A DNA stretch of 64,000 nt from Prauserella marina (GTDB lineage: Bacteria; Actinomycetota; Actinomycetes; Mycobacteriales; Pseudonocardiaceae), in the NCBI RefSeq assembly GCF_002240355.1, contig NZ_CP016353.1, positions 2,902,501-2,966,500 on the forward strand, written 5' to 3'. Below are positions 1-64,000 of this stretch, piece after piece (within the stretch, counting starts at the first letter, position 1; each line of letters begins with the position of its first letter). The notes under the pieces were generated by a model, which worked only from the letters and a program-made list of their open reading frames with translations, had not been told where the DNA came from and did no database searches. Position numbers and translations under genes: made by a program.

Positions 1-2
1 TC

Positions 3-422
3 GCCACGATCCAACTGGCGGGCGGCGGATTTCTGGTCTTCGCCGGAGTCGCGTTCCTCCGCTCGAAAACACGGATCGACCTCGGGCACGACCTGAACAC
101 AGAGCCGACGACGTGGCTGAGGAACTGCGGACTCGGTATCGCGTCCGGGCTGCTCAACCCAAAGAACGCGCTGTTCTACGTCAGTCTCGCCGCCGCCGTA
201 TCCGCTGCCGCGCCGCTGGAACGGGTGCTCTACGGCGTCTGGATGTTCACCGTCGTCTTGGCCTGGGACGTCGTCGTCGCCGTCGCGCTCGGATCGAAAC
301 GCGCGCTCGCCAGGATGGGGCGTGTCCTGCCGTGGCTCACCAAGCTCGCCGGTGGTGTCCTCGTCGTGTTCGGTGGCGGCATGATCGTCGGCCTCGCCGT
401 TCGATACCTGCTTCAGGCGTGA
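3..422 (+). CDS. LysE/RhtB-family amino-acid exporter (5' end missing)
   Basis: The reading frame is open from the window edge to a TGA at 420-422, so the N-terminal part lies outside. About 139 residues are visible. They contain the family hallmark GLLNPKNALFYVSL followed by two hydrophobic helices, one near WMFTVVLAWDVVVAVAL and the C-terminal one near GGVLVVFGGGMIVGLAV. Proteins of this family export amino acids or homoserine-type metabolites across the cytoplasmic membrane. The substrate cannot be told from this fragment. The next gene on the same strand is an AraC regulator 70 bases downstream, but no link between them is visible. Confidence 0.85.
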   Translation, partial: ATIQLAGGGFLVFAGVAFLRSKTRIDLGHDLNTEPTTWLRNCGLGIASGLLNPKNALFYVSLAAAVSAAAPLERVLYGVWMFTVVLAWDVVVAVALGSKRALARMGRVLPWLTKLAGGVLVVFGGGMIVGLAVRYLLQA

Positions 423-492
423 GGGCGGAGTTGCCACGGTGACGTGACGTCGGTCCCGCTTCCATCGGGATCGCGGGCGATAATACGGCGAT

Positions 493-1296
493 ATGAGTGG
501 AAACCTCGCGATCGGGCACTGGGATGGCCGGTTGTCGTGGAGCCCGGGCAGGCTGACCTACGTGGGATCGGGCGGGCCCGCCGACGTCCATCGCCACCAC
601 GCGGTTCAGCTGGTCGTGTCCTACGACGGCTGCTTTGAACTCGATGTCGAGGGCCGGACAAGCCGTCCGCGTGCCGCGGTGATTCCCAGCGGAGCGCGGC
701 ACTCGGTCGATACCAGCGGCAGGCACGTCGCACTCGTGCTGATCGAGCCGTCCGGTCCGGCGGGCGACGGAATCGCCAGGCGTGCGGCCGAACTCGCCGA
801 CCGCGAGCTCGCCGTACCCAGCGGGACACCGCCCGAGCGACCGGAGCTGATCCCGGTGTTCACTGATCGCCTGTTGCGGATCGCCGGGCTCTCACCGGGC
901 GGGGAGGCCGGCCGTCCACTGTCGCCACCCGTTGCCGCCGCGGTGGACTACCTCGATCACGCGCTGGTTGGCCGGAGGCGGCCCAGCCTGCGCGAAGCGG
1001 CGCGGGCTGCCCACCTCTCCGAGTCCCGGCTCACGCATGTGTTCTCCGCGGAGGTGGGCCTCCCGTTTCGTCGCTTCGTGCTCTGGCTCCGGCTGCGTCA
1101 CGCCGCCCGTGCCCTGGCGGAGGTGGACACACTCACCGAGGCCGCTGTCGCCGCCGGGTTCAGTGACCTGGCCCATTTCAGCCGTGTCTGCAGGGAGACG
1201 TTCGGGGTCAGCCCGTCCGCGGTCACCCGCATGGAGCTGGCGGCCGACGACCGATGGGCAGCCGCAACGTTCAAGCCATCCGGCGCCGGCGCTTAG
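493..1296 (+). CDS. AraC-family transcriptional regulator
   Basis: The protein has 267 residues. An N-terminal cupin-like sensor half carries an HRHHAVQLV stretch near residue 34. The C-terminal half has the two helix-turn-helix motifs of the AraC family: SLREAARAAHLSESRLTHVF near residue 165 and TEAAVAAGFSDLAHFSRVCR near 215, ending with FGVSPSAV. It should be a DNA-binding activator or repressor of unknown target. It stands 70 bases after the exporter fragment and 12 bases before a DUF2867 gene on the same strand, so it could be co-transcribed with that gene. No operator is obvious. Confidence 0.85.
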   Translation: MSGNLAIGHWDGRLSWSPGRLTYVGSGGPADVHRHHAVQLVVSYDGCFELDVEGRTSRPRAAVIPSGARHSVDTSGRHVALVLIEPSGPAGDGIARRAAELADRELAVPSGTPPERPELIPVFTDRLLRIAGLSPGGEAGRPLSPPVAAAVDYLDHALVGRRRPSLREAARAAHLSESRLTHVFSAEVGLPFRRFVLWLRLRHAARALAEVDTLTEAAVAAGFSDLAHFSRVCRETFGVSPSAVTRMELAADDRWAAATFKPSGAGA

Positions 1297-1308
1297 TACC
1301 GTTGCCCG

Positions 1309-1851
1309 ATGACGCAGCGCCGACCGGTGGTACGGGCGCATCGGGTGGAGATTCCCGGACGCATCCGCGCCGCTGACACCGTTGCCGACCCGGACTACAC
1401 CTGGGCCTGCGAACTCACGGCCGCCGACGGTGACGATCGTACGGCGGTGCAGTGGGCGCGAGCCGTTTTCGAAGGCGCGCCGCGTCCGCTGCGCTGGTTC
1501 ATGCTCGCCGGATGGCTCGGCGTGCTGCGCCTGCGTCCCGGTCCGCGGTCGGATCCGGACCTCGTCTTCGGCTGGGAGATTCTGTCCGCCAGTCCTGGCC
1601 GGGCGACGCTCGGCATCGACGGGACGGCCTTCACCACCCATCTCGTGGTCGATGTCCAGGGACCCCGCGTCGTCCACGCCACCTTCGTGCGCTTCGAACG
1701 CCGCCGGGCGAAGATACTGTGGACCGTCTGTGATCCGGTGCACCGGCTGACGATCACCTATCTGATGAACCGCGCGGCACGAGCCGCCGCGACCGCCGAT
1801 TCCGACGAGCCGCGCCGCCGTGCTGGTGACGAGACATCGACCCCTGAGTGA
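1309..1851 (+). CDS. DUF2867-family protein
   Basis: The protein has 180 residues and resembles the DUF2867 family, small actinobacterial proteins with a START/SRPBCC-like pattern (DLVFGWEIL, then TTHLVVDVQGPRVVHATFVRF). It has no signal peptide or transmembrane segment. Its biochemical function is not known. It starts 12 bases after the AraC gene, suggesting one transcription unit, and ends 45 bases from the convergent cation exchanger gene. Confidence 0.7.
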   Translation: MTQRRPVVRAHRVEIPGRIRAADTVADPDYTWACELTAADGDDRTAVQWARAVFEGAPRPLRWFMLAGWLGVLRLRPGPRSDPDLVFGWEILSASPGRATLGIDGTAFTTHLVVDVQGPRVVHATFVRFERRRAKILWTVCDPVHRLTITYLMNRAARAAATADSDEPRRRAGDETSTPE

Positions 1852-1896
1852 ATTCACCAGTCCATAGTGGATTCCCGGGTGTGGCGCGGTTGCTGG

Positions 1897-2925
1897 TCAG
1901 ACGGCGAGGGTGGCGACCGTGGCCAGGTAGATGCCGATCAGCACGACGCCGTCGAATCCCAGCCGCCACCAACCCTTGCGCTGGCGGACGAGCAGGCCGC
2001 CGAGCAGGACCGCCGTCATGAGCAAGGCCGAGGTGGTGAGGAAAAGCTGGTCCGTGCTCGCGGCGTGGAATAGGGAACCGCCCGCGTAGAAGATGTCGCC
2101 GATGACGAGGTTGAGCGCGTCGAGGCTGTTTCCGCCGATGATGGCGGCCACCGCAAGTGTCACGGCGCCGCGGCGGACGGCCGCGATCGCGGTGACGGTT
2201 TCGGGTAGCGCGTTGATCAGGCCCATGAACACCGCGCCGACCATGCCCGTGCTCAGCCCGGTTGCCGAGACCAGGCTGTCGGCGGCGTGGGCGACGGCCC
2301 AGCCGCCGATCACCACGACGCTCGCGATGGCGATGAACTCCATCCACAACGTGCGGGTACGGCGCTGGTTCAGGTGGCCGTCCTCGTCCGGCTCGTCCGG
2401 CTGGGTCTCGGTCGTGGTGACGGGGCGCCACAACGGTGACCGTTGGCCGCGGATCAGATGCAGCCCGCCCAGATAGAAGACGATCATGACACCCGAGGCG
2501 GGGTGCACGCCGGCGATGGTGACCTCCGGGCTGAACGACGCGAGCAACGCGATGCTCAGAAGCACGATCAGCAAGCAGCCGAAGAAGAGATTACCGGGCG
2601 AGGCAGCCGCGTGTTCGAGATTCACGTGCCGGTAGGCGGCGTCAGCGACCACGATGGCCAATGTCTGGGCGGCGATGCCACCGACAGCGTTGCCGTAGGC
2701 CAGTTCGGGTTGGTTCTCGGCGGCACTGACACCCGTCATGACGATGCCGGACAGCGAGGTGGCGAGCCCGAAGAACACGGCACCGAAGAGCGCTTCGCCC
2801 CAGCCTGTCCGGTCGGCCAGCGTGTCGCCCAGTGAGGCCAGCCGGACGCTGCACAACACCGTCAGCAGCGCGGCGAACACGAACACCGCGATTGACCAGC
2901 CGAGCGGCCACTGTTGCGCCAACAC
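1897..2925 (-). CDS. Sodium/calcium exchanger-like membrane protein
   Basis: The 342-residue integral membrane protein has about ten hydrophobic segments and the two-repeat layout of the CaCA cation antiporter superfamily. The second repeat shows the typical acidic motif (LPETVTAI) followed by GGNSLDALNLVIGD. The first repeat reads ATSLSGIVMTG, where a Glu would be expected, so the two halves are not equally conserved. An acidic linker (QPDEPDEDG) separates the halves. The GTG start at 2925 follows a GAAGGGG ribosome site. The role is probably export of Ca2+ or another cation; the ion is not certain. It is divergent from the sugar operon. Confidence 0.75.
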   Translation of the reverse strand: MLAQQWPLGWSIAVFVFAALLTVLCSVRLASLGDTLADRTGWGEALFGAVFFGLATSLSGIVMTGVSAAENQPELAYGNAVGGIAAQTLAIVVADAAYRHVNLEHAAASPGNLFFGCLLIVLLSIALLASFSPEVTIAGVHPASGVMIVFYLGGLHLIRGQRSPLWRPVTTTETQPDEPDEDGHLNQRRTRTLWMEFIAIASVVVIGGWAVAHAADSLVSATGLSTGMVGAVFMGLINALPETVTAIAAVRRGAVTLAVAAIIGGNSLDALNLVIGDIFYAGGSLFHAASTDQLFLTTSALLMTAVLLGGLLVRQRKGWWRLGFDGVVLIGIYLATVATLAV

Positions 2926-3085
2926 CGCGCGCGCGTGCCCCCTTCAACCGTCCGGCAGAGCAGGTCGTATCCCGAATACCCGCACTCCCGGCGGCTCAAG
3001 CATCCACGCGACAGCCGAGATCCGCGAAGCGACTCCGTACCCCCGGTGGACTCGCTGGCAGGTCGCCTCGATCGATCCAGTACTC

Positions 3086-3132
3086 ATTAATTAATAATTA
3101 ATATTGACGAGCTGAGGTGCGCGGGCGAGACT
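3086..3132 (+). promoter_or_regulatory. Promoter and AT-rich dyad of the galactonate operon
   Basis: An AT-rich island in otherwise GC-rich DNA holds a perfect dyad, ATTAATT-AAT-AATTAAT (3086-3102). It abuts a -35-like TTGACG at 3104-3109, with a weak -10 candidate GAGACT at 3127-3132. It lies upstream of the first transporter gene, whose ATG at 3204 has a GAGGAG ribosome site. The dyad is a plausible operator for the FadR-type regulator encoded within the operon, but this is inference. Confidence 0.45.
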
Positions 3133-3203
3133 GACAGCCACCACGGACCCGGTGCGCGCACGGGGTCAGCGGATCGGACAGTGGATCGACGAGGAGAGAA
3201 CTG

Positions 3204-4196
3204 ATGGGCGCAATGGGGCGTCGTGGCCGGGCGGGCCTGGCGCTGCTGGCGGTCGTACTGCTCGGACTGGTCGCGGGGTGTAGCGGCAAGGTCGGTGAGA
3301 ACGGCCGGTTCGGCGTCGTCTACATGGACGCGCAGGGCTTCTACGCCGGTGTCAGGGTCGGCATGCAGCAGGAAGCCGATTCGCTCGGCCGGTCACCGCA
3401 ACTGCTCCAGCTCAACGCGCAGGGCGACGCCTCGAAGGAAAGCACCTTCATCGACCAGGTCAGCGCCGCCAAGGTGGACGCCCTGATCCTGTCGCCGGCC
3501 TCGGCGACCGCGTCGGTGCCCGCGATCGAACTCGCGCATTCCTCCGGAATCCCGGTCATCTGTTACAACACCTGCATCGCCGAGGAAAAGGCGCGTCAGT
3601 ACGTCTCCGCCTATGTGCTCGGCGATCCGCACCGGTTCGGCGGACTGCTCGGTGAGCGGGCCGCGGAGTACTTCCAGTCCGTCGGCAACCAGAACCCGAA
3701 GATCGCCGTCGTGAACTGCGAGTTCGTCGAGGTCTGCATCGACCGCAGGGAAGGCTTCGAGCAGGCGCTGAACGAGAAGCTGCCCGGCGCGACGATCGTG
3801 GCCAACCAGGAGGGCGCGACCATCGACGAGGCGGTGGACGTCGCCGAGCGCATCCTCACCGCCCACCCCGACATCGACGCCTTCTACGGCGAGGCCGGTG
3901 GCGCCACGATGGGCGCCGTCCGCGCCGTGCAGGCCAGGAACAAGGTCGGCCAGACCGTGGTCTTCGGTAGCGACATGTCCACGGAGGCCGCGCAGGCGCT
4001 CGCCGCCGGCGACGTGCTCAAGGGGGTCGTCGACATCTCCGGCATCGAGGTGGGCAAGCTCGCGGCGAAAGCGGCCGACCAGGTGCGCTCCGGCGAACTG
4101 ACCGAGTACACGGTCGTTCCCGCGCCGGTCGACCTCTACGCGACTTCCCAGCAGGCCGAGGACTGGCTGCGCGCGCATCCGGACGGTGTTCCGTGA
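3204..4196 (+). CDS. Sugar ABC transporter substrate-binding lipoprotein
   Basis: The 330-residue protein starts with a lipoprotein signal peptide (lipobox LVAGC, acylated Cys 26). A RbsB-type periplasmic-binding fold follows, with GVVYMDAQGFYAGVRVGMQ at the start of lobe 1, DALILSPASATA, IPVICYNT and the hinge region GEAGGATMGAVRAV. It should capture a monosaccharide outside the membrane and deliver it to the permease at 5771-6775. It is the first gene of a compact plus-strand operon; the downstream genes suggest galactose or a galactonate-related sugar as substrate. Confidence 0.85.
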   Translation: MGAMGRRGRAGLALLAVVLLGLVAGCSGKVGENGRFGVVYMDAQGFYAGVRVGMQQEADSLGRSPQLLQLNAQGDASKESTFIDQVSAAKVDALILSPASATASVPAIELAHSSGIPVICYNTCIAEEKARQYVSAYVLGDPHRFGGLLGERAAEYFQSVGNQNPKIAVVNCEFVEVCIDRREGFEQALNEKLPGATIVANQEGATIDEAVDVAERILTAHPDIDAFYGEAGGATMGAVRAVQARNKVGQTVVFGSDMSTEAAQALAAGDVLKGVVDISGIEVGKLAAKAADQVRSGELTEYTVVPAPVDLYATSQQAEDWLRAHPDGVP

Positions 4197-4243
4197 GCAC
4201 CGCGCACCGTCAAGACCGAACGCCAGCCAGTGAAGGAGAAGCC

Positions 4244-5743
4244 GTGTCCGGCGAACCGGCCGTCATCGTGGTCGACGGCGTCACCAAGCACTATCCCGGC
4301 GTGCGCGCGCTCACCGACGCGAGCCTGACCATCCGGCGGGGCGAGGTCCGCGCACTGCTCGGCCGCAACGGTGCGGGAAAGTCGACGCTGATCAGGGTAC
4401 TGTCCGGAGTGGAGCGTCCAGACACCGGAAGTGTCGTGGTGGCTGGAGAAAAACTGGCGGGCGGCGGAGTCCGCAGAGCGGCCGAGCTCGGCATCAACAC
4501 GGTGCACCAGGAACTGAGCCTTGTCGGCGAGCTGAGCGTCGCGGAAAACCTCTACCTCGGCCGCTGGCCCCGGCGGGGCGGCACCATCGACTACGCCGCG
4601 ATGCGCGCCGGCGCGGCCGAGGTGTTCGACCGGCTCGGTCTCGACATCGATCCGGAAGCCCCGGTCGGCTCACTGTCGCTGGCGACAAGGCAGCTCGTGG
4701 AGATCTGCCGCGCCGTACGCGAACAACCCACCCTGCTCATCCTCGACGAGCCCACGAGCGCGCTGGCCGCCGCGGAGGTCGACGTCGTGCTCGACACCGT
4801 CACCCGCATCGCCTCGGCCGGTGTCGCCGTGCTCTACGTCAGCCACCGGCTTGAGGAGATCCGCCGGATCGCCCACAGCGCCACCATCATGCGCGACGGG
4901 CGGGTCGTGGACACCGTGGACGTCGCGGAGGCGGACACGGCGAGCATCGTGTCGCTGATGCTCGGCGACGCCGCGAGGGCGGCCGAACGCCCGCCGGAGC
5001 GCGCCGTCGATCGCACGGTCACTCCTCTGCTGTCAGTGCGCGGGCTGGCCGTTCCGCCCAAGGCGCTCGACGTGTCCTTCGATCTCTATCCCGGCGAGGT
5101 CCTCGGCCTCGGCGGGCTGATGGGTTCCGGCCGCACGGAGGTGCTGAGGGCGCTCGCGGGATTCACCCCGGCGGCCAACGGCGAGATCAGCGTCGCGGGC
5201 AAGCGCGTCGCGCATCCGAGCGCCGCCACGATGAAACGGCTCGGTGTGGGCATGACGCCGGAAGACCGCAAGGACGAGGGTGTCGTTCCGCTGCTCGGCG
5301 TCGACGAGAACCTCGTTCTGTCCAAATTCGACAGTGTCAGCTCGGGACCGACGGTGCTGCCCGGCAAGGTGCGGCGCGCCGCGGGGAAGCTGATCTCCCG
5401 GCTCTCGATCGCCACCGCGTCCACGCGCACTCCCATCGTGAACCTCAGCGGTGGCAACCAGCAGAAGGCCGTGATCGGCCGCTGGCTGCACGCGGGCAGC
5501 CGGATATTGCTGCTCGACGAACCGACCCGTGGTGTCGACGTACAGGCCAAGGCGGAGATCTACCGGCTGGTGCGGGAACTCGCCGACACCGGAGCCGGGA
5601 TCGTGTTCGTCTCCGGCGAACTGGAGGAACTGCCGCTGGTGTGCGATCGGGTGCTGGCCCTGCGGGAGGGCCGCGTCGCCGACGAGCTCACCGGGCCAGA
5701 GGTGACCACCGATTCCGTGCTCTCCGCCGCGATGGCGGCCTGA
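4244..5743 (+). CDS. Sugar ABC transporter ATP-binding protein (RbsA type)
   Basis: This is the tandem-domain ATPase of a CUT2 sugar importer. The first domain has Walker A GRNGAGKST (about residues 40-48), a degenerate signature LSLATRQ and Walker B LLILDEPTSAL. The second domain has the canonical signature LSGGNQQK and Walker B ILLLDEPTRGVDV, with a non-canonical first P-loop (GLMGSGRTE), as usual for RbsA proteins. I chose the GTG at 4244 because GAAGGAG lies just upstream and the resulting 499 residues match the family length. An in-frame GTG at 4193 overlapping the previous gene would add 17 residues. Confidence 0.9.
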   Translation: MSGEPAVIVVDGVTKHYPGVRALTDASLTIRRGEVRALLGRNGAGKSTLIRVLSGVERPDTGSVVVAGEKLAGGGVRRAAELGINTVHQELSLVGELSVAENLYLGRWPRRGGTIDYAAMRAGAAEVFDRLGLDIDPEAPVGSLSLATRQLVEICRAVREQPTLLILDEPTSALAAAEVDVVLDTVTRIASAGVAVLYVSHRLEEIRRIAHSATIMRDGRVVDTVDVAEADTASIVSLMLGDAARAAERPPERAVDRTVTPLLSVRGLAVPPKALDVSFDLYPGEVLGLGGLMGSGRTEVLRALAGFTPAANGEISVAGKRVAHPSAATMKRLGVGMTPEDRKDEGVVPLLGVDENLVLSKFDSVSSGPTVLPGKVRRAAGKLISRLSIATASTRTPIVNLSGGNQQKAVIGRWLHAGSRILLLDEPTRGVDVQAKAEIYRLVRELADTGAGIVFVSGELEELPLVCDRVLALREGRVADELTGPEVTTDSVLSAAMAA

Positions 5744-5770
5744 CAAACGCAAGAGACGACAGGAACGACA

Positions 5771-6775
5771 ATGACCGTTACCCAGACGAAGCCGGAGCAG
5801 CGTGGCCGCGGCGGCGGCAGGTTCCTCGCGGGGCGCTCGCTCAACGAGATCGGCCTGATCGCGGCGATCGTGGTGCTCTACGTGGTGCTCGGCAGCACGG
5901 CGGCGGGTTTCCTCAGCCTGGACAACCAGCTCGGCATGCTGCGCGACGCCGCGACCGTCGGTATCGCCGCGTGGGGCGTCACGCTGGTGATCATCGCGGG
6001 CGAGATCGACATCAGCATCGGCCCCGCCGTGGCGTTCGCGTCGGTGCTGGTCGCCAAGGGCGCCGCGGAATGGGGGCTCGGCATCGGCCTCTCGGTGCTG
6101 GTCACCCTCGCCGCGGGGGCGGCGTGGGGCGCGCTCGCCGGATGGCTGCGGGCCCGCTTCGAGGTTCCCTCCTTCATCGCGACGCTGGGCATCTGGAGCG
6201 CGCTGGGCGGGCTCGGGCTCTACCTGACCGACGCGCTTCCCGTCGTGCTTCCGGAGAGCGGGCTTTTCGACGTGCTCGGAGGCAGCGTCCTCGGCATCCC
6301 CACTCCCGCGATCGTCATGGTGGTGCTGTTCTTCGTCTTCGCCTACGTCGCCCGCTACACCGGGTACGGCCGCTCGGTCTACGCCGTCGGCGGCAACGCG
6401 CCCGCCGCGCGCATGGCCGGGATCAACCTTTCCAGGGTGCGGGTCCTGCTGTTCGCGACCACCGGCCTGCTTTCGGCCATCACCGGCGTACTGCTGGCCG
6501 CGCGGCTGGGATCAGGCAACGGTGGCGCGGCCTCCGGCCTTGAGTTCGACGTCATCGCCGCGGTGGTCATCGGCGGCACCGCGCTCGCCGGTGGTCGCGG
6601 CACGCTGCTCGGCACGCTGCTCGGCGTCGCGTTCATCACCGTGATCAGCAATGGGCTCGTCCTGCTCGGGGTGAACTCGTTCCTGCAAAACGTCGTGCGG
6701 GGCGTGATCATCGTGGTGGCGGTGCTGGTGAACGTCGTGATCACCAAGCGGGCTCGCGCCACGAGGGAGACCTGA
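5771..6775 (+). CDS. Sugar ABC transporter permease (RbsC type)
   Basis: The 334-residue polytopic membrane protein has the BPD_transp_2 features of ribose-type importers. These include GEIDISIGPAVAFASVLVAK after the first helices, and the conserved cytoplasmic loop running from VYAVGGNAPAARMAGI to DVIAAVVIGGTALAGGRGT. It forms the transmembrane channel for the binding protein and ATPase encoded upstream. Its stop codon overlaps an ATG of the next frame, so the dehydrogenase that follows is in the same transcript. Confidence 0.9.
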   Translation: MTVTQTKPEQRGRGGGRFLAGRSLNEIGLIAAIVVLYVVLGSTAAGFLSLDNQLGMLRDAATVGIAAWGVTLVIIAGEIDISIGPAVAFASVLVAKGAAEWGLGIGLSVLVTLAAGAAWGALAGWLRARFEVPSFIATLGIWSALGGLGLYLTDALPVVLPESGLFDVLGGSVLGIPTPAIVMVVLFFVFAYVARYTGYGRSVYAVGGNAPAARMAGINLSRVRVLLFATTGLLSAITGVLLAARLGSGNGGAASGLEFDVIAAVVIGGTALAGGRGTLLGTLLGVAFITVISNGLVLLGVNSFLQNVVRGVIIVVAVLVNVVITKRARATRET

Positions 6776-6792
6776 TGCGAGAGGAGACGGTC

Positions 6793-7860
6793 ATGCGGGG
6801 GGTGTACCTGCCAGGTGACTCGACCGCCGTGCTGCGGGAGCTGCCGGTGCCGGAGCCAGGGCCGGGACAGGTGCTCGTCGAGGTCGGCGCATCGGGGATC
6901 TGCGGTTCCGACATCGGCTACATCTACCACGAGCACAAAGGACACCGTGGCGTCGAAGGCGCCGCGTACCAGGGAGTGGTCTCGGGGCACGAACCGTCCG
7001 GCCGGATCGTCGCCGCCGGCAACGGCTGCACCCGCTTCGGGGTGGACGACAGGGTGATCGTCTACCACATCGCGGGCTGCGGTCTGTGTGACAACTGCCG
7101 TGGCGGGTACTTCATCAGCTGTACGTCGCCGCGGCGGCAGTCCTACGGCTGGCAGCGCGACGGCGGGCACGCCAGGTACCTGCTGGCCGAGGAATCGACG
7201 TGTGTCCCTCTCCCTGACCGATTGTCCTATGTGGATGGCGCGCTCATCGCGTGTGGGTTCGGTACCGCCTACGAAGGATTGCGGCGGATCGGCGTGAACG
7301 GCGACGGTGACCTGCTGGTCGTCGGACTCGGCCCGGTGGGACTTGCCGCGGCCATGATCGGCAAGGGTATGGGAGCCCGCAAGGTGATCGGCGTCGAGGT
7401 CTCGCCGCGGCGCCGGGAATGGGCAGGCTCGCTCGGGGTGTTCGACGCGACGGTGGCGCCGGCAGGCGACGCGGAGGCCACGGCGGGGCTCGTCGCCGAC
7501 GCGCTCGGCGCGCGGGGCGCGGCCACCACCATCGACTGCTCCGGTTCGCGCGCGGGCCGGTCCACCGCCATCGCGGGTGCCGCCGAATGGGGCAGGGTCT
7601 CGCTCGTCGGCGAAGGTGGCACGCTGGAAACCGAGGTGTCGGATGCCTTGCTGCACAAGCAACTGACCCTCTACGCGTCGTGGGTGACGTCGCTGACCGC
7701 GATGACCACACTGGCCACCAACCTGGCGCGCTGGGGCCTGCGGCCCGAGGGCGTGGTCAGCGACCGCTTCCCGCTCGCGGAGGCGGACGCCGCCTACCGG
7801 CTCGCGGCCGGTGCCAGCGCGGGAAAGGTGGTCTTGCTTCCCTCGGAGTCACTGTCGTGA
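6793..7860 (+). CDS. Zinc-dependent alcohol dehydrogenase family protein
   Basis: This medium-chain dehydrogenase has catalytic-zinc residues in ASGICGSD and GHEPSG, a structural-zinc loop CGLCDNCRGGYFISC, and the NAD(P) fold VVGLGPVGLAAA. I chose the ATG at 6793 because a GAGAGGAG ribosome site precedes it. An ATG at 6775 overlapping the permease stop would add six residues. The protein probably oxidises a sugar or polyol hydroxyl. Its place in the operon suggests it converts a galactose derivative, but the exact substrate is unknown. Its stop overlaps the GTG start of the next gene. Confidence 0.8.
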   Translation: MRGVYLPGDSTAVLRELPVPEPGPGQVLVEVGASGICGSDIGYIYHEHKGHRGVEGAAYQGVVSGHEPSGRIVAAGNGCTRFGVDDRVIVYHIAGCGLCDNCRGGYFISCTSPRRQSYGWQRDGGHARYLLAEESTCVPLPDRLSYVDGALIACGFGTAYEGLRRIGVNGDGDLLVVGLGPVGLAAAMIGKGMGARKVIGVEVSPRRREWAGSLGVFDATVAPAGDAEATAGLVADALGARGAATTIDCSGSRAGRSTAIAGAAEWGRVSLVGEGGTLETEVSDALLHKQLTLYASWVTSLTAMTTLATNLARWGLRPEGVVSDRFPLAEADAAYRLAAGASAGKVVLLPSESLS

Positions 7861-9050
7861 CCGGCGTACCGCGCGTCGAACGTCAGGAAGGGCCGGAGGT
7901 GCTGTGGCTGGACAACGGCATCCTGCGGCTCGGCCTGGTTCCCTCGCTCGGCGGAAGACTGCTTTCGCTGCGGCTACTGTCCGATCAGGACGGAAGGGAA
8001 CTGTTGTGGCGTAACGACGACCTTCTCACCGACGACCTGACACCCAGGAACGGGCACGAACCGGAACCGCACGCCGGAAATCTCGGCGACTGGGTCAACT
8101 ACGGTGGCGACAAGACCTGGCCCGCACCGCAGGGCTGGGACGGCGCGGGCCAGTGGGCTGGGCCGCCCGACCCCGTGCTCGATTCGGGGCGCTACGCCGC
8201 AACGGTCGAACACGACACCGCCGCCGCGGCGGTCACCCTGCGAAGCGGCGACGATCCGCGTACCGGACTGCGGCTGACCCGCCGGTTCATCCTGCGCGCG
8301 CACCACTGTGGGTACCGGCTGGAGATCACCGCGCACAACACGAGCGCGCGACCCGTGCGCTGGGCACTGTGGAACGTCACCCAACTCGCGGCCGAAGGTT
8401 CAGGCGGAACAATGGTGGCGGGTCCGCCGCGGGTGACCAGGTTGCTGTCCGGAACCGGATTCCCCGACTGGACGGAGCTTCCGGGCGACCGGGTGCTCGT
8501 TCCGCACCAGGACGTCGTCGGCAAACTCGGGTTTCCCTCCGCCACCGGATGGCTGGCCCATATGGGCGCGGGCGCGACCCTCACCCAGTTCTTCACCGTC
8601 GACGCCGGGGCGGAGTACCCGGACCAGGGGTCACGGGCCGAGGTGTGGCTGGAGTGCCCGCTTCCGGCGCCGCTCGCGGAACTGGGCGACCTCGATCCTC
8701 CCGCGCGGATCGTGGAATGCGAGGTGCTCGGGCCACTGACCACACTCCAGCCGGGCGAGTCGACCACACTGCGGCTGGATTGCGCCGTCACACCGGGCAC
8801 CGCGATGGTGCACGACGTCACGAGGGCCGGGCACTGGACCCGGCCCGCCACGATCCGGTACGGCAGGCTGACCGGTGAGTTCGTCGCCTACCGGGACGGT
8901 GTGCTCACGGCAGGCCCGCGTGAGATCGGGGTACGCGCGGGAGAAACGGTGCTGCTAGACATTCCGGTGACCGGGGTGCCGGAACTGGAACTGATCGATG
9001 GCACAGGGGAACAAGTTCTCGCCGCGACGGTACGGGAGGAAGGGCGATGA
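7857..9050 (+). CDS. DUF4380-type, aldose-epimerase-like protein
   Basis: The 397-residue protein starts at the GTG that overlaps the stop of the dehydrogenase. Its beginning (VLWLDNGILRLGLVPSLGGRLLSL) and overall beta-rich pattern match DUF4380, a family with a galactose-mutarotase-like sandwich fold. It has no signal peptide. A role in sugar mutarotation or glycoside binding is plausible because it sits inside a sugar operon, but no catalytic activity is established. The gene overlaps the following SDR gene by four bases. Confidence 0.65.
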   Translation: MTGVPRVERQEGPEVLWLDNGILRLGLVPSLGGRLLSLRLLSDQDGRELLWRNDDLLTDDLTPRNGHEPEPHAGNLGDWVNYGGDKTWPAPQGWDGAGQWAGPPDPVLDSGRYAATVEHDTAAAAVTLRSGDDPRTGLRLTRRFILRAHHCGYRLEITAHNTSARPVRWALWNVTQLAAEGSGGTMVAGPPRVTRLLSGTGFPDWTELPGDRVLVPHQDVVGKLGFPSATGWLAHMGAGATLTQFFTVDAGAEYPDQGSRAEVWLECPLPAPLAELGDLDPPARIVECEVLGPLTTLQPGESTTLRLDCAVTPGTAMVHDVTRAGHWTRPATIRYGRLTGEFVAYRDGVLTAGPREIGVRAGETVLLDIPVTGVPELELIDGTGEQVLAATVREEGR

Positions 9051-9802
9051 GTACGGGACTGGCTGGCAAGGTCGCCGTCGTCACGGGCGCGGCGAGGGGG
9101 ATCGGTGCCGCGACCGCCCGGCGGTTCGCCGCCGATGGTGCCGCCGTCGCACTGCTCGACATCGGCGAGGACGCGCACGAGGTGGCCGGAGAGATCGCCG
9201 CGGAAGGCGGCACGGCGATCGCGGTGCGCTGCGACGTCAGCGCTGAGGCGGACTGGGCCGAGGCGCTGCGCCACTGCCACGGCGAACTCGGCAGGGTGGA
9301 CGTCCTGGTCAGCAACGCCTACACCGTCGATGTGCTTCCCGCCCACGAGACGAGCCTCGCCTCGTGGGAACGGCAGCTTTCGGTGAACCTCACCGGCACG
9401 TTCCTCGGTTTCCGGGCGTGCCTTCCTGACCTTTCCCGTGACGGCAACGGATCCGTTGTGCTCACCTCGTCGGTGCACGCGCGGTTCGGGCTGCCGGGCA
9501 GGCCCGCCTACGCCGCGACGAAGGCCGCGCTCACCGGTCTGGCCCGCCAGCTGGCCGTCGAGTACGGCACCGTGTTGCGGGTGAACTCGGTGCTGCCGGG
9601 ACCCGTGCTCACCTCGGCCTGGGACGACATCGGCGCCGAGGAGCGACGGCGCAGTGCGGAGGAGACCGCCGTGAAAAGGTTGGGACGACCGGAAGAGGTC
9701 GCCTCGGCCATCGCGTTCCTGGCCGGTGCCGACGCGTCCTTCGTGACAGGCGCGGCACTGACCGTTGACGGTGGCTGGAGCGTCCACAAGTCGTCGTCAT
9801 GA
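9047..9802 (+). CDS. SDR-family dehydrogenase, probable galactose 1-dehydrogenase
   Basis: The 251-residue classical short-chain dehydrogenase has the nucleotide motif TGAARGIG (residues 13-20) and a Ser142-Tyr155-Lys159 catalytic set within VLTSSVHARFGLPGRPAYAA. Next to a lactonase, a galactonate dehydratase and an aldolase, it most likely oxidises D-galactose (or a close relative such as D-fucose) to the lactone. The substrate is inferred from context only. It overlaps the previous gene by four bases and is followed 28 bases later by the regulator. Confidence 0.7.
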   Translation: MSTGLAGKVAVVTGAARGIGAATARRFAADGAAVALLDIGEDAHEVAGEIAAEGGTAIAVRCDVSAEADWAEALRHCHGELGRVDVLVSNAYTVDVLPAHETSLASWERQLSVNLTGTFLGFRACLPDLSRDGNGSVVLTSSVHARFGLPGRPAYAATKAALTGLARQLAVEYGTVLRVNSVLPGPVLTSAWDDIGAEERRRSAEETAVKRLGRPEEVASAIAFLAGADASFVTGAALTVDGGWSVHKSSS

Positions 9803-9830
9803 CGACAGGGCAGTCGGGGAGGAGCGGTTC

Positions 9831-10556
9831 ATGAGTGCCTACAGCGGCCGGGGCGTGCACGGGCAGACGGTGTCGACGCTCGGCGCGCGCATCGTGTCGG
9901 GGGAGATCGCGGAGAGCGACGTGATCGACCTCGCCGCGCTCGGGCAGGATCTGGACGTCAGCATGACCGCGTTGCGTGAGGCCATCAAGGTACTGGCGGC
10001 CAAGGGATTGGTGGAGGCACGGCAGAAACGCGGCACCTACGTGCGGGCCCGTGAACACTGGAATCTGCTTGACGCCGACGTGATCCGCTGGCGCAGCGAC
10101 GCGGGCGACACCGCTGCCGTGCTGCACGACCTGGCCGAGGTGCGTGCCGTCGTGGAACCGGCCGCCGCGGCCATGGCCGCGCTGCGGCGCGACGACCGTG
10201 ATCTCGCCGAACTGGAGGCGGCGCTGGCCGAGATGGTCGAGGCAGTCGGCGCGGGCGCCGCCGCCGAGGTCGCGGCCGACCTGCGCTGGCACCGCGCGCT
10301 GCTGCGGGCCACCCACAACGAGATGCTTGCCAGGATGGACGTGTTCATCGAACCCGCGCTGCGGTTGCGCGACGTGCTCGTGCACACGCACAGCGCCGAC
10401 GATCCCGTGCCGAGTCACGCCGTGGTGGTCGACGCGATCCGGCTGCGCGACCCCGACGCCGCCTCGGCCGCCGTGACCGCGTTGCTGGACAAGGCGGCCC
10501 AGGACGTCGCCGGTGTCATCGACGAGCCCGACGAGAGAGAGACGCACAGCGAGTGA
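9831..10556 (+). CDS. FadR/GntR-family regulator of the galactonate operon
   Basis: The 241-residue protein has an N-terminal winged helix (about residues 10-75, with LGQDLDVSMTALREAIKVL and KGLVEARQKRGTYV) and a C-terminal FCD ligand domain with metal-type residues (LRWHRALLRATHNE). I chose the ATG at 9831 because GGGGAGGAG lies directly upstream. DgoR, the galactonate repressor of enterobacteria, belongs to the same FadR/FCD group, so this is probably a galactonate-type sensor for its own operon. The end overlaps the GTG of the dehydratase gene. Confidence 0.8.
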   Translation: MSAYSGRGVHGQTVSTLGARIVSGEIAESDVIDLAALGQDLDVSMTALREAIKVLAAKGLVEARQKRGTYVRAREHWNLLDADVIRWRSDAGDTAAVLHDLAEVRAVVEPAAAAMAALRRDDRDLAELEAALAEMVEAVGAGAAAEVAADLRWHRALLRATHNEMLARMDVFIEPALRLRDVLVHTHSADDPVPSHAVVVDAIRLRDPDAASAAVTALLDKAAQDVAGVIDEPDERETHSE

Positions 10557-11698
10557 AGATCACCTCCGTAGAGACGTTCCTGGTGCCGCCGAGGTGGCTG
10601 TTCTGCAAGATCGCCACCGACGAGGGCATCGTCGGCTGGGGCGAGCCGGTCGTCGAGGGAAGGGCCGAGACCGTCCGTGCCGCCGTCGGCGAACTGTCAG
10701 ATCTGTTGCTCGGCAAGGATCCCCTGCGCGTCGAGGACCTGTGGCAGCTGATGACCAAGGCCGTGTTCTACCGGGGCGGCCCGGTGCTCTCCAGCGCCGT
10801 CGCCGGACTCGACCAGGCGCTGTGGGACATTCTCGGCAAGTCGCTCGGGGCGCCCGTGCACCAGTTGCTCGGCGGCGCGGTACGGGACGAGGTTCGTGTC
10901 TACGGCTGGATCGGCGGTGACGAACCGTCGGCCGTCGCCGAGGCCGCCGCCGAGCAGGTGGCCTCGGGGCTCACCGCCGTGAAGATGAACGCCGCCGGCA
11001 GGATCGGCAGGCTGCCTGGCAAGCACGAGGTCGACGGTGTGGTCGCCAGGCTCGCCGCCGTGCGCGACGTTCTCGGTGACGAGCGGGACGTCGCCGTCGA
11101 TTTCCACGGCCGGTTCGGGGTGGCCGCCGCGCGCAGGGTGATCCCCGAACTCGCCCCGCTGCATCCGCTGTTCGTCGAGGAACCCGTGCTGCCCGAGTAC
11201 ACGCACCGGCTCTGCGACGTGGTTTCCGTGAGCCCTGTTCCGGTCGCCTGTGGTGAACGGCTCTACTCGCGCACCGACTTCCTTCCCGCGCTGCAGGCGG
11301 GGATCGCGGTCGCGCAACCGGACCTCTCGCACGCGGGCGGCATCTCCGAGGTGCGCCGCATCGGCGCGCTCGCGGAGACCTTCGACGCGCTGCTGGCCCC
11401 GCATTGCCCGCTCGGCCCGCTCGCGCTCGCGGCGAGCCTTCAGGTCGCGTTCGCGACACCGAACTTCCTGATCCAGGAACAGAGCATCGGCATCCACTAC
11501 AACACCGGAGCCGAACTGCTCGACTACGTACTCGACCGGGCTCCGTTCGCCTTCCCCGGCGGCGCGATCCGCCGCTGGGAAGCTCCGGGACTCGGGGTCG
11601 ACATCGACGAGAACGCCGTGCGCGAGGCCGACCGCGCGGGGCACAGGTGGCGGCCGCCGGTGTGGCGGCACGACGACGGATCGTTCGCGGAATGGTGA
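10553..11698 (+). CDS. dgoD: D-galactonate dehydratase (enolase superfamily)
   Basis: The 381-residue protein dehydrates D-galactonate to 2-keto-3-deoxygalactonate. It carries the full active-site set of DgoD: Asp183 and His185 in VDFHGR, Glu209 in FVEEPVLPE, Glu235 in ACGERLYSR and His284 in APHCPLGPLALAA. The numbering is almost identical to the E. coli enzyme. Flanking DgoD-specific stretches are also present (GGPVLSSAVAGLDQALWDI, QEQSIGIHYN). This gene is the strongest anchor for the pathway assignment. It starts with GTG, overlapping the regulator stop, and is followed 11 bases later by the aldolase. Confidence 0.9.
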   Translation: MKITSVETFLVPPRWLFCKIATDEGIVGWGEPVVEGRAETVRAAVGELSDLLLGKDPLRVEDLWQLMTKAVFYRGGPVLSSAVAGLDQALWDILGKSLGAPVHQLLGGAVRDEVRVYGWIGGDEPSAVAEAAAEQVASGLTAVKMNAAGRIGRLPGKHEVDGVVARLAAVRDVLGDERDVAVDFHGRFGVAAARRVIPELAPLHPLFVEEPVLPEYTHRLCDVVSVSPVPVACGERLYSRTDFLPALQAGIAVAQPDLSHAGGISEVRRIGALAETFDALLAPHCPLGPLALAASLQVAFATPNFLIQEQSIGIHYNTGAELLDYVLDRAPFAFPGGAIRRWEAPGLGVDIDENAVREADRAGHRWRPPVWRHDDGSFAEW

Positions 11699-11709
11699 CC
11701 GGAGGCGAC

Positions 11710-12330
11710 ATGGATTTGAGCGGACTGCTGGCCGAGTACCGGCTGATGGCGATCATCCGGGGCGACGACCCCTCGGCGTGCGAGCGCACAGCCGAGGTGC
11801 TGGTCGAGTCCGGCGTTCGGTTGCTGGAGGTGTCGCTCACCTCGGCGGACGCGCTGGATGTGCTGGCACGGATCGCAGCGAGGCTCGGCTCCGGCGCGCA
11901 CATCGGAGCGGGCACCGTGCTCACCGAACGCGACGCTCGGGACGCGCGCGAGGCGGGCGCGACCTTCGCGGTCACCCCCGCGCTCGGCGAGGGGGTCGAC
12001 GCGGCACTGAAACTGGGGATGCCCGTGCTGGCGGGGGCGATGACACCCACCGAAGTGCTCGCCGCGCATCGTGCGGGCGCGACGGCGGTGAAACTGTTCC
12101 CAGCGGGCGAACTCGGCCCGGGTTACCTCAAGGCGCTGCGCGACCCGTTCCCCCACGTGCCGATGGTGCCAGTCGGCGGCGTCGGTCTCGACGACCTGCG
12201 CGCCTACCTCGCGGCGGGCGCGCTCGCCGTCGGCGTTGGTAGCCCGCTGGCTGGCGACGCCCCGAACGGTGGGGACCTCGACGGGCTGCGGCGCAGGGCG
12301 GCCGAGTTCGTGGCGGTGGCCCGTGGCTGA
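11710..12330 (+). CDS. 2-keto-3-deoxy-6-phosphogalactonate aldolase (KDPG aldolase family)
   Basis: The 206-residue class I aldolase cleaves 2-keto-3-deoxy-6-phosphogalactonate or -gluconate to pyruvate and glyceraldehyde 3-phosphate. The Schiff-base lysine is Lys128 in AVKLFPAGELGP, and the catalytic glutamate is Glu40 in LLEVSLTS. The motifs GAGTVL and PVGGVGLDDL complete the TIM barrel. The ATG at 11710 has GGAGG immediately upstream, so I prefer it over the in-frame GTG at 11695. The gene overlaps the kinase by eight bases. Confidence 0.85.
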   Translation: MDLSGLLAEYRLMAIIRGDDPSACERTAEVLVESGVRLLEVSLTSADALDVLARIAARLGSGAHIGAGTVLTERDARDAREAGATFAVTPALGEGVDAALKLGMPVLAGAMTPTEVLAAHRAGATAVKLFPAGELGPGYLKALRDPFPHVPMVPVGGVGLDDLRAYLAAGALAVGVGSPLAGDAPNGGDLDGLRRRAAEFVAVARG

Positions 12331-13240
12331 GGTCGTCACCCTCGGCGAGACCATGGTCGCCATGCGGGCGGAAGGTCTGCTGCGATTGGGAACCACGCTG
12401 CGGGCCTCCATCGCGGGCGCGGAGTCGACGGTGGCCATCGGGCTGAGCAGGCTCGGCCACTCCACGCGCTGGGCGAGCAGGGTCGGCAGGGACGAACCGG
12501 GCGAGCTGGTGCTGCGCACCCTGCGCGCCGAAGGCGTCGACGTGTCCACTGTGGAATACGAAGACGCTCCGACCGGACTGATCCTGTTCGAGCAGCGGCT
12601 TCCCGATGTCACCAGGGTGCAGTACTACCGCACGAACTCCGCGGGCTCCCTGCTGACCGAGGCCGACGTGAACGCGGCGCTGTCCGAGGCACCGAGGCTG
12701 GTGCACCTCACCGGGATCACCCCCGCGCTAGGGGAAGGGCCTCGGGCCGCCGTCGATGCCGCGATCGACAGGGCCGGAAACCTGGGCGCGACGGTGAGTG
12801 TCGACGTCAACTTCCGGTCGCGGCTATGGAGCGCGGAGCAGGCGGCGGAAGTGCTGACCCCGCTGGCGCACAGGGCGGGCGTGGTGATCGGCTCCGAGGA
12901 AGAACTCGATCTGGTCGGCGGCGTCGAACGGCTGCTGGCCTCCGGAGTCGGCGAGGTGGTGATCAAGCAGGGCGCGGCGGGTGCTTCGGCACGCACGGCC
13001 GAGGGCGCGTGGAGCGCGCGGGGTCATCGGGTCGCCGTTGTGGACTCCGTCGGCGCCGGTGACGCCTTCACCAGCGGCTACCTTTCGGCTCTGCTCGACG
13101 GTCTGGCCGTGCCGGAGCGGCTGGCCCGCGGCAACGCCTGCGGCGCGTTCGCGGTCGCCACCTCCGGTGACTGGGAGGGCCTGCCGACCCGTGCCGAACT
13201 GGGGCTGCTGACGATGACCGAGGGAGTGGCGTTGCGATGA
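12323..13240 (+). CDS. PfkB-family 2-keto-3-deoxy sugar-acid kinase
   Basis: The 305-residue carbohydrate kinase starts at a GTG inside the aldolase end. It has the PfkB signature near the C-terminus (DSVGAGDAFTSGYLSALL, with the catalytic Asp in GAGD) and an N-terminal sugar-binding region. It should phosphorylate 2-keto-3-deoxygalactonate before aldol cleavage. Enterobacterial DgoK belongs to a different kinase family, so this operon uses a KdgK-type enzyme for the step. It overlaps the next gene by four bases. Confidence 0.8.
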   Translation: MAEVVTLGETMVAMRAEGLLRLGTTLRASIAGAESTVAIGLSRLGHSTRWASRVGRDEPGELVLRTLRAEGVDVSTVEYEDAPTGLILFEQRLPDVTRVQYYRTNSAGSLLTEADVNAALSEAPRLVHLTGITPALGEGPRAAVDAAIDRAGNLGATVSVDVNFRSRLWSAEQAAEVLTPLAHRAGVVIGSEEELDLVGGVERLLASGVGEVVIKQGAAGASARTAEGAWSARGHRVAVVDSVGAGDAFTSGYLSALLDGLAVPERLARGNACGAFAVATSGDWEGLPTRAELGLLTMTEGVALR

Positions 13241-14109
13241 CCGAACGGGTGCCGTGGACGGCGTGGCCGGGGCAGCGGTTCGAACTTGGCGAAGGCGCGC
13301 GCGTATTCGACGGCCGCCTGTCCGTTGTGGACATTCTGAGCGGGCGGTTGTTCGAACTGCCGGGCGATGGTGCGGCCGGGCCACGGTTGCTGGTGTCGCT
13401 TGAGGAACCACTCGGCGCCGTCGCGAAGCTCGCCGGTGGCGGGTGGATCGCGGCGGCTGGCACCGGAATCGCCGTGCTCGGCGAAAACGGGACAGTGCGC
13501 TGGCTCGCGCGGCCCGAGGACGGTGCCACCACACCGATGCGGATGAACGACGGGGTCGCCGATCCCGGCGGCAGGTTCTGGGCCGGCAGCATGGCCTGCG
13601 ACGGCACCTCCGGCGCGGGGTCGGTGTACCGGGTCGGCACCGAAGGGACGGTTCGCCGGGTGCTGGACGGGTACACCGTGCCCAACGGGCCCGCGTTCAC
13701 CGCCGACGGCGCGACGATGTACCTGGCCGACAGCGCCGAGGGGATCATCTACCGGTTCGCGGTGGACCCGGACACCGGGGATCCGGGGGAGCGCGAGGTC
13801 TTCGCGACGGTCGAGGGCGCCAGCCCGGACGGGATGACCGTCGACGCGGAGGGATTCCTGTGGTCGGCGATGTGGGGTGGCGGCGAAGTACGCAGGTACG
13901 CGCCGGACGGTGAACTGGCCGAGCGGCTGCCGGTCCCGGTGACGCAGCCGACGAGTGTGTGCCTCACCGGCGAGCGGCTGGTCGTCACCTCGGCGACCGT
14001 GGGGCTGGCCGAACCCGGTGACCTCGACGGCGCGGTGCTGTCGGCGCCGTGCGCGACACCGGGCGTCGAGGACCGGCAGGCCCGCATCGCGATCCCGCTC
14101 GACCGGTGA
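13237..14109 (+). CDS. SMP-30/gluconolactonase-family lactonase
   Basis: The 290-residue beta-propeller protein of the SMP-30 family shows metal-site and blade motifs: FELGEGARVFDGRL at the N-terminus, MRMNDGVADPGGRFWAGSM in the middle, and GYTVPNGPAFTADGATMYLADS then GASPDGMTVDAEGFLW later. It probably hydrolyses the galactono-lactone formed by the dehydrogenase to galactonate, supplying the dehydratase. It is the last gene of the operon; a 9-bp inverted repeat follows directly. Confidence 0.8.
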   Translation: MTERVPWTAWPGQRFELGEGARVFDGRLSVVDILSGRLFELPGDGAAGPRLLVSLEEPLGAVAKLAGGGWIAAAGTGIAVLGENGTVRWLARPEDGATTPMRMNDGVADPGGRFWAGSMACDGTSGAGSVYRVGTEGTVRRVLDGYTVPNGPAFTADGATMYLADSAEGIIYRFAVDPDTGDPGEREVFATVEGASPDGMTVDAEGFLWSAMWGGGEVRRYAPDGELAERLPVPVTQPTSVCLTGERLVVTSATVGLAEPGDLDGAVLSAPCATPGVEDRQARIAIPLDR

Positions 14110-14150
14110 CGCGCCGCCGGCCCGCGATGGAGCAGGCTGCCGCGGCGCGT
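14109..14150 (+). terminator. Inverted repeat after the galactonate operon
   Basis: ACGCGCCGC at 14109-14117 pairs perfectly with GCGGCGCGT at 14142-14150 directly after the lactonase stop. There is no T-run, so it is a GC-rich hairpin terminator candidate rather than a classical intrinsic terminator. Confidence 0.35.
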
Positions 14151-14290
14151 GGAGGTTTCCTGACTTGTGGACGATGCGTGGATTGTCCCTCGCGCGTGGC
14201 TGAAACCCGGCCTTCGGCCCACCCGACCCGAATTGCGGATCACCGGCGAGCAGTACCGGAAATCGGTTCGACGCGCACATAGAAATGCGC

Positions 14291-14304
14291 ATGATTCAGA
14301 TCAT
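14291..14304. promoter_or_regulatory. Small AT-rich dyad upstream of the NmrA-like gene
   Basis: ATGAT-TCAG-ATCAT forms a perfect 5-bp dyad within an AT-rich patch of the 276-base gap 14110-14385. It lies about 80 bases before the ATG at 14386 and could be an operator or part of the promoter. Further down, TTCGTACCC and GGGTATCGAA form a second, imperfect dyad near 14335-14368. Neither can be assigned to a regulator. Confidence 0.25.
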
Positions 14305-14385
14305 AAAGCGAGGAATATGCGGGGAGCCTGTGAAGGTTCGTACCCTCGATTCCGTACGGGTATCGAACTGAAGGGGCTCCACGGC

Positions 14386-15219
14386 ATGACATTTCTCGTT
14401 ACCGGTGCTACGGGCAGCGTAGGTCGGCTGGTAGTCGACCGGCTCAGGGCAGCGGGAGCGCCCGTCAGGGCATTGACCAAGAACCCGAGGAAGGCCGCAC
14501 TTCCCGCGGACGTCGAGGTGATCGAGGGTTACCTCGGCGAGTTGGACACCTTGCCACCGGCGCTCGAAGGCGTCGAGCGGATGTACCTCGCACCGCTGCC
14601 CGGCACCGTGCACGATGTCGTCGACATGGCGAAAAGGGCGGGTGTGCGCCGGATTGTGGCGCTGTCCCAGATCGATGCCGACAGGGAGGCTGAACGCGAC
14701 GAGAGCGAGTGGCACTATCACGCGATCGAAAAGGCGGTAGAGAACTCCGGTCTCGAATGGACGTGCCTGCGCGTCGGTCAGTTCTTCATCAATTCATTGG
14801 ACTGGGCTGACCAGATCAAGGGCGACGGTGCGGTGAAGGGGGCCTACGGCGCCGCTACCTATGCACCGATCGACCTCGGCGATATTGCCGCCACGGCGGC
14901 GGCCACGCTGCTGGAAGACGGTCATCACGGCAAGAAGTACATGCTGACCGGTCCCGAAAGCCTCAAGCGGACCGACATGGTGCGGATCATCGGCGAGGTG
15001 ATCGGCAGGGACATCCGGTTCGTCGAGCAAACCAGGGAAGAGGCGTACAAGGAGATGTACGACGCGGGCTGGGGTGAGGCCGCCGATTGGATGCTCGACC
15101 TCGACGCGCGGTTCACCGAGCACCCGGAGGTCGCGCTGCCGACCTTCGAGCGGATCAACGGCCGCGGAGGGACGACGTTCGCGGAGTTCATCGCCGGCAA
15201 CGCCGACAAACTGCGCTAG
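14386..15219 (+). CDS. NAD(P)-binding NmrA-like oxidoreductase
   Basis: The 277-residue protein has an N-terminal Rossmann motif TGATGSVGRLVVDRL and the atypical-SDR pattern of NmrA/HSCARG and quinone-reductase-like proteins. It has no classical YxxxK catalytic motif in the usual place. It may be a redox-sensing or NADPH-dependent enzyme; the substrate is unknown. The ATG at 14386 follows AAGGGG. It is monocistronic and converges on the UvrA-like gene, separated by a strong hairpin. Confidence 0.75.
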   Translation: MTFLVTGATGSVGRLVVDRLRAAGAPVRALTKNPRKAALPADVEVIEGYLGELDTLPPALEGVERMYLAPLPGTVHDVVDMAKRAGVRRIVALSQIDADREAERDESEWHYHAIEKAVENSGLEWTCLRVGQFFINSLDWADQIKGDGAVKGAYGAATYAPIDLGDIAATAAATLLEDGHHGKKYMLTGPESLKRTDMVRIIGEVIGRDIRFVEQTREEAYKEMYDAGWGEAADWMLDLDARFTEHPEVALPTFERINGRGGTTFAEFIAGNADKLR

Positions 15220-15335
15220 CGCGCGGGACGACGGCGCCGGGCCGCCACCGTCTGCCGAACGAGGCCGCGGCGTCAAAAGCTGTGCGGGGCCTGTTGCGCG
15301 TACCCGGGTTCGGTCACCGTCCGGCAGCCGCCCGC

Positions 15336-15377
15336 CCTCAGGGCGTGGGCAGGCACCCGCCTGCCCACGCCCTGAGG
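15336..15377. terminator. Bidirectional terminator hairpin, 18-bp perfect stem
   Basis: CCTCAGGGCGTGGGCAGG (15336-15353) is the exact reverse complement of 15360-15377, with a six-base loop between. It sits between the stops of two convergent genes and directly abuts the UvrA-like stop codon, so it probably terminates transcription from both sides. No long T-run is present. Confidence 0.7.
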
Positions 15378-17654
<2,277 letters not shown>

Positions 17655-17670
17655 GCGTTACCCCCGGTAG

Positions 17671-17718
17671 TTTATGGTGTAAAAAGATGTCAGAGGGCAG
17701 GATACTTTACAGCATAAA
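17671..17718. promoter_or_regulatory. Twin TetR operators in the UvrA-like/TetR divergent promoter
   Basis: TTTATGGTGTAAA at 17671-17683 and TTTACAGCATAAA at 17706-17718 are the same 13-mer in opposite orientation, with one mismatch (reverse complement TTTATGCTGTAAA). Each is itself a TTTA...TAAA dyad. Their starts are 35 bases apart. They fill most of the 67-base space between the two divergent start codons, so binding would block both promoters. Confidence 0.65.
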
Positions 17719-17721
17719 GGG

Positions 17722-18537
17722 ATGGTGTCTCAGGTGGTCGTCTTCGCGGCACAGGGGGACCCTCGGCGGTCGATGTCGTTGCTGTGGAGGGAAAAATCCG
17801 GCGATCGGATCAAGAAGGGGCCGGGACCGAAGCCGGGACTCAGCGTCGACCTGATCGTGGAGACCGCCATTTCACTCGCCGACGAGCGCGGACTTCCCGC
17901 GCTGTCGATGAGGTCGGTGGGGGAGTCGCTTGGCCGCACGGCCATGGCGCTCTACACCTACGTGCCGAGCAAGACCGAACTGCTCGACCTCATGTACGAC
18001 TCCGTGCACGCCGAACTTCCCGTTCGCTACGACACCGGGGCGGGCTGGCGCGCGGCGCTCACCGAGTGGGCCGAGGACCTGTGGCGGTTCTACCTTCGCC
18101 ATCCGTGGGTGTTGCAGGTGTCCCAGGCGAGGCCGGTGCTCGGCCCGCACGAGTACGCGGGCCTCGATGCGGTGCTCGGCATCGTCACCGAGACCGGGAT
18201 GGCGGCCAGGCGGATACCGCCGACCATCGGAGTGCTGTTCCACTTCGTCAAGGGAGCCGCCCGCAACGTCGCCGAGGCGCGCCAGGCCGGACAGCTCACC
18301 GGAGTGTCCGATGAGGACTGGTGGTTTCCGAGATCGGCGATGCTGGACGAGGTCGCGCCCGACTTCGAGGCGCGGTTCCCCGTCGTCGCCAAACTGGCGA
18401 GCGAGGGCGCCTTCGACGTCGACCACGATTCGGAGGGGTCCTACCTTGAGCGCGAAGGACGGCAGGCGTTCGAGGCCGGTCTCGTGCTGGTGCTCGACGG
18501 CCTTGAGAAAGCGGCGGAGCGAGGCCCTGCTACATGA
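17722..18537 (+). CDS. TetR-family regulator with TetR_C-type ligand domain
   Basis: The protein has up to 271 residues. The helix-turn-helix is near residues 50-95 (SVDLIVETAISLADERG, then SLGRTAMALYTYVPSKTELL), followed by a long C-terminal domain of the tetracycline-repressor type. The ATG at 17722 touches the second operator and has almost no ribosome-site spacing, so the in-frame ATG at 17773 (MSLLWREKS) is a possible true start. It should repress itself and the divergent UvrA-like gene until a small ligand binds. Its stop overlaps the convergent methyltransferase gene by eight bases. Confidence 0.8.
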   Translation: MVSQVVVFAAQGDPRRSMSLLWREKSGDRIKKGPGPKPGLSVDLIVETAISLADERGLPALSMRSVGESLGRTAMALYTYVPSKTELLDLMYDSVHAELPVRYDTGAGWRAALTEWAEDLWRFYLRHPWVLQVSQARPVLGPHEYAGLDAVLGIVTETGMAARRIPPTIGVLFHFVKGAARNVAEARQAGQLTGVSDEDWWFPRSAMLDEVAPDFEARFPVVAKLASEGAFDVDHDSEGSYLEREGRQAFEAGLVLVLDGLEKAAERGPAT

Positions 18538-19060
18538 GTCCGGCCAGTTTGTAGAGCACGAGTGATCCGGCGACCGCGACGTTGAGCGATTGACCGTGGC
18601 CCACCATCGGTATTTCGACGGCCCCGTCGAGCAGGTCGAGCGCTTCGGCGGGAATGCCGTCCTGTTCGTGCCCCAGTACCGCGACCGTCGGCGTGCGGGC
18701 CGCGGGAAGGTCGCCGAGCCGGGTGGCTTCGTCGGCCAGTTCGACACCGATGAGCCGCCAGCCCGCTTCGCGTCGTCCCGCCAGCCATCCCGCCGGGTCG
18801 CCGGTCGTGTGCACGCAGGTGGGCTTGCGCAGGGTGTTTCCGCGTGCGAGTGCCTCCGGAACCCAGGGAAACCGGGGGACGGCGAGGCATGCGCCGACGG
18901 CGTCACAGGTTCGCAGGAGGGTACCGAGGTTGGCGCCGTGCAGCGGCCACAACGGTGCCGCGACGAGATGCCCCCAGCACCGGTGGGTTCGCCGTCGGCG
19001 GTTCGCCGCGATCTCGGAGCGGGTGCGAGGCCGGATGGCGTTCCGGCGCGGCCCGCTCAC
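18530..19060 (-). CDS. SpoU/TrmH-family RNA 2'-O-methyltransferase
   Basis: The 176-residue SPOUT enzyme has motif 1 in NLGTLLRTCDAVGA, motif 2 in VLGHEQDGIPAEAL and motif 3 in IPMVGHGQSLNVAVAGSLVLY. These form the knotted SAM site. It methylates a ribose in tRNA or rRNA; the target position is unknown. Motif 2 has GHEQDG where many relatives have GNEGHG. The gene starts with GTG and lacks a strong ribosome site near the start, so the N-terminus is less certain than the core. Confidence 0.8.
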   Translation of the reverse strand: MSGPRRNAIRPRTRSEIAANRRRRTHRCWGHLVAAPLWPLHGANLGTLLRTCDAVGACLAVPRFPWVPEALARGNTLRKPTCVHTTGDPAGWLAGRREAGWRLIGVELADEATRLGDLPAARTPTVAVLGHEQDGIPAEALDLLDGAVEIPMVGHGQSLNVAVAGSLVLYKLAGLM

Positions 19061-19282
19061 CTGGCGGGGGAGATCGCCTCCCCTCGCGTGCCGATTCGCG
19101 GCGCGGGCCGCCCTTCGGTCGATCGTGCGGGGTTTCCCGCGACGTGCTGATCAGACTCGGTGATCATGGATGTGGGTGCTTCGCGGCGCACCCGGGGCCA
19201 TCGACGGTGACATCGAGAGTCGTGCCAGCGGGCAGGGTACCTCACCCGGCGGCTTTCTCACACCGCTCGACGCGTTCCGAGC

Positions 19283-19336
19283 GCGGATCTCGCGCGCACG
19301 AGTGCGGATCTCGGCGCCCTGGGCGGGGGACTCGCG
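19283..19336. repeat. 21-bp phased intergenic repeat, copy A
   Basis: GCGGATCTCG cores lie at 19283-19292 and 19304-19313, exactly 21 bases apart. A degenerate cap unit GGGGGACTCG falls near 19326-19335, one period further on. The array lies between the start of the methyltransferase gene and the end of the small minus-strand gene. The remaining bases of the 281-base gap 19061-19341 show nothing recognisable. Confidence 0.75.
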
Positions 19337-19341
19337 GCGGG

Positions 19342-19677
19342 TCAGTCCTCCTGCCAGGCGAACTCGTGGATCCGGTCGATCGCGGTCCGGCAGGCGCGCA
19401 AGATCGCGTACCGGTCCCAGCCCAGCCGGGGAAAGGTCACCGACTCCAGTTCGGCAACCTCCTTGCGGAGGTACTGTTCCAGCGCCGCCAGATCGCGCCG
19501 AGACACCCGCAGCACCCATTGCGGTCCCGCTCTGCGGCGGTAGCTGTTGCCGCGCACCCTTTCCCACTGTCGCGGGTCGTCCTTGGGCCAGGTGCTCTCG
19601 CTCGCGACCCGCAAGGTGAGCACGGGCAACGCGACGGTCACGACGTGCTCGGGGTCGTGCCATGGCCGCTTCTGCAC
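19342..19677 (-). CDS. Conserved-looking hypothetical protein, 111 residues
   Basis: I do not recognise the family. The frame has third-position GC above 90 percent and a GTG start preceded by GGGAAGG, so it is very likely coding. The protein is soluble, rich in Arg and Trp (KRPWHDPEHV, then STWPKDDPRQWERV) and ends with a helical region (RYAILRACRTAIDRIHEFAW). No signal peptide or transmembrane segment is visible. Its promoter region overlaps a 12-bp palindrome and a candidate small RNA on the other strand. Confidence 0.7.
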   Translation of the reverse strand: MQKRPWHDPEHVVTVALPVLTLRVASESTWPKDDPRQWERVRGNSYRRRAGPQWVLRVSRRDLAALEQYLRKEVAELESVTFPRLGWDRYAILRACRTAIDRIHEFAWQED

Positions 19678-19705
19678 AGGTACCTTCCCGGCCGACGGGT
19701 GCTCG

Positions 19706-19717
19706 ATAGTGCACTAT
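19706..19717. promoter_or_regulatory. Perfect 12-bp palindrome ATAGTGCACTAT
   Basis: The palindrome overlaps -10-like hexamers on both strands: TATAAG on plus at 19715-19720 and TATAGT on minus at 19713-19718. It sits 29 bases upstream of the minus-strand gene start and just before a structured plus-strand stretch. A shared operator for both transcripts is plausible. Confidence 0.4.
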
Positions 19718-19726
19718 AAGGGCGTT

Positions 19727-19917
19727 TCGGCGGAATTGGCGGCTGGCGAACGGCGGCGGTTTTTCACCTGACATGCACTGGGCAAGCAGCTGAGGCCGAC
19801 CGGTACCCCCGGGGAACCGGCCGACCGAATCACGGTGGTCACACTGGTGGAGGAGCAGTGTCACCACGGCACGGGAAGAATAGGGGTCGCTACTGGCGGT
19901 CTCCAGTGGGCGTTTTT
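19727..19917 (+). ncRNA. Candidate small RNA with three hairpins and intrinsic terminator
   Basis: This stretch lies in the 715-base gap 19678-20392. Hairpin 1 is 19800-19820 (CCGGT pairs with ACCGG, and CCCC with GGGG). Hairpin 2 is 19835-19867 (GTGGTCACACTG against CAGTGTCACCAC, 11 of 12 pairs, nine-base loop). Hairpin 3 is 19888-19912, followed by five Ts. A TATAAG -10 candidate at 19715-19720 would set the 5' end near 19727. It matches no RNA family I can name (not SRP RNA, tmRNA or a riboswitch consensus I know). From 19918 to 20392 only weak open frames are present, the best at 20068-20337 with modest codon bias. Confidence 0.4.
19888..19917 (+). terminator. Intrinsic terminator
   Basis: CGCTACTGG pairs with CCAGTGGGCG (one bulged G) and is followed by TTTTT at 19913-19917. 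T-run terminators are uncommon in such GC-rich DNA, which makes this one notable. No plus-strand protein gene ends just upstream, which supports the small-RNA call. Confidence 0.6.
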
Positions 19918-20392
19918 CATTATCTGAACGCTGGATCGGCCGAACGGAGCAAACTTAGCGCCCGCTCAGTCCAGTGGCTTTCCGCTCGGTGTCAGGAGAA
20001 AATGCCTGCCGAGGTCGTTGCGCGACCCGGATGAACGGGGTGCCGCGTTCCCTCATCCAGGCGAAGCATGGCCGAGACAGCGGACAGGACTCCCTTTCCG
20101 TGGCAGGGTAGTCCGGGCTGCCCGTGGCGACACATGGAGTGCGGGCCGTCGCCCCGCCAAGACCCCGGGGCGGTCGACGTTGCCACGGCATTCGCAGGGA
20201 TACGGATGCACTGCCTTCGTGCGCGTCGTATCCCCACACTCGCCGTGGTTATGGCGGGAAAACAGGGCGGGCGTGTGGGAGCCGTGGGTCGCGGGCGGCG
20301 CGAGCGCTCATGGATGCCGGGCGAGGCGACCGGCTGAGCGTGCGCCGCCGACACCCATGTCCACAACGGACAGTGAGGGAGGAATGCGCGAT

Positions 20393-21085
20393 ATGAGATA
20401 TCGGGCACGGCTGGGGCCGAAAGGCACGATGCGGGCGGAGCGAGCCGCTCCTCCCGGGGTTCCGGTGAGCGAGCACGGCCAGCGGGGAGCTCGCGGGCTG
20501 CTGGTCGACATCATGGCCGCCGTCGAAAGGCAACACCAGGCGGAGGGCTGGCATCTGACGGCGCCCGTGCTGTACCGGGTGTGCGTGCGGGACTCGGTGC
20601 TCGCCTTGCCACCGGGCGAGCCGGCGCCCATCGACGTCGGGCCGATCCGGTTGCCTGCCGCCGATTCGGAGAAGGGAAGCCTCGTGGCCTTCGCCGATCT
20701 GATGGAGCGGGCCGCCGGAAGGCAGCCGCTGAACGACAGGGTGTGGCGCGTCGCCTACCCGAGCAAACCGCTGGCGCATCTGGCCGTCGTCGAGGCATAT
20801 CACAACGTCGACTATCCGCCGGAGGAACTGGCGAAGCTGCATGCGACGGGGCGGACGCTGGCCGATGTTCCCGACAGTGCCGAGATCCGGCTGGTGCTCG
20901 CGGCCACGGAGGACCGGGCGTTCGCGGTGTGGCGGCAGCGGGGCGACCTGCCGATGTTCCACCCCGTGACCGGGTCCGTGCCGGAGGGAAGGGCGCTGGC
21001 GGATCAGCTCGCGCGCATGCAGAAGGCGGCGTGCGTGCTCCATGACCGCTGCGCGATGGCGGTGCCGCCTGCTCCGACCGCGTGA
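20393..21085 (+). CDS. Hypothetical actinobacterial protein, 230 residues
   Basis: I cannot assign a family. The ATG at 20393 is preceded at good distance by GGGAGGA; the ATG at 20384 is too close to it. Third codon positions are GC-rich, so it is coding. The protein looks soluble with an alpha/beta pattern. Notable stretches are GLLVDIMAAVERQHQAEGWH, LTAPVLYRVCVRDSVLALPP, AHLAVVEAYHNVDYPPEELA and ATEDRAFAVWRQRGDLP. There is no signal peptide. It precedes a small overlapping frame and the molybdenum hydroxylase operon but shows no functional link to either. Confidence 0.7.
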   Translation: MRYRARLGPKGTMRAERAAPPGVPVSEHGQRGARGLLVDIMAAVERQHQAEGWHLTAPVLYRVCVRDSVLALPPGEPAPIDVGPIRLPAADSEKGSLVAFADLMERAAGRQPLNDRVWRVAYPSKPLAHLAVVEAYHNVDYPPEELAKLHATGRTLADVPDSAEIRLVLAATEDRAFAVWRQRGDLPMFHPVTGSVPEGRALADQLARMQKAACVLHDRCAMAVPPAPTA

Positions 21086-21384
21086 ACGAGATTCCCGGCA
21101 AAGGGAGCTTCAACGACGCGTGCTGCACCCGAGGCCGCCCGAACACCGGGGCCACCAGCATCCCGGCGCGGGACGGTGCCGCGCGGGATCGCTACCGTTG
21201 CGGCGAGTGCCTTGACGCGTTTGGCGGTACTCGTGCCGTCGCTGCCGAACATGGCCTGGGCGGCCGATCGAGCACGGGACGCGTGGCCATCATCGCCGAG
21301 CGGCCGGACGTGGTCCGTCCGGCGGTCATCTCGGACTTCTGGGTCCGTTACCGCGCGCGTTCCGCTGAGTCCACAGTGGACTAG
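21082..21384 (+). CDS. Possible small protein translationally coupled to the previous gene
   Basis: The GTG at 21082 overlaps the upstream TGA (GTGA). The 100-residue frame has about 79 percent GC at third positions, lower than clear genes but above a random frame. It contains a CC pair and a CGEC motif (RYRCGECLDAFGG). No family is recognised and no separate ribosome site exists. It may be non-coding. The following bases to 21604, just before the molybdenum enzyme start, contain nothing I can identify. Confidence 0.3.
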   Translation: MNEIPGKGSFNDACCTRGRPNTGATSIPARDGAARDRYRCGECLDAFGGTRAVAAEHGLGGRSSTGRVAIIAERPDVVRPAVISDFWVRYRARSAESTVD

Positions 21385-21604
21385 ACGGTGCCGGAACAGT
21401 GCCCCGTTCGCCGTGGCAGTGCTTCGGCGGGCGACGTGCGCGCGTTCGGTGCCTCGACGGCGACCGGAATTTTCGCGCCGCCGCGGGCTCGAACATGGCT
21501 CCACCCGGTGATTCCCCTTCCGCTCAACGGAAACCCGGGCTCCGATCCGCGACGCGCGGGGGCGTGGAGGGGCATGATCGCAGCGAGAGCCGAAGGGAGC
21601 CCGG

Positions 21605-23869
21605 ATGAGCATCGTCGGCACCAGAGTGGTCAGGGTCGAGGACGGCACGCTGATCACCGCCGGTGGCACTTACGTCGAGGATCTGCGGGAGGAGGCGCTC
21701 GCCGGGGCCGCGCACGCGGTGTTCGTGCGTAGCCCGCTCGCCCACGCGCGCATCACCGGCATCGACACGTCGGCGGCGCTTGCCGCGCCGGGGGTGCTCG
21801 CCGTGTTCACGGCGAGCGACGTCGATCTGCCTGCCCAGCCCGCGGGGCCGGTTCCGCAGCCATGGCTGGCCGACGGGGTCGTGCGGTATGTCGGCGAGCC
21901 GGTGGCACTGGTGCTGACCGAGCGGCGTTACCAGCTCGCCGACGCCGCGGAGCTGGTCGACGTCGACTACGACCCGCTTCCGGCTGTGGCGAGCATCGAG
22001 GCCGCGCTCGCTGGTGAGACCGTCGTACACGCCGAACTCGACGGCAACGTCGCCCAGGCCAACGGCCTCGCTCCGGACGGCTTCGACGACAACGCCTTCG
22101 ACGGCTGCGAGGTCGTCGTCGAGCAGACGATCGTCAACCAGCGAGTCGCTCCAGCGCCGCTGGAGGCGCGGGGCTCCGCCTGCGCTTGGACTGCCGAAGG
22201 GCGGCTCACCTGCTGGCTGTCGACGCAGAACCCGCAGATCGCGAGGATGTCCGTCGCCGCGGCCCTTGGCATCGGCGAGGACGAGGTGCGGATCGTGGCG
22301 CCCGACGTGGGAGGTGGCTTCGGCGCCAAGATCGGCGCCGACCCGGAGGCGGTGCTGCTCGCGTGGGCGTCGAGGGCGGCCGGAAGACCGGTGCGCTGGG
22401 CCGAGACCCGCAGCGAGAACCTCACCGCGATGACTCACGGCAGGGCGCAGCGCAACACGGTGACCATCGGCGGACGGCGGGACGGAACCGTCGAGGTCGT
22501 GCGGCTCGACGTCGTGCAGGACGCCGGTGCCTACCCTCGCGCGCTGTTCCTGCCGACGCTGACCGAACTGATGGCCCCCGGCGTCTACCGGTTTCCCCGC
22601 GTCGAGACGGGAAGCAGAGGAGTGGTCACGACGACGACACCGGTCGCTGCCTACCGGGGCGCGGGAAGGCCGGAGGCGACGGCGGCCATCGAGCGCGGTA
22701 TGGATCTGTTCGCGGCCGAGATCGGCATGGATCCGGCCGAGGTGCGCCGCGTCAACTTCATCCGGCCCGACCAGTTTCCCTACCGCACCCCGACCGGAGC
22801 CACCTACGACAGCGGTGAGTACGCCGCCGCGCTCGACAAGGTGCTCGCCGCCGCGGGCTACGACGAGCTGAGAGCCGAGCAGGCCGCGAGGCGTTCGGCT
22901 GGCGAGGTGATAGCGCTCGGGCTCGGCATCGCGGCCTACGTGGAGATCACCGGCGGCGACGCCGGAGGCGAAAGCGGCCGGATCGACATCCATCGGGACG
23001 GCAGCGTCACGGCCTACACGGGGAGTTCGCCTCACGGGCAGGGCCTTGCGACGTCGCTGGCGATGTTGTTGTCCGATCAGCTCGGGGTTCCGATGGACCG
23101 CATCACCGTGCGGCACGGCGACACCGACGAGGTGCCGAGAGGAATCGGCACGTTCGGCTCCCGGTCGTTGCAGCTCGGCGGTTCCGCGGTCAGGCAGGCC
23201 GCCGACGAGGTGCTCGCGAGGGCCGCCGGGCTGGCGGCGGAGCTGGTGGAGGCCGCTCCGGACGACATCGAACTGGACAGGGAAAACGGGCAGTGGCGGG
23301 TGCGCGGCGCCCCTGCCGGACCGGCGATCACGTGGGCCCGGCTCGCCGAGCACGCTGGCGACGACGCGTTGTCGGCCGGCGTCTGGTTCTCCGAAGGGAC
23401 GCCGACGTTCCCCTTCGGCGCGCATCTGGCCGTCGTCGAGGTCGACACCCAGACCGGGAAGGTGGAGCTGCGGCGGCTCGTGGCGCTCGACGACGCCGGT
23501 CCGGTCGTCAACCCGCTCGCCTTCGAGGGCCAGCGGCACGGCGGCCTCGGTCAGGGCTCGGCGCAGGCACTGCTGGAGGTGATGAGCTACGACGAGGACG
23601 GAAACCCGACCACGGCGACGCTCGCCGACTACTCCTTCATCAGCGCCACCGAGCTGCCCGACTTCGAACTGGTGGACATGGAGACGCCGACGACCCGCAA
23701 CCCGTTGGGGGTCAAGGGAATCGGGGAGGCGGCCACGATCGGCTCCACCCCCGCGGTGCACAACGCGGTGGTGGACGCGCTGTCGCACCTGGGAGTTCGC
23801 CACCTGGACATGCCGACGACGCCGCTGCGCGTGTGGCAGGCCCTTGCCCGCGCGAGGAAGGAGAGCTGA
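21605..23869 (+). CDS. Molybdopterin-binding subunit of a CODH/xanthine-dehydrogenase-like enzyme
   Basis: This is the large subunit (754 residues) of a molybdenum hydroxylase. The cofactor motifs GGGFGAKIGADPEA and AYRGAGRPEA are visible, and the conserved Glu lies in GVKGIGEAATIGSTPA. The AYRGAGR loop is that of form II CODH-like and aldehyde/purine oxidoreductases, not the AYRCSFR loop of true aerobic CO dehydrogenase. It should hydroxylate an unknown heterocycle or aldehyde. The gene order L-S-M (large, iron-sulphur, FAD) follows without gaps. No maturation gene lies in the window. Confidence 0.85.
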   Translation: MSIVGTRVVRVEDGTLITAGGTYVEDLREEALAGAAHAVFVRSPLAHARITGIDTSAALAAPGVLAVFTASDVDLPAQPAGPVPQPWLADGVVRYVGEPVALVLTERRYQLADAAELVDVDYDPLPAVASIEAALAGETVVHAELDGNVAQANGLAPDGFDDNAFDGCEVVVEQTIVNQRVAPAPLEARGSACAWTAEGRLTCWLSTQNPQIARMSVAAALGIGEDEVRIVAPDVGGGFGAKIGADPEAVLLAWASRAAGRPVRWAETRSENLTAMTHGRAQRNTVTIGGRRDGTVEVVRLDVVQDAGAYPRALFLPTLTELMAPGVYRFPRVETGSRGVVTTTTPVAAYRGAGRPEATAAIERGMDLFAAEIGMDPAEVRRVNFIRPDQFPYRTPTGATYDSGEYAAALDKVLAAAGYDELRAEQAARRSAGEVIALGLGIAAYVEITGGDAGGESGRIDIHRDGSVTAYTGSSPHGQGLATSLAMLLSDQLGVPMDRITVRHGDTDEVPRGIGTFGSRSLQLGGSAVRQAADEVLARAAGLAAELVEAAPDDIELDRENGQWRVRGAPAGPAITWARLAEHAGDDALSAGVWFSEGTPTFPFGAHLAVVEVDTQTGKVELRRLVALDDAGPVVNPLAFEGQRHGGLGQGSAQALLEVMSYDEDGNPTTATLADYSFISATELPDFELVDMETPTTRNPLGVKGIGEAATIGSTPAVHNAVVDALSHLGVRHLDMPTTPLRVWQALARARKES

Positions 23870-24337
23870 GTGAAGGTCACCATCGAGGTCAACGGCAGCG
23901 AGGTGTCCGACGAGGTCGAGGACCGCACCCTGCTCGTGCACTTCATCAGGGACAACGCCGGGCTGACGGCGACCAATGTCGGCTGCGACACCACCTCGTG
24001 CGGGGCGTGCACGGTGCTGCTCGACGGCGAGTCGGTGAAATCCTGCACGATACTCGCCGCGCAGGCGGACGGGCACGCGGTCACCACTCTGGAAGGGCTG
24101 TCCGGCGAGGGTGAGCTGCATCCCGTTCAGCGCGCCTTCCGGGATCAGCACGGCCTGCAATGCGGGTTCTGCACCCCGGGGATGATCATGGCTTCGGTGT
24201 CGCTGCTCGCGCACAATCCGAAGCCGACGCGCGAGGAGGTCCGCCACGGGCTCGAAGGAAACCTGTGCCGGTGCACCGGTTACCACAACATCGTCAACGC
24301 CGTCGTCGACGCGTCGGGACAGGAGGTGGGCAGGTGA
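23870..24337 (+). CDS. [2Fe-2S] subunit of the molybdenum hydroxylase
   Basis: The 155-residue protein has both ferredoxin modules of the CoxS/XdhC-type small subunit. The plant-type cluster cysteines are in [16 protein letters not shown] and KSC. The second cluster is in [10 protein letters not shown] and [10 protein letters not shown]. It passes electrons from the molybdenum site to FAD. It starts with GTG immediately after the large-subunit stop and overlaps the FAD subunit by four bases. Confidence 0.92.
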
Positions 24338-25146
24338 TTCCCGCCCGGTTCACCTACCTTCGGGCGGCCAGTGTCGACGAGGCGGTCGCGATGCTCGGGC
24401 AGTATGGCGACGAGGCGAAGGTGCTCGCGGGCGGGCATTCGCTGCTGCCGTTGATGAAGCTGCGCCTCGCCGCGCCCGGGGTGCTTGTCGACATCACGCC
24501 ACTCGACGGTCTCCGCCAGGTGCGCCAGGAGGGCGGCGACATCGTGATCGGCGCGCTGTCTCGCTTTCACGACCTGCACGGCGATCCGGTGCTCGCCGAG
24601 CACGCCCCGCTGCTCGCGCACGTGGCGGGAGAGGTGGGTGACCAGCAGGTCCGGCATCGCGGGACGATCGGCGGCTCGCTGGTGCACGCCGACCCCGCCG
24701 CCGATCTTTCCGCGGCCGTGCTGGCCTGTGATGGGGCGCTCGTCGTCTCGGGACCGCAAGGGCGGCGCGAGATCCCGGCGGCGGAGTTCTTCCTGGGTCC
24801 CTTCACGACTCCGCTCGAACCCGACGAACTGCTGACCGAGATCAGGGTTCCCGCGAGGGCCGGAACCGGCTGGGGGTTCGAGAAGTTCCGCAGGAGGGCC
24901 ATCGACTGGGCGATCGTCGGGGTCGCGGTGACCGGGACATCGGTGAGCTTGATCAACATGGCGGGCACACCGGTGAGGGCGACCGCGACGGAGCGAGCGC
25001 TCGCCGAGGGCGCGAGCCTGGCCGACGCGGCCGCGCTGGCCGCGGAGGGCACCAGCCCGGTCGAGGAGCCCCACGCGAGCACCGAGTACCGCAGGCATCT
25101 CGCGAGGGTGCTCACCGCGAGGGCCCTGGAGCGCGCCGCGGGCTGA
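24334..25146 (+). CDS. FAD-binding subunit of the molybdenum hydroxylase
   Basis: The 270-residue CoxM-type protein starts at a GTG overlapping the previous stop. It contains the FAD motifs [15 protein letters not shown] and [19 protein letters not shown] (residues about 30 and 105), then the CO_deh_flav_C domain. It completes the L-S-M heterotrimer. The last residues ([20 protein letters not shown]) are the usual C-terminal helix of the family. Confidence 0.9.
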
Positions 25147-25201
25147 ACCGGACGCTCGCTGGACTGAACGGAGCAATCTCGCGGGCCGGGCTTGAGCCTT
25201 G

Positions 25202-25241
25202 AAGCTAATGCTATTAGCTTTAGGGCTATTAAAGCTAGCCC
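25202..25241. promoter_or_regulatory. Three interleaved dyads upstream of the hydrolase-TetR operon
   Basis: AAGCTAAT-GCT-ATTAGCTT (25202-25220) is a perfect 8-bp dyad. AGCTTTA...TAAAGCT (25216-25236) and GGGCTA...TAGCCC (25223-25241) are further perfect dyads that overlap it. They end at the AAGGAG ribosome site of the gene starting at 25254. This is the likely operator of the TetR protein encoded second in the operon. Confidence 0.6.
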
Positions 25242-25253
25242 AAGGAGTCTTCG

Positions 25254-26081
25254 ATGACCACGCCGCCGACCCGCTATCTCGACCTCGCGCATGGCCGCGT
25301 CGCCTTCGACGACACGGCCGACAGCCACGACACACCCGGGCGTCCGGTGGTGGTGTGCGTGCCGGGACTCGGCGACATCCGGGGCGTATACCGGCACCTG
25401 CGGCCGTTGCTCACCCGCGCCGGCCACCGCGTGGTGACCATGGACCTGCGCGGAGCGGGGGAGTCGAGCGCGGACTGGCCGGACTATTCGACGACCGCGG
25501 TCGCCTCGGACGTGCTGGCGCTCGTCAGGCACCTGGGCGCGGGGCCGGTCGTCTTGGTCGGCAACTCCTACACGGGAGGTGCTTCGCTGGTCGCGGCGGC
25601 CGAGGCGGGGGAGGCGTTCGCCGGGCTCGTGCTGACCGCACCGTTCGCGCGGCGACAGCCTCGGCAGCGGCTCCTCGTGCGGGTCGCGCTCGGCGTGGTC
25701 GGCAGGTTCCCCTTCGCGTGGGTCGCCTACTGGGCCTCGCTGTTCACCGGAGGAAAACCCGCCGACTTCGCCTCGGCGAGGAAGGCTCTCGCCGCGAGCC
25801 TGCGCAGACCAGGGCACATGGCGGCATTACGGGCGATGCTCGCTGCCGATCAGTCGCCCGGCGAGGCGGCCGCGCCGCGCGTGCGGTGCCCCGTGCTGGT
25901 CGTCATGGGTGGCGCCGATCCCGACTTTCCCGATCCGGTCGCCGAGGCCGACGCGGTCGCCGCCCTCGTCCCTGACGGCGCGGTGGCCATGATCAAGGGC
26001 TGCGGTCACTACCCCGCTGCCGAGGCACCCGGCGAAACCGCCGCCGTGGTACTGCCGTTCCTGCGAAAGGTGCTGGCCTGA
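25254..26081 (+). CDS. Alpha/beta hydrolase
   Basis: The 275-residue alpha/beta-hydrolase has an oxyanion region VCVPGLGDIRG, the nucleophile elbow GNSYTGGASLV (Ser in GNSYTG) and a C-terminal GCGHYPAAEAPGE supplying the catalytic His. The acid is probably in the GADPDFPDP region. The substrate is unknown. It is co-transcribed with a TetR regulator, with the stop overlapping its ATG, and is preceded by the interleaved operator dyads. This suggests induction by its substrate or a related compound. Confidence 0.82.
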   Translation: MTTPPTRYLDLAHGRVAFDDTADSHDTPGRPVVVCVPGLGDIRGVYRHLRPLLTRAGHRVVTMDLRGAGESSADWPDYSTTAVASDVLALVRHLGAGPVVLVGNSYTGGASLVAAAEAGEAFAGLVLTAPFARRQPRQRLLVRVALGVVGRFPFAWVAYWASLFTGGKPADFASARKALAASLRRPGHMAALRAMLAADQSPGEAAAPRVRCPVLVVMGGADPDFPDPVAEADAVAALVPDGAVAMIKGCGHYPAAEAPGETAAVVLPFLRKVLA

Positions 26082-26665
26082 TGCCGAGAAGGGGACTGAC
26101 CACGGCCCAGCTGGTGTCGGCGGCAGCCGACATCGCCGACACCGACGGTTTCGGCGCGCTGTCGCTCGCGAAGGTCGCCGCCCGCGTCGGAGTGCGGGTT
26201 CCCTCGCTGTACAAGCATGTCGGGGGGCTCGACGAGTTGCGGTGCAGGCTCGGCGTGCTGGGGGCGACCGAGCTCGCCGACGCGATCAGGGACGCGGCGG
26301 TCGGCCTCGCGGGCAGGGACGCGCTGCGCGCCTGCTGTCGCTGCTACCGCGACTACGCGCGCCGGAATCCCGGGCGCTACGCGGCGACCCAGTACCGGTT
26401 CCCCGCGACGTCGCCGCTCGGCGCCGAGTTCGCGACGCGGTCGGGCGAACTGCTCGACCTCCTGCTCGCCGTGTTGCGTGGCTACGCGCTCGACGGCGAG
26501 GACGCCATCCACGCCGCGAGACTCATTCGCAGCGGCGTACACGGCTTCGTCGTACTGGAAGAACTGGGCGGGTTCGGTCTTCCCACCGAACTCGACACCA
26601 GTTTCGACAAGGCCGTCGACATCATCGAAGCCGGACTGCGCTCACTGTCCGAGAAGGAGAATTGA
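26081..26665 (+). CDS. TetR-family regulator (WHG-type C-terminal domain)
   Basis: The 194-residue protein has its helix-turn-helix in SLAKVAARVGVRVPSLYKHV (about residues 27-46). The C-terminal domain includes RLIRSGVHGFVVLEELGGFG, typical of the TetR WHG-type group. It overlaps the hydrolase stop by one base and is followed by a DUF4260 gene. It probably autoregulates the operon through the dyads at 25202-25241. Confidence 0.8.
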   Translation: MPRRGLTTAQLVSAAADIADTDGFGALSLAKVAARVGVRVPSLYKHVGGLDELRCRLGVLGATELADAIRDAAVGLAGRDALRACCRCYRDYARRNPGRYAATQYRFPATSPLGAEFATRSGELLDLLLAVLRGYALDGEDAIHAARLIRSGVHGFVVLEELGGFGLPTELDTSFDKAVDIIEAGLRSLSEKEN

Positions 26666-26666
26666 G

Positions 26667-27137
26667 ATGAGACGAATCGCCGCCGCGTTGTTCGGGCTGT
26701 TCCTGCTGGCGTTCGCCGTGTTCGAGGCCGTCAAGTACGGCGGAGTCGTCGTCCCGCTCGTCGTGGCAGGGTTCATCCTGCCCGATCTCGCCTTCTTCGC
26801 GGCGATCGGCGCTCCCGCCGAGAAGGGGCAATTGCCCCGCAGGGCCGTGCCGCTCTACAACCTGTTGCACCACTGGGCGCCGCCCGCGGTCGTGCTGGTG
26901 CTTTCGGCGACCCTGCCGATCAGTCATACCACGTTGTTGCTGTTCTTCCCTGCCGCGCTGGCCTGGCTTTCGCACATCATGCTCGACCGCGCGCTCGGTT
27001 ACGGCCCGCGTACGAGGGATGGATGGCAGCGAGGCGGTTCTCCGGTGAACCGCCCCGCTGCCGGGTCTCACCAGACCTGGTCGAGCACTCGCAGGATGTT
27101 GCCGCCGAGCACCTTGCCGATCTCGTCGTCGGAGTAG
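26667..27137 (+). CDS. DUF4260-like membrane protein with an antisense-overlapping tail
   Basis: The core (about residues 1-118) has three to four hydrophobic helices and ends with HIMLDRALGYGPRTRDGW, which matches the usual end of DUF4260 proteins. The frame then continues for about 35 polar residues through sequence antisense to the end of the convergent dipeptidase gene, a 70-base overlap. That tail is unlike the family and may be a recent read-through after loss of the original stop. The function is unknown. The ATG lies one base after the TetR stop, so it is in the same operon. Confidence 0.65.
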   Translation: MRRIAAALFGLFLLAFAVFEAVKYGGVVVPLVVAGFILPDLAFFAAIGAPAEKGQLPRRAVPLYNLLHHWAPPAVVLVLSATLPISHTTLLLFFPAALAWLSHIMLDRALGYGPRTRDGWQRGGSPVNRPAAGSHQTWSSTRRMLPPSTLPISSSE

Positions 27138-28282
27138 TCGTGCGCGACGAGCCAGCCGGTGATGTGGTGGAACTCCTCGGCGGGGTTCTCGATGCCGTCG
27201 ACGAAGTCGACCTTGTCGAACTCGGGGCCGTCGTGGGCAGCCGAGATCGAAAGGTGCTTCGCGAAGGTGTCGTGCAGGCCGACGTGGTCACCGAACAACG
27301 TGTCGGGGCCGAAGGCCACGTGGTCGATTCCCACCAGTTCGACGCAGTAGGTGAAGTGCTCCATGAACGCGTCGAGGTTGTGCGCGGGGTGGTTCGGGCT
27401 CATCGTGGTGTGCGGCGCCGCCTCGATGCCGATCACCCCACCGCGTTCCGCGCAGGCGATGATCACATCGTCCGGCTTCATCCTGCGCGTCGGCCACACC
27501 GAGCGCGCACCGGCGTGGGTGATGAAGATCGGCTGCGTGGAAGCCTTGATCGTGTCCATGCTGGTGCGGTCACCGGAGTGTGACACGTCGATGGCGATGC
27601 CGAGCTTGTTCATCCGCCGCACGGCCTTCTCGCCGAAATAGGTGAGCCCACCGTCGTACCGTTCGCGCAGTCCGGAGCCGAGGGTGTTCGACTCGCTGTA
27701 GGCGATGCCCATCTGCCGCACCCCGAAGCCGTACAGCACGTCGACCCTGTCGACCTCGTTCTGGATCGGCGTCGCCGCCTCAAGCGAGGGCACGAGCGCG
27801 ATCTGCCCGTTGGCGCGGGCGTTGGCGATGTCGGAGACCCGCTCGGCCTTCACGACGAAGTCCTGCTTGGCGATGTCGGAGTAGCGCATGCCGAGATCGA
27901 CGAGCACGTCCTCCCACTTCCACCCCATGGTCGAGGTGATGCAGCAGGTGCCGTCCATGAAGTTCTCGAAGACCGCGTCGATCCCGGAAAGGGACAGTCC
28001 CTCGTAGCCGGTGTGGTGGCGGCCCGTCCTGTTGTAGGAGAACGTCTCGGTGATGTCCTCAGGGAAGACGCTCGTGTGGTCGTGCAACGAGATGACGGTG
28101 TTGTCGGCGAGCAGCCGGGCGACCCGCTCCCGCTGGGTTTCGGTCAGCTCCGGGCCTCGTGAGTTCACCCTGCCGATCTCCTTGGCAAGGGTGAACTCGA
28201 TGTAGTCCTCGCCTGGCGCTAGCGCGTCGAACGAGCGGTATCCCTGGTAGCGCAAGGGCTGCGCGCCGGTTTTCTCCACCAT
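27068..28282 (-). CDS. Membrane-dipeptidase-like (M19) metallopeptidase
   Basis: The 404-residue amidohydrolase-fold protein has metal ligands in SLHDHTSVFPED near residue 65, IDVSHSGD and ITHAGARSVWP later, and GPDTLFGDH near the C-terminus. M19 enzymes hydrolyse dipeptides, including those with D-residues, and related amides. There is no signal peptide, so it acts in the cytoplasm. The ATG at 28282 follows GAAAGGAAGG. It is the last gene of an operon with a symporter and a racemase, so imported dipeptides or N-acyl amino acids could be its substrates. Confidence 0.75.
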   Translation of the reverse strand: MVEKTGAQPLRYQGYRSFDALAPGEDYIEFTLAKEIGRVNSRGPELTETQRERVARLLADNTVISLHDHTSVFPEDITETFSYNRTGRHHTGYEGLSLSGIDAVFENFMDGTCCITSTMGWKWEDVLVDLGMRYSDIAKQDFVVKAERVSDIANARANGQIALVPSLEAATPIQNEVDRVDVLYGFGVRQMGIAYSESNTLGSGLRERYDGGLTYFGEKAVRRMNKLGIAIDVSHSGDRTSMDTIKASTQPIFITHAGARSVWPTRRMKPDDVIIACAERGGVIGIEAAPHTTMSPNHPAHNLDAFMEHFTYCVELVGIDHVAFGPDTLFGDHVGLHDTFAKHLSISAAHDGPEFDKVDFVDGIENPAEEFHHITGWLVAHDYSDDEIGKVLGGNILRVLDQVW

Positions 28283-28305
28283 GCCGCTATGCCTTCCTTT
28301 CTTGT

Positions 28306-29781
28306 TCAGCCACTGACAACGGTTGGTTTCCTGGTCTTGGCCGGTTTCCAGGAATCGAGCGGGAAGAACGAGGTGAGTTCCTCTGGCTTCATGGGTTTGC
28401 TGAGCAGCGAACCGATGATCATGCCGGCGAAGCCCGCGACGACGCCGGGAACAACGGGTTCGAAGAACGGTCCGTCGATGACATACCACAGTAGACAGGT
28501 GCCGAATCCGGAGACCATCGACCACACGGCGCCGACCTTCGTCGCCCTGCGCCAGTAGAGGCCGAGCAACACCGGCGCGGTGACCGTGCTGCCGAGCAGC
28601 GCCGCGTAGCTGAGCACGACGAACTGCACGATGTCCAGTTCCTGCAAGGTCAGCAGGACGGGCAGCATGCCGATCACCAGCGTGACCCACCGGTTGATGA
28701 TCGTCCTGCGCCGCTCCGAGGTGTCGGGGCGAAGGAGCGCGGTGTAGAGGTCGTAGGAGATCGCGGGCCCTGCCACCAGAAGCACGGAGTCCACAGTGCT
28801 CAGCACGGCCATGATGACCGCGGTGAGCAACAGCGCGCCGACGAACGGTGGTAGCACTTCGGAGGCGAGAATCGTCGACGCCGCGTCCGATATGGACAGA
28901 TTCGGGTACAGCACGCGCATCACCATTCCGGCGATGCCGATGCAGATTCCGGTCAGCAGCACGAAGAACAGCGCGATTCCGGAAGCCCTGCGACAGGTGC
29001 GGTCGTCGGGCATCGAGTAGAACCGAACCAGCAGGTACGGCGCGCACAGTGCGGCGAAACCGAAGCCGAGCCAGAAGCTGCTGATCTCGGCCCAGCCGAA
29101 GCCCCAGCCGATGAACTCGGGCGCGACCGCTGGCAGCGAGGCCGCCAGCGAGGACATGCCGCCCGCGTGGCTGATCAGCAGCGGCAGTCCGATCACGACC
29201 CCGAGCGCCATCGCCATCTGCTGCAAAAAGTCGGTGCGGACCACCGCTGTCATGCCGCCGAAGACGGTGTAGATGACCACCAGCACCATCAGAATCACAG
29301 CGCCCCAGAAGAACGGGATCCCGAAGGCCGCTTCGAGGATCACCCCTCCCGCCTGGTACTGCGCCGACATGAACACCAGGTAGGACAAGACGAGCAGAAT
29401 CGAGATGACCGCCCTCGGTACCTTGCCGCCGAACCGGTCTGCGATGAAGTCGGGGAAGGTCAGCGCGTTGCGTTCCCTCGAATAGCGGCGCAGTCGCGGC
29501 GCGATCACGAACGCGGCGATGAGGAAGGCGACCCAGATTCCCGCCCAGCCCCACATGAAGGAAGCGCCGGTCAGGTAGTGGATACCGACCGTGCCAACGA
29601 AGGTGCCCGCGCTCATCTGGGTCGCGGCGATGCTCGCACCGCCCGTCCACGCGCCGACTTTTCTGCCGGCGACGAAGTAGTCGGCCTCGCCCTTGTTGGT
29701 CTTGAACGAACGCCACCCCTCGAAAACGAGCACGATGAGGAAGCCGCCGAGCAGCAGCATGAACGCCGTTTCGAAGCTCAT
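28306..29781 (-). CDS. Sodium:solute symporter (SSS family)
   Basis: The 491-residue membrane protein has about 12-13 helices and the SSS signature region: YFVAGRKVGAWTGGASIAAT near residue 35, SAGTFVGTVG, and later FGGMTAVVRTDFLQQ. It imports an organic solute with Na+; the substrate class is open (amino acid, dipeptide or carboxylate). Its start overlaps the stop of a 52-residue membrane protein (ATGA). It ends 23 bases before the dipeptidase start. Confidence 0.88.
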   Translation of the reverse strand: MSFETAFMLLLGGFLIVLVFEGWRSFKTNKGEADYFVAGRKVGAWTGGASIAATQMSAGTFVGTVGIHYLTGASFMWGWAGIWVAFLIAAFVIAPRLRRYSRERNALTFPDFIADRFGGKVPRAVISILLVLSYLVFMSAQYQAGGVILEAAFGIPFFWGAVILMVLVVIYTVFGGMTAVVRTDFLQQMAMALGVVIGLPLLISHAGGMSSLAASLPAVAPEFIGWGFGWAEISSFWLGFGFAALCAPYLLVRFYSMPDDRTCRRASGIALFFVLLTGICIGIAGMVMRVLYPNLSISDAASTILASEVLPPFVGALLLTAVIMAVLSTVDSVLLVAGPAISYDLYTALLRPDTSERRRTIINRWVTLVIGMLPVLLTLQELDIVQFVVLSYAALLGSTVTAPVLLGLYWRRATKVGAVWSMVSGFGTCLLWYVIDGPFFEPVVPGVVAGFAGMIIGSLLSKPMKPEELTSFFPLDSWKPAKTRKPTVVSG

Positions 29782-29936
29782 GAGCGGTCACCGCTTTCCG
29801 GTTCGGTGTCGTCGTTCTTGCGGCGGCGGCCGGCCAGCGCGATCGCCAGCACGGTGAGCAGCAGCCCCGCCAGGACGGCGGTGTCGAAGGGCACGCCGAA
29901 CGGCGTGAGCCAGGTTCCGGAGGCCAGTGTTGTCAT
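29778..29936 (-). CDS. Small single-helix membrane protein beside the symporter
   Basis: The 52-residue protein has one hydrophobic helix (DTAVLAGLLLTVLAIALAG) followed by a basic RRRK stop and an acidic tail. It overlaps the next gene by ATGA on both sides and has GC-rich third positions, so it is coding. Small proteins encoded directly before SSS transporters are known as accessory subunits in other bacteria. The same role is inferred here. Confidence 0.7.
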   Translation of the reverse strand: MTTLASGTWLTPFGVPFDTAVLAGLLLTVLAIALAGRRRKNDDTEPESGDRS

Positions 29937-30634
29937 GACCGGGCACGCTCCTGTCGCAAGGTGTGAATCAGCCAGAACACGACGACCACGACAAGGGTTA
30001 CCGCGCCCACCCAGGACGAGATGGTGCCGAGCGACGCGGTCGAGGTCGTGCCATATTCGGCGACCGTGACCGACGGCAGCGACCTGCTGGTGTGCCTCAA
30101 CACGATCCGGTCGCCTTCTTCTGACTGCTGGTGGAAAGTCGGCATCGTGTCACCGACGAGCCGTTGCCCCTCGGGAAGGCTCACCGAGATGCTGATCCTG
30201 GCCGCCCTGTCCGTGGGGATCTCGGGAATCGCGAGCGGCACACCGTAGGCGGCGGGGTCGCGCTCGTTACGTTGCTCGACTGTGTACTCGGTGGTTCCCT
30301 CGGGCAGCGTTGCCTCGGCCCTGACCCCGTCAAGGGTTCCGATGTCGCCGATTCCCGATATTCCGGTCAGCTCGCCGAGTTCGGTTCCGTTGTGCGGGGT
30401 GAACAGGAGGTTGACCGGGGTGGCCTCGGTGAGGGGCGAGGCAAGGGTGAACGTCGAGCGGACGACGTCGTTGCCGTCCTCGTTCATCGTCACCGCGATG
30501 TCGGCACCCGCGAGCACCGGATCGGCCGCCTCCTCGGCGACGGCGTGCGGGGCGAAGATGCCCATGGCGGCCAGGGTCGCGGGCATGACCAGCAGCCTCG
30601 CCGTCCAGGTGCGTGCTGTCGTGCGGCGGCTCAT
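29933..30634 (-). CDS. Secreted, C-terminally membrane-anchored protein of unknown function
   Basis: The 233-residue protein has a signal peptide (LLVMPATLAAMGIFAPHAVA, cleavage near residue 32). A beta-rich extracellular domain of about 165 residues follows (DIAVTMNEDGNDVVRSTFTL, then ISISVSLPEGQRLVGDTMP). The C-terminal transmembrane helix (VGAVTLVVVVVFWLIHTL) is followed by basic residues. I do not recognise the domain. It is locked between the racemase and the small symporter protein by four-base overlaps, so it may present substrate to the transporter or form part of it. Confidence 0.7.
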   Translation of the reverse strand: MSRRTTARTWTARLLVMPATLAAMGIFAPHAVAEEAADPVLAGADIAVTMNEDGNDVVRSTFTLASPLTEATPVNLLFTPHNGTELGELTGISGIGDIGTLDGVRAEATLPEGTTEYTVEQRNERDPAAYGVPLAIPEIPTDRAARISISVSLPEGQRLVGDTMPTFHQQSEEGDRIVLRHTSRSLPSVTVAEYGTTSTASLGTISSWVGAVTLVVVVVFWLIHTLRQERARS

Positions 30635-31416
30635 GCGGTGACCTCTTTCGGACCTTCGGCTACGCGGAGGAGCGCGTCGACTCCACCCGCCCCGTCGGCG
30701 AGCGCGGGGGGAGTGCGGTAGGCGCGGGTGCTGTGTGACAGCCCCATGCCGTGCAGCGCGTGTGCTTGGTGCAGCGCCGCTCTGATCGGGTTCACCACCG
30801 GCACCCCGAGTTCGGTGGTGAGCCGTTCGGCGGCGCCGAGGAATCCCATGCTCATGCAGCCGAGCACGAGCGTGTCGGTGTCCGTGTCGGCGATCAGCTT
30901 CGCGCATTCGTCCCGCAGTGACGCGAAGGCGGCCTCCTTGTCGGTGTTGATCGCGAGTACCGAGAGATCGACGGAACGGACCTCGTCGAGCGCGTCGAGC
31001 AGACCGGTCTCCCATGCGATGCGGCGCAGCAGTGGGCGTACCCCCTCGGCGACCGTGACGATCGAGAAGCGGTGACCGAGCGTCGCGGCCAGCGCCATGG
31101 CCGAGGCGGCGGGCCCGACCACCGGCTTGCGCGCGATCTCGCGCAACCCGTCGAGCCCCGGATCGCCGAAGCAACCGAGAATGGTGGCGTCCGTTCCGCC
31201 GTCCTCGGCGCGGCGCAGCGCACTGCCCATCGCGGGGATGGCGAGATACTCCTCGTAAGCAGATTCCACGGAGGACGGTCCACGATCGACGGCGGAGACC
31301 GTGACGGTGGTTCCCTCGGGCGACCACTCGCCGAGCAGGGTGGCCCTGCGGCGCATCTCGGTCTCGCCCAGCGCCGTCACGTGCATGGGTGCTGGCAAGA
31401 GATACGTCAGGTGCAT
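30631..31416 (-). CDS. Asp/Glu/hydantoin racemase-family protein
   Basis: The 261-residue protein has two pseudo-symmetric halves, each with a catalytic Cys: Cys in TILGCFGDPGLDGLRE and in LVLGCMSMGFLG. It interconverts stereoisomers of amino acids or hydantoins without cofactor. I chose the ATG at 31416 (MHLTYLLPAP), which has GGAG upstream. An upstream in-frame extension to 31482 is less likely. It lies 46 bases after the Lrp regulator and overlaps the secreted protein gene, so all six genes are likely one operon. Confidence 0.8.
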   Translation of the reverse strand: MHLTYLLPAPMHVTALGETEMRRRATLLGEWSPEGTTVTVSAVDRGPSSVESAYEEYLAIPAMGSALRRAEDGGTDATILGCFGDPGLDGLREIARKPVVGPAASAMALAATLGHRFSIVTVAEGVRPLLRRIAWETGLLDALDEVRSVDLSVLAINTDKEAAFASLRDECAKLIADTDTDTLVLGCMSMGFLGAAERLTTELGVPVVNPIRAALHQAHALHGMGLSHSTRAYRTPPALADGAGGVDALLRVAEGPKEVTA

Positions 31417-31462
31417 GACACAACTCCGGTTTCGACGTCGGACTGACTTGGCTTCGCGGTGG

Positions 31463-32437
31463 TCACGATGGGGGCTCGGCAAGGTGGAAGGGACGGTAGG
31501 CGCGCTTGTGGTTCTCCAGCTCCAGTCCTATCTCGACGGAGCCGACGCCGGGGAGCGCGCCGAGTACCCTGCTGGTGAACGCGTGGATGTCGGCGGCTTC
31601 CGGCAGGACCACCTCGCACACGAGGTCGGCCGACCCCGCCGTCGCCGACACGTAGCGCACTTCGGGCCTGCTCGCGAGCAGGTGGGCGATCTCGTCGAGC
31701 CTGGCGAGGTCCACTTTGAGCCAGGCGAGCAATTCGACGTGGAAGCCGAGTACGACGGGATTGACGAGCGTGCTGAACACCAGCGCCCTCGTGGCTTGCA
31801 GGCGTTCCACCCTGCGCCGCACACCGGTTTCGCCGAGCGTGAGGTCCTTGGCGATGTCGCGATAGGCCCGCCGTCCGTCGTCGGCGATGGCCGCGAGCAG
31901 GCCCCTGTCGATGTCGTCGAGCACGACGCGGGTCGCGGGGGCGGTAGTTCGCACCGAGCGTTGCTGGGCGGCGGGTTCGCCGAGCAGTCGTTTGCTCCAG
32001 TCGTGCCGCATCGTGAACGTCTTGGTGATGAGCGCCGACGACGACCGGTGGACGCCGGGAATGGCACCGAGGTCGTCGATCAGCGCGGTGGCGAGCGCTT
32101 GCTGGGAAGGGACGACGAGTTCGGTGATCACGTCCCAGTTGCCCGTGCTCAGTGCGAGGAACCTCGTGTCGGCGCGGGCCGCGAGCACGTCGATGACCGT
32201 GCGCACCGAACCGGGCGCGCAGCCGAGTTTGACCAGAACCGGCTGGCCGAGACCGCACACGAGCGGGTCGGCCACCCCGATGACCCGCACCGTTCCGTCG
32301 TCGAGCATGCGCCCTCCGCGACGGGCGGCCGTGCTTTCCGTCGTGCCGGAAAGGCGGGCGACCTCGGCCCACGAACTGCGGCCGTCAAGCTGCAATGCGG
32401 CGAGGATGCGCCGGTCGAGGTCGCTGAGCTGTTCCAC
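31463..32437 (-). CDS. Lrp/AsnC-family regulator with two tandem modules
   Basis: The 324-residue protein is a fusion of two Lrp modules. The first winged helix is at residues 3-50 (SDLDRRILAALQLDGRSSWA) with its ligand-type domain to about 150. The second winged helix begins near residue 172 (DIDRGLLAAIADDGRRAYRD) and is followed by a second RAM-type domain. Single-module Lrp proteins have about 150 residues. It is the first gene of the racemase-symporter-dipeptidase operon and probably senses an amino acid. Confidence 0.85.
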   Translation of the reverse strand: MEQLSDLDRRILAALQLDGRSSWAEVARLSGTTESTAARRGGRMLDDGTVRVIGVADPLVCGLGQPVLVKLGCAPGSVRTVIDVLAARADTRFLALSTGNWDVITELVVPSQQALATALIDDLGAIPGVHRSSSALITKTFTMRHDWSKRLLGEPAAQQRSVRTTAPATRVVLDDIDRGLLAAIADDGRRAYRDIAKDLTLGETGVRRRVERLQATRALVFSTLVNPVVLGFHVELLAWLKVDLARLDEIAHLLASRPEVRYVSATAGSADLVCEVVLPEAADIHAFTSRVLGALPGVGSVEIGLELENHKRAYRPFHLAEPPS

Positions 32438-32720
32438 GGTTGCCTTTCCTGGTGTCGCTGGGCTGGTTCGTGTCTGGCCACATGTGTGCCGTGGGTGGAA
32501 CTGGGGTTGGTTTCGGCGTATCGCTGGGCCGGAACGTCGCGGGTGCTCCGGTTGCCACGTGGCCCGAGCGAGTTCTCGGTGAGTGAATCAGGCTTGAGTT
32601 TCGGCGAACCTACGTGAGAACGGCGGCGATGTATAGATGGATGAGGGAAATCGGCCGCAGGGTGGTTGACCATGTGCTCCGGGTGATCCGGAGGGGCCAT
32701 CGCCAACGCGCGTCCAGGCG

Positions 32721-32835
32721 CGAGCCGGGCGCTCATGCGCGCGAGTTCTGCGTTCAGGTCGCCGAGATCCGCGTTCCCGACGCCGAGATCCGCGTTCGGG
32801 AGGTCGAGATCCGCGCCCGGGACGTCGAACCCCGT
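32721..32835 (-). repeat. 21-bp phased intergenic repeat, copy B (about six units)
   Basis: Cores in CGAGATCCGC orientation lie at 32763, 32784 and 32805. Degenerate units continue the same 21-base register at 32721 (CGAGCCGGGC), 32742 (CGAGTTCTGC) and 32826 (CGAACCCCGT). This is the longest array in the window. Confidence 0.8.
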
Positions 32836-33528
32836 GTTCACCTCGTGAACCCCGCCGCGCGGCTCGCGGCTTGGGTGCGAGGCGTGCTGGCATCGTCGCC
32901 CGCTCGCCCAGCCGGTCGTGCCTGCCGTGCTCGTAGCTGAGGCCAGTCTGCATCAGGTCGTGTTGCCGGTGCGGACTCGTGCGGCGTCCAGTCGCCTTCG
33001 CGGGTGTGGCGGCTGGTGACGGCTGGAGGCCGCGTGCTCCGTGCCGTTCGCTTCTCCCACCGTTCGCCCAAGGGCGGATCCAGTCGGCGAGCCCGGTCGG
33101 AAACCCGCGTGACCAGGAGTTTCGCGGTCAGCGGCCGATTTCCGTCATGGTAAGGCGATAAGGGATCGCCGACTGGCTTTCCGTGATCGCGCCGACACTC
33201 TTAGCAGTCGAATGAGGACAGTGGTGGGCTCGGCACATCCCGTGTTGTGATGCGATCGATGTCGGCGTTGGGCTGCCGTGCTTGGCGGGACAGCGCGCAG
33301 TGCGCCGGGACATCGTGCCCGGGTGACGCACGGTGCCAGGTCGTATCCGGCGTGTTTCCACTTCGGACACTCGCGAGTCGCGACGCGAACGCCTGCGGCA
33401 ACAGGTGCGCACTTCTATTGCCCGCTGCCCGCTGCCCGCTCGGGGCGTGGACGGCCGCGGGATCTGGCAGGGGGCGTGCGCACGAACGGAGCCGTCGCGT
33501 CCGTGCGCGCGGGTACCCGCGCTCGAAT

Positions 33529-33600
33529 GCGGATCTCGCCCTGCCGGACGCGGATCTCGCCGTCCTGAGCGCGGATCTCGCCGACGCTCGCCCCCCAGGC
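33529..33600 (+). repeat. 21-bp phased intergenic repeat, copy C
   Basis: Perfect GCGGATCTCG cores start at 33529, 33550 and 33571, exactly 21 bases apart, with a decayed unit near 33592. Orientation is opposite to copy B about 700 bases upstream. Confidence 0.8.
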
Positions 33601-33636
33601 GCAGCGGTGGGCCGCCCAAGAATAGTGGGCAACATC

Positions 33637-33665
33637 TTGACTGCCGTAACGAGACTGTTTAACTT
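33637..33665 (+). promoter_or_regulatory. Probable promoter of the MHS permease gene
   Basis: TTGACT (33637-33642) and TAACTT (33660-33665) are spaced by 17 bases, a good housekeeping sigma-factor match, 66 bases before the permease ATG at 33731. Confidence 0.55.
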
Positions 33666-33730
33666 TCAGGGTCGAGTGTGCCACCTTCCCGACCCCAGCG
33701 AAGCGGCCAGCGAAGAGGCAGGACACCGCG

Positions 33731-35083
33731 ATGTCGACGAATTCCGCGAGCTCCCCACCCAGCCACTCGAAGACCCAGCTCCGGCGTGCCGTGTTGTCGA
33801 GCTATCTCGGCAGCGTCATCGAGTACTACGATTTTCTGCTCTATGCGACCGCGTCGGCGCTGGTGTTCAACAAGGTCTTCTTCTCGGGCCTCGATCCGGC
33901 GGTCGGCACGATCGCAAGCCTCGGCACCTTCACCACCGGTTACCTCGCGCGACCGCTCGGGGGCGTGATCTTCGGACACTTCGGCGATCTGCTCGGCCGG
34001 AAGCGGATGCTCGTCATCACGATGACCATGATGGGCGTGGCGAGCACGATCATCGGATTGTTGCCCACCTATGCGCAGATCGGCGCGCTCGCCCCGATCC
34101 TGCTGGTGTTGCTGCGGGTCACGCAGGGGATCGCGGTGGGCGGCGAATGGGGCGGCGCCGTGCTGATGTCGGCCGAGCACGCCACGACCCGGCGAGGGCT
34201 GTGGGCGAGCTTCACCAACGCCGGCGCGCCGAGCGGCATGGTGGTGTCCACATTGGTACTGACACTGGCGGCCGCCGTGACCACCGAGGAACAGTTCCTC
34301 GCCTGGGGCTGGCGGGTGCCGTTCCTGCTCAGCGTCGTGTTGCTCGCGATCGGCCTTTTCGTTCGGCTGAAGGTCGAGGAGACTCCGGTGTTCGCCGCAT
34401 CGAAACCCTCCCGCGGGTCGGCGCCACTGCTGGAGGTGCTGCGGAAGTACCCGAGAAACCTCCTGCTGGCCGTGGGAGTCGGCTTCGGCGCGTTCGTCGC
34501 ACAGGGAACGCTGACCACGTTCGTGATCGCCTACGCCGTGGAAGCCGGTTTCGAAAGACAGACGGTGCTCAACGCGCTCACCGTGTCATCGGCGGGCGCC
34601 GTGCTCGGCATCATCGGCTATTCCGCGTTGTCCGACCGGGTCGGCAGGAAACCCGTCGTGCTCGGCGGCGCGATCGCCACCGCGGCCGTCGCCTTCGTGC
34701 TGTTCCCGTTGATCGACACCGGTTCCGCGGTGCTGCTCACCGTCGCGGTGGTCCTCGGCCAGTCGGTGGCGCACCCGGCGATGTACGGCCCGCTGGCCGC
34801 CCTCTACACCGAGATGTTCGGAACGAGGACACGCTATACCGGAGCGTCATTGGGCTACCAGATCGCCGGAGTGGGAGCGGGGGTCGGTCCCGTGGTGTTC
34901 GCGAGCATGGCCGGAGCGGGAACCCCGGCGATCTCGGCCGTGATCGCGGCGTGCTGCCTGCTGACCGTCGTGTGCGTGCTGGCGACCAAGGACCGGCACC
35001 GGTCCAGTCTCGCCGACGAGCCCGGTCCTCCGGTGGCGGAGCCGGAGGACCGGGCCGGTCAGGCCAGGATGACCGAGCCGTAG
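33731..35083 (+). CDS. MFS transporter, metabolite:H+ symporter (MHS) family
   Basis: The 450-residue protein has 12 transmembrane helices and clear MHS features: SYLGSVIEYYDFLLYATASA at helix 1, GYLARPLGGVIFGHFGDLLG with the RK(R) loop after helix 2, and RVTQGIAVGGEWGGAVLM in helix 4. Relatives (ShiA, citrate and dicarboxylate porters) import organic acids with protons. Its 3' end overlaps the convergent binding-protein gene by 25 bases. Its neighbours suggest an aromatic or tricarboxylic acid substrate, but this is not proven. Confidence 0.88.
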   Translation: MSTNSASSPPSHSKTQLRRAVLSSYLGSVIEYYDFLLYATASALVFNKVFFSGLDPAVGTIASLGTFTTGYLARPLGGVIFGHFGDLLGRKRMLVITMTMMGVASTIIGLLPTYAQIGALAPILLVLLRVTQGIAVGGEWGGAVLMSAEHATTRRGLWASFTNAGAPSGMVVSTLVLTLAAAVTTEEQFLAWGWRVPFLLSVVLLAIGLFVRLKVEETPVFAASKPSRGSAPLLEVLRKYPRNLLLAVGVGFGAFVAQGTLTTFVIAYAVEAGFERQTVLNALTVSSAGAVLGIIGYSALSDRVGRKPVVLGGAIATAAVAFVLFPLIDTGSAVLLTVAVVLGQSVAHPAMYGPLAALYTEMFGTRTRYTGASLGYQIAGVGAGVGPVVFASMAGAGTPAISAVIAACCLLTVVCVLATKDRHRSSLADEPGPPVAEPEDRAGQARMTEP

Positions 35084-36078
35084 CCGGGAGCTTTGTCGAT
35101 CAGCCCGCTGTCGAGATGGAATTTCGTCGCCGTCTCATACGCTTGCCGCCCGACCTCGGGGCTGGCGGGTATCTCGGCGCGCAGGATGGGCAGCAGCGCG
35201 TCGAGCGCCTCGGGGTTCGACTTGTCGAGGTACTTGCCGAGCAACTCCCTCGCGTGCGCCGGGTCGCCGTGGATGACGTCGAGCGCCCTGGCGATGGCCC
35301 TGTTGAACCCCGCCACCTCGTCCCGCTTGCGTTCCAGCAGTTTCGACGTGCTGAACATGACGCCGTGCAGCGCGCCCCGCATGCTCGGAATGTCGCCCCT
35401 GGCGGGGGACAGGTAGATCCGGCCGGTCCCGGTGGCCTCTGCCTGTTGTCCGATGGGCTGAAAGAAGGCCAGCGCGTCGACCCGGTCCGACTTGAGCGCA
35501 CCGATCGCCGCCGTCGCCGCGCTGCCGAGGTTCACCAGCGTCGAGTCGATGGCCGCGTTGCGGCCGATCGCGTTGAAGAGGTAGTTCACCAGTCCTTCCG
35601 TGCCGGAGCCGGGACCGGTGATGCCGATCCGCTTTCCGACGAGCGCGGCGACCTTGTCCTCCATCGTGGCGTCGTCGCCGGGGCCCTCGAAGTCCGCCGC
35701 GACGATCACGTCGACGTAGTACTCGGTGACCAGGCTCGACACGATCTTCGTTCCGTCGTCGATCCTCGCGAGGTTGAACGCGTCGGTGATGACGCCCGCG
35801 CCGAGGTCGATGCTGCCCGACTTCAGTGCGGCGGCGACCTTCGCGCCGGTACCCAGCCGAGGCCGTTCGCCGAGGGTGAGTCCTTCTTCGGTGAAGAAGC
35901 CCTTGGTTTCGGCGATGTACAACGGGAGGAACGCCACCGAGTCGCTGATCTGTCCGATGTTGAGTGTTCCGGCTGGGGTCGTCGAATGCCGTGTCGCGCA
36001 TCCGGCGAGTGCCGTGCCGAGCAAGGGTGCCGCGACGAGTCCTTTGAGGACGCTCCTGCGGGCGATGCGCTCAGCCAT
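35059..36078 (-). CDS. TauA/SsuA/NMT1-like ABC substrate-binding lipoprotein
   Basis: The 339-residue protein has a twin-arginine-like start (RRSVLKGLVAAP) leading into a lipobox (LGTALAGC). The NMT1/OpuAC-type binding fold follows (LNIGQISDSVAFLPLYIAET, KGFFTEEGLTLG, GSGTEGLVNYLFNAIG). It would bind an anionic solute for the permease and ATPase that precede it in the same operon. It ends within the convergent MHS permease gene. It is the last gene of the DUF6282-GalB-aldolase operon. Confidence 0.82.
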   Translation of the reverse strand: MAERIARRSVLKGLVAAPLLGTALAGCATRHSTTPAGTLNIGQISDSVAFLPLYIAETKGFFTEEGLTLGERPRLGTGAKVAAALKSGSIDLGAGVITDAFNLARIDDGTKIVSSLVTEYYVDVIVAADFEGPGDDATMEDKVAALVGKRIGITGPGSGTEGLVNYLFNAIGRNAAIDSTLVNLGSAATAAIGALKSDRVDALAFFQPIGQQAEATGTGRIYLSPARGDIPSMRGALHGVMFSTSKLLERKRDEVAGFNRAIARALDVIHGDPAHARELLGKYLDKSNPEALDALLPILRAEIPASPEVGRQAYETATKFHLDSGLIDKAPGYGSVILA

Positions 36079-36916
36079 CGATCGGCTTCCATCGGTTGAC
36101 GCGCTTGCTGAGCAAGCCGACGAGCAGGTTCAGCAGCGCGGCGACGATGCTCAGTACGACCAGTGTCGCGAAGACGCCCGCCGTGTCGAACTGCGCGGCC
36201 GCGTCGTTGATCAGGTAGCCGAGGCCCCGGTTGGAGGCCACCAGTTCACCGATCACCGCACCGATGAGCGCGTAGGGAATGGCGACCTTGAGCCCGGTGA
36301 GCAGCCCCGTCATCGAGGAGGGCAGCACCACCTTGCGTGCGATGTGCCAGCGGTTGCCGCCCATCAGCCGCACCGCGTCGACGAGTCCTCTGTCCACATC
36401 GCGCACTCCGGCCGCGGTGTTGAGGAACACCAGGAAGAACACGGTCGCGGCGGCGAGCAGCACCTTCATGTGCATGTCGATGCCGAACCACACGATGAAA
36501 AGTGGCGCCAGCGCGACCTTCGGGATCGAGTAGAGCGCCATCACGAACGGGTCGAGCACGCGGTAGACCAGTGTCATCGAAGCCAGCACGAATCCGGCGA
36601 GCGCGCCCGTCACCGCGCCGAGCAGGAAGCCGTACACGATCTCCTGGATGGTGATCCAGGAGTGCAGCCACAGTGTTCCGTCGGCGATCCATTCGCCGAG
36701 CCGGCTGCCGATGTCGCTGGGCTTGCTGATGAACGTGATGTCGATCCACCTGTCGGCGGCGACCTCCCACAGCACCAGCACGAGCGCGATCAGTGCGACC
36801 CGCGTCGACCAGACCGTTGTGGACGTTCCGTGTTTTTGCCACCAGGTACGGGAGATGGCGACTCTGACCGGTCCGTTGTCGTGCGTGACGGAGGCCAGTT
36901 CGTCGGTGCTGCTCAT
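36071..36916 (-). CDS. ABC transporter permease (TauC/SsuC type)
   Basis: The 281-residue protein has about six transmembrane helices and the BPD_transp_1 EAA-loop region (VDAVRLMGGNRWHIARKVVL, then SSMTGLLTGLKVAIPYALIG). The ATG at 36916 overlaps the ATPase stop, and its own stop overlaps the binding-protein start. It forms the channel of the anion importer. Confidence 0.87.
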   Translation of the reverse strand: MSSTDELASVTHDNGPVRVAISRTWWQKHGTSTTVWSTRVALIALVLVLWEVAADRWIDITFISKPSDIGSRLGEWIADGTLWLHSWITIQEIVYGFLLGAVTGALAGFVLASMTLVYRVLDPFVMALYSIPKVALAPLFIVWFGIDMHMKVLLAAATVFFLVFLNTAAGVRDVDRGLVDAVRLMGGNRWHIARKVVLPSSMTGLLTGLKVAIPYALIGAVIGELVASNRGLGYLINDAAAQFDTAGVFATLVVLSIVAALLNLLVGLLSKRVNRWKPIDG

Positions 36917-37680
36917 CGGGCCCCCTCCTGTAGCGCTTGTGCCAGTTCCGTGTGCAGTGAGACGAATTCGGGGTCGACTCGCAGCGTGTCGGCCGAGCGT
37001 GGCCTCGGCAGGTCGATAGTGCGGTCGAGCAGGATCGCGCCGATCTTGCCGAGTACCACGACACGATCGCCGAGCAGCAGCGCCTCTTCGATGTCGTGGG
37101 TCACGAACACCACGGTCTGCCCGCCGTCCTGCCACAGCCGCAGCAGTTCCTGCTGTAGTTCCATGCGAAGCTGGGCATCGAGCGCGCCGAACGGCTCGTC
37201 CATCAACAGTGTTCCGGGATTGCCTGCCAGCATGCGGGCGAGGCTCGCTCTCCTGCGCATACCGCCGGAAAGCTCGCGAGGGTAATGGTTCTCGAAGCCG
37301 CTGAGCCCGACCCTGTTCACCAGCTCGGCGGCGATCTCGCGCCGTTTCGCCGACGCGACGCCGCGGATCTCCAACGGCATCTCCACATTGCGCAGCACAC
37401 CCCGCCACGGCATCAGCGTGTCGGACTGGGTCAGGTACCCGATCTCGGTGTCCGGTCCGGTCAGCTTGCGGTCCCGGTAACGAACCTCGCCTTCGCTCGG
37501 CGTGGTCAGACCGGCGAGCAGGTTGAGCAAAGTGGATTTGCCACAACCACTCCTGCCGAGCAGCGTCACGAAGCTGCCTTCCTCGATGGAGAGGCTGAAG
37601 TCGCGCAACGCCACGGTGGCCATGTCGTCCTTGGCGAATCGCATGCCAAGGTCCTTTGTCTGCAGAAGGGTACTCATCAT
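36913..37680 (-). CDS. ABC transporter ATP-binding protein (TauB/SsuB type)
   Basis: The 255-residue nucleotide-binding protein has Walker A GRSGCGKST, signature LSGGMRRRASLARM, Walker B GTLLMDEPFGALD and the switch His in VFVTHDIEEAL. It powers the importer with the permease encoded immediately downstream. It starts MMST; the ATG at 37680 overlaps the aldolase stop by four bases. Confidence 0.9.
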   Translation of the reverse strand: MMSTLLQTKDLGMRFAKDDMATVALRDFSLSIEEGSFVTLLGRSGCGKSTLLNLLAGLTTPSEGEVRYRDRKLTGPDTEIGYLTQSDTLMPWRGVLRNVEMPLEIRGVASAKRREIAAELVNRVGLSGFENHYPRELSGGMRRRASLARMLAGNPGTLLMDEPFGALDAQLRMELQQELLRLWQDGGQTVVFVTHDIEEALLLGDRVVVLGKIGAILLDRTIDLPRPRSADTLRVDPEFVSLHTELAQALQEGAR

Positions 37681-38303
37681 CGTGCCCGCTCGTCCTCGGC
37701 GCGCATCCCGTACGCGTCGTAGCTCAGTTCGCCGTTCTCCCAGCGTTTTCTCAGTACGTCTTCTTTGGACAGCCGCTGCCGGACGGCGGCAACGGCGGTG
37801 TCGGCGTCGGCGGAGGCGACCGAGGTCGCGCCGTCGTCGTCCAGTACGACGATGTCGCCTGGCGCGATCGTGGTGCCGCCGATCTCGACCGGAACGTCGA
37901 CGCTTCCCCTCGTGTTCTTGGTCGCGCCGAATGCCCTTCGCCAGCGTGTCCACACCGGCAGTCCCATTTCCGCGAGGTCGGCGCTGTCGCGCACGGCGGC
38001 GTCGACGAGTATCCCCGCCGCCCCCCGCTTTTTCGCCTGGGTCGCGAGCAGGTCCCCGACCAGCGCGACGGGGCGGGGCTCCGGCATCGTCAGTACGAGC
38101 ACTTCACCGGGAAGCAAGCGCGCCATGATCTCGTGAACGGCCCTGTTGTCGTCCTGCCCGCACAACGCGATTCTCGCCGGACCCGCGATCCTCGTCCCGG
38201 GAAGCAACGGTTGCCACTCGACGTCGAGCAGCCCGCGCCTTCCGTACGCCTCGTAGACGGTGGCGACTCCGGCCCCGGCCAGTTCGGCGACCGCCGGGTT
38301 CAC
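37677..38303 (-). CDS. RraA/HMG-CHA aldolase-family protein
   Basis: The 208-residue protein of the RraA fold carries the aldolase-type motif GDLLATQAKKRGAAGILVDA followed by VRD. The Arg-Asp pair binds the divalent metal and pyruvyl moiety in 4-hydroxy-4-methyl-2-oxoglutarate/4-carboxy-4-hydroxy-2-oxoadipate aldolases. With the GalB-like gene directly upstream (GTGA overlap), it probably cleaves carboxy-hydroxy-oxoadipate to pyruvate and oxaloacetate. RraA relatives without aldolase activity exist, so the activity is inferred from context. Confidence 0.72.
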   Translation of the reverse strand: MNPAVAELAGAGVATVYEAYGRRGLLDVEWQPLLPGTRIAGPARIALCGQDDNRAVHEIMARLLPGEVLVLTMPEPRPVALVGDLLATQAKKRGAAGILVDAAVRDSADLAEMGLPVWTRWRRAFGATKNTRGSVDVPVEIGGTTIAPGDIVVLDDDGATSVASADADTAVAAVRQRLSKEDVLRKRWENGELSYDAYGMRAEDERAR

Positions 38304-39016
38304 AGCGCACCCACGACGTTGGGCAGCAGGCGCTGGAATGCCTCGGCCTGGCGGATCTCCGCGTTTCCGGTGACCTTGCGGGCGTGGTTGCCCCTGTGGT
38401 CGGCGCGCTGCGCGTAGTACTCTTGGAGATAACGCTGAGCCGCCATGTGCGACATCGCCTCCACCTTCCGGTCGAAGACAGAGGTGATGTCGACGTACAC
38501 GGTGGGCAGGAACCCGCACAGCTCCGGCTGATGAGGCTCGAAAACGAGGAATTCGGAAGGCGGCGCGGTGCGGAATCCACTCGCGACACCGGCGCCGGAG
38601 GTGAGCAGCCGCGCGCGGGCGACGGCGGCGTGTGCCACGGGGTGATCGGGGTTGAACGGGTCCTTGTCCGGATGCGTCAGCACGACGTCGGGAGCGAAGT
38701 CCCGCATGAGTTCGGCGAGCCGTTCGATCGCGGCGTCGTCGACCCGCAGCGGATAGTCGCCGAGATCGAATCCCTGGAATTCCGCGCCGACGGCCGCCGC
38801 GGCCTTCGTCGCTTCCTCGTGCCGGATCCGTTTGACGTTGTCCTCGGTCTGGCCTTCCCGCTTCCACAGTTCGCCCGATTCGCCGCGCTCGCCGTAGGAC
38901 AACGCGACGACGAGTGCTTCGCCTCCCGCCGCGGTGTGCGTGGCGACGGCACCCGCCGCGCGCCACACGAAGTCGGCACTGTGCGCGCCGACGACCAGCA
39001 ACTTGCGCGTGCTCAT
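38300..39016 (-). CDS. PIG-L-fold hydrolase/hydratase, GalB-like 4-oxalomesaconate hydratase
   Basis: The 238-residue protein of the PIG-L/LmbE fold has a zinc motif AHSADFVWRAAGAVA rather than the deacetylase AHPDD. It continues with LSYGERGESGELW and FDLGDYPLRVDD, and has a second metal region in LTHPDKDPFNPDHPVAHAA. These are the hallmarks of GalB from Pseudomonas gallate degradation, which hydrates 4-oxalomesaconate to 4-carboxy-4-hydroxy-2-oxoadipate. The ATG at 39016 follows GAGGGAG. The neighbouring aldolase uses exactly that product, which supports the assignment. Confidence 0.72.
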   Translation of the reverse strand: MSTRKLLVVGAHSADFVWRAAGAVATHTAAGGEALVVALSYGERGESGELWKREGQTEDNVKRIRHEEATKAAAAVGAEFQGFDLGDYPLRVDDAAIERLAELMRDFAPDVVLTHPDKDPFNPDHPVAHAAVARARLLTSGAGVASGFRTAPPSEFLVFEPHQPELCGFLPTVYVDITSVFDRKVEAMSHMAAQRYLQEYYAQRADHRGNHARKVTGNAEIRQAEAFQRLLPNVVGAL

Positions 39017-39975
39017 GCCGTCTCCCTCTTCGGTGCGTCGGCCAGTGCTTCGGCGCCGACGAGCCACCTGCTGTTGTGCACGATCATGGTGCGGACCTCG
39101 TCGTCGGTGAAGCCACCGGCGAGCAGCCGGTCGGCGGCGAGCGCGAGCCCGTCTTCGACGGGCGGGTTGAACGGTTGCCCGAGGTCACTGGAGACAACCG
39201 AGTTCTCGGGTCCGGCCTCGCGGATGTTGCTCAGCCACAGGTCCCATTCGACTTTTCCGGTGTAGGGGGTGGTGAAGCAGCGTTCGAGCAGCGCGCCGTG
39301 TCTCGCCAGTTCACGCTGCCGCTCGATGCCGACCCGCTGGGAGGTGAATTCCGGATGGGTGACCACGACGCGGCGAACGCCTTCCTCGCGCGCGGCGACG
39401 ACGACCTTCGCGATCTCGTCGGAGTGCAGGTGCCCGGTCGCCAGCGTCATGTCGTGCTTGGCGAGCAGGCGGAGAATCTGCCTGGTCAGCTCGCGCACGG
39501 AGCCGCGCTCGTCGAGTACTTCGACGGGGTCGGCCGCCATCCCTGCCTCGCGGAGTTCCTCCTGGATTTTCGCCCACATCGGCGGGGTCGCGCCCTCGGG
39601 CTCGCTCGCCTGGCACAGTCGCTGGTTCGAACTGTCCACTGTGGGCAACCAGGCGAACCTCGCCCCGCCCCTTCCCGCGATCTCGACGGCGATCGGGTTG
39701 AGGCCGCCGACGGAGGCGTTGAGGGTGATCGCGCCGATCGCCTCGGCGCCTCTTCCCGCGTTGCGAACCACCTCGGCGCGTTCGGCCGTCGAGGTGTAGT
39801 GGGATTTCAGTACGAAGCCCGCCAGTCCCGCCTCGGCGAACCGCTCGGCGAGCGTCAGGTCGTCGATGCGGCGGCGCATCACGTCCGGCGCGATGTGGAC
39901 GTGGACATCGTAGGCGCCCCGTACCAGCTCCTTGCCGTGAGATGAAGGCTGAGGATGCTGGGGATTCTCAGTCAT
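39013..39975 (-). CDS. DUF6282-family amidohydrolase-like protein
   Basis: The 320-residue protein starts with a VHVHIAPDVMRRR metal-type motif (His-x-His), followed by FVLKSHYTST and SVGGLNPIAVEIAGRGG. It ends with SDLGQPFNPP and MIVHNSRWLVG, a pattern of metal-dependent TIM-barrel hydrolases. No activity is established for DUF6282. As first gene of the operon before the hydratase and aldolase, it might open a lactone such as 2-pyrone-4,6-dicarboxylate, but that is inference. Its start has AAAGGAG upstream and a perfect palindrome in the promoter. Confidence 0.72.
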   Translation of the reverse strand: MTENPQHPQPSSHGKELVRGAYDVHVHIAPDVMRRRIDDLTLAERFAEAGLAGFVLKSHYTSTAERAEVVRNAGRGAEAIGAITLNASVGGLNPIAVEIAGRGGARFAWLPTVDSSNQRLCQASEPEGATPPMWAKIQEELREAGMAADPVEVLDERGSVRELTRQILRLLAKHDMTLATGHLHSDEIAKVVVAAREEGVRRVVVTHPEFTSQRVGIERQRELARHGALLERCFTTPYTGKVEWDLWLSNIREAGPENSVVSSDLGQPFNPPVEDGLALAADRLLAGGFTDDEVRTMIVHNSRWLVGAEALADAPKRETA

Positions 39976-40007
39976 GTCGCTCCTTTGCGGCCATTATCTG
40001 AGCCCAG

Positions 40008-40019
40008 ATTGTTAACAAT
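40008..40019. promoter_or_regulatory. GntR operator ATTGTTAACAAT before the DUF6282 operon
   Basis: This perfect 12-bp palindrome lies 33-44 bases upstream of the DUF6282 start, in the 85-base gap after the GntR gene. It matches a second site at 40803-40814 in 9 of 12 positions and fits the GT...AC symmetry favoured by FCD-type GntR regulators. Confidence 0.6.
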
Positions 40020-40060
40020 TTCGTCGTGAGCGTCAACCCCCCTGCGGTCGGCGAACCTGT

Positions 40061-40774
40061 TCAGGGCAGGTGGCGGACCCCGGTTCCGGCGTCGTCCGCC
40101 TCCCGCAGCGCGCCGATGACGCTGCGAAGATGCGCTCGCGCGGCCCGCTCGGCCGCATCGGCGTCGTGCGCGCAGACCGCCTCGATGATGGCGAGGTGTT
40201 CAGGGAGCGAAACGGCCGGCCTGCCGGGGTGCATGGCCAGCTTGAACTGGTGACGGACGCTTTGTGCCCTCAGTCGTTCCAGTACGGCGGTCGCGGTTTC
40301 CTGGTCGGCGATCTCGCGCACGCGGCGGTGCAATCGCTGGTTGAGTTCCGAATAGCCGAGTACGTCGCCGCTCGCCACGGCCGAGCGCATGGCGGTTCCG
40401 ATCGAGGTCAGCTCGCCGATCTCGGCCGAGGTGACTCGCTCGGCCGCTTTCGCCGCGCACAGGCCCTCCAGCACCATCCGCACCTCGCAGATTTCCACAG
40501 CCTCGGCCAGCGAGACGGCCCGCACCCTCGCGCCGCGGTTCTGCATGCGCTCGACGAGCCCTTCGTTGGCCAATTCGAGCAGCGCGGCTCGCACACCTGC
40601 CCTGCTGGCGCCGAACTGGGCGGACAGATCTGCCTCGACGAGCCGCTGATTGGGGACGAACTCACCTCGCACGATGGCCGCGCGGATCGCCACCACCGGG
40701 GACGGTGCGGTCGCCTGCTCTATGGGCGCCGCCCGCCCGCCGGTGCCATCCTGTGCGGACTCACCCTCGGTCAC
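40061..40774 (-). CDS. GntR-family regulator (FCD domain)
   Basis: The 237-residue protein has an N-terminal winged helix (PSPVVAIRAAIVRGEFVPNQ, then LVEADLSAQFGASRAGVRAA) and a C-terminal all-helical FCD domain. The GTG at 40774 follows GGGGAGGA. It lies between two matching 12-bp sites, one before its own and the divergent gene and one before the DUF6282 operon. It likely controls both units in response to an organic acid. Confidence 0.83.
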   Translation of the reverse strand: MTEGESAQDGTGGRAAPIEQATAPSPVVAIRAAIVRGEFVPNQRLVEADLSAQFGASRAGVRAALLELANEGLVERMQNRGARVRAVSLAEAVEICEVRMVLEGLCAAKAAERVTSAEIGELTSIGTAMRSAVASGDVLGYSELNQRLHRRVREIADQETATAVLERLRAQSVRHQFKLAMHPGRPAVSLPEHLAIIEAVCAHDADAAERAARAHLRSVIGALREADDAGTGVRHLP

Positions 40775-40802
40775 GTCGCATCCTCCCCAATCCGTTACAG
40801 AT

Positions 40803-40814
40803 ATTGTCGCCAAT
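40803..40814. promoter_or_regulatory. GntR operator ATTGTCGCCAAT in the divergent promoter
   Basis: This ATTG-NNNN-CAAT dyad lies between the GntR start (40774) and the divergent dehydrogenase start (40856). It shares 9 of 12 bases with the palindrome at 40008-40019. Confidence 0.5.
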
Positions 40815-40855
40815 TTTGTGAGGTAGTGTAGCGGCGCGACCGAGAGGAACGACGA

Positions 40856-41635
40856 ATGAGCAACGAGGCACCTGTCATCGCGGTACTGGGGCTTGGCGAG
40901 GCCGGCGGCGCGATGGCCACGGATCTGGTCGCCGCGGGCGCGACCGTGCGAGGCTACGACCCCGCCGTCGCGGGGCCTCCCGGAGTCGTGGAGACAGGAA
41001 GCGAAGCCGAAGCCGTGACCGGTGCCGTGCTGGTCCTCAGCGTCAACAGCGCCTCCGCCGCGACGGCCGCCCTCGGCGCGGGCATCGCGGCGCTTGCCGA
41101 CGGCGCGCTGTGGGCCGATCTCAACACCGCCTCGCCCGGAACGAAGGAACAACTCGACCGGATGGCCGCCGAACACGGCGCCCGCTGTGTCGATGTCGCG
41201 ATCATGGCGCCGGTGCCAGGAAAGGGACTGCGCGTGCCGATGCTGGCCAGCGGGGGCGGGGCCGCCGAGGTCGCCGCGCTGCTCGGGTCACTCGGTGCGT
41301 CCGTCGACGTGCTCGAAGGAGCGCCGGGACTCGCGGCGAGCAGGAAACTGTTGCGCAGCGTGTTCTTCAAGGGGCTCGCCGCCGCCGTGGTGGAGGCGCT
41401 TGAGGCCGGCAAGGCCGCCGGATGCGAAGAGTGGTTGCGCGACAACATCGTCACGGAGCTCGATGCCGCTGACGAGTCCACTGTGGACCGGCTAGTGAGC
41501 GGCACCAGGCAGCACGCGGTGCGCAGGGCGGCCGAGATGAGCGCGGCCACCGACATGCTCGGTGAACTCGGCGTCGACCCCGCCGTGACCCGTGCCAGCC
41601 GCGATCTGCTCGCCCGGCTCGCCGGATCCCGCTGA
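40856..41635 (+). CDS. NAD(P)-dependent dehydrogenase, 6PGDH-like with DUF1932 domain
   Basis: The 259-residue protein starts with a Rossmann motif (VIAVLGLGEAGGAMATDL) and continues as a hydroxyacid-dehydrogenase-like fold with a DUF1932 C-terminal domain (SRKLLRSVFFKGLAAAVVEA with the conserved Lys, then RRAAEMSAATDMLGELGVDP). It probably reduces or oxidises a hydroxy- or oxo-acid. It is transcribed divergently from the GntR gene and shares its operator, so it likely belongs to the same regulon as the hydratase-aldolase operon. Confidence 0.77.
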   Translation: MSNEAPVIAVLGLGEAGGAMATDLVAAGATVRGYDPAVAGPPGVVETGSEAEAVTGAVLVLSVNSASAATAALGAGIAALADGALWADLNTASPGTKEQLDRMAAEHGARCVDVAIMAPVPGKGLRVPMLASGGGAAEVAALLGSLGASVDVLEGAPGLAASRKLLRSVFFKGLAAAVVEALEAGKAAGCEEWLRDNIVTELDAADESTVDRLVSGTRQHAVRRAAEMSAATDMLGELGVDPAVTRASRDLLARLAGSR

Positions 41636-41688
41636 GCACACCGAGTTCGAGGGCCCGGGGCTCAGGGCGACCCGGCTCGGCCGCGCCG

Positions 41689-41710
41689 TGCCCTGGGCGG
41701 GGGACTCGCG
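41689..41710 (+). repeat. 21-bp repeat, copy H: isolated cap unit
   Basis: CCCTGGGCGGGGGACTCGCG matches the cap-unit end of copy A and the reverse complement of copy D, but no GCGGATCTCG core precedes it. It lies in the 121-base gap before the LysR gene and looks like a shortened or decayed array. Confidence 0.55.
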
Positions 41711-41756
41711 GAATTCGGCAGGCCGGGACTGCCGGGCACGGCTACCGTTTCTGTTC

Positions 41757-42689
41757 ATGTCCAGGGCAGACAACGTGCCGACGTACACGATGCGACAGCT
41801 CGCCGCGTTCGTCGCCGTCGCCGAGACGGGCACGATCAGCGCGGCGGCCGAGCGCATGCACCTGTCCCAGTCCGCGCTCGCCGCCGCCGTCACCGATCTG
41901 GAGAGGGCACTCAAGGTTCAGCTCACCGTGCGCAAGCGCGCCAGGGGAGTCGCGCTGACCTCCACTGGGGAAGTGGTGCTGACCAGGGCGAAAGCCTTGC
42001 TGTATCAGGCGGGTGAGCTACAGGGCGTCGCGGAGGGCGAAGGTGGGGGCGTCGCGGGGCCGCTCGTCGTCGGCTGTCACCCGGCGCTGGGACCGACCCT
42101 GCTTCCCTCGCTGCTGCACGACTTCACCCAGCGGTATCCACGCGCGAAGGTCGCGTTGCGCGAGGACACCCAAAACCGGCTGCGGAGGCGGCTCGACGAC
42201 GGCGAGCTGGACGTGGTGATCGTCTACGATCTCGATCTTTCCCCCGAGTGGCGGACGGTCATGCTCACCACCCGAGTACCCACCGTGTCGCTGGCACCGG
42301 ATCACCGGCTGGCCAGGGTGAACGGGCCGGTGCGGCTCGCCGACCTCGCCGCCGACCCGATGGTGCTGCTCGACGCGCCGCCCAGCGCGGAGCACGCGCT
42401 GGAAGTGTGCGCGCGGGCGGGTTTCGTCCCGAAGGTCGCCTACCGGACTCAGAGCTACGAGACGGCGCGGGCCTTCGTCGGCCGGGGGCTCGGCTGGTCG
42501 TTGCTCGTGCCGCGGCCGAGGCTGGACGTGACCTACGAGGGACTCGCCGTCGTCGTCAAGGCGCTCGCTGAACCGCCGGCACCGATCGGTGTCGTCGCGG
42601 CCTGGCACCAGGACTCGATGCCGAGCAGGGTCGCGCGGGCATTCGTCCAGTTCGCGAGTACCCCGAAGCCTCCGGCGCCTAGTCGCTGA
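41757..42689 (+). CDS. LysR-family transcriptional regulator
   Basis: The 310-residue protein has the LysR helix-turn-helix at residues 10-50 (MRQLAAFVAVAETGTISAAA, ERMHLSQSALAAAVTDLERA) and a periplasmic-binding-like co-inducer domain (PLVVGCHPALGPTLLPSLL, and DVVIVYDLDL). No ribosome site is obvious before the ATG at 41757, so it may be leaderless. No divergent gene is present; possible targets are the neighbouring catabolic operon or distant genes. Its end overlaps the convergent gene by 11 bases. Confidence 0.83.
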   Translation: MSRADNVPTYTMRQLAAFVAVAETGTISAAAERMHLSQSALAAAVTDLERALKVQLTVRKRARGVALTSTGEVVLTRAKALLYQAGELQGVAEGEGGGVAGPLVVGCHPALGPTLLPSLLHDFTQRYPRAKVALREDTQNRLRRRLDDGELDVVIVYDLDLSPEWRTVMLTTRVPTVSLAPDHRLARVNGPVRLADLAADPMVLLDAPPSAEHALEVCARAGFVPKVAYRTQSYETARAFVGRGLGWSLLVPRPRLDVTYEGLAVVVKALAEPPAPIGVVAAWHQDSMPSRVARAFVQFASTPKPPAPSR

Positions 42690-43314
42690 CCCCGACGGCG
42701 TGCCCGATCGTCTCCGGCAGGTCGAGAAAGTCCAGCATCGCCTGCGCGACGTCGGCTCTAGCGATGCTCGATCCCGCGGGGCCGCCCTCGATGAGGTGCC
42801 GGTACCTGCCCTTGCCGTCGGCGTCGGTGAGGCGCGGTGGCCGGACGACGGTCCAGTCGAGGTCGCTGGCGGCGAGGAAGTTCTCCATCCGTTCCAGGTC
42901 GGTGTACACCTCGCGCAGGATCGCCCACAGCAAGGGGGAGAACATCCGGCGCGAGACCCAGGACAGGCCGTCTCCCGTGCGGTTGAGCGGGCCCGCGCTC
43001 ACCACGATGAGTCTGCGGGTCGCCGAGGTCGCCATGGCTTCGGCGGCGGCGCGCGCCGAGGTGGAGGCGGCTTTCAGTGGATCACGCCTGCCGGGGGCGC
43101 CCATACCGGAAACGACCGCGTCGGCGTCGCGGACGGCCTCCTTGAGCGAAGCCGCTTCGAGTGGATTCGCGTGCAGGACGGTCAGCCCGGGGTCTCGCAG
43201 GGTGATCTTGGCCGGGCTGCGCACCGCCGCGGTGACCGCGTGACCTCTGGCCAGTGCCGTGCTGACGAGGTGTTTCCCGATGCCTCCTGTCGCACCGAGG
43301 ATGACGAGTCTCAT
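42679..43314 (-). CDS. NAD(P)H-binding atypical SDR
   Basis: The 211-residue protein starts with the nucleotide motif MRLVILGATGGIGKHLVSTA and has no YxxxK motif in the standard position. It contains RRLIVVSAGPLNRTGDGLSW and DLDWTVVRPPRLTDADGKGR, as in BLVRB/NmrA-type flavin reductases and quinone-type reductases. The substrate is unknown. Two copies of one operator lie directly upstream, so expression is probably inducible. Confidence 0.77.
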   Translation of the reverse strand: MRLVILGATGGIGKHLVSTALARGHAVTAAVRSPAKITLRDPGLTVLHANPLEAASLKEAVRDADAVVSGMGAPGRRDPLKAASTSARAAAEAMATSATRRLIVVSAGPLNRTGDGLSWVSRRMFSPLLWAILREVYTDLERMENFLAASDLDWTVVRPPRLTDADGKGRYRHLIEGGPAGSSIARADVAQAMLDFLDLPETIGHAVGVSD

Positions 43315-43330
43315 GAGTGCCCCTGACGGA

Positions 43331-43375
43331 GTGAGTGAACACTTACCACTCCAGTGTGGGTGAGTGCTCACCCAC
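43331..43375. promoter_or_regulatory. Two copies of a GTGAGTG-NN-CACYYAC operator
   Basis: GTGAGTGAACACTTAC (43331-43346) and GTGAGTGCTCACCCAC (43360-43375) are two near-dyads 29 bases apart. The second is extended to 9-bp arms (GTGGGTGAG and CTCACCCAC, 43356-43375). They sit 17-61 bases upstream of the SDR start at 43314. The cognate regulator may be the TetR protein at 43666-44280, but this is not shown. Confidence 0.55.
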
Positions 43376-43607
43376 TTGTCAAAGGCAGGAAACCGACGTC
43401 GGCCAGTGTTCCTTCCAGTACCTCGGTGCGCTGCCAGGCCAGTTCGAAGTCGTGCCTGCCCAGCGCCGCGCGCACCTCGCGCATCGCGTTCTCCACGAGG
43501 TGCCGGTATTCACCGTGTAGCCGCGGGCTGGCCCTGGTCAGGACGTGTTCGGCCGCGCAGCACACGGTGTCGACGTAGCCGGCTCCCGCGCGGAGTGTGT
43601 GAGTCAT
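43368..43607 (-). CDS. Small hypothetical protein, 79 residues
   Basis: The frame has about 80 percent GC at third positions, consistent with coding. It has no clear ribosome site, and its stop lies within the second operator copy. The predicted protein is helical and soluble (HLVENAMREVRAALGRHDFE, then LAWQRTEVLEGTL). No family is recognised. It lies between the TetR gene and the SDR gene on the same strand. Confidence 0.4.
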   Translation of the reverse strand: MTHTLRAGAGYVDTVCCAAEHVLTRASPRLHGEYRHLVENAMREVRAALGRHDFELAWQRTEVLEGTLADVGFLPLTSG

Positions 43608-43665
43608 GCATCGAATGTCGGATCCGGGCGGGTTTCTCGCCAGAGTCGAAGGTCACGGGGTTTTC

Positions 43666-44280
43666 TCAGGGGTGAGTATCGTGACCGAACAGCCCGTCGA
43701 GGTGATAGCGCAGCACGTCGGCCGCCTCGGCGGCGGAGTGCTGTCCGACGAGCACGCTCGTGCCGAGGCCGTGGGTCAGCGCGAGCAGCCGGGATGCCTC
43801 CTTCGCGCTGTCGCCCTGCTCGGGCAGTTCTCCGGCCGCGCGGGCCGTGTCGAACAGAGCGGTGAGTTGCTCACGGAGCAGGTTGGGACCCGCGACGAAC
43901 GGCTGGGCGGCGAGGGTGCGGTCCGTCATCGCCAGCACCGCGTAGGAGGTCCAGACCATGTGGAAGGTGCGGCTCGGCTCGTCGGCCGGCAGTGCTTCGG
44001 CGAGCAGCGTCTCGATGGTGGCGCGCGTGGTGCGGGGCTCGGGTACGGCGGCGAGCCGCGCGTCCCAGCGGCTTCTGCTGTCTCGTTCGAGCTGATCGAG
44101 CGTGCCGGCGAGAAGTCGCTCCTTGGTGTGGAAGTAGTACTGCACGAGCCGCAGGGAGACACCGGCCTCCGCGGCGACTCCGCGCAGGGTGACCGTATGC
44201 AGTCCGTTTCGCCCGGCGATCCTGAGCAGTGCCGAGATGATCATGGACCGGCGTTCGGCGTGATCGACCGTGCGCGGCAT
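43666..44280 (-). CDS. TetR-family regulator
   Basis: The 204-residue protein has its helix-turn-helix in VTLRGVAAEAGVSLRLVQYY (about residues 30-49), followed by FHTKERLL and an all-helical ligand domain. A 9-bp-arm operator sits just upstream of its start, shared with the divergent DUF1992 gene. It probably represses both; a role at the two operators before the SDR gene downstream is possible. Confidence 0.8.
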   Translation of the reverse strand: MPRTVDHAERRSMIISALLRIAGRNGLHTVTLRGVAAEAGVSLRLVQYYFHTKERLLAGTLDQLERDSRSRWDARLAAVPEPRTTRATIETLLAEALPADEPSRTFHMVWTSYAVLAMTDRTLAAQPFVAGPNLLREQLTALFDTARAAGELPEQGDSAKEASRLLALTHGLGTSVLVGQHSAAEAADVLRYHLDGLFGHDTHP

Positions 44281-44301
44281 CGGCTCTCCCGTCGTCTGTT
44301 T

Positions 44302-44323
44302 TTATGATACGTGTGTATCATAA
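44302..44323. promoter_or_regulatory. TetR operator, TTATGATAC dyad
   Basis: TTATGATAC (44302-44310) and GTATCATAA (44315-44323) are perfect 9-bp inverted arms with a GTGT spacer. The dyad lies in the 61-base divergent promoter between the TetR gene and the DUF1992 gene. Confidence 0.7.
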
Positions 44324-44341
44324 CCGGCAGGAGGTTCGGCC

Positions 44342-44827
44342 ATGACGGAACGCAAGCCACCCGGCGTCGACTTCGAGTCGTGGGTCGAGAAGCAGATCAG
44401 GGAAGCGCAGGAGCGTGGCGAGTTCGACAATCTGCCCGGATCGGGAAAACCGCTGAGCGGTCTCGATCGCCCGGTGAGGGAGAACTGGTGGCTGCATGAC
44501 TACCTTGAGCGGGAAGGGCTTTCCGGTGAGGCACTGCTGCCGGTGCCGCTCCGGCTGCGCAAGGAAGCCGAGGTGCTGCGCGAAACGGTCGGTGGCCTGC
44601 GGACGGAAGCCGAGGTGCGAGCGGTCGTCGGAAGGCTGAATCGCGCCATCGCCGAGTGGCAGCGCACCGGAACGGGCCCGGTGACCGTGGTTCCCGTCGA
44701 CGCCGACGACGTGGTGCGTGACTGGCGTGCCGAAAGGGACAGCACGGAGCCCGGGCGAACCGGGCAGCCGGCCGAGAACGGAACCGGCCACGGCCGGTCA
44801 CGGCGGCGATGGTGGCGCCGTCGCTGA
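44342..44827 (+). CDS. DUF1992 (DnaJ-related) protein
   Basis: The 161-residue protein carries the DUF1992 signature: VEKQIREAQERGEFDNLPGS followed by GKPL, then WWLHDYLEREGLS. It ends with an arginine/tryptophan-rich tail (RSRRRWWRRR). Proteins with this domain occur with or without a J-domain and no precise function is known. GGAGG precedes the ATG. It is divergent from a TetR gene with a strong shared operator. Confidence 0.78.
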   Translation: MTERKPPGVDFESWVEKQIREAQERGEFDNLPGSGKPLSGLDRPVRENWWLHDYLEREGLSGEALLPVPLRLRKEAEVLRETVGGLRTEAEVRAVVGRLNRAIAEWQRTGTGPVTVVPVDADDVVRDWRAERDSTEPGRTGQPAENGTGHGRSRRRWWRRR

Positions 44828-44830
44828 AGC

Positions 44831-44870
44831 GCGAGTCCCCCGCCCAGGGCGGCGAGATCCGCGTTCAGGG
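44831..44870 (-). repeat. 21-bp repeat, copy D with cap unit
   Basis: The cap CGAGTCCCCC at 44832-44841 is followed exactly 21 bases later by the core CGAGATCCGC at 44853-44862 and the partial tail GTTCAGGGC. The copy lies between convergent genes (DUF1992 and TetR) and shows the same cap-core spacing as copies A and E in reverse orientation. Confidence 0.75.
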
Positions 44871-44902
44871 CCCGGTCGACCCACCGTCCACACCGGACCG
44901 GC

Positions 44903-45529
44903 CTACCGGAGTTCCGGTCCGGCCACGGCGAGGAAGAGGCGGCAGCAGTGGTCGACGAGTTCGTCCTCGCTCACCGCGAGCGTGCCGTCGAGCCACGACG
45001 TCAGCGCCTGTGCGAGACCGCCGACGAGGACCTCGGCCGTGATGTCGAGGCGGCCGCTGTCGCCGACGCCGTAGAATTCCCGCGCCCGCAACCCGAGTAG
45101 CCGGACGAACAACCGGGTCGAGGCCGTTCGCCTTGCCGCGAGAACGGTATGCGCCAGCGCGGGTGAGAACAGCAGGTGGCCGCGCCGTGGGTCCTTGGCG
45201 ACGGCGCGCACGAGCGTCCCGAGCCCGGCACGGACTGTGGCGGTCACGTCGTCACTCGCCGATTCGATGGCGGCGAGCGTCGTGGCCGCGATGTCGTCGA
45301 CGACGTGGTCGTACACCGCGACGGCCAGCGCCTCGGTGTCGGCGAAGCTCTCGTAGAAATACCGCGCGGCGAGCCCGGCCTCTCGGCAGGCGCCCCTGAC
45401 GCTGAGCCGTTGCCAGCCGCCGGACGTGCCGAGCAGGTCGAGACCGGCTTCGATGAACCGCGCTCTCCGCCCGGCGATTCTGACGTCGCCGGTGACACCC
45501 CCGTAGGTGCGCGGCTGTGCGTCGTCCAT
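44903..45529 (-). CDS. TetR-family regulator
   Basis: The 208-residue protein has a helix-turn-helix in LSVRGACREAGLAARYFYES (about residues 42-61), followed by FADTEALAVAVYDHV and a helical ligand domain. It is divergent from the MpaB-family gene with 81 bases between the starts, so it most likely regulates that gene. A -35-like TTGACA lies at 45539-45544. Confidence 0.8.
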   Translation of the reverse strand: MDDAQPRTYGGVTGDVRIAGRRARFIEAGLDLLGTSGGWQRLSVRGACREAGLAARYFYESFADTEALAVAVYDHVVDDIAATTLAAIESASDDVTATVRAGLGTLVRAVAKDPRRGHLLFSPALAHTVLAARRTASTRLFVRLLGLRAREFYGVGDSGRLDITAEVLVGGLAQALTSWLDGTLAVSEDELVDHCCRLFLAVAGPELR

Positions 45530-45610
45530 GGGTCCATCTTGACATCACCACCCGGCAACCGGTCTCATATTTGCGAACGGGTGTGTGCAGATTACTTCCG
45601 AAGGGGCCGC

Positions 45611-46441
45611 ATGAGTACCGAGACAACGGGCAAGCCGGAGGTCACGCGCGAGGACGCGATGATCGGCGCGGGATTGCTCGCGGGTAGTGCGAACATCATC
45701 ATGCAGCTCGCCAGGCCGGCCGTCGGTTACGGCGTGGTCGAGAGCAAGGTCGAGGACGGCAACATCTTCCGGCGTCCGGTCAAACGCAGCCGCACCACGC
45801 TGACCTACCTCGCGGTGGCGATGCTCGGGACCGAAGACGAGCGGGCCGCCTACCGTCGCGCGGTCACCAAGCAGCACGTACAGGTGCGGTCGACCGAATC
45901 CAGTCCGGTGAGCTACAACGCGATGGACCCCGGGTTGCAGTTGTGGGTGGCAGCCTGTCTCTACAGGGGGTTCGAGGACACGTTCCGGATCCTCGCGGGT
46001 CCGCTGAGCGCGGAGGAGATCGAGCAGTTCTACCGCTCCGCGTCGCCGCTCGGCACGACGTTGCAGGTACGCGAGAGCATGTGGCCACCGGATCGCGCCG
46101 CGTTCGAGCGGTACTGGAACACCGCGCTCGACGAGGTCGCCATCGACGACACGGTGCGCGAATACCTCCACCGCATCGCGGTCTATGGTTTCCTCCCGAA
46201 ACCGGCGAGCGCGCTGCTCGGACCGTTCAACCGTTTTGTCACGACGGGCTTTCTGCCGCCCCGGTTCCGTGACGAGATGCGTCTGGAATGGACACCGCGA
46301 CAGCAACGTCGCTTCGACCGGCTGATGCGGGCGATCTCCGCGGTGGTGACGCGGGTGCCGAAGCCGGTGAGGGAGTTCCCGTACAACGCGCTCCTGTGGG
46401 ATCTGCGCCGCCGGTTGCGCAAGGGACAGCCGCTGGTGTGA
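45611..46441 (+). CDS. MpaB-family (DUF2236) oxygenase
   Basis: The 276-residue protein belongs to the latex-clearing/MpaB-like haem oxygenase family. Characteristic stretches are GLLAGSANIIMQLARPAVGY near residue 25, RRAVTKQHVQV with a candidate haem-ligand His, and DPGLQLWVAACLYRGFEDTF. Family members cleave or oxidise hydrophobic substrates; the substrate here is not known. The ATG at 45611 follows GAAGGGG. It is divergent from a TetR gene. Confidence 0.77.
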   Translation: MSTETTGKPEVTREDAMIGAGLLAGSANIIMQLARPAVGYGVVESKVEDGNIFRRPVKRSRTTLTYLAVAMLGTEDERAAYRRAVTKQHVQVRSTESSPVSYNAMDPGLQLWVAACLYRGFEDTFRILAGPLSAEEIEQFYRSASPLGTTLQVRESMWPPDRAAFERYWNTALDEVAIDDTVREYLHRIAVYGFLPKPASALLGPFNRFVTTGFLPPRFRDEMRLEWTPRQQRRFDRLMRAISAVVTRVPKPVREFPYNALLWDLRRRLRKGQPLV

Positions 46442-46522
46442 AGGGTGCCGGTTGCGCCGTCGAGTGCGGACTCGCCTACGCTGCGTTGAGCCGCAGGCCC
46501 GCAGCGAGCACAGAGGGAGCCC

Positions 46523-47500
46523 ATGGACCGCGCCGAGATCGTCGACATTCCCAAGGCCGAACTCCATGTGCACATCGAGGGGACACTCGAACCGGAGCTG
46601 GCGTTCCTGCTGGCGAGGCGCAACGGCCTGACTCTGCCCTACGCCGACAGCACGGAATTGCGTGCCAGGTATGCCTTCACCAGTCTTCAGTCCTTTTTGG
46701 ATCTCTATTACGGACTGATGGACGTCCTGCGCACCGCCGAGGATTTCCGCGATCTCACCACGGCTTATCTCGACAAGGCACGGCAGGACGGGATCAGGCA
46801 CGCCGAGATCTTCTTCGATCCGCAGGCGCATCTTCGCAGGGGTGTCCCGCTCGAAGCCATGCTGGAAGGCTTCGGTGCCGCCATCGCGGCGAGCGAAGGC
46901 CCCAGTGCCTATCTCATCCCGTGCTTTCTCAGGGATCTGGGACCCGGCGCCGCGATGGACACGCTCGACGAGTTGCTGCCCTACGCCGACCGGTTCGCGG
47001 CGGTGGGACTCGACTCGGCTGAGGCGGGGCACCCTCCCGAACCGTTCGCCGACGTGTTCGCCCGCGCGAGGGCGGCGGGCCTGCCTGCGGTGGCGCACGC
47101 GGGGGAGGAGGGGCCCTCGGATTACGTCCGGCAGGCGCTCGTTTCGCTGCACGCCCGCCGGATCGACCATGGCGTCCGCTGCCTCGACGATCCCGAGCTC
47201 GTCCTCCGGCTCGCGGCCGAGCAGATCCCGCTGACGGTGTGCCCGCTGTCGAACGTCATGCTGGGTGGGGTCGCCCGCATCGAGGAACACGCGTTGCCTC
47301 GACTGCTGGCCGCGGGGCTGACGGTGACGCTCAACTCCGACGATCCCGCCTACTTCGGCGGCTACCTCGCCGACGTCTACCAGCACGTCGCGCGGACGTT
47401 CGGGTACGACATCGCCACGATGCGGGCGTTCGGCGAGACGTCCATCCGCGCGTCCTTCCTGCCCGCCGCCGAACAGCAGCGCCTGCTCGGCCCGCTCTGA
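46523..47500 (+). CDS. Adenosine deaminase-family enzyme, probable adenine deaminase
   Basis: The 325-residue zinc hydrolase has His15-x-His17 in AELHVHIEGTLE, the catalytic region VAHAGEEGPSDYV, IDHGVRC and NSDDPAYFGGY. The last motif (SDDPAYFGG instead of TDDP) is typical of adenine deaminases rather than adenosine deaminases. It converts adenine to hypoxanthine for purine salvage. It is followed by a strong hairpin 11 bases after the stop. Confidence 0.85.
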   Translation: MDRAEIVDIPKAELHVHIEGTLEPELAFLLARRNGLTLPYADSTELRARYAFTSLQSFLDLYYGLMDVLRTAEDFRDLTTAYLDKARQDGIRHAEIFFDPQAHLRRGVPLEAMLEGFGAAIAASEGPSAYLIPCFLRDLGPGAAMDTLDELLPYADRFAAVGLDSAEAGHPPEPFADVFARARAAGLPAVAHAGEEGPSDYVRQALVSLHARRIDHGVRCLDDPELVLRLAAEQIPLTVCPLSNVMLGGVARIEEHALPRLLAAGLTVTLNSDDPAYFGGYLADVYQHVARTFGYDIATMRAFGETSIRASFLPAAEQQRLLGPL

Positions 47501-47510
47501 GCGCTGGGCC

Positions 47511-47551
47511 GTGTCTGACAATCCCTTTGCCAGCAGAGGATTGTCAGACAC
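47511..47551. terminator. Hairpin with 14-bp perfect stem after the deaminase gene
   Basis: GTGTCTGACAATCC (47511-47524) is exactly complementary to 47538-47551, with a 13-base loop. It lies 11 bases after the deaminase stop and about 55 before the acetyltransferase ATG, and most likely acts as a terminator. No T-run is present. A small mobile-element remnant is an alternative. Confidence 0.6.
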
Positions 47552-47606
47552 GACCTTGTGCCGAGGCCGAGGAGGCCGACTACGCTGCGGTGCAGGAGGG
47601 CAGAAC

Positions 47607-47939
47607 ATGGCTGACAGCACTGATCCGGCGACATCGAAGGTCGTCCGCGACGACGACAAGGCACGCTACGAGATCTGGTGGGGTGATGAGCTCGCCGGGT
47701 TCGCCGCCTTCCGGCAGCGCGGCGGGCGCACCATCTTCGTGCACACCGAGATCGGCGACGAATTCGGGGGCAAGGGGCTCGGCAGCGCGCTGGCGAAGGG
47801 CGCGCTCGACGACGTCGTGCGGCGCGGGCAGCTCATCGTCGCGGTATGCCCGTTCATCGCGGCCTACCTTGGCAAGCACCCCGAATACGCCGAGCACGTC
47901 GTGAACCGCGACGGCGGCGCCCGGCGTGACGATGAGTAA
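47607..47939 (+). CDS. GNAT-like N-acetyltransferase (small, YjdJ-type)
   Basis: The 110-residue protein has the acetyl-CoA binding pattern FGGKGLGSALAKGALDDVVR and a final VCPFIAAYLGKHPEYAEHV, as in the minimal GCN5-related proteins of the YjdJ type. The ATG at 47607 follows AGGAGGG. The substrate is unknown. Its end overlaps the start of the pirin gene by 14 bases, so both are co-transcribed. Confidence 0.8.
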   Translation: MADSTDPATSKVVRDDDKARYEIWWGDELAGFAAFRQRGGRTIFVHTEIGDEFGGKGLGSALAKGALDDVVRRGQLIVAVCPFIAAYLGKHPEYAEHVVNRDGGARRDDE

Positions 47940-48885
47940 CCTTGAGAACCGCCCCGCGCTCACCCCGTGCTCCTCGGCGGCGGAGGCCGAGGCGGTGGCC
48001 GAGGTGCTGCCCGCCCGCAGGGTCCCGCTCGGCGGGGTCAGGGGCCTCCAGGTCGACAGGGTGCTTCCCCAGCGTGCTCTTCCGACCGTGGGCGCGTGGT
48101 GCTTCCTCGACCGGTTCGGCCCGGAGTCCGCGCGGATGCGGGTGTTGCCGCACCCGCACATCGGTCTCCAGACGGTCACCTGGCCACTGTCCGGTGACAT
48201 CAGGCATCGCGACAGCGTGGGCAGCGACGTCCTGGTGCGGCCTGGCCAGCTCAACCTCATGACGGCGGGAAGGGGTGTCTCGCACTCGGAGTTCTCCGTG
48301 GGTGAGACACCGGTGCTGCACGGGCTTCAGCTCTGGGCCGCTCTGCCCGCAGCGCACGCGCGGGTCGAGCCCGCGTTCGAGCAGCACACCGACCTTCCCC
48401 GGTACGTCGAGGCCGGCACGGTCGCCGTCGTGCTGATGGGGGAGCTCGCCGGTGCCGCCTCGCGGGCCACCACCCACAGCCCGCTGCTCGCCGCCGACGT
48501 CACGCTGTCGGTCGGCGCCGCCACGACGTTGCCGCTGCGCCCCGACTTCGAGCACGCCGTGCTGGTCGTCGATGGCGCGGTCACGGTCGACGGCACCGAG
48601 CTGTCTCCAGGACCGCTGCTGTATCTCGGCACCGGCCGGACGGAGCTGACCTTCACGGCGAGCGAACCGGCGAGGCTCATGCTGCTCGGCGGCGAGCCGT
48701 TTCCCGACGACCTCGTGATGTGGTGGAACTTCGTCGGCCGCGATCACGACGACATCGCAGCCGCGAGAGCCGACTGGGAAGGCCGCGACCCCGCGCGATT
48801 CGGGCACGTCTCCGGCCACGGCGACGAGCGCATTCCCGCGCCGGAGCTGCCGGGGGTGCGGCTGACGCCACGCAGGCGGCGCTGA
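47926..48885 (+). CDS. Pirin-family protein
   Basis: The 319-residue bicupin has the pirin N-terminal domain with metal ligands in LPHPHIGLQTVTWPLSG and GRGVSHSEFS, and the C-terminal pirin domain (PRYVEAGTVAVVLMGELAGA). Bacterial pirins can act as quercetinases or redox-responsive partners. The start is either the GTG at 47926 or the ATG at 47932. It overlaps the acetyltransferase gene. A repeat array lies downstream. Confidence 0.85.
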   Translation: MTMSNLENRPALTPCSSAAEAEAVAEVLPARRVPLGGVRGLQVDRVLPQRALPTVGAWCFLDRFGPESARMRVLPHPHIGLQTVTWPLSGDIRHRDSVGSDVLVRPGQLNLMTAGRGVSHSEFSVGETPVLHGLQLWAALPAAHARVEPAFEQHTDLPRYVEAGTVAVVLMGELAGAASRATTHSPLLAADVTLSVGAATTLPLRPDFEHAVLVVDGAVTVDGTELSPGPLLYLGTGRTELTFTASEPARLMLLGGEPFPDDLVMWWNFVGRDHDDIAAARADWEGRDPARFGHVSGHGDERIPAPELPGVRLTPRRRR

Positions 48886-48931
48886 GCCGGGTACCTGTCG
48901 TCTGGCACCGGCTGCCGTGCTGGCTTCGCGC

Positions 48932-49004
48932 TCGGATCTCGGACGCGCGGATACGGATCTCGCGTGCCTGGGCGCGGATCTCGGCGTCCGGGACGGGGGA
49001 CTCG
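48932..49004 (+). repeat. 21-bp repeat, copy E (three cores and cap)
   Basis: Cores start at 48932 (TCGGATCTCG), 48953 (ACGGATCTCG) and 48974 (GCGGATCTCG). The cap GGGGGACTCG begins at 48995. All four are exactly 21 bases apart. The array lies in the 269-base gap between the pirin and AspT genes, which holds nothing else recognisable. Confidence 0.8.
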
Positions 49005-49154
49005 CGCGCCGGGCTTCCTGAACGGGTGAACCGCGAACGGACGGGTGACGGCAACGAATGCGGTTTCGTGACCGGCTCCTTATGTTCGGTTGGTGATCTC
49101 TGCGATCTTCTCGACCCGTGACGTCACCGCTCGCGCGATCAACCGGTCACGCCG

Positions 49155-50828
49155 ATGAGCATCCTGAGGGAAAGACCCGAACTGGCTCTCTTCCTGTGCC
49201 TGGCGCTGGGCTATCTGATCGGCAAGATCAGGGTCGGTCCGATCCAGCTCGGTGGCATCTGCGGCGTCCTGATCGTCGCGCTGCTGATCGGAACCCAGAA
49301 CGTCACTGTGGACAGTGGCGTGAAGACCGTCGCGTTCGCACTGTTCATCTTCGCTCTCGGCTACGTGGGCGGACCCCAGTTCTTCGCGCACCTCAACAGG
49401 TCCGGCCTCAGATTCGGGGTGCTGTCGGTCATCGAAGTGGTCTGTGTCGTGGGTATCGCGCTGACGCTCGCCGGCGCGTTCGACCTCGACATCGGTACCG
49501 CGAGCGGCATTCTGGCAGGCGCGGCGACCGAGTCGGCCGTCGTAGGGACCGCGACCGAGGCCATCGGCAAGCTCGGGCTTCCAGCCGACCAGGTTTCGGC
49601 TTTGCAGGGCAACGTCGCGACCGCCTACACCGTCTGCTATCTGTTCGGCCTCGTCACGATCGTGCTGTTCACCAGCCAGCTCGCGCCGCTGTTGCTGCGC
49701 ATCAACCTCGCGGTGGCCTCCCGCGAACTGTGGAGCAAGACCAAGGGTGGCGACACGAGCCTCGCCGACGACGAGCAGCCGGCGCTGCCGTCCCTCGTCG
49801 GCCGTACCTACCTCGTGCACGCGGCGGCGGGCAGAACGATCTCCGGCGTGGAGGGAGACCTGAACGGCGGCGCCTCGATCGAGTCGGTCAAGCGGGGAAA
49901 GGACATCCTGCATCCAGCACCCGACCTGACCCTGCGCGAAGGCGACATCGTGCTCGTCGTCGGGCAGCGGGCCAGCGCGGTCGAGGCCGGAGTGGAGATC
50001 GGGGTCGAGACGTCGAGCGTTCCCGGACTCGACACCCCGCTCGTGGTACGGGACGTGGTGCTGACGAGCAGAAAACTGCACCGGGCGACCGTGGCGAGCG
50101 TCCGGAGGGACAATCCCGAACTCGCCGAGGGCGGGGTCTACCTCACCGGAATCCAGCGAGGTGACAACGACCTGCCCGTCGCACGGGAGACCGAACTGCA
50201 CAGGGGTGACGTGGTCACCCTTGTCGGTACGAGGGCCAAAGTGGACAGGATCGTCAAGGACTTCGGCGCCAAGATCCGCAACGACACCGCCGACTACGTC
50301 TACATCGGACTCGGTCTCTCCGTCGGTGTGCTGCTTGGTGCGATCACGGTACGGATCGGCGACGTGCCGATGTCGCTGGGCACCGGTGGTGGCTGTCTGA
50401 TCTCCGGGCTGGTGTTCGGCTGGATCCGCTCGCTGCATCCGACCTTCGGCGCCTTTCCGCCCGCCGCTGCGCAGACCATGAAGGACCTCGGGCTCGCCGT
50501 GTTCATCGCGGTCACCGGGCTCGCCGCGGGTCCGCACGCGTGGGACCTGCTCAAGCAGTACGGCGCGCTGCTGCCGCTGGCCGGTATCGGCATGGTGCTC
50601 ATCCCCGCGCTGCTGTCCATTTGGGTCGGCCGCAAACTGCTCAAGATCGAGCCACCGCTGCTGATCGGCGCGATCGCGGGCCAGCAATGCAGCACGCCGG
50701 GCATTACGGCGATCACGGCGGTCGCGAAGAGCACGGTGCCGCTGCTCGGTTACACCATCACCTACACGATCTCGAACTTCCTGCTGCCGCTCACCGGGCC
50801 GCTGCTGGTCGGGATTCTCGGAAGCTGA
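49155..50828 (+). CDS. aspT: Aspartate:alanine antiporter
   Basis: The 557-residue protein has the AAEx layout: an N-terminal membrane half (ALGYLIGKIRVGPIQLGGIC), two central RCK/TrkA_C domains (GRTISGVEGDLNGGASIESV, then GDNDLPVARETELHRGDVVT) and a C-terminal membrane half (IGAIAGQQCSTPGITAI). It exchanges external aspartate for internal alanine. The next gene encodes aspartate 4-decarboxylase, the enzyme that makes alanine from aspartate, so the pair can form an electrogenic, proton-consuming cycle. This pairing supports the aspartate specificity. Confidence 0.88.
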   Translation: MSILRERPELALFLCLALGYLIGKIRVGPIQLGGICGVLIVALLIGTQNVTVDSGVKTVAFALFIFALGYVGGPQFFAHLNRSGLRFGVLSVIEVVCVVGIALTLAGAFDLDIGTASGILAGAATESAVVGTATEAIGKLGLPADQVSALQGNVATAYTVCYLFGLVTIVLFTSQLAPLLLRINLAVASRELWSKTKGGDTSLADDEQPALPSLVGRTYLVHAAAGRTISGVEGDLNGGASIESVKRGKDILHPAPDLTLREGDIVLVVGQRASAVEAGVEIGVETSSVPGLDTPLVVRDVVLTSRKLHRATVASVRRDNPELAEGGVYLTGIQRGDNDLPVARETELHRGDVVTLVGTRAKVDRIVKDFGAKIRNDTADYVYIGLGLSVGVLLGAITVRIGDVPMSLGTGGGCLISGLVFGWIRSLHPTFGAFPPAAAQTMKDLGLAVFIAVTGLAAGPHAWDLLKQYGALLPLAGIGMVLIPALLSIWVGRKLLKIEPPLLIGAIAGQQCSTPGITAITAVAKSTVPLLGYTITYTISNFLLPLTGPLLVGILGS

Positions 50829-50857
50829 GCCACAGCGCACCCAGAAGGGAACAGCCG

Positions 50858-52525
50858 ATGACCCGCTCCTCCGTCAGCCGCGAGGAAATGCACCGACTCG
50901 CCCAGCTCAGTCCCTTCGAACTGAAGGGGGAGTTCATCGCGCTCGCCGAGAAGCACATCGGCGACGATTCACCACAGAAGAGCCGCGGTACGAAGGTCAT
51001 GCTCAACGCGGGAAGGGGCAACCCGAACTGGGTGGCGACGGGGCCGAGGGAGGCGTTTCTCGCGCTCGGCCATTTCGCGCTGTCCGAGAGCCGTCGAGTG
51101 TGGACGGCCGACGACCTCGGCGGAATGCCGCAGCGGGACGGCATCGCCGGGCGGTGGGCGACCTTCGCTCGCACCCACCCCGGTCTGCCTGGGATCGAGC
51201 AACTCGGCAGGTGTATCGAACTCGGTGTCTCCAGGTTCGGTTTCTCCGCCGACGACTGGGTGCACGAGCTGGCCGACGCGGTCATCGCCGACAACTACCC
51301 CGTTCCCGACCGGATGCTGACCCACGCGGAGAAGGTGGTCAGGGAATACCTCAAGGAGGAGATCTTCGACGGAGCGGGATCGGATAGCGCCACGCTGAAC
51401 CTGTTCGCGACGGAGGGCGGCACGGCCGCCATGTGCTACATCTTCGATTCGCTGATGGCCAACGGCCTGCTGCACAAGGGTGATCGGATCGCGTTGATGG
51501 TCCCGGTGTTCACGCCCTATATCGAGATCCCCGAACTGGACACCTACGATTTCGATGTCGTTCTCGTGCGGGCCAGCAGTTTCGTGGACAAGGGCGTGCG
51601 AGGGTGGCGGTACCCGGACGAGGAGGTGGCCAAGCTGGCCGACCCCTCGATCAAGCTGGTGTGCCTCGTCAACCCGAGCAACCCGCCTTCACTGGCCCTC
51701 TCGGAACGGGTCGCCGACCGTATCAAGGACATCGTCGCCGATGACAACCCGAACCTGATCATCGTCACCGACGACGTCTACGGGACGTTCGTCGAGGGGT
51801 TCCGCAGCCTCGCGGCCGACCTGCCCCGCAACACGCTACTGGTCTACTCCTATTCCAAGCACTTCGGCGCGACGGGCTGGCGGCTGGGCGTGATCGGCCT
51901 GCGCGAGGACAACGTCATCGACGAGGCGATCGCGGCGTTGCCGAGGGCCGAGAAGGACCGGCTGGCCAGGAGATACGGCTCGCTCAGCCTGGAACCGGAG
52001 AAAATCAGCTTCATCGACCGGCTCGTCGCCGATTCGCGACAGGTCGCGCTCAACCACACCGCGGGGCTCGGGCTGCCGCAACAGGCGCAGCTCGTGCTGT
52101 TCTCGTTGTTCGCGCTGCTCGACGAGGGCAAGGCATACAAACGGCGGGTGCGCGCGATCGTCAGACAGCGGCTCGACCTGTTGATCGAGGGCGCGCGGAT
52201 GGAGATCGCCGACGACCCAGGCCGCGCGGGCTACTACATCGAACTCGACCTGCTGGCCGAGGCGGAACGCGTGTACGGCAAGGAATTCCGCGACTACCTG
52301 CTGGCGGCCTACGACCCGGTGGACGCGCTGTTCCGGCTGGCGGAGCGGAGTTCGGTGGTGCTGCTCAACGGCGGTGGTTTCGACGGCCCCGAATGGTCGG
52401 TTCGCGTATCGCTGGCCAACCTCGACGATCTCGACTATCTCAAGATCGGGCACCATCTCCACGCGATCCTCGGTGACTATCACTCGGAGTGGCAGCGCTC
52501 CACGGGCTCAGCTTCGTCGCAGTAG
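50858..52525 (+). CDS. aspD: Bifunctional aspartate aminotransferase/aspartate 4-decarboxylase
   Basis: The 555-residue PLP enzyme of fold type I is longer than ordinary aminotransferases, as expected for AspD. The cofactor lysine is Lys334 in SYSKHFGATGWRLG, and the Asn and Asp contacts are in VNPSNPP and VTDDVYG. The N-terminal extension (LMLNAGRGNPNW-type stretch near residue 50) is typical of the decarboxylase. It converts L-aspartate to L-alanine and CO2. It starts 29 bases after aspT and ends overlapping the convergent membrane-protein gene. Confidence 0.9.
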   Translation: MTRSSVSREEMHRLAQLSPFELKGEFIALAEKHIGDDSPQKSRGTKVMLNAGRGNPNWVATGPREAFLALGHFALSESRRVWTADDLGGMPQRDGIAGRWATFARTHPGLPGIEQLGRCIELGVSRFGFSADDWVHELADAVIADNYPVPDRMLTHAEKVVREYLKEEIFDGAGSDSATLNLFATEGGTAAMCYIFDSLMANGLLHKGDRIALMVPVFTPYIEIPELDTYDFDVVLVRASSFVDKGVRGWRYPDEEVAKLADPSIKLVCLVNPSNPPSLALSERVADRIKDIVADDNPNLIIVTDDVYGTFVEGFRSLAADLPRNTLLVYSYSKHFGATGWRLGVIGLREDNVIDEAIAALPRAEKDRLARRYGSLSLEPEKISFIDRLVADSRQVALNHTAGLGLPQQAQLVLFSLFALLDEGKAYKRRVRAIVRQRLDLLIEGARMEIADDPGRAGYYIELDLLAEAERVYGKEFRDYLLAAYDPVDALFRLAERSSVVLLNGGGFDGPEWSVRVSLANLDDLDYLKIGHHLHAILGDYHSEWQRSTGSASSQ

Positions 52526-52945
52526 GAAGTGGCGGTACACCCCGAGCACGAACACGCCGAGCAGCAGCACACCCGCGCCGACGAGGTAGCCGGTCTGCGG
52601 ACTGATCGCCTTGCCGCCGATGCTGTCGCTCGCCAGATGGCCGAGGTACAGCTCGCGTGGAAACAGCAGCGCGAGGATGCCGGCCGCCGTCCAGCACGCT
52701 CCCGGATACCAGGCGTAACGGGGCCACGCCGCCTCGGCCCTCGGGAAGCTGGCGACGCCGACGAAGAAGACGGGAAGCAACACGAGGATGCCGAACACGG
52801 CGTAGACCGGCTGATCGTCGGAAAAGCCCTCGCCCAAGGCGGGGACGGCCAGCAGTGGCAGGCCGAAACCGAACAGTCGCATGCCGATCCGGAATCCCCG
52901 GCCCTGCGCGCTTTGCTCCGGGTCCGAGCTCTCGCGCCGTTCCAC
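52508..52945 (-). CDS. Four-helix membrane protein of unknown function
   Basis: The 145-residue protein has four hydrophobic helices (FGFGLPLLAVPALG, YAVFGILVLLPVFFVGVASF, AWYPGACWTAAGILALLF and GYLVGAGVLLLGVFVLGVY). I do not recognise a family. The frame has GC-rich third positions. It overlaps the end of aspD by 18 bases and is divergent from the MarR gene, whose operator could influence it. Confidence 0.65.
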   Translation of the reverse strand: MERRESSDPEQSAQGRGFRIGMRLFGFGLPLLAVPALGEGFSDDQPVYAVFGILVLLPVFFVGVASFPRAEAAWPRYAWYPGACWTAAGILALLFPRELYLGHLASDSIGGKAISPQTGYLVGAGVLLLGVFVLGVYRHFLLRRS

Positions 52946-53010
52946 GCGAGGAGATTAGCAATCCCGGGCAAGATCCCTGGGATCGCGGGGAAGAACACAT
53001 CCGGCTAGAC

Positions 53011-53028
53011 TAGTTTTCACATTAACTA
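53011..53028. promoter_or_regulatory. MarR operator upstream of the regulator gene
   Basis: TAGTTTTCACATTAACTA has perfect 5-bp arms (TAGTT, AACTA) and extends to ACTAGTT...AACTAGT at 53009-53030. A related site with 12 of 18 identical positions lies at 53659-53676 before the homogentisate operon. Confidence 0.6.
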
Positions 53029-53079
53029 GTTTGCGTGTTGGCATCCGGTGCCGCCGCTTCGTGAGGTTAGGGTGAGCGC

Positions 53080-53613
53080 ATGAGTGCGAGTGCCGAGGAC
53101 GAACTCGATTTCTGGTCCTTCATCGAACTCGCCAACCGCAGGCTTTCCGCCGAATACGGGTTCCGGCACCAGTTGGCTACCGAACTGTTGCTGACGCTCA
53201 ACCGGACCTCCAACATCGTGACCTACGACCTGGAGGCATCCGTGCACCGGCCGAGGGGGCGGTCGTGGTCCGGCTTCCGGTTGTTGTTCGTGGTGTGGCT
53301 GGCGGGACCGCTCGAACCGAGGAAAGCCGCGGAGCTGACCGGGATGAGCAGAGCCGCCGTGTCGAACCTGAGCAAAACGCTGATCGCCGACGGGCTGCTC
53401 GCGCGCACGCAGGGTGAGCACGACGGCCGTTCCGTGCTGCTCTCACTGACCGAGCGGGGGGAGCGGGAGATGGTCGAGCTGTTCAAGGCGCAGAACGACC
53501 GCGAATACGAGTGGGCCAGCGTGCTGACCGAGGCCGAGCAGCGCATTCTGGTGATGCTGCTCGACAAGCTGGTGACCAACCGTGATCAGTTCGACGTGCG
53601 CGGGCGCAACTAG
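53080..53613 (+). CDS. MarR-family regulator of the homogentisate operon
   Basis: The 177-residue protein has a winged helix in KAAELTGMSRAAVSNLSKTL (about residues 87-106), followed by the wing (ARTQGEHDGRSVLLSLT) and a dimerising C-terminal helix. It is encoded just upstream of hmgA in the same direction, and both promoters carry the same dyad. It is probably an autorepressor that responds to homogentisate or a related aromatic acid. Confidence 0.82.
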   Translation: MSASAEDELDFWSFIELANRRLSAEYGFRHQLATELLLTLNRTSNIVTYDLEASVHRPRGRSWSGFRLLFVVWLAGPLEPRKAAELTGMSRAAVSNLSKTLIADGLLARTQGEHDGRSVLLSLTERGEREMVELFKAQNDREYEWASVLTEAEQRILVMLLDKLVTNRDQFDVRGRN

Positions 53614-53647
53614 CCGGTCGGGAACGTGACTTTCTGTCGCGGCCCCC

Positions 53648-53676
53648 TTGACCAGGCATAGTAAATGTATTAACTA
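53648..53676 (+). promoter_or_regulatory. Promoter and MarR operator of the homogentisate operon
   Basis: TTGACC (53648-53653) and TAACTA (53671-53676) are 17 bases apart. The operator TAGTAAATGTATTAACTA fills 53659-53676, covering the spacer and the -10, so a bound MarR dimer would block RNA polymerase. Confidence 0.55.
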
Positions 53677-53724
53677 TATAGGTCGGGCTCACTCGTGCCC
53701 TCGACCGACAGCGAGGAGGCAGTC

Positions 53725-54924
53725 ATGGCGTACTACCGCCAGGTCGGCACCGTGCCCCCCAAGCGCCACACCCAGCATCGCAACGACGAAGGTGGCCTGT
53801 ACTACGAGGAGCTGATGGGCGAGGAAGGGTTCTCGTCGGACTCGTCGTTGCTCTACCACCGGGGGCTTCCCTCGGCCATCGTCGACGCGAAGGTGTGGGA
53901 GCTTCCCGATCAGACGACCACGCCGAACCACCCGCTCAAGCCGCGGCATCTCAAGCTGCACGAGCTGTTCCCCAAGGAAACGTGGGCGAGTACCGACGTC
54001 GTCACGGGGAGGCGGCTGATCCTCGGCAACGGTGACGTGCGCATCTCCTACGTGGTGTCCACACAGGACTCGCCGCTCTACCGCAACGCGGTCGGAGACG
54101 AGATCGTCTACGTCGAGTCGGGACAGGCGACGGTCGAGACGGTGTTCGGCGCGCTTGAGGCGAAGCCGGGCGACTACGTGATCATCCCGACGTCGACCAC
54201 CCACCGCTGGCTCCCGCACGGCGAAGGGCCGCTTCGCGCCTACGCCATCGAGGCCAACAGTCATGTCGCGCCGCCGAAGCGTTACCTGTCCCGCTACGGA
54301 CAACTGCTGGAGCACTCGCCCTACTGCGAGCGCGACCTGCACGGGCCGTCCTCGCCGGTGGGTCACGAGGGGACCGACGTCGAGGTGCTCGTCAAGCACA
54401 GGGCGGGTGGCGCGATCGTGGGCACCCGCATGGTGTACCCGGCGCATCCCTTCGACGTCGTCGGCTGGGACGGATGTCTTTACCCTTACACGTTCAGCAT
54501 CCACGACTACGAGCCGATCACCGGAAGGGTCCACCAGCCGCCGCCCGCGCATCAGGTCTTCGAGGGCAACAACTTCGTCGTGTGCAACTTCGTGCCACGC
54601 AAGGTCGACTACCACCCGCTCTCGATCCCGGTTCCCTACTATCACTCCAATGTGGACTCCGACGAGATCATGTTCTACTGCGGTGGTGACTACGAGGCCC
54701 GCAAGGGCTCCGGCATCGGGCAAGGCTCGATCTCGGTTCACCCCGGCGGCTACGCGCACGGTCCGCAGCCGGGTGCCTACGAGCGCAGTATCGGAGCGGA
54801 GTTCTTCGACGAGCTCGCGGTCATGGTGGACACCTTCCGGCCGCTCGAACTCGGTGAGGGCGCGCTGGCCTGTGAGGATCCCGGCTACGCGTGGACGTGG
54901 GCGGGCAGAGGGCCCGCGCGATGA
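53725..54924 (+). CDS. hmgA: Homogentisate 1,2-dioxygenase
   Basis: The 399-residue cupin dioxygenase opens the ring of homogentisate in tyrosine and phenylacetate-type catabolism, giving maleylacetoacetate. Likely ferrous ligands are His307 and Glu314 in YYHSNVDSDEIMFY and His345 in VHPGGYAHGP. The ATG at 53725 follows GAGGAGG. An in-frame GTG at 53695 would add ten residues without a ribosome site. The stop overlaps the ATG of the next gene. Confidence 0.88.
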   Translation: MAYYRQVGTVPPKRHTQHRNDEGGLYYEELMGEEGFSSDSSLLYHRGLPSAIVDAKVWELPDQTTTPNHPLKPRHLKLHELFPKETWASTDVVTGRRLILGNGDVRISYVVSTQDSPLYRNAVGDEIVYVESGQATVETVFGALEAKPGDYVIIPTSTTHRWLPHGEGPLRAYAIEANSHVAPPKRYLSRYGQLLEHSPYCERDLHGPSSPVGHEGTDVEVLVKHRAGGAIVGTRMVYPAHPFDVVGWDGCLYPYTFSIHDYEPITGRVHQPPPAHQVFEGNNFVVCNFVPRKVDYHPLSIPVPYYHSNVDSDEIMFYCGGDYEARKGSGIGQGSISVHPGGYAHGPQPGAYERSIGAEFFDELAVMVDTFRPLELGEGALACEDPGYAWTWAGRGPAR

Positions 54925-55799
54925 CGGCACCACCCGTCGTGCCGCGGTTCGCCGAGCGCCTGTGCGATGACGCCGCCGTGTTTCCCCCGGGACTCATGCC
55001 GTTGCCGGACGCCGTTCCCGCGCACGCCGCGCACCGGAAGGCCCGCTACGCCGCCTTCGTCGGCCCGCTCGTGGTCGCCGCGCCGTCACTCGGGCAACTG
55101 GCAACGTTGCTGGCTCCCGGCGACCGGCTCGATCTCGCCATCACCGCACCGGCAGGCGCCGCTCAGGCTGGGGCGGCGCTCGCGCTGGCGCGCACCATGA
55201 CCGTCGACGTGCAGGCCGTCGAGATCGCCGTTCCCGCCGACGTCGGCGTCGCGGAATTCTTCACCGAACTGGAACAGGCTCGCCGGGAAGCGGACGAGGT
55301 GACCGTCTACGTCGAGGTGCCGAGGGACGCGCGCGGGCCCGAGGTCATCGCCGCGCTCGCGGACACCGGGCACAGGGCGAAGTTCCGCACCGGCGGCGTC
55401 AAAGCAGAGCTCTACCCCGGCGAGGCCGAACTCGCGACCGCGATCACGGCCGTCGTCGGTGTGGGCGTCGCCTTCAAGGCGACCGCCGGGCTGCACCACG
55501 CGGTCCGCAACACCGATCCCGGCACCGGTTTCGAGCAGCACGGGTTTCTCAACCTCCTGCTGGCAACGCGCGCCGCGCTCGACGGTGCCGACGACGCGGC
55601 GGTCGCCGACGTGCTCGCCCAACGCGACGCCGATTCCGTGGCGGCCGAGATCGGGAATCACGGTTGCGCGCAGGCGGAAGCCGTACGCGCGGCGTTCGTG
55701 TCCTTCGGCACGTGCAGTATCACCGAACCACTCTGCGAACTCGCGGACCTCGGCCTCGTTTCCCCGGCACTGGTGCGCGAAGAAGGAGACCTTGAGTGA
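54921..55799 (+). CDS. Unknown protein embedded between hmgA and fahA
   Basis: The 292-residue soluble protein has four-base overlaps with both neighbours. I recognise no named family. Its best features are AFVGPLVVAAPSLGQLATLL, KFRTGGVKAELYPGE, AFKATAGLHHAVRNTDPGTG and EQHGFLNLLLATRAAL, an alpha/beta barrel-like pattern. The KxTAGLHHA segment looks like an active site. The pathway needs a maleylacetoacetate isomerase between the dioxygenase and the hydrolase, and no zeta-type glutathione transferase gene is present in the window. This protein is a candidate for that step or for an accessory role. Confidence 0.7.
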   Translation: MTAPPVVPRFAERLCDDAAVFPPGLMPLPDAVPAHAAHRKARYAAFVGPLVVAAPSLGQLATLLAPGDRLDLAITAPAGAAQAGAALALARTMTVDVQAVEIAVPADVGVAEFFTELEQARREADEVTVYVEVPRDARGPEVIAALADTGHRAKFRTGGVKAELYPGEAELATAITAVVGVGVAFKATAGLHHAVRNTDPGTGFEQHGFLNLLLATRAALDGADDAAVADVLAQRDADSVAAEIGNHGCAQAEAVRAAFVSFGTCSITEPLCELADLGLVSPALVREEGDLE

Positions 55800-56980
55800 C
55801 CACGATAGACATTCCGGATGGCTCGCTCTTCGGGCTCGCCAACCTGCCGTATGGCGTGTTCTCGACTGAGGGAACCGCTCCCAGGATCGGGGTCAGAGTC
55901 GGTGACTCGGTCGTCGATCTCGCCGCGACCCTTGGCGACGACGTGTTCGCGAAGCCGAGCCTCAACGCGTTCCTGGCGCAGGGGAGAGCGCGCTGGTCCG
56001 AGGTGCGCCAGCAGGTGAGCGATCTCGTCACCGGCGAGCTTCCCGAAGGGGCCGTCCACGACGTCGGCGCGGTCACGATGCATCTGCCGGTCGAGGTCGC
56101 CGACTACGTCGACTTCTACGCATCCGAGCATCACGCGACCAACCTCGGCAGGCTCTTCCGGCCGGGCGCGGAACCACTGATGCCGAACTGGAAACACCTG
56201 CCCGTCGGCTATCACGGCAGGGCAGGAACCGTCGTGCTTTCCGGTACCGGCATCCGGCGGCCCAGCGGGCAGCGGAAGGCGCCGGACGAGGACAAGCCCA
56301 GCTTCGGTGAGTGCCGGCGGCTGGACATCGAGGCCGAACTCGGCTTCGTCGTCGGTACCGGTTCGCGGCTCGGCGAGCCGGTGTCCACAGCGGACTTCCC
56401 GGAGCGGGTCTTCGGTGCCGTGCTCGTCAACGACTGGTCGGCAAGGGACATTCAAGCGTGGGAGTACGTGCCACTCGGTCCGTTCCTCGGCAAGAGCTTC
56501 GCCACGTCCATTTCGGCCTGGGTGGTCCCGCTTGAGGCGCTCCAGGCCGCGCGGATGCCGACTCCGCCGCAGGACCCCGCGCCGCTGCCCTACCTCGCGG
56601 AAGGTGAGCCGTGGGGTCTGGACATCGAGTTCTCCGTCGCGTGGAACGGGCAGGAGGTCAGCCGCCCGCCCTACCGGGACATGTACTGGTCACCCGCGCA
56701 GATGCTCGCGCACATGACGGTCAACGGCGCGTCGAGCCGGACCGGTGACCTTTACGCGTCCGGAACCATTTCCGGGCCGGGCAAAGAGCAGCGTGGTGCG
56801 TTCATCGAACTGACCTGGGGTGGTAAGGAACCGGTGACGGTCAACGGCGAGCAGCGGACCTTCCTGCTGGACGGTGACGAGGTGGCAATCACCGCGACCG
56901 CGCCGGGCGCCGACGGTGGCCGGATCTCTTTCGGCGAGGTCCGTGGCCGGGTCCTGCCCGCGACCGGCGGAACCGCATAA
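55796..56980 (+). CDS. fahA: Fumarylacetoacetase
   Basis: The 394-residue protein has the FAH N-terminal domain and catalytic barrel. Asp106, Tyr108 and His113 are in YVDFYASEHHATNLG. The substrate-pocket stretch PNWKHLPVGYHGRAG follows. Glu179 and Glu181 are in DIEAELGFVVG and form the metal site with VNDWSARDIQAWEYVPLGPF. It cleaves fumarylacetoacetate to fumarate and acetoacetate, the last step of homogentisate degradation. It ends the operon. The downstream 462-base gap 56981-57442 contains two repeat arrays and nothing else recognised. Confidence 0.93.
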   Translation: MTTIDIPDGSLFGLANLPYGVFSTEGTAPRIGVRVGDSVVDLAATLGDDVFAKPSLNAFLAQGRARWSEVRQQVSDLVTGELPEGAVHDVGAVTMHLPVEVADYVDFYASEHHATNLGRLFRPGAEPLMPNWKHLPVGYHGRAGTVVLSGTGIRRPSGQRKAPDEDKPSFGECRRLDIEAELGFVVGTGSRLGEPVSTADFPERVFGAVLVNDWSARDIQAWEYVPLGPFLGKSFATSISAWVVPLEALQAARMPTPPQDPAPLPYLAEGEPWGLDIEFSVAWNGQEVSRPPYRDMYWSPAQMLAHMTVNGASSRTGDLYASGTISGPGKEQRGAFIELTWGGKEPVTVNGEQRTFLLDGDEVAITATAPGADGGRISFGEVRGRVLPATGGTA

Positions 56981-57020
56981 CCGGCAGGTCCGCGAGTTTC
57001 CCACTCGCGTGCCCGGCCCG

Positions 57021-57114
57021 CGTGTCCCCCGCTCGGGAGGTCGAGATCCGCACTCGGGACGCCGAGATCCGCGTTGGCGGCGCCGAGATCCGCGCTGAGG
57101 GTGTCGAGGTCTGC
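57021..57114 (-). repeat. 21-bp repeat, copy F (cap, three cores, one decayed unit)
   Basis: The cap-like CGTGTCCCCC (57021) is followed at exact 21-base steps by CGAGATCCGC at 57042, 57063 and 57084 and by CGAGGTCTGC at 57105. The array is inverted relative to copy G, about 80 bases downstream in the same gap. Confidence 0.82.
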
Positions 57115-57195
57115 GCCCGACGACAGACGCCCGCCGCGGCCGCCAACCGCCGTTGACGGCCGCGGCGAGACGCCGAGGATCACGGTCGCCCGAAC

Positions 57196-57247
57196 GCGCA
57201 TCTCGGTTCCCTGAACGCGGATCTCGCCGTCCTGAGCGCGGATCTCG
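57196..57247 (+). repeat. 21-bp repeat, copy G (three cores)
   Basis: GCGCATCTCG (57196), GCGGATCTCG (57217) and GCGGATCTCG (57238) follow at 21-base steps. With copy F they form a large inverted pair that could fold into a long stem, or place symmetric binding sites around the centre of the gap. Confidence 0.82.
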
Positions 57248-57442
57248 TCGATGGTCGCGCGTCAGGGTGAATTGGCCGCCGTGGTGGGAACCGGGAAGGT
57301 GGGGCTCGGTCTGCTGCGCGATTCCCCGGCCCTGCCGTGGGCGGCTTCCCTGGACACACTCGCACGTGTTCACCGCGCCCATACCCGCGAAAACCGCTGA
57401 TAACGTGCCGAGCGCCGGATTCGAGGCCGAAAGGATGCTGCG

Positions 57443-59854
57443 ATGGCGCGAGGTTTCCGGGCTACCCGAACACCGAGGCGCTGGCGCGTGGCGGCGTTAC
57501 CCGCGCTCGGGGCCTTGTTGACCGGACTCGTTGTCCACGACGTCCCGGCGAGCGCGGCGGTCCCCGGCGCGTCGCCAGCCACCTCGGTGGTGACGGTGAA
57601 GACGGGAGGGGACCGGACCGGCGGCGACACCGTCGGCGGCCTCGCCGGTGTCCGGTTGGGACTGTTCGCCACGGAAACCTCGGACTCACCCGTCGATCCC
57701 GGCTGGGGACTGTGCACCTCCGATGCCGACGGTGACTGCAATTTCGTGGTACCGGACACCGCGACCGGTGGTGCCAACAACCGTGCGAGGTTCTACGTCA
57801 AGCAGGTGAGCGCGCCGCCTGGCTGGTACGTCAATCCCGAGTTGCGCACTGGGCGCGGCAGCGGATCGCAGTCGGAGGCGACTTCCTACCAGTTCCAGAC
57901 CCCGGCGCTGGAGGGCGGCCAGACCTATTCCTCGGCAGGCGAGTTCATGTACAGCCACGACTACTCGTCGCGGACGGCTTCGGACGGAATCTGGCAGACC
58001 TCACGAGACAACCCGCCGCTGCCTGGAAACTGCGGGCTCGACGTCGCCCTTGTGCTCGACCTGTCCGCCTCGGTCGGAAGCAGTCTTCCCCGGCTCAAGG
58101 CCTCGGCGGACACCTTCGCCGATTCACTCGTCGGTACCCCGTCGCGAATGTCGTTGTTCTCCTTCTCGGGGACGTCCCCGAGCGTGGGGACACAGAATCA
58201 TCCCGAGCTGACCTCGGTGTCTACACAGGCCGGTGCGGACGAAGTCAAGTCCACATACCAGGACTGGGAACTCGGAGCGGGAACGAACTGGGACCAAGGG
58301 TTGTACCAGGTCGCGCAGGCGGCGGAGACCTACGAGGTCGTCGTGGTACTGACCGATGGAAACCCGACGAGATACGGAGAACGGCCACACGGTGACGGCT
58401 CCAACACTCACTTCATCGATGTGGAGAACGGGATCTTTTCCGCGAACGCGGTGAAGGCGAAGGGAAGCAGGGTGCTCGCCGTTGGTGTCGGCTCCGGTGT
58501 GGAGGGTGTGAGCAGTCTCAACCTGGCCGCGATCTCCGGTCCGGTCGGCTATGACGGAACCAACTTGGCCGAGGCGGACTACTTCCAGACCCAGAGTTAC
58601 GACAACGCTGGACAGGTGCTTCACGAGCTTGTCCTGGCGCAGTGCGAGCACGCGGTGTCGGTGGTCAAGGAGATCGTCCCCGAAGGCAACACGGGGGAGA
58701 ACGTCACCGGCTCCCGGCCCGCTGAGGCGGGCTGGCGATTCGATGCCTCGTCGACGACCCCGGGAGTGGGCGGGCTCCCCGCGAGCCAGAGCACGACGGA
58801 CGACGGAACCGGTTCGGTGTCGTTCGAGCTCGGTTACCAGGCCGGACAGAACTCCTTCGATCTGACGATCGACGAGAACCAGCAGCCGGGACACACGTTG
58901 GTGACCCAGGGCGCCAAGAACGCGGTCTGTACCAATCTTGCGGATGACAGTCCCGTCCCGGTCACCAACAGCGGTGGCACCGGATTCACCTTCGATGCCG
59001 ACGTGAACGCGGTCGTGAGTTGCACTGTCTACAACAGACCAGCACAACGCGCTGAGGTCACCGTGGACAAGGAATGGGTGATCGACGGCGAGCACTTCGC
59101 CGAGGGGGAGCAACCGGAGGGCTTCGAGGCGGACCTGACCTTGACCGGCCCAGCCGGAGCGGATCCCACGGCGCAGCCGTGGGGCGAGCCGAGGGAGGGC
59201 TACACGGTCGGCGATCCGGTCACCATCGCGGAGACGACGTCGGTCGCCGACCCCGGATGCCGGATCGTCTCGGCGCGCGTCAGCGAGGCCGACGGTGAGC
59301 CCGCTGACGCCGATCTTCCTCATCAGGCCACTGTGGACAGCCCGATGAGCGGCTTCCGGGTCACCAACACCGTGATCTGCGGCGGCGCGCAGCTCACCCT
59401 GGAGAAGAAGGTCGACAACCGGCACGGCGGAACGGCGGGCCCGCGGGACTGGACTCTCGTCGCGGACGGCCCGACACCGGTGTCCGGCGTCAGCGGCAGC
59501 ACCGAGGTGACCGAAGTGGCGGTGGAGCCGGGAACCTACACGCTGGCCGAGCGGGACGGCCCCGGCGGGTACACCACGTCGGGCTGGACGTGTGAGCGTG
59601 ACGGCGCTCCGGTCGGCGTCGAGCAGGATTCCGTCACCCTCGACCGAGGTGATGCCGTCACCTGCACGATCGTCAACGCCGACAAGGAAACCGTGCCGCC
59701 ACCAGGGCCAGGACCCGATCACGGGCAGGCGAGCGGCCCGCTCGCCTCGACGGGCGTTCCGATGGTCTCCACCCTGGCGGCCGGCGCGCTCCTGCTCGTG
59801 GCGGGGCTCGTGCTGAGCCTTGTCGCGAGGAGGCACTTCCGCGATGCGGGCTGA
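57443..59854 (+). CDS. LASTG-anchored surface protein with VWA domain
   Basis: The 803-residue secreted protein has a signal peptide (ending near ASAAVPGA), a SpaA/prealbumin-like domain (about 50-150) and a von Willebrand A domain (about 190-400) with MIDAS residues in DLSASVGSS and VVLTDGNPTRYG. DUF5979/Cna-B-like repeats follow (AEVTVDKEWVIDGEHFAEGE and QLTLEKKVDNRHGGTA). It ends with LASTG at residue 767, a hydrophobic helix and a basic tail. The LAxTG motif is used by class E sortases of actinomycetes. It resembles pilus-tip or adhesion proteins. No sortase gene is adjacent. Confidence 0.85.
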   Translation: MARGFRATRTPRRWRVAALPALGALLTGLVVHDVPASAAVPGASPATSVVTVKTGGDRTGGDTVGGLAGVRLGLFATETSDSPVDPGWGLCTSDADGDCNFVVPDTATGGANNRARFYVKQVSAPPGWYVNPELRTGRGSGSQSEATSYQFQTPALEGGQTYSSAGEFMYSHDYSSRTASDGIWQTSRDNPPLPGNCGLDVALVLDLSASVGSSLPRLKASADTFADSLVGTPSRMSLFSFSGTSPSVGTQNHPELTSVSTQAGADEVKSTYQDWELGAGTNWDQGLYQVAQAAETYEVVVVLTDGNPTRYGERPHGDGSNTHFIDVENGIFSANAVKAKGSRVLAVGVGSGVEGVSSLNLAAISGPVGYDGTNLAEADYFQTQSYDNAGQVLHELVLAQCEHAVSVVKEIVPEGNTGENVTGSRPAEAGWRFDASSTTPGVGGLPASQSTTDDGTGSVSFELGYQAGQNSFDLTIDENQQPGHTLVTQGAKNAVCTNLADDSPVPVTNSGGTGFTFDADVNAVVSCTVYNRPAQRAEVTVDKEWVIDGEHFAEGEQPEGFEADLTLTGPAGADPTAQPWGEPREGYTVGDPVTIAETTSVADPGCRIVSARVSEADGEPADADLPHQATVDSPMSGFRVTNTVICGGAQLTLEKKVDNRHGGTAGPRDWTLVADGPTPVSGVSGSTEVTEVAVEPGTYTLAERDGPGGYTTSGWTCERDGAPVGVEQDSVTLDRGDAVTCTIVNADKETVPPPGPGPDHGQASGPLASTGVPMVSTLAAGALLLVAGLVLSLVARRHFRDAG

Positions 59855-59908
59855 CCGTGACCGGGCGACGACGTTCCTCGTGAGGGTACGAACCGAGAAG
59901 GAGAACTG

Positions 59909-61372
59909 ATGCGCACCCTTTCCCTCGCGAGCCGGCTGACCCTCGGCGGCGGCTGCTGCGCGCTGGCCTACGTGGTGATACTGACCGGAGTCGTGCCCGA
60001 TACGACCGCGACGGCGCAGACCACCGTGCCGGTCAACCCGGTTCGCCCGGTGGCGCCTGACGACGCGCAGGCCGATCCGAGCCACGGTTTCCTTGTCCTC
60101 GTCGAAGGTGACGCGCAACTGTACGAGAACGAGGTCGAGGGACCGGTGGCGGTCGGCGGCGACGCGGGCTTCGCCGCCTACCAGGTCGCGCTCAACAATC
60201 CGGGCACCTATGTGGCTTCCGGTGACGACACGGTGACGGGCCTCGTGATCGGCGGTCGCCCCGACTACCCGGGCAGCCCCTCTGGCGGGCAGTTGAACGT
60301 CCTTTCCAACACCTACGCCAAGATCGGTGACCTGCGCGGATCGGACGTAATTCCCTCCGGCGGGGTCACGCACGTCGTTCCCGAGGGGGGCGACGAGGCG
60401 ACTCACCCCGATGTCAGCATCCAGACCGCGCAGTCGGCGGAATCGGTCGCCGGTGACAGTGGATTCGATTTCGCCTCGCTGTTCTCGACCTATCGTGAGC
60501 TCAACGCCACCATCGCGCGGTGCCCGCAGACGGTGCGGCTGATGGATCAGAACGGCCAGGCCGAGTGGAACGGCACGGATCCGGTCGCGACGCTGGGATT
60601 GCGGCCGGGACAGAACGTTCTCACCTTGACGCCGGAGGAACTGGCGAACCTGAGCACGATCAACCCGGACAATTCGGGCTTGCAGCCGGGTGAGGCGGCG
60701 TGGCTCGTCGTCAACGTCGAGGTCACCGGCGACTACACATGGCAGGTCCCCAACGTGAGCTGGCAGGGCAACGAACCGTCCCGGCACGTGTTGTGGAACT
60801 TCACCACCGACGGGACGCTCACCTTGCCAGAGGGCTCGCCGACGGTGTGGGGAACGGTCTACGCGCCGAACGCGCGCCTCGTCGATCACAGCTCCGCCAA
60901 CATCGAGGGCAATGTCGTCGTGCGCTCGTTCCAGCACGGCGGTCTCGACGAGGCGGGAGCCGTCAGCGCCGACGGCGGCGAAGTGCACTACGCGCCGTTC
61001 GCCGACCTGATCCAGTGTTCCGACGTGCTTCCCACGACGAGCCAGATCACGCCGACCACGCAGAGTCCCAGCGACGAAACGGGGCCGCTGCCGACCCGCA
61101 CCACCGTGCCGAGCACGCCGGTTACCACTACGAGTACGCCGACCACGACTGAGCCCACCGGCACCTCCGCGCCGCCGGCGGGCGGTGACGGTGAGAACCA
61201 CACCGGCGGCACGCCATCGCAGGAGCACGGCGGCCTCGCCTCGACGGGCAGCGCCACCGCGCCGTGGTTGATCGTGGGTTTCGCTCTGCTCGTCGTGGGT
61301 GCCGTGCTGCTCGCGAGCCCCGTGCTGAGCCGGATCAGGTTGCGGCGCAAGGGATCCTCGTCGGAGAACTAG
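59909..61372 (+). CDS. LASTG-anchored choice-of-anchor A surface protein
   Basis: The 487-residue secreted protein has a signal peptide (SRLTLGGGCCALAYVVIL), then a choice-of-anchor A domain (GFLVLVEGDAQLYENEVEGP, VAVGGDAGFAAYQVAL, WLVVNVEVTGDYTW, TVWGTVYAPNARLVDHSSAN). A Thr/Pro/Ser-rich stalk follows. LASTG lies at residue 443, followed by a helix and a basic tail (RIRLRRK). It starts 54 bases after the VWA protein with AAGGAG, so the two are co-expressed cell-wall proteins, possibly partners in adhesion or aerial surface structure. Confidence 0.83.
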   Translation: MRTLSLASRLTLGGGCCALAYVVILTGVVPDTTATAQTTVPVNPVRPVAPDDAQADPSHGFLVLVEGDAQLYENEVEGPVAVGGDAGFAAYQVALNNPGTYVASGDDTVTGLVIGGRPDYPGSPSGGQLNVLSNTYAKIGDLRGSDVIPSGGVTHVVPEGGDEATHPDVSIQTAQSAESVAGDSGFDFASLFSTYRELNATIARCPQTVRLMDQNGQAEWNGTDPVATLGLRPGQNVLTLTPEELANLSTINPDNSGLQPGEAAWLVVNVEVTGDYTWQVPNVSWQGNEPSRHVLWNFTTDGTLTLPEGSPTVWGTVYAPNARLVDHSSANIEGNVVVRSFQHGGLDEAGAVSADGGEVHYAPFADLIQCSDVLPTTSQITPTTQSPSDETGPLPTRTTVPSTPVTTTSTPTTTEPTGTSAPPAGGDGENHTGGTPSQEHGGLASTGSATAPWLIVGFALLVVGAVLLASPVLSRIRLRRKGSSSEN

Positions 61373-61410
61373 CATAAACGGTGGCACCGAGACCCCATTT
61401 CTAAAGTGGT

Positions 61411-61481
61411 GAAACCAATGCGTCACCGACGTCCCGCATACCGGACGCCGTTGACACGAGCCGGTTGGCATTATTGGTTTC
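61411..61481. promoter_or_regulatory. Widely spaced inverted GAAACCAAT sites before the ROK gene
   Basis: GAAACCAAT at 61411-61419 and its exact complement ATTGGTTTC at 61473-61481 are 62 bases apart, close to six helical turns. They lie just upstream of the likely ROK start, in a locally AT-richer patch. A looping operator for the ROK protein is plausible. Confidence 0.4.
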
Positions 61482-61506
61482 TCTTGAACAGAAAGTGGGG
61501 TCCGCT

Positions 61507-62694
61507 GTGGTGAAGAGGCTGCCGGCCGCGGTGCGAGACGTACCGGGGGCGGGTGGAGTCAGGGAATCCAACGCCGCGTCGGTGCTGGGAGCCATCAGGG
61601 TCGACGGCCCGTTGTCGAGGGCGGCGATCGCCAGGCACACCGGGTTGAGCATGCCGACGGTCAGCAGGCAGGTCGCGGCGCTCATCGAACTCGGCCTGCT
61701 GCGCGAGGTCGCCGACCAGTCCGGTGTGCGGGCGGTGGGCAGGCCGACGGTCCCCGTCGACCTCAACGACGACGTGATCGCGGCCTGCGGTGTGCACCTC
61801 GGTGTTTCGACGACCACCTACGGCCTGACGAACTTGAGGGGCAGGCTGCTCGGCAGCGAGCGGATGGCCACCCCGGCAGGGGGCCCGGAAGAGGTGCTGA
61901 GCAGGATCGCCGCCGAGGTGCGCGGCTTTCTCCGGCACTGGCCGGAACGCAGGATCATCGGCGTGGGTTTCGCGATCGGCGGGCAGATCGACGCGGAACG
62001 CGGACTACTCGACCACGAACGGCTTGGCTGGCGAAAGGTTCCGGCGCGGGCGGTGCTGGAGGGCGTGACGGGCCTTCCGGTGTACCTCGACGGGCACGTG
62101 CCGGCGATGGCGGCAGCCGAACTGCTTTTCGGAGCAGCTGGGCGCGCGGAGAGTTCGCTGTACTTCTACGCGAGGGAAATGGTGGGCGTCGCCGTCGCGG
62201 TGCACGGCAGGCTGCACAGGGGGCCGGGACAGTCGGGCAGCATCGCGCATCTGCCCGTCGGCGGCGACGTGCCGTGCTCGTGCGGGCGCACGGGCTGCCT
62301 TGAGGCGACGGTCGCCGAGCTCGCCGTCGTGGAACGCGCGGTGAAGGCAGGCGTCATCGCCGAACCGGACATCGGTCTGCTGCGCGCGGCGGCCGAGGCC
62401 GGCGACCCCACCGCAGACGAAATCCTCGCCGAAAGGGCGCGTGCGCTGGGCACGGCGGCGGGAATCCTGCGGGACGTGGTGAATCCGGAGCTCGTCGTCC
62501 TCGGCGGGCAGGCGATCACCGACGCCCCGGGGTATCTCGGCGAGCTGTTGCGCACGTTCGCCGACACGACGGCATTGCCGGGCACTGACCTGGTCGAGGT
62601 CACCAGGTTCGGGCCCGACGTGCAGGCCATGGCGGCGTGCACCGGTCTGCTCACCCAGCTCTACGATCACCCGCTTTCCGTGCTGGGAGCCTGA
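61507..62694 (+). CDS. ROK-family regulator/sugar kinase-like protein
   Basis: About 395 residues follow an N-terminal winged helix (SRAAIARHTGLSMPTVSRQV) and a ROK domain. ROK features include VGFAIGGQIDAERGLL, the zinc site CSCGRTGCLEATV and PELVVLGGQAI. The ATP-site acidic residue expected in catalytic ROK kinases is replaced in this type of regulator, so it probably binds a sugar without phosphorylating it. Start choice is uncertain: GTG at 61507 or 61495, or a longer TTG form from 61465. It precedes the LLM monooxygenase genes. Confidence 0.78.
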   Translation: MVKRLPAAVRDVPGAGGVRESNAASVLGAIRVDGPLSRAAIARHTGLSMPTVSRQVAALIELGLLREVADQSGVRAVGRPTVPVDLNDDVIAACGVHLGVSTTTYGLTNLRGRLLGSERMATPAGGPEEVLSRIAAEVRGFLRHWPERRIIGVGFAIGGQIDAERGLLDHERLGWRKVPARAVLEGVTGLPVYLDGHVPAMAAAELLFGAAGRAESSLYFYAREMVGVAVAVHGRLHRGPGQSGSIAHLPVGGDVPCSCGRTGCLEATVAELAVVERAVKAGVIAEPDIGLLRAAAEAGDPTADEILAERARALGTAAGILRDVVNPELVVLGGQAITDAPGYLGELLRTFADTTALPGTDLVEVTRFGPDVQAMAACTGLLTQLYDHPLSVLGA

Positions 62695-62787
62695 CCGCGT
62701 TACTTTCACGCAGTTCCTTTGTGGACTGTGCGGATCCCAGTGACTGGAAGCCGGAATGACCGTGGACGGCCCGGTCGTTGCGCGAGC

Positions 62788-63957
62788 ATGACTGGCAAAC
62801 CGGAGTTACATCTGGCGACGGCACTGGAGGCAACGGGCTGGCACCCGGCTTCGTGGCGGGAGCCGCGAGCACGCCCAGGGGAGATATTCACCGCCGCGTA
62901 CTGGACGGATCTGGTGCGGGAGGCGGAAAAAGGACTGCTCGACTTTGTCACGATCGAGGATTCGCTCGGTCCGGGTGACGGAATCGAAAGGACCGACCGG
63001 GTGCGCGGAAGGCTGGACTCGGTACTCATCGCGTCGAGGGTCGCGCCGTCGACGACCGAGATCGGGCTCGTGCCGACGGTGGTCGCCACCCACACCGAGC
63101 CGTTCCACCTCTCGAAAGCGCTGGCGACGCTCGACTACGTGAGCCAGGGCAGGGCGGGAGTCAGGGTCAGGGTGGACGGCAGCGCCGGCAACGCCGCGCA
63201 TTTCGGCAGGCGGGATCCGGCGACCCTCACGAGGGAGGAACTGTTCGCCGAAGCGGCCGACTACGTCGAGGTGATTCGCAGGTTGTGGGACAGCTGGGAG
63301 GACGAAGCGGAGATCCGCGACGTCGCCACCGGCCGGTTCGTCGACCGCGAAAAACTGCACTACATCGACTTCGAAGGGCCGTGGTTCGGTGTCAAGGGCC
63401 CCTCGATCACGCCGCGCCCTCCGCAGGGGCAGCTTCCCGTCGCCGTTCTCGCGCACGCCACGGCTGCCTACCGGCTCGCGGCACGCTCGGCCGACCTCGT
63501 CTTCGTCACCCCGCGGGACGAAAGGGACGCGGCGAGGATCGTCTCGGAGATCGGCGCCGAGAGCGACGTCGCCGGAAGGGAGAACCGGCCGGGGATCTTC
63601 GCCGACCTCGTGGTGTTCCTCGACGAGACGGAGCGCGCGGCGGTGGATCGCAAGGCGCGGCTCGACGAACTGGCCGGCGAGACCTGCGACAGCGACGCGG
63701 CCGTGTTCACCGGAACGGCCGGGCAACTCGCCGAGGTGCTGACCGGGCTCGCGGAGCAGGGCATCACCGGGTTCCGGCTGCGGCCGGGAGCCATTCCCCA
63801 CGACCTGCTCGCCATCACGACGAAGGTCACGGCGGTGCTGCGCGAGGCGGGCCGGTACCGGTCGCGCTACGCGCTGGACAGCGAACAACGAACGACACTA
63901 CGCGGGACGCTCGGCCTCGGCCGTCCCGCCAGCCGCTACGCGGAGGTGGCCTCATGA
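62788..63957 (+). CDS. LLM-class flavin-dependent monooxygenase
   Basis: The 389-residue bacterial-luciferase-like TIM barrel has LHLATALEATGWHPASWREP at the start, LDFVTIEDSLGPGDG, GLVPTVVATHTEPFHLSKAL and DYVSQGRAGVRVRVDGSAGN. It oxidises an organic substrate using FMNH2 supplied by a separate reductase. The ATG at 62788 lacks a strong ribosome site; an in-frame GTG at 62719 is an alternative. Its stop overlaps the ATG of another LLM gene, so the pair forms one operon. Confidence 0.83.
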   Translation: MTGKPELHLATALEATGWHPASWREPRARPGEIFTAAYWTDLVREAEKGLLDFVTIEDSLGPGDGIERTDRVRGRLDSVLIASRVAPSTTEIGLVPTVVATHTEPFHLSKALATLDYVSQGRAGVRVRVDGSAGNAAHFGRRDPATLTREELFAEAADYVEVIRRLWDSWEDEAEIRDVATGRFVDREKLHYIDFEGPWFGVKGPSITPRPPQGQLPVAVLAHATAAYRLAARSADLVFVTPRDERDAARIVSEIGAESDVAGRENRPGIFADLVVFLDETERAAVDRKARLDELAGETCDSDAAVFTGTAGQLAEVLTGLAEQGITGFRLRPGAIPHDLLAITTKVTAVLREAGRYRSRYALDSEQRTTLRGTLGLGRPASRYAEVAS

Positions 63958-64000
63958 GCAAGCCGGTCAAGCACATCCATCTCGCCGCGCACTTTCCCGG
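63954..64000 (+). CDS. Second LLM-class monooxygenase (3' end outside the window)
   Basis: The ATG at 63954 overlaps the stop of the previous gene (ATGA). The visible residues MSKPVKHIHLAAHFPG match the N-terminus of NtaA/DmoA-type flavin monooxygenases (HIHLAAHFPG). Only 15 codons are inside the window, so the family call rests on that short match and the neighbour. Confidence 0.55.
   Translation, partial: MSKPVKHIHLAAHFP

What the first reader, a model, noticed from the sequence alone, without database searches (positions are those of the whole stretch)
35059..40019. Candidate uptake-and-cleavage operon for a 4-oxalomesaconate-type tricarboxylate
One minus-strand operon, with four-base overlaps through most of its genes, encodes a DUF6282 metal-hydrolase-like protein, a GalB-like hydratase, an RraA-fold aldolase and a complete TauABC-like importer. 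Established gallate and protocatechuate 4,5-cleavage pathways use GalB or LigJ to hydrate 4-oxalomesaconate and an RraA-fold aldolase to make pyruvate and oxaloacetate, but they start from ring cleavage. Here no dioxygenase is present and an importer is included, suggesting the cell takes up a ready-made acid (for example a pyrone-dicarboxylate or oxalomesaconate) and DUF6282 performs the first step. That role for DUF6282 is undescribed to my knowledge.
Basis: partly seen in the sequence, partly recalled or inferred. Interest (0 to 1): 0.72.

Follow-up and report, generated by a model that had tools for sequence, protein, structure and literature searches.

The report
Importer operon feeding an aromatic-acid pathway
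A tightly packed bacterial operon pairs a nutrient importer with two known enzymes of aromatic-acid breakdown and an unassigned hydrolase (DUF6282) that probably opens a ring-shaped acid; relatives carry the same enzymes beside a ring-cleaving enzyme, which gives this unassigned protein family a concrete, testable job.

Summary
The operon is real: six minus-strand genes (39975 to 35059) overlap by 4, 4, 4, 4 and 8 bases. The PIG-L protein is a GalB-type 4-oxalomesaconate (OMA) hydratase (PDB 5cgz, E 3e-59); the RraA-fold protein resembles CHA aldolases. Independent support for OMA: five Nocardiopsis loci carry LigJ, an unrelated OMA hydratase, plus an OMA tautomerase beside DUF6282 instead of GalB. 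Of 14 early-branching loci, 11 (Thermus, Meiothermus and others) have a catechol-2,3-dioxygenase-like gene and no such importer; of 29 loci in the window's subclade, 27 have the importer and one that dioxygenase. The window's genome has no orthologue of it and no LigAB match. DUF6282 is predicted to be an amidohydrolase. Best reading: DUF6282 makes OMA by hydrolysis, most likely from 2-pyrone-4,6-dicarboxylate, as an unrelated stand-in for LigI. The OMA half is well supported; DUF6282's substrate and the imported compound are inferred. New variant of a known kind.

The parts
39013..39975 (-). DUF6282 protein, 320 aa; predicted amidohydrolase-superfamily hydrolase, proposed to make 4-oxalomesaconate (candidate PDC hydrolase)
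   Evidence: PF19799 211.9 bits; AF2 model pLDDT 88.4; Foldseek amidohydrolases incl. LigI 4di8 E 9e-6, rank 12; H25,H27,K57,H59,H182,H207,D264 conserved
38300..39016 (-). GalB-type 4-oxalomesaconate hydratase (PIG-L family), 238 aa
   Evidence: PDB 5cgz E 3.1e-59 over residues 5-235 vs MshB 4e-4; PF02585
37677..38303 (-). RraA-fold 4-carboxy-4-hydroxy-2-oxoadipate aldolase (predicted), 208 aa, GTG start
   Evidence: NF006731 179.8 bits vs cut-off 179; TIGR02798 165.5 vs cut-off 304.5, not reached; PDB 3noj E 9e-41
36913..37680 (-). ABC importer ATP-binding subunit (TauB/SsuB-like)
   Evidence: PF00005; NF008421 215 bits, below cut-off 357
36071..36916 (-). ABC importer permease (TauC/SsuC-like)
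   Evidence: PF00528
35059..36078 (-). substrate-binding lipoprotein, NMT1/THI5-like; ligand unknown
   Evidence: PF09084, PF13379; nearest solved 3qsl, an unnamed exported protein
40008..40019 (.). palindromic operator ATTGTTAACAAT, ending 32 nt before the DUF6282 start codon
   Evidence: 1 exact match in 64 kb, 0 in 100 shuffles; 7 sites in the 6.99-Mb genome, control pattern 0; 35 of 36 hits in the 35 named loci lie upstream of cluster genes
40008..40036 (-). sigma-70-like promoter TTGACG-17-AACAAT; the second hexamer lies in the operator
   Evidence: only promoter-like site found in 34900-41000; 0.3 expected
40061..40774 (-). GntR/FCD-family regulator, GTG start
   Evidence: PF07729, PF00392 (run on 40061-40756); start corrected by reading the frame
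40803..40814 (.). second operator, one mismatch (ATTGTCGCCAAT), between GntR and DUF1932
   Evidence: only one-mismatch site in the window; several relatives have an exact site between these two genes
40856..41635 (+). NAD_binding_2/DUF1932 dehydrogenase, divergent; kept in many relatives
   Evidence: PF09130, PF03446; within 8 kb of DUF6282 in 23 of 35 named loci

Best explanation
A GntR-controlled operon that imports an organic acid and converts it through 4-oxalomesaconate (OMA) to pyruvate and oxaloacetate. [quoted passage not shown] the RraA-fold aldolase splits CHA to pyruvate and oxaloacetate. Inferred: DUF6282, an amidohydrolase-superfamily enzyme, makes OMA by hydrolysis, most likely opening the lactone 2-pyrone-4,6-dicarboxylate (PDC), so it stands in for LigI without detectable relation to it at sequence level. 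Inferred: the DUF1932 dehydrogenase makes the DUF6282 substrate, as LigC makes PDC from the ring-cleavage product. In most early-branching relatives that product would come from a catechol-2,3-dioxygenase-like enzyme in the same cluster. In the subclade with the window an ABC importer was gained and the adjacent dioxygenase mostly dropped (direction inferred from the tree), so part of the substrate is taken up instead of made. Regulation (inferred): the GntR protein binds ATTGTNNACAAT over the promoter. My split: OMA half 0.88; DUF6282 makes OMA by hydrolysis 0.6, with PDC as its substrate 0.42; import of a ready-made ring-cleavage acid rather than an intact aromatic 0.5.
For: GalB identity: 5cgz E 3e-59. 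Aldolase: NF006731 just over cut-off, 3noj E 9e-41. OMA as intermediate: in 5 Nocardiopsis loci LigJ (2gwg E 1e-153) and an OMA tautomerase (NF033377 465.5 bits, cut-off 440; one of the five loci, L055, was the one tested) replace GalB beside DUF6282. Of 22 genomes searched (the window's and 21 of the 35 named ones), 20 have a GalB of 44% identity or more (in two only short pieces) and the other two have LigJ. The window genome has a second locus with a GntR 68% like the operon's, an OMA tautomerase (482.9 bits) and a second GalB, with the same operator. Complete set in one cluster: dioxygenase, GntR, DUF6282, GalB, aldolase, DUF1932 in Thermus oshimai and Meiothermus, with a 4-hydroxybenzoate 3-monooxygenase-like gene nearby. 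LigI gap: 5 of the 9 genomes with the dioxygenase orthologue show no LigI match, and none of those nine shows a LigC orthologue (best-scoring match 33% over part of the length). Amidohydrolase fold and metal-ligand pattern. Operator.
Against: No call tests the DUF6282 reaction. Foldseek puts LigI at rank 12 among many amidohydrolases, behind an unnamed Pseudomonas amidohydrolase and renal dipeptidases; profile comparison with three LigI-family sequences gives probability 8%. DUF1932 has no described role that I found (no relevant paper) and is retained in many ABC-type loci, which is odd if PDC itself is imported. 4 of the 9 dioxygenase genomes do show LigI-family matches: G297 43%, G316 36%, G315 partial, G309 weak. 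The window genome has a 38% LigI-family protein, whose only NCBIfam match, 4-sulfomuconolactone hydrolase, is far below cut-off (197 of 500). 14 of 35 named loci have no OMA hydratase within 8 kb; 3 of the 14 early-branching loci have no dioxygenase in view (L031, L073, L095; two of them on stretches that end close by). TIGR02798, the narrower aldolase model, is far from its cut-off. Three of the genome's seven operator sites belong to another cluster with its own FCD regulator, so the motif is not exclusive to this pathway; 7 of 35 named loci lack an exact copy.
Confidence: 0.5

Rival explanations
1. The importer brings in an intact aromatic acid (protocatechuate, gallate, phthalate-like), and ring cleavage is done by an unlinked dioxygenase not recognised here. 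DUF6282 and DUF1932 still act after cleavage.
For: Six of the nine genomes with the dioxygenase orthologue carry an ABC-type DUF6282 locus with the dioxygenase at another place (G297, G300, G306, G311, G315, G316). The window genome has a divergent LigB protein beside a Rieske oxygenase and an Amidohydro_2 protein at 4.41 Mb.
Against: The window genome has no close orthologue of the relatives' dioxygenase (27% best, and that protein passes the HpaD cut-off) and no LigAB match. It has intradiol dioxygenase genes (PF00775) that could take protocatechuate elsewhere. Neither the 4.41-Mb cluster nor the HpaD locus carries an exact copy of the operator.
Confidence: 0.27
2. DUF6282 is a hydrolase for another precursor of OMA: a methyl ester (methoxylated ring-cleavage product), the lactam 6-oxo-1,6-dihydropyridine-2,4-dicarboxylate, or another ring acid.
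For: The amidohydrolase fold covers lactones, lactams, esters and amides (families among the matches; range recalled); the importer's substrate is unnamed.
Against: The full gene set in Thermus and Meiothermus maps step for step onto the protocatechuate 4,5 route, and a 4-hydroxybenzoate hydroxylase-like gene sits nearby.
Confidence: 0.25
3. GalB and RraA homologues here do unrelated chemistry (deacetylation, another hydroxy-oxo-acid aldolase), so OMA is not involved.
For: The PIG-L and RraA families are broad; NF006731 is passed by only 0.8 bit and TIGR02798 ligK_PcmE is far from its cut-off (165.5 of 304.5).
Against: 5cgz match over nearly the full length at 3e-59 against 4e-4 for the deacetylase MshB; LigJ plus OMA tautomerase replace GalB in Nocardiopsis; in the window genome the second GalB sits with an OMA tautomerase under the same operator.
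Confidence: 0.06

Closest known systems
Protocatechuate 4,5-cleavage pathway (LigAB-LigC-LigI-LigJ-LigK; actinobacterial form on Arthrobacter keyseri pRE1, and in Pseudarthrobacter Sphe3, PMC8431788, passages seen)
   Same: Final steps OMA to CHA to pyruvate and oxaloacetate; in Thermus and Meiothermus one gene each that could be dioxygenase, dehydrogenase, hydrolase, hydratase and aldolase
   Different: DUF1932 instead of LigC, DUF6282 instead of LigI, usually GalB instead of LigJ, a catechol-2,3-dioxygenase-like enzyme instead of LigAB, or an importer instead of any adjacent dioxygenase; GntR instead of LysR
Gallate pathway of Pseudomonas putida (GalA, GalB, GalC, GalD; recalled, with the OMA hydratase structure 5cgz)
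   Same: GalB-type hydratase and CHA-type aldolase; an OMA tautomerase elsewhere in this genome
   Different: No gallate dioxygenase recognised; DUF6282, DUF1932 and this importer have no part in that pathway as I recall it
LigI, PDC hydrolase (PDB 4di8)
   Same: Amidohydrolase-superfamily barrel (Foldseek E 9e-6); proposed same reaction
   Different: No detectable sequence relation; DUF6282 has conserved His after beta-5 and beta-6 and a Lys/His pair at the end of beta-2
TauABC/SsuABC-type importers
   Same: Subunit make-up, ATPase and permease similarity
   Different: Below the curated cut-offs shown; lipoprotein only distantly NMT1/THI5-like

Membership tests
GalB-type OMA hydratase | near full-length similarity to the solved OMA hydratase 5cgz, far above PIG-L deacetylases | tested here: met
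   E 3.1e-59 over 5-235 of 238 vs 3.7e-4 for MshB
GalB-type OMA hydratase | hydration of OMA | not testable with these tools
   needs an enzyme assay
CHA aldolase (LigK/GalC) | passes a curated NCBIfam equivalog cut-off | tested here: inconclusive
   NF006731 179.8 vs 179: met, narrowly; TIGR02798 165.5 vs 304.5: not met
CHA aldolase (LigK/GalC) | similarity to a solved CHA aldolase | tested here: met
   3noj E 9e-41; GDLLAT and VRD stretches kept
LigI PDC hydrolase | amidohydrolase-superfamily fold | tested here: met
   predicted model and Foldseek
LigI PDC hydrolase | sequence homology to LigI | tested here: not met
   hhalign probability 8%; so it may work like LigI but is not filed as a LigI
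Protocatechuate 4,5-cleavage pathway | ring-cleaving 4,5-dioxygenase | tested here: not met
   none in the operon; no LigAB match in the genome; relatives' dioxygenase orthologue absent
Protocatechuate 4,5-cleavage pathway | OMA hydratase and CHA aldolase | tested here: met
   by homology
DUF6282 (PF19799) | gathering cut-off | tested here: met
   211.9 vs 26.8 bits
Taurine/sulfonate importer | curated cut-offs for TauB, TauC and the SsuA family | tested here: not met
   215 vs 357; 111 vs 342; 43 vs 163.5

The most novel reading that the evidence does not exclude
A second, independently assembled protocatechuate-type meta-cleavage route: a catechol-2,3-dioxygenase-like enzyme, a DUF1932 dehydrogenase, DUF6282 as PDC hydrolase, GalB and an RraA-fold aldolase replace LigAB, LigC, LigI and LigJ in Thermus, Meiothermus and Actinobacteria. 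A derived actinobacterial branch, including this window, has swapped the ring-cleaving step for an importer and scavenges PDC-type acids that other microbes release.
Probability: 0.33. Interest if true: 0.74.

Novelty: new variant of a known kind. Interest (0 to 1): 0.6.

Why it matters
It gives DUF6282 (no paper in the held library contains that name) and a DUF1932 clade (two papers hold the word, on bee and wasp venom and on autoantigens) specific, assayable steps. It also suggests that PDC-type acids, stable and wanted as polyester building blocks (PMC10233912, start of abstract seen), are taken up by Actinobacteria. That would be a source of PDC importers and alternative PDC hydrolases for lignin work. 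The shared operator makes the regulon predictable from sequence.

Tried and rejected
Sequence search of DUF6282 against the PDB gave nothing usable (best E 0.01), hence the fold prediction. Idea that DUF6282 in general is tied to galB: rejected; only the window-type clade is. Paracoccus and Roseomonas members sit with TRAP genes or TTT binding-protein genes and citrate-lyase-like genes; the window genome's own second copy has ABC ATPase- and permease-like genes within about 3 kb. Idea that the operator marks only this pathway: rejected; three of seven sites lie in an unrelated-looking cluster. Idea that the HpaD-like gene at 1.24 Mb is the missing dioxygenase: rejected; it passes the HpaD cut-off (408 vs 321) beside an HpaE-like gene. 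Three LigB proteins looked at: one matches 4,5-DOPA dioxygenase only (178 vs 233, below cut-off), one (4.41 Mb) matches 3-carboxyethylcatechol dioxygenases weakly, one matches no NCBIfam family. Literature searches other than those for the two DUF names listed no title describing this gene set; the listings showed 30 of 33, 5 of 5, 20 of 162, 5 of 5, 20 of 48, 1 of 1 and 0 of 0 papers. Only PMC8431788 was opened, by passages. Neighbour counts and the tree rest on my own simple gene caller and identity thresholds. Dropped for odd length: L041, L074 and L076 (3 of 57 loci). The counts use all 35 loci, also those cut short by contig ends (e.g. L062, L073).
Full report
OBSERVATION. Six minus-strand genes run from 39975 down to 35059: DUF6282 (320 aa), PIG-L (238), RraA-fold (208), ABC ATPase (255), permease (281) and NMT1-like lipoprotein (339). 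Overlaps are four bases four times, then eight. Pfam supports every label. Upstream on the same strand is a GntR/FCD regulator (40061-40774; the start was corrected by reading the frame). Divergent from it is an NAD_binding_2/DUF1932 gene (40856-41635).

ENZYMES. The PIG-L protein does not look like a generic deacetylase: its nearest solved relative is the 4-oxalomesaconate (OMA) hydratase 5cgz at 3e-59 over residues 5-235, with MshB at 4e-4. The RraA-fold protein passes NF006731 (CHA aldolase) by 0.8 bit, misses TIGR02798 by far, and matches the CHA aldolase 3noj at 9e-41. Of the NCBIfam matches shown for the importer subunits none reaches its cut-off (25 of 187 shown for the ATPase), so the ligand is open.

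RELATIVES. A scan of the named genome collection gave 35 DUF6282 loci at 55-80% identity. With my gene caller and thresholds, within 8 kb of DUF6282: complete importer in 27 of 35, OMA hydratase in 21 (GalB 16, LigJ 5), RraA in 20, DUF1932 in 23, GntR in 23, dioxygenase in 5. Importer and dioxygenase occur together in 1 of 35 (L065, Nonomuraea solani). In a separate sample of 296 genomes of the phylum, 18 passed the DUF6282 cut-off, the window's genome (two copies) among them. I fetched the surroundings of 18 copies: one from each of the 17 other genomes and the window genome's second copy. Seven of these are window-type (50-60% identity) and all seven have GalB, RraA, DUF1932 and GntR within 8 kb, six with the dioxygenase; the other 11 have none of these, though four of them lie on contigs under 6.3 kb. 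The tree separates the two sorts (43 rows on one side, support 99/96), with a long-branch warning for several distant rows.

OMA AS INTERMEDIATE. Five Nocardiopsis loci lack GalB nearby but carry, downstream of the lipoprotein gene, an OMA tautomerase, a LigJ-type hydratase and RraA. In the one tested (L055) the tautomerase scores 465.5 bits (cut-off 440) and the hydratase matches 2gwg at 1e-153. LigJ and GalB are unrelated proteins for the same reaction, so their exchange beside DUF6282 points to OMA. Of 22 genomes searched (the window's and 21 of the 35 named), 20 have a GalB at 44% identity or more (in G297 and G316 only short pieces). The other two, a Nocardiopsis and an Arthrobacter, have LigJ. 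In the window genome a second locus at 4.716 Mb holds a GntR 68% identical to the operon's, an OMA tautomerase (482.9 bits) and a second GalB.

OPERATOR. ATTGTTAACAAT lies at 40008-40019, the only exact ATTGTNNACAAT in 64 kb (0 in 100 shuffles). It overlaps the only sigma-70-like site found in 34900-41000. A one-mismatch copy lies between GntR and DUF1932 (40803-40814), where several relatives have an exact one. In the 35 named loci, 28 carry the motif, and 35 of 36 hits lie within 300 nt upstream of a cluster gene; about 0.025 hits were expected from base composition, and a reversed control pattern gave 0. The genome has seven sites: this operon, the 4.716-Mb OMA locus, three at 5.606-5.612 Mb in a cluster with another FCD regulator, and two others whose surroundings I called but did not annotate. 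So related FCD regulators seem to share the motif, and it is not proof of one regulon.

RING CLEAVAGE IN RELATIVES. The conserved extra gene passes the catechol 2,3-dioxygenase model in both proteins tested (329.8 and 331.3 bits, cut-off 320.2). On the Thermus oshimai plasmid the order is dioxygenase, GntR, DUF6282, PIG-L, CHA aldolase, oxidoreductase (DUF1932 by my search), with a 4-hydroxybenzoate 3-monooxygenase and a ring-hydroxylating dioxygenase nearby; Meiothermus has the same genes. On the tree, 14 rows of the window-type clade branch outside the 29-row subclade that holds the window. Of those 14, 11 have the dioxygenase and none the importer; the three without (L031, L073, L095) include two stretches that end soon after DUF6282. 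Of the 29, 27 have the complete importer and one (L065) the dioxygenase nearby. Of 22 genomes searched, 9 have a dioxygenase orthologue (49% or more) somewhere; the window genome has none (27%) and no LigAB match, although it has intradiol dioxygenases and three divergent LigB proteins.

DUF6282. The model (pLDDT 88.4) matches amidohydrolases, LigI among them at rank 12. H25, H27, K57, H59, H182, H207 and D264 are kept in all 12 distant members and in 42 or 43 of 43 clade members; S58, C233 and K241 are invariant in the clade and differ in most distant members. HxH on strand 1, His after strands 5 and 6, and Asp after strand 8 is the usual amidohydrolase metal pattern (recalled). Profile comparison shows no sequence relation to LigI. 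Of the nine dioxygenase genomes, five have no LigI match, two have near full-length family members (43% and 36%), one a partial and one a weak match. None has a LigC orthologue. A protocatechuate-type route that reaches OMA with neither LigC nor LigI needs another dehydrogenase and another lactone hydrolase, and two unassigned genes of those general kinds are present: DUF1932 and DUF6282. That is the argument; it is inference, not demonstration.

READING. The downstream half is well supported. PDC as the DUF6282 substrate is the most economical choice, not a proven one. Import in the window's branch is shown by gene content only; what is imported is not known. The retained DUF1932 gene argues that either the imported acid needs oxidation first, or the genome still makes some substrate itself.

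NOVELTY. No paper in the held open library contains 'DUF6282'; seven other searches listed no title with this gene set (three of these listings were partial). I call it a new variant of the known OMA pathways.

Noticed in passing
G000:C1:4715334-4717889 (L111:7334-9889): Second OMA locus in the same genome: GntR 68% like the operon's, OMA tautomerase, second GalB (47%), operator ATTGTTGACAAT just upstream.
   Followed up: partly
G000:C1:5604150-5614078 (L127, L128): Three copies of the same operator at promoter positions in a cluster with another FCD regulator, two arylmalonate-decarboxylase/EutA-like proteins, an amidase, a 2-hydroxyacid dehydrogenase, a class III aminotransferase and a DUF3830 protein: an unassigned catabolic regulon.
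   Followed up: partly
G000:C1:4413004-4418767 (L138:3004-8767): Divergent LigB dioxygenase beside a Rieske oxygenase, an Amidohydro_2 protein, an FAD hydroxylase and an IclR regulator; the LigB and Rieske proteins are far below NCBIfam cut-offs, so possibly an undescribed ring-cleavage pathway.
   Followed up: no
G000:C1:2730819-2731418 (L001, L040): Second, distant DUF6282 (about 30% identity) with ABC ATPase- and permease-like genes nearby; substrate unknown.
   Followed up: no
window 33731-35083 +: MFS symporter most like metabolite:H+ and shikimate transporters (below cut-off), convergent with the operon's end; may carry a related acid.
   Followed up: no
L097:3060-8619; L098:4334-10262: In Paracoccus and Roseomonas, DUF6282 sits with citrate-lyase-like aldolases and TRAP transporter or TTT binding-protein genes, suggesting a wider role of the family in carboxylic-acid catabolism.
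   Followed up: no
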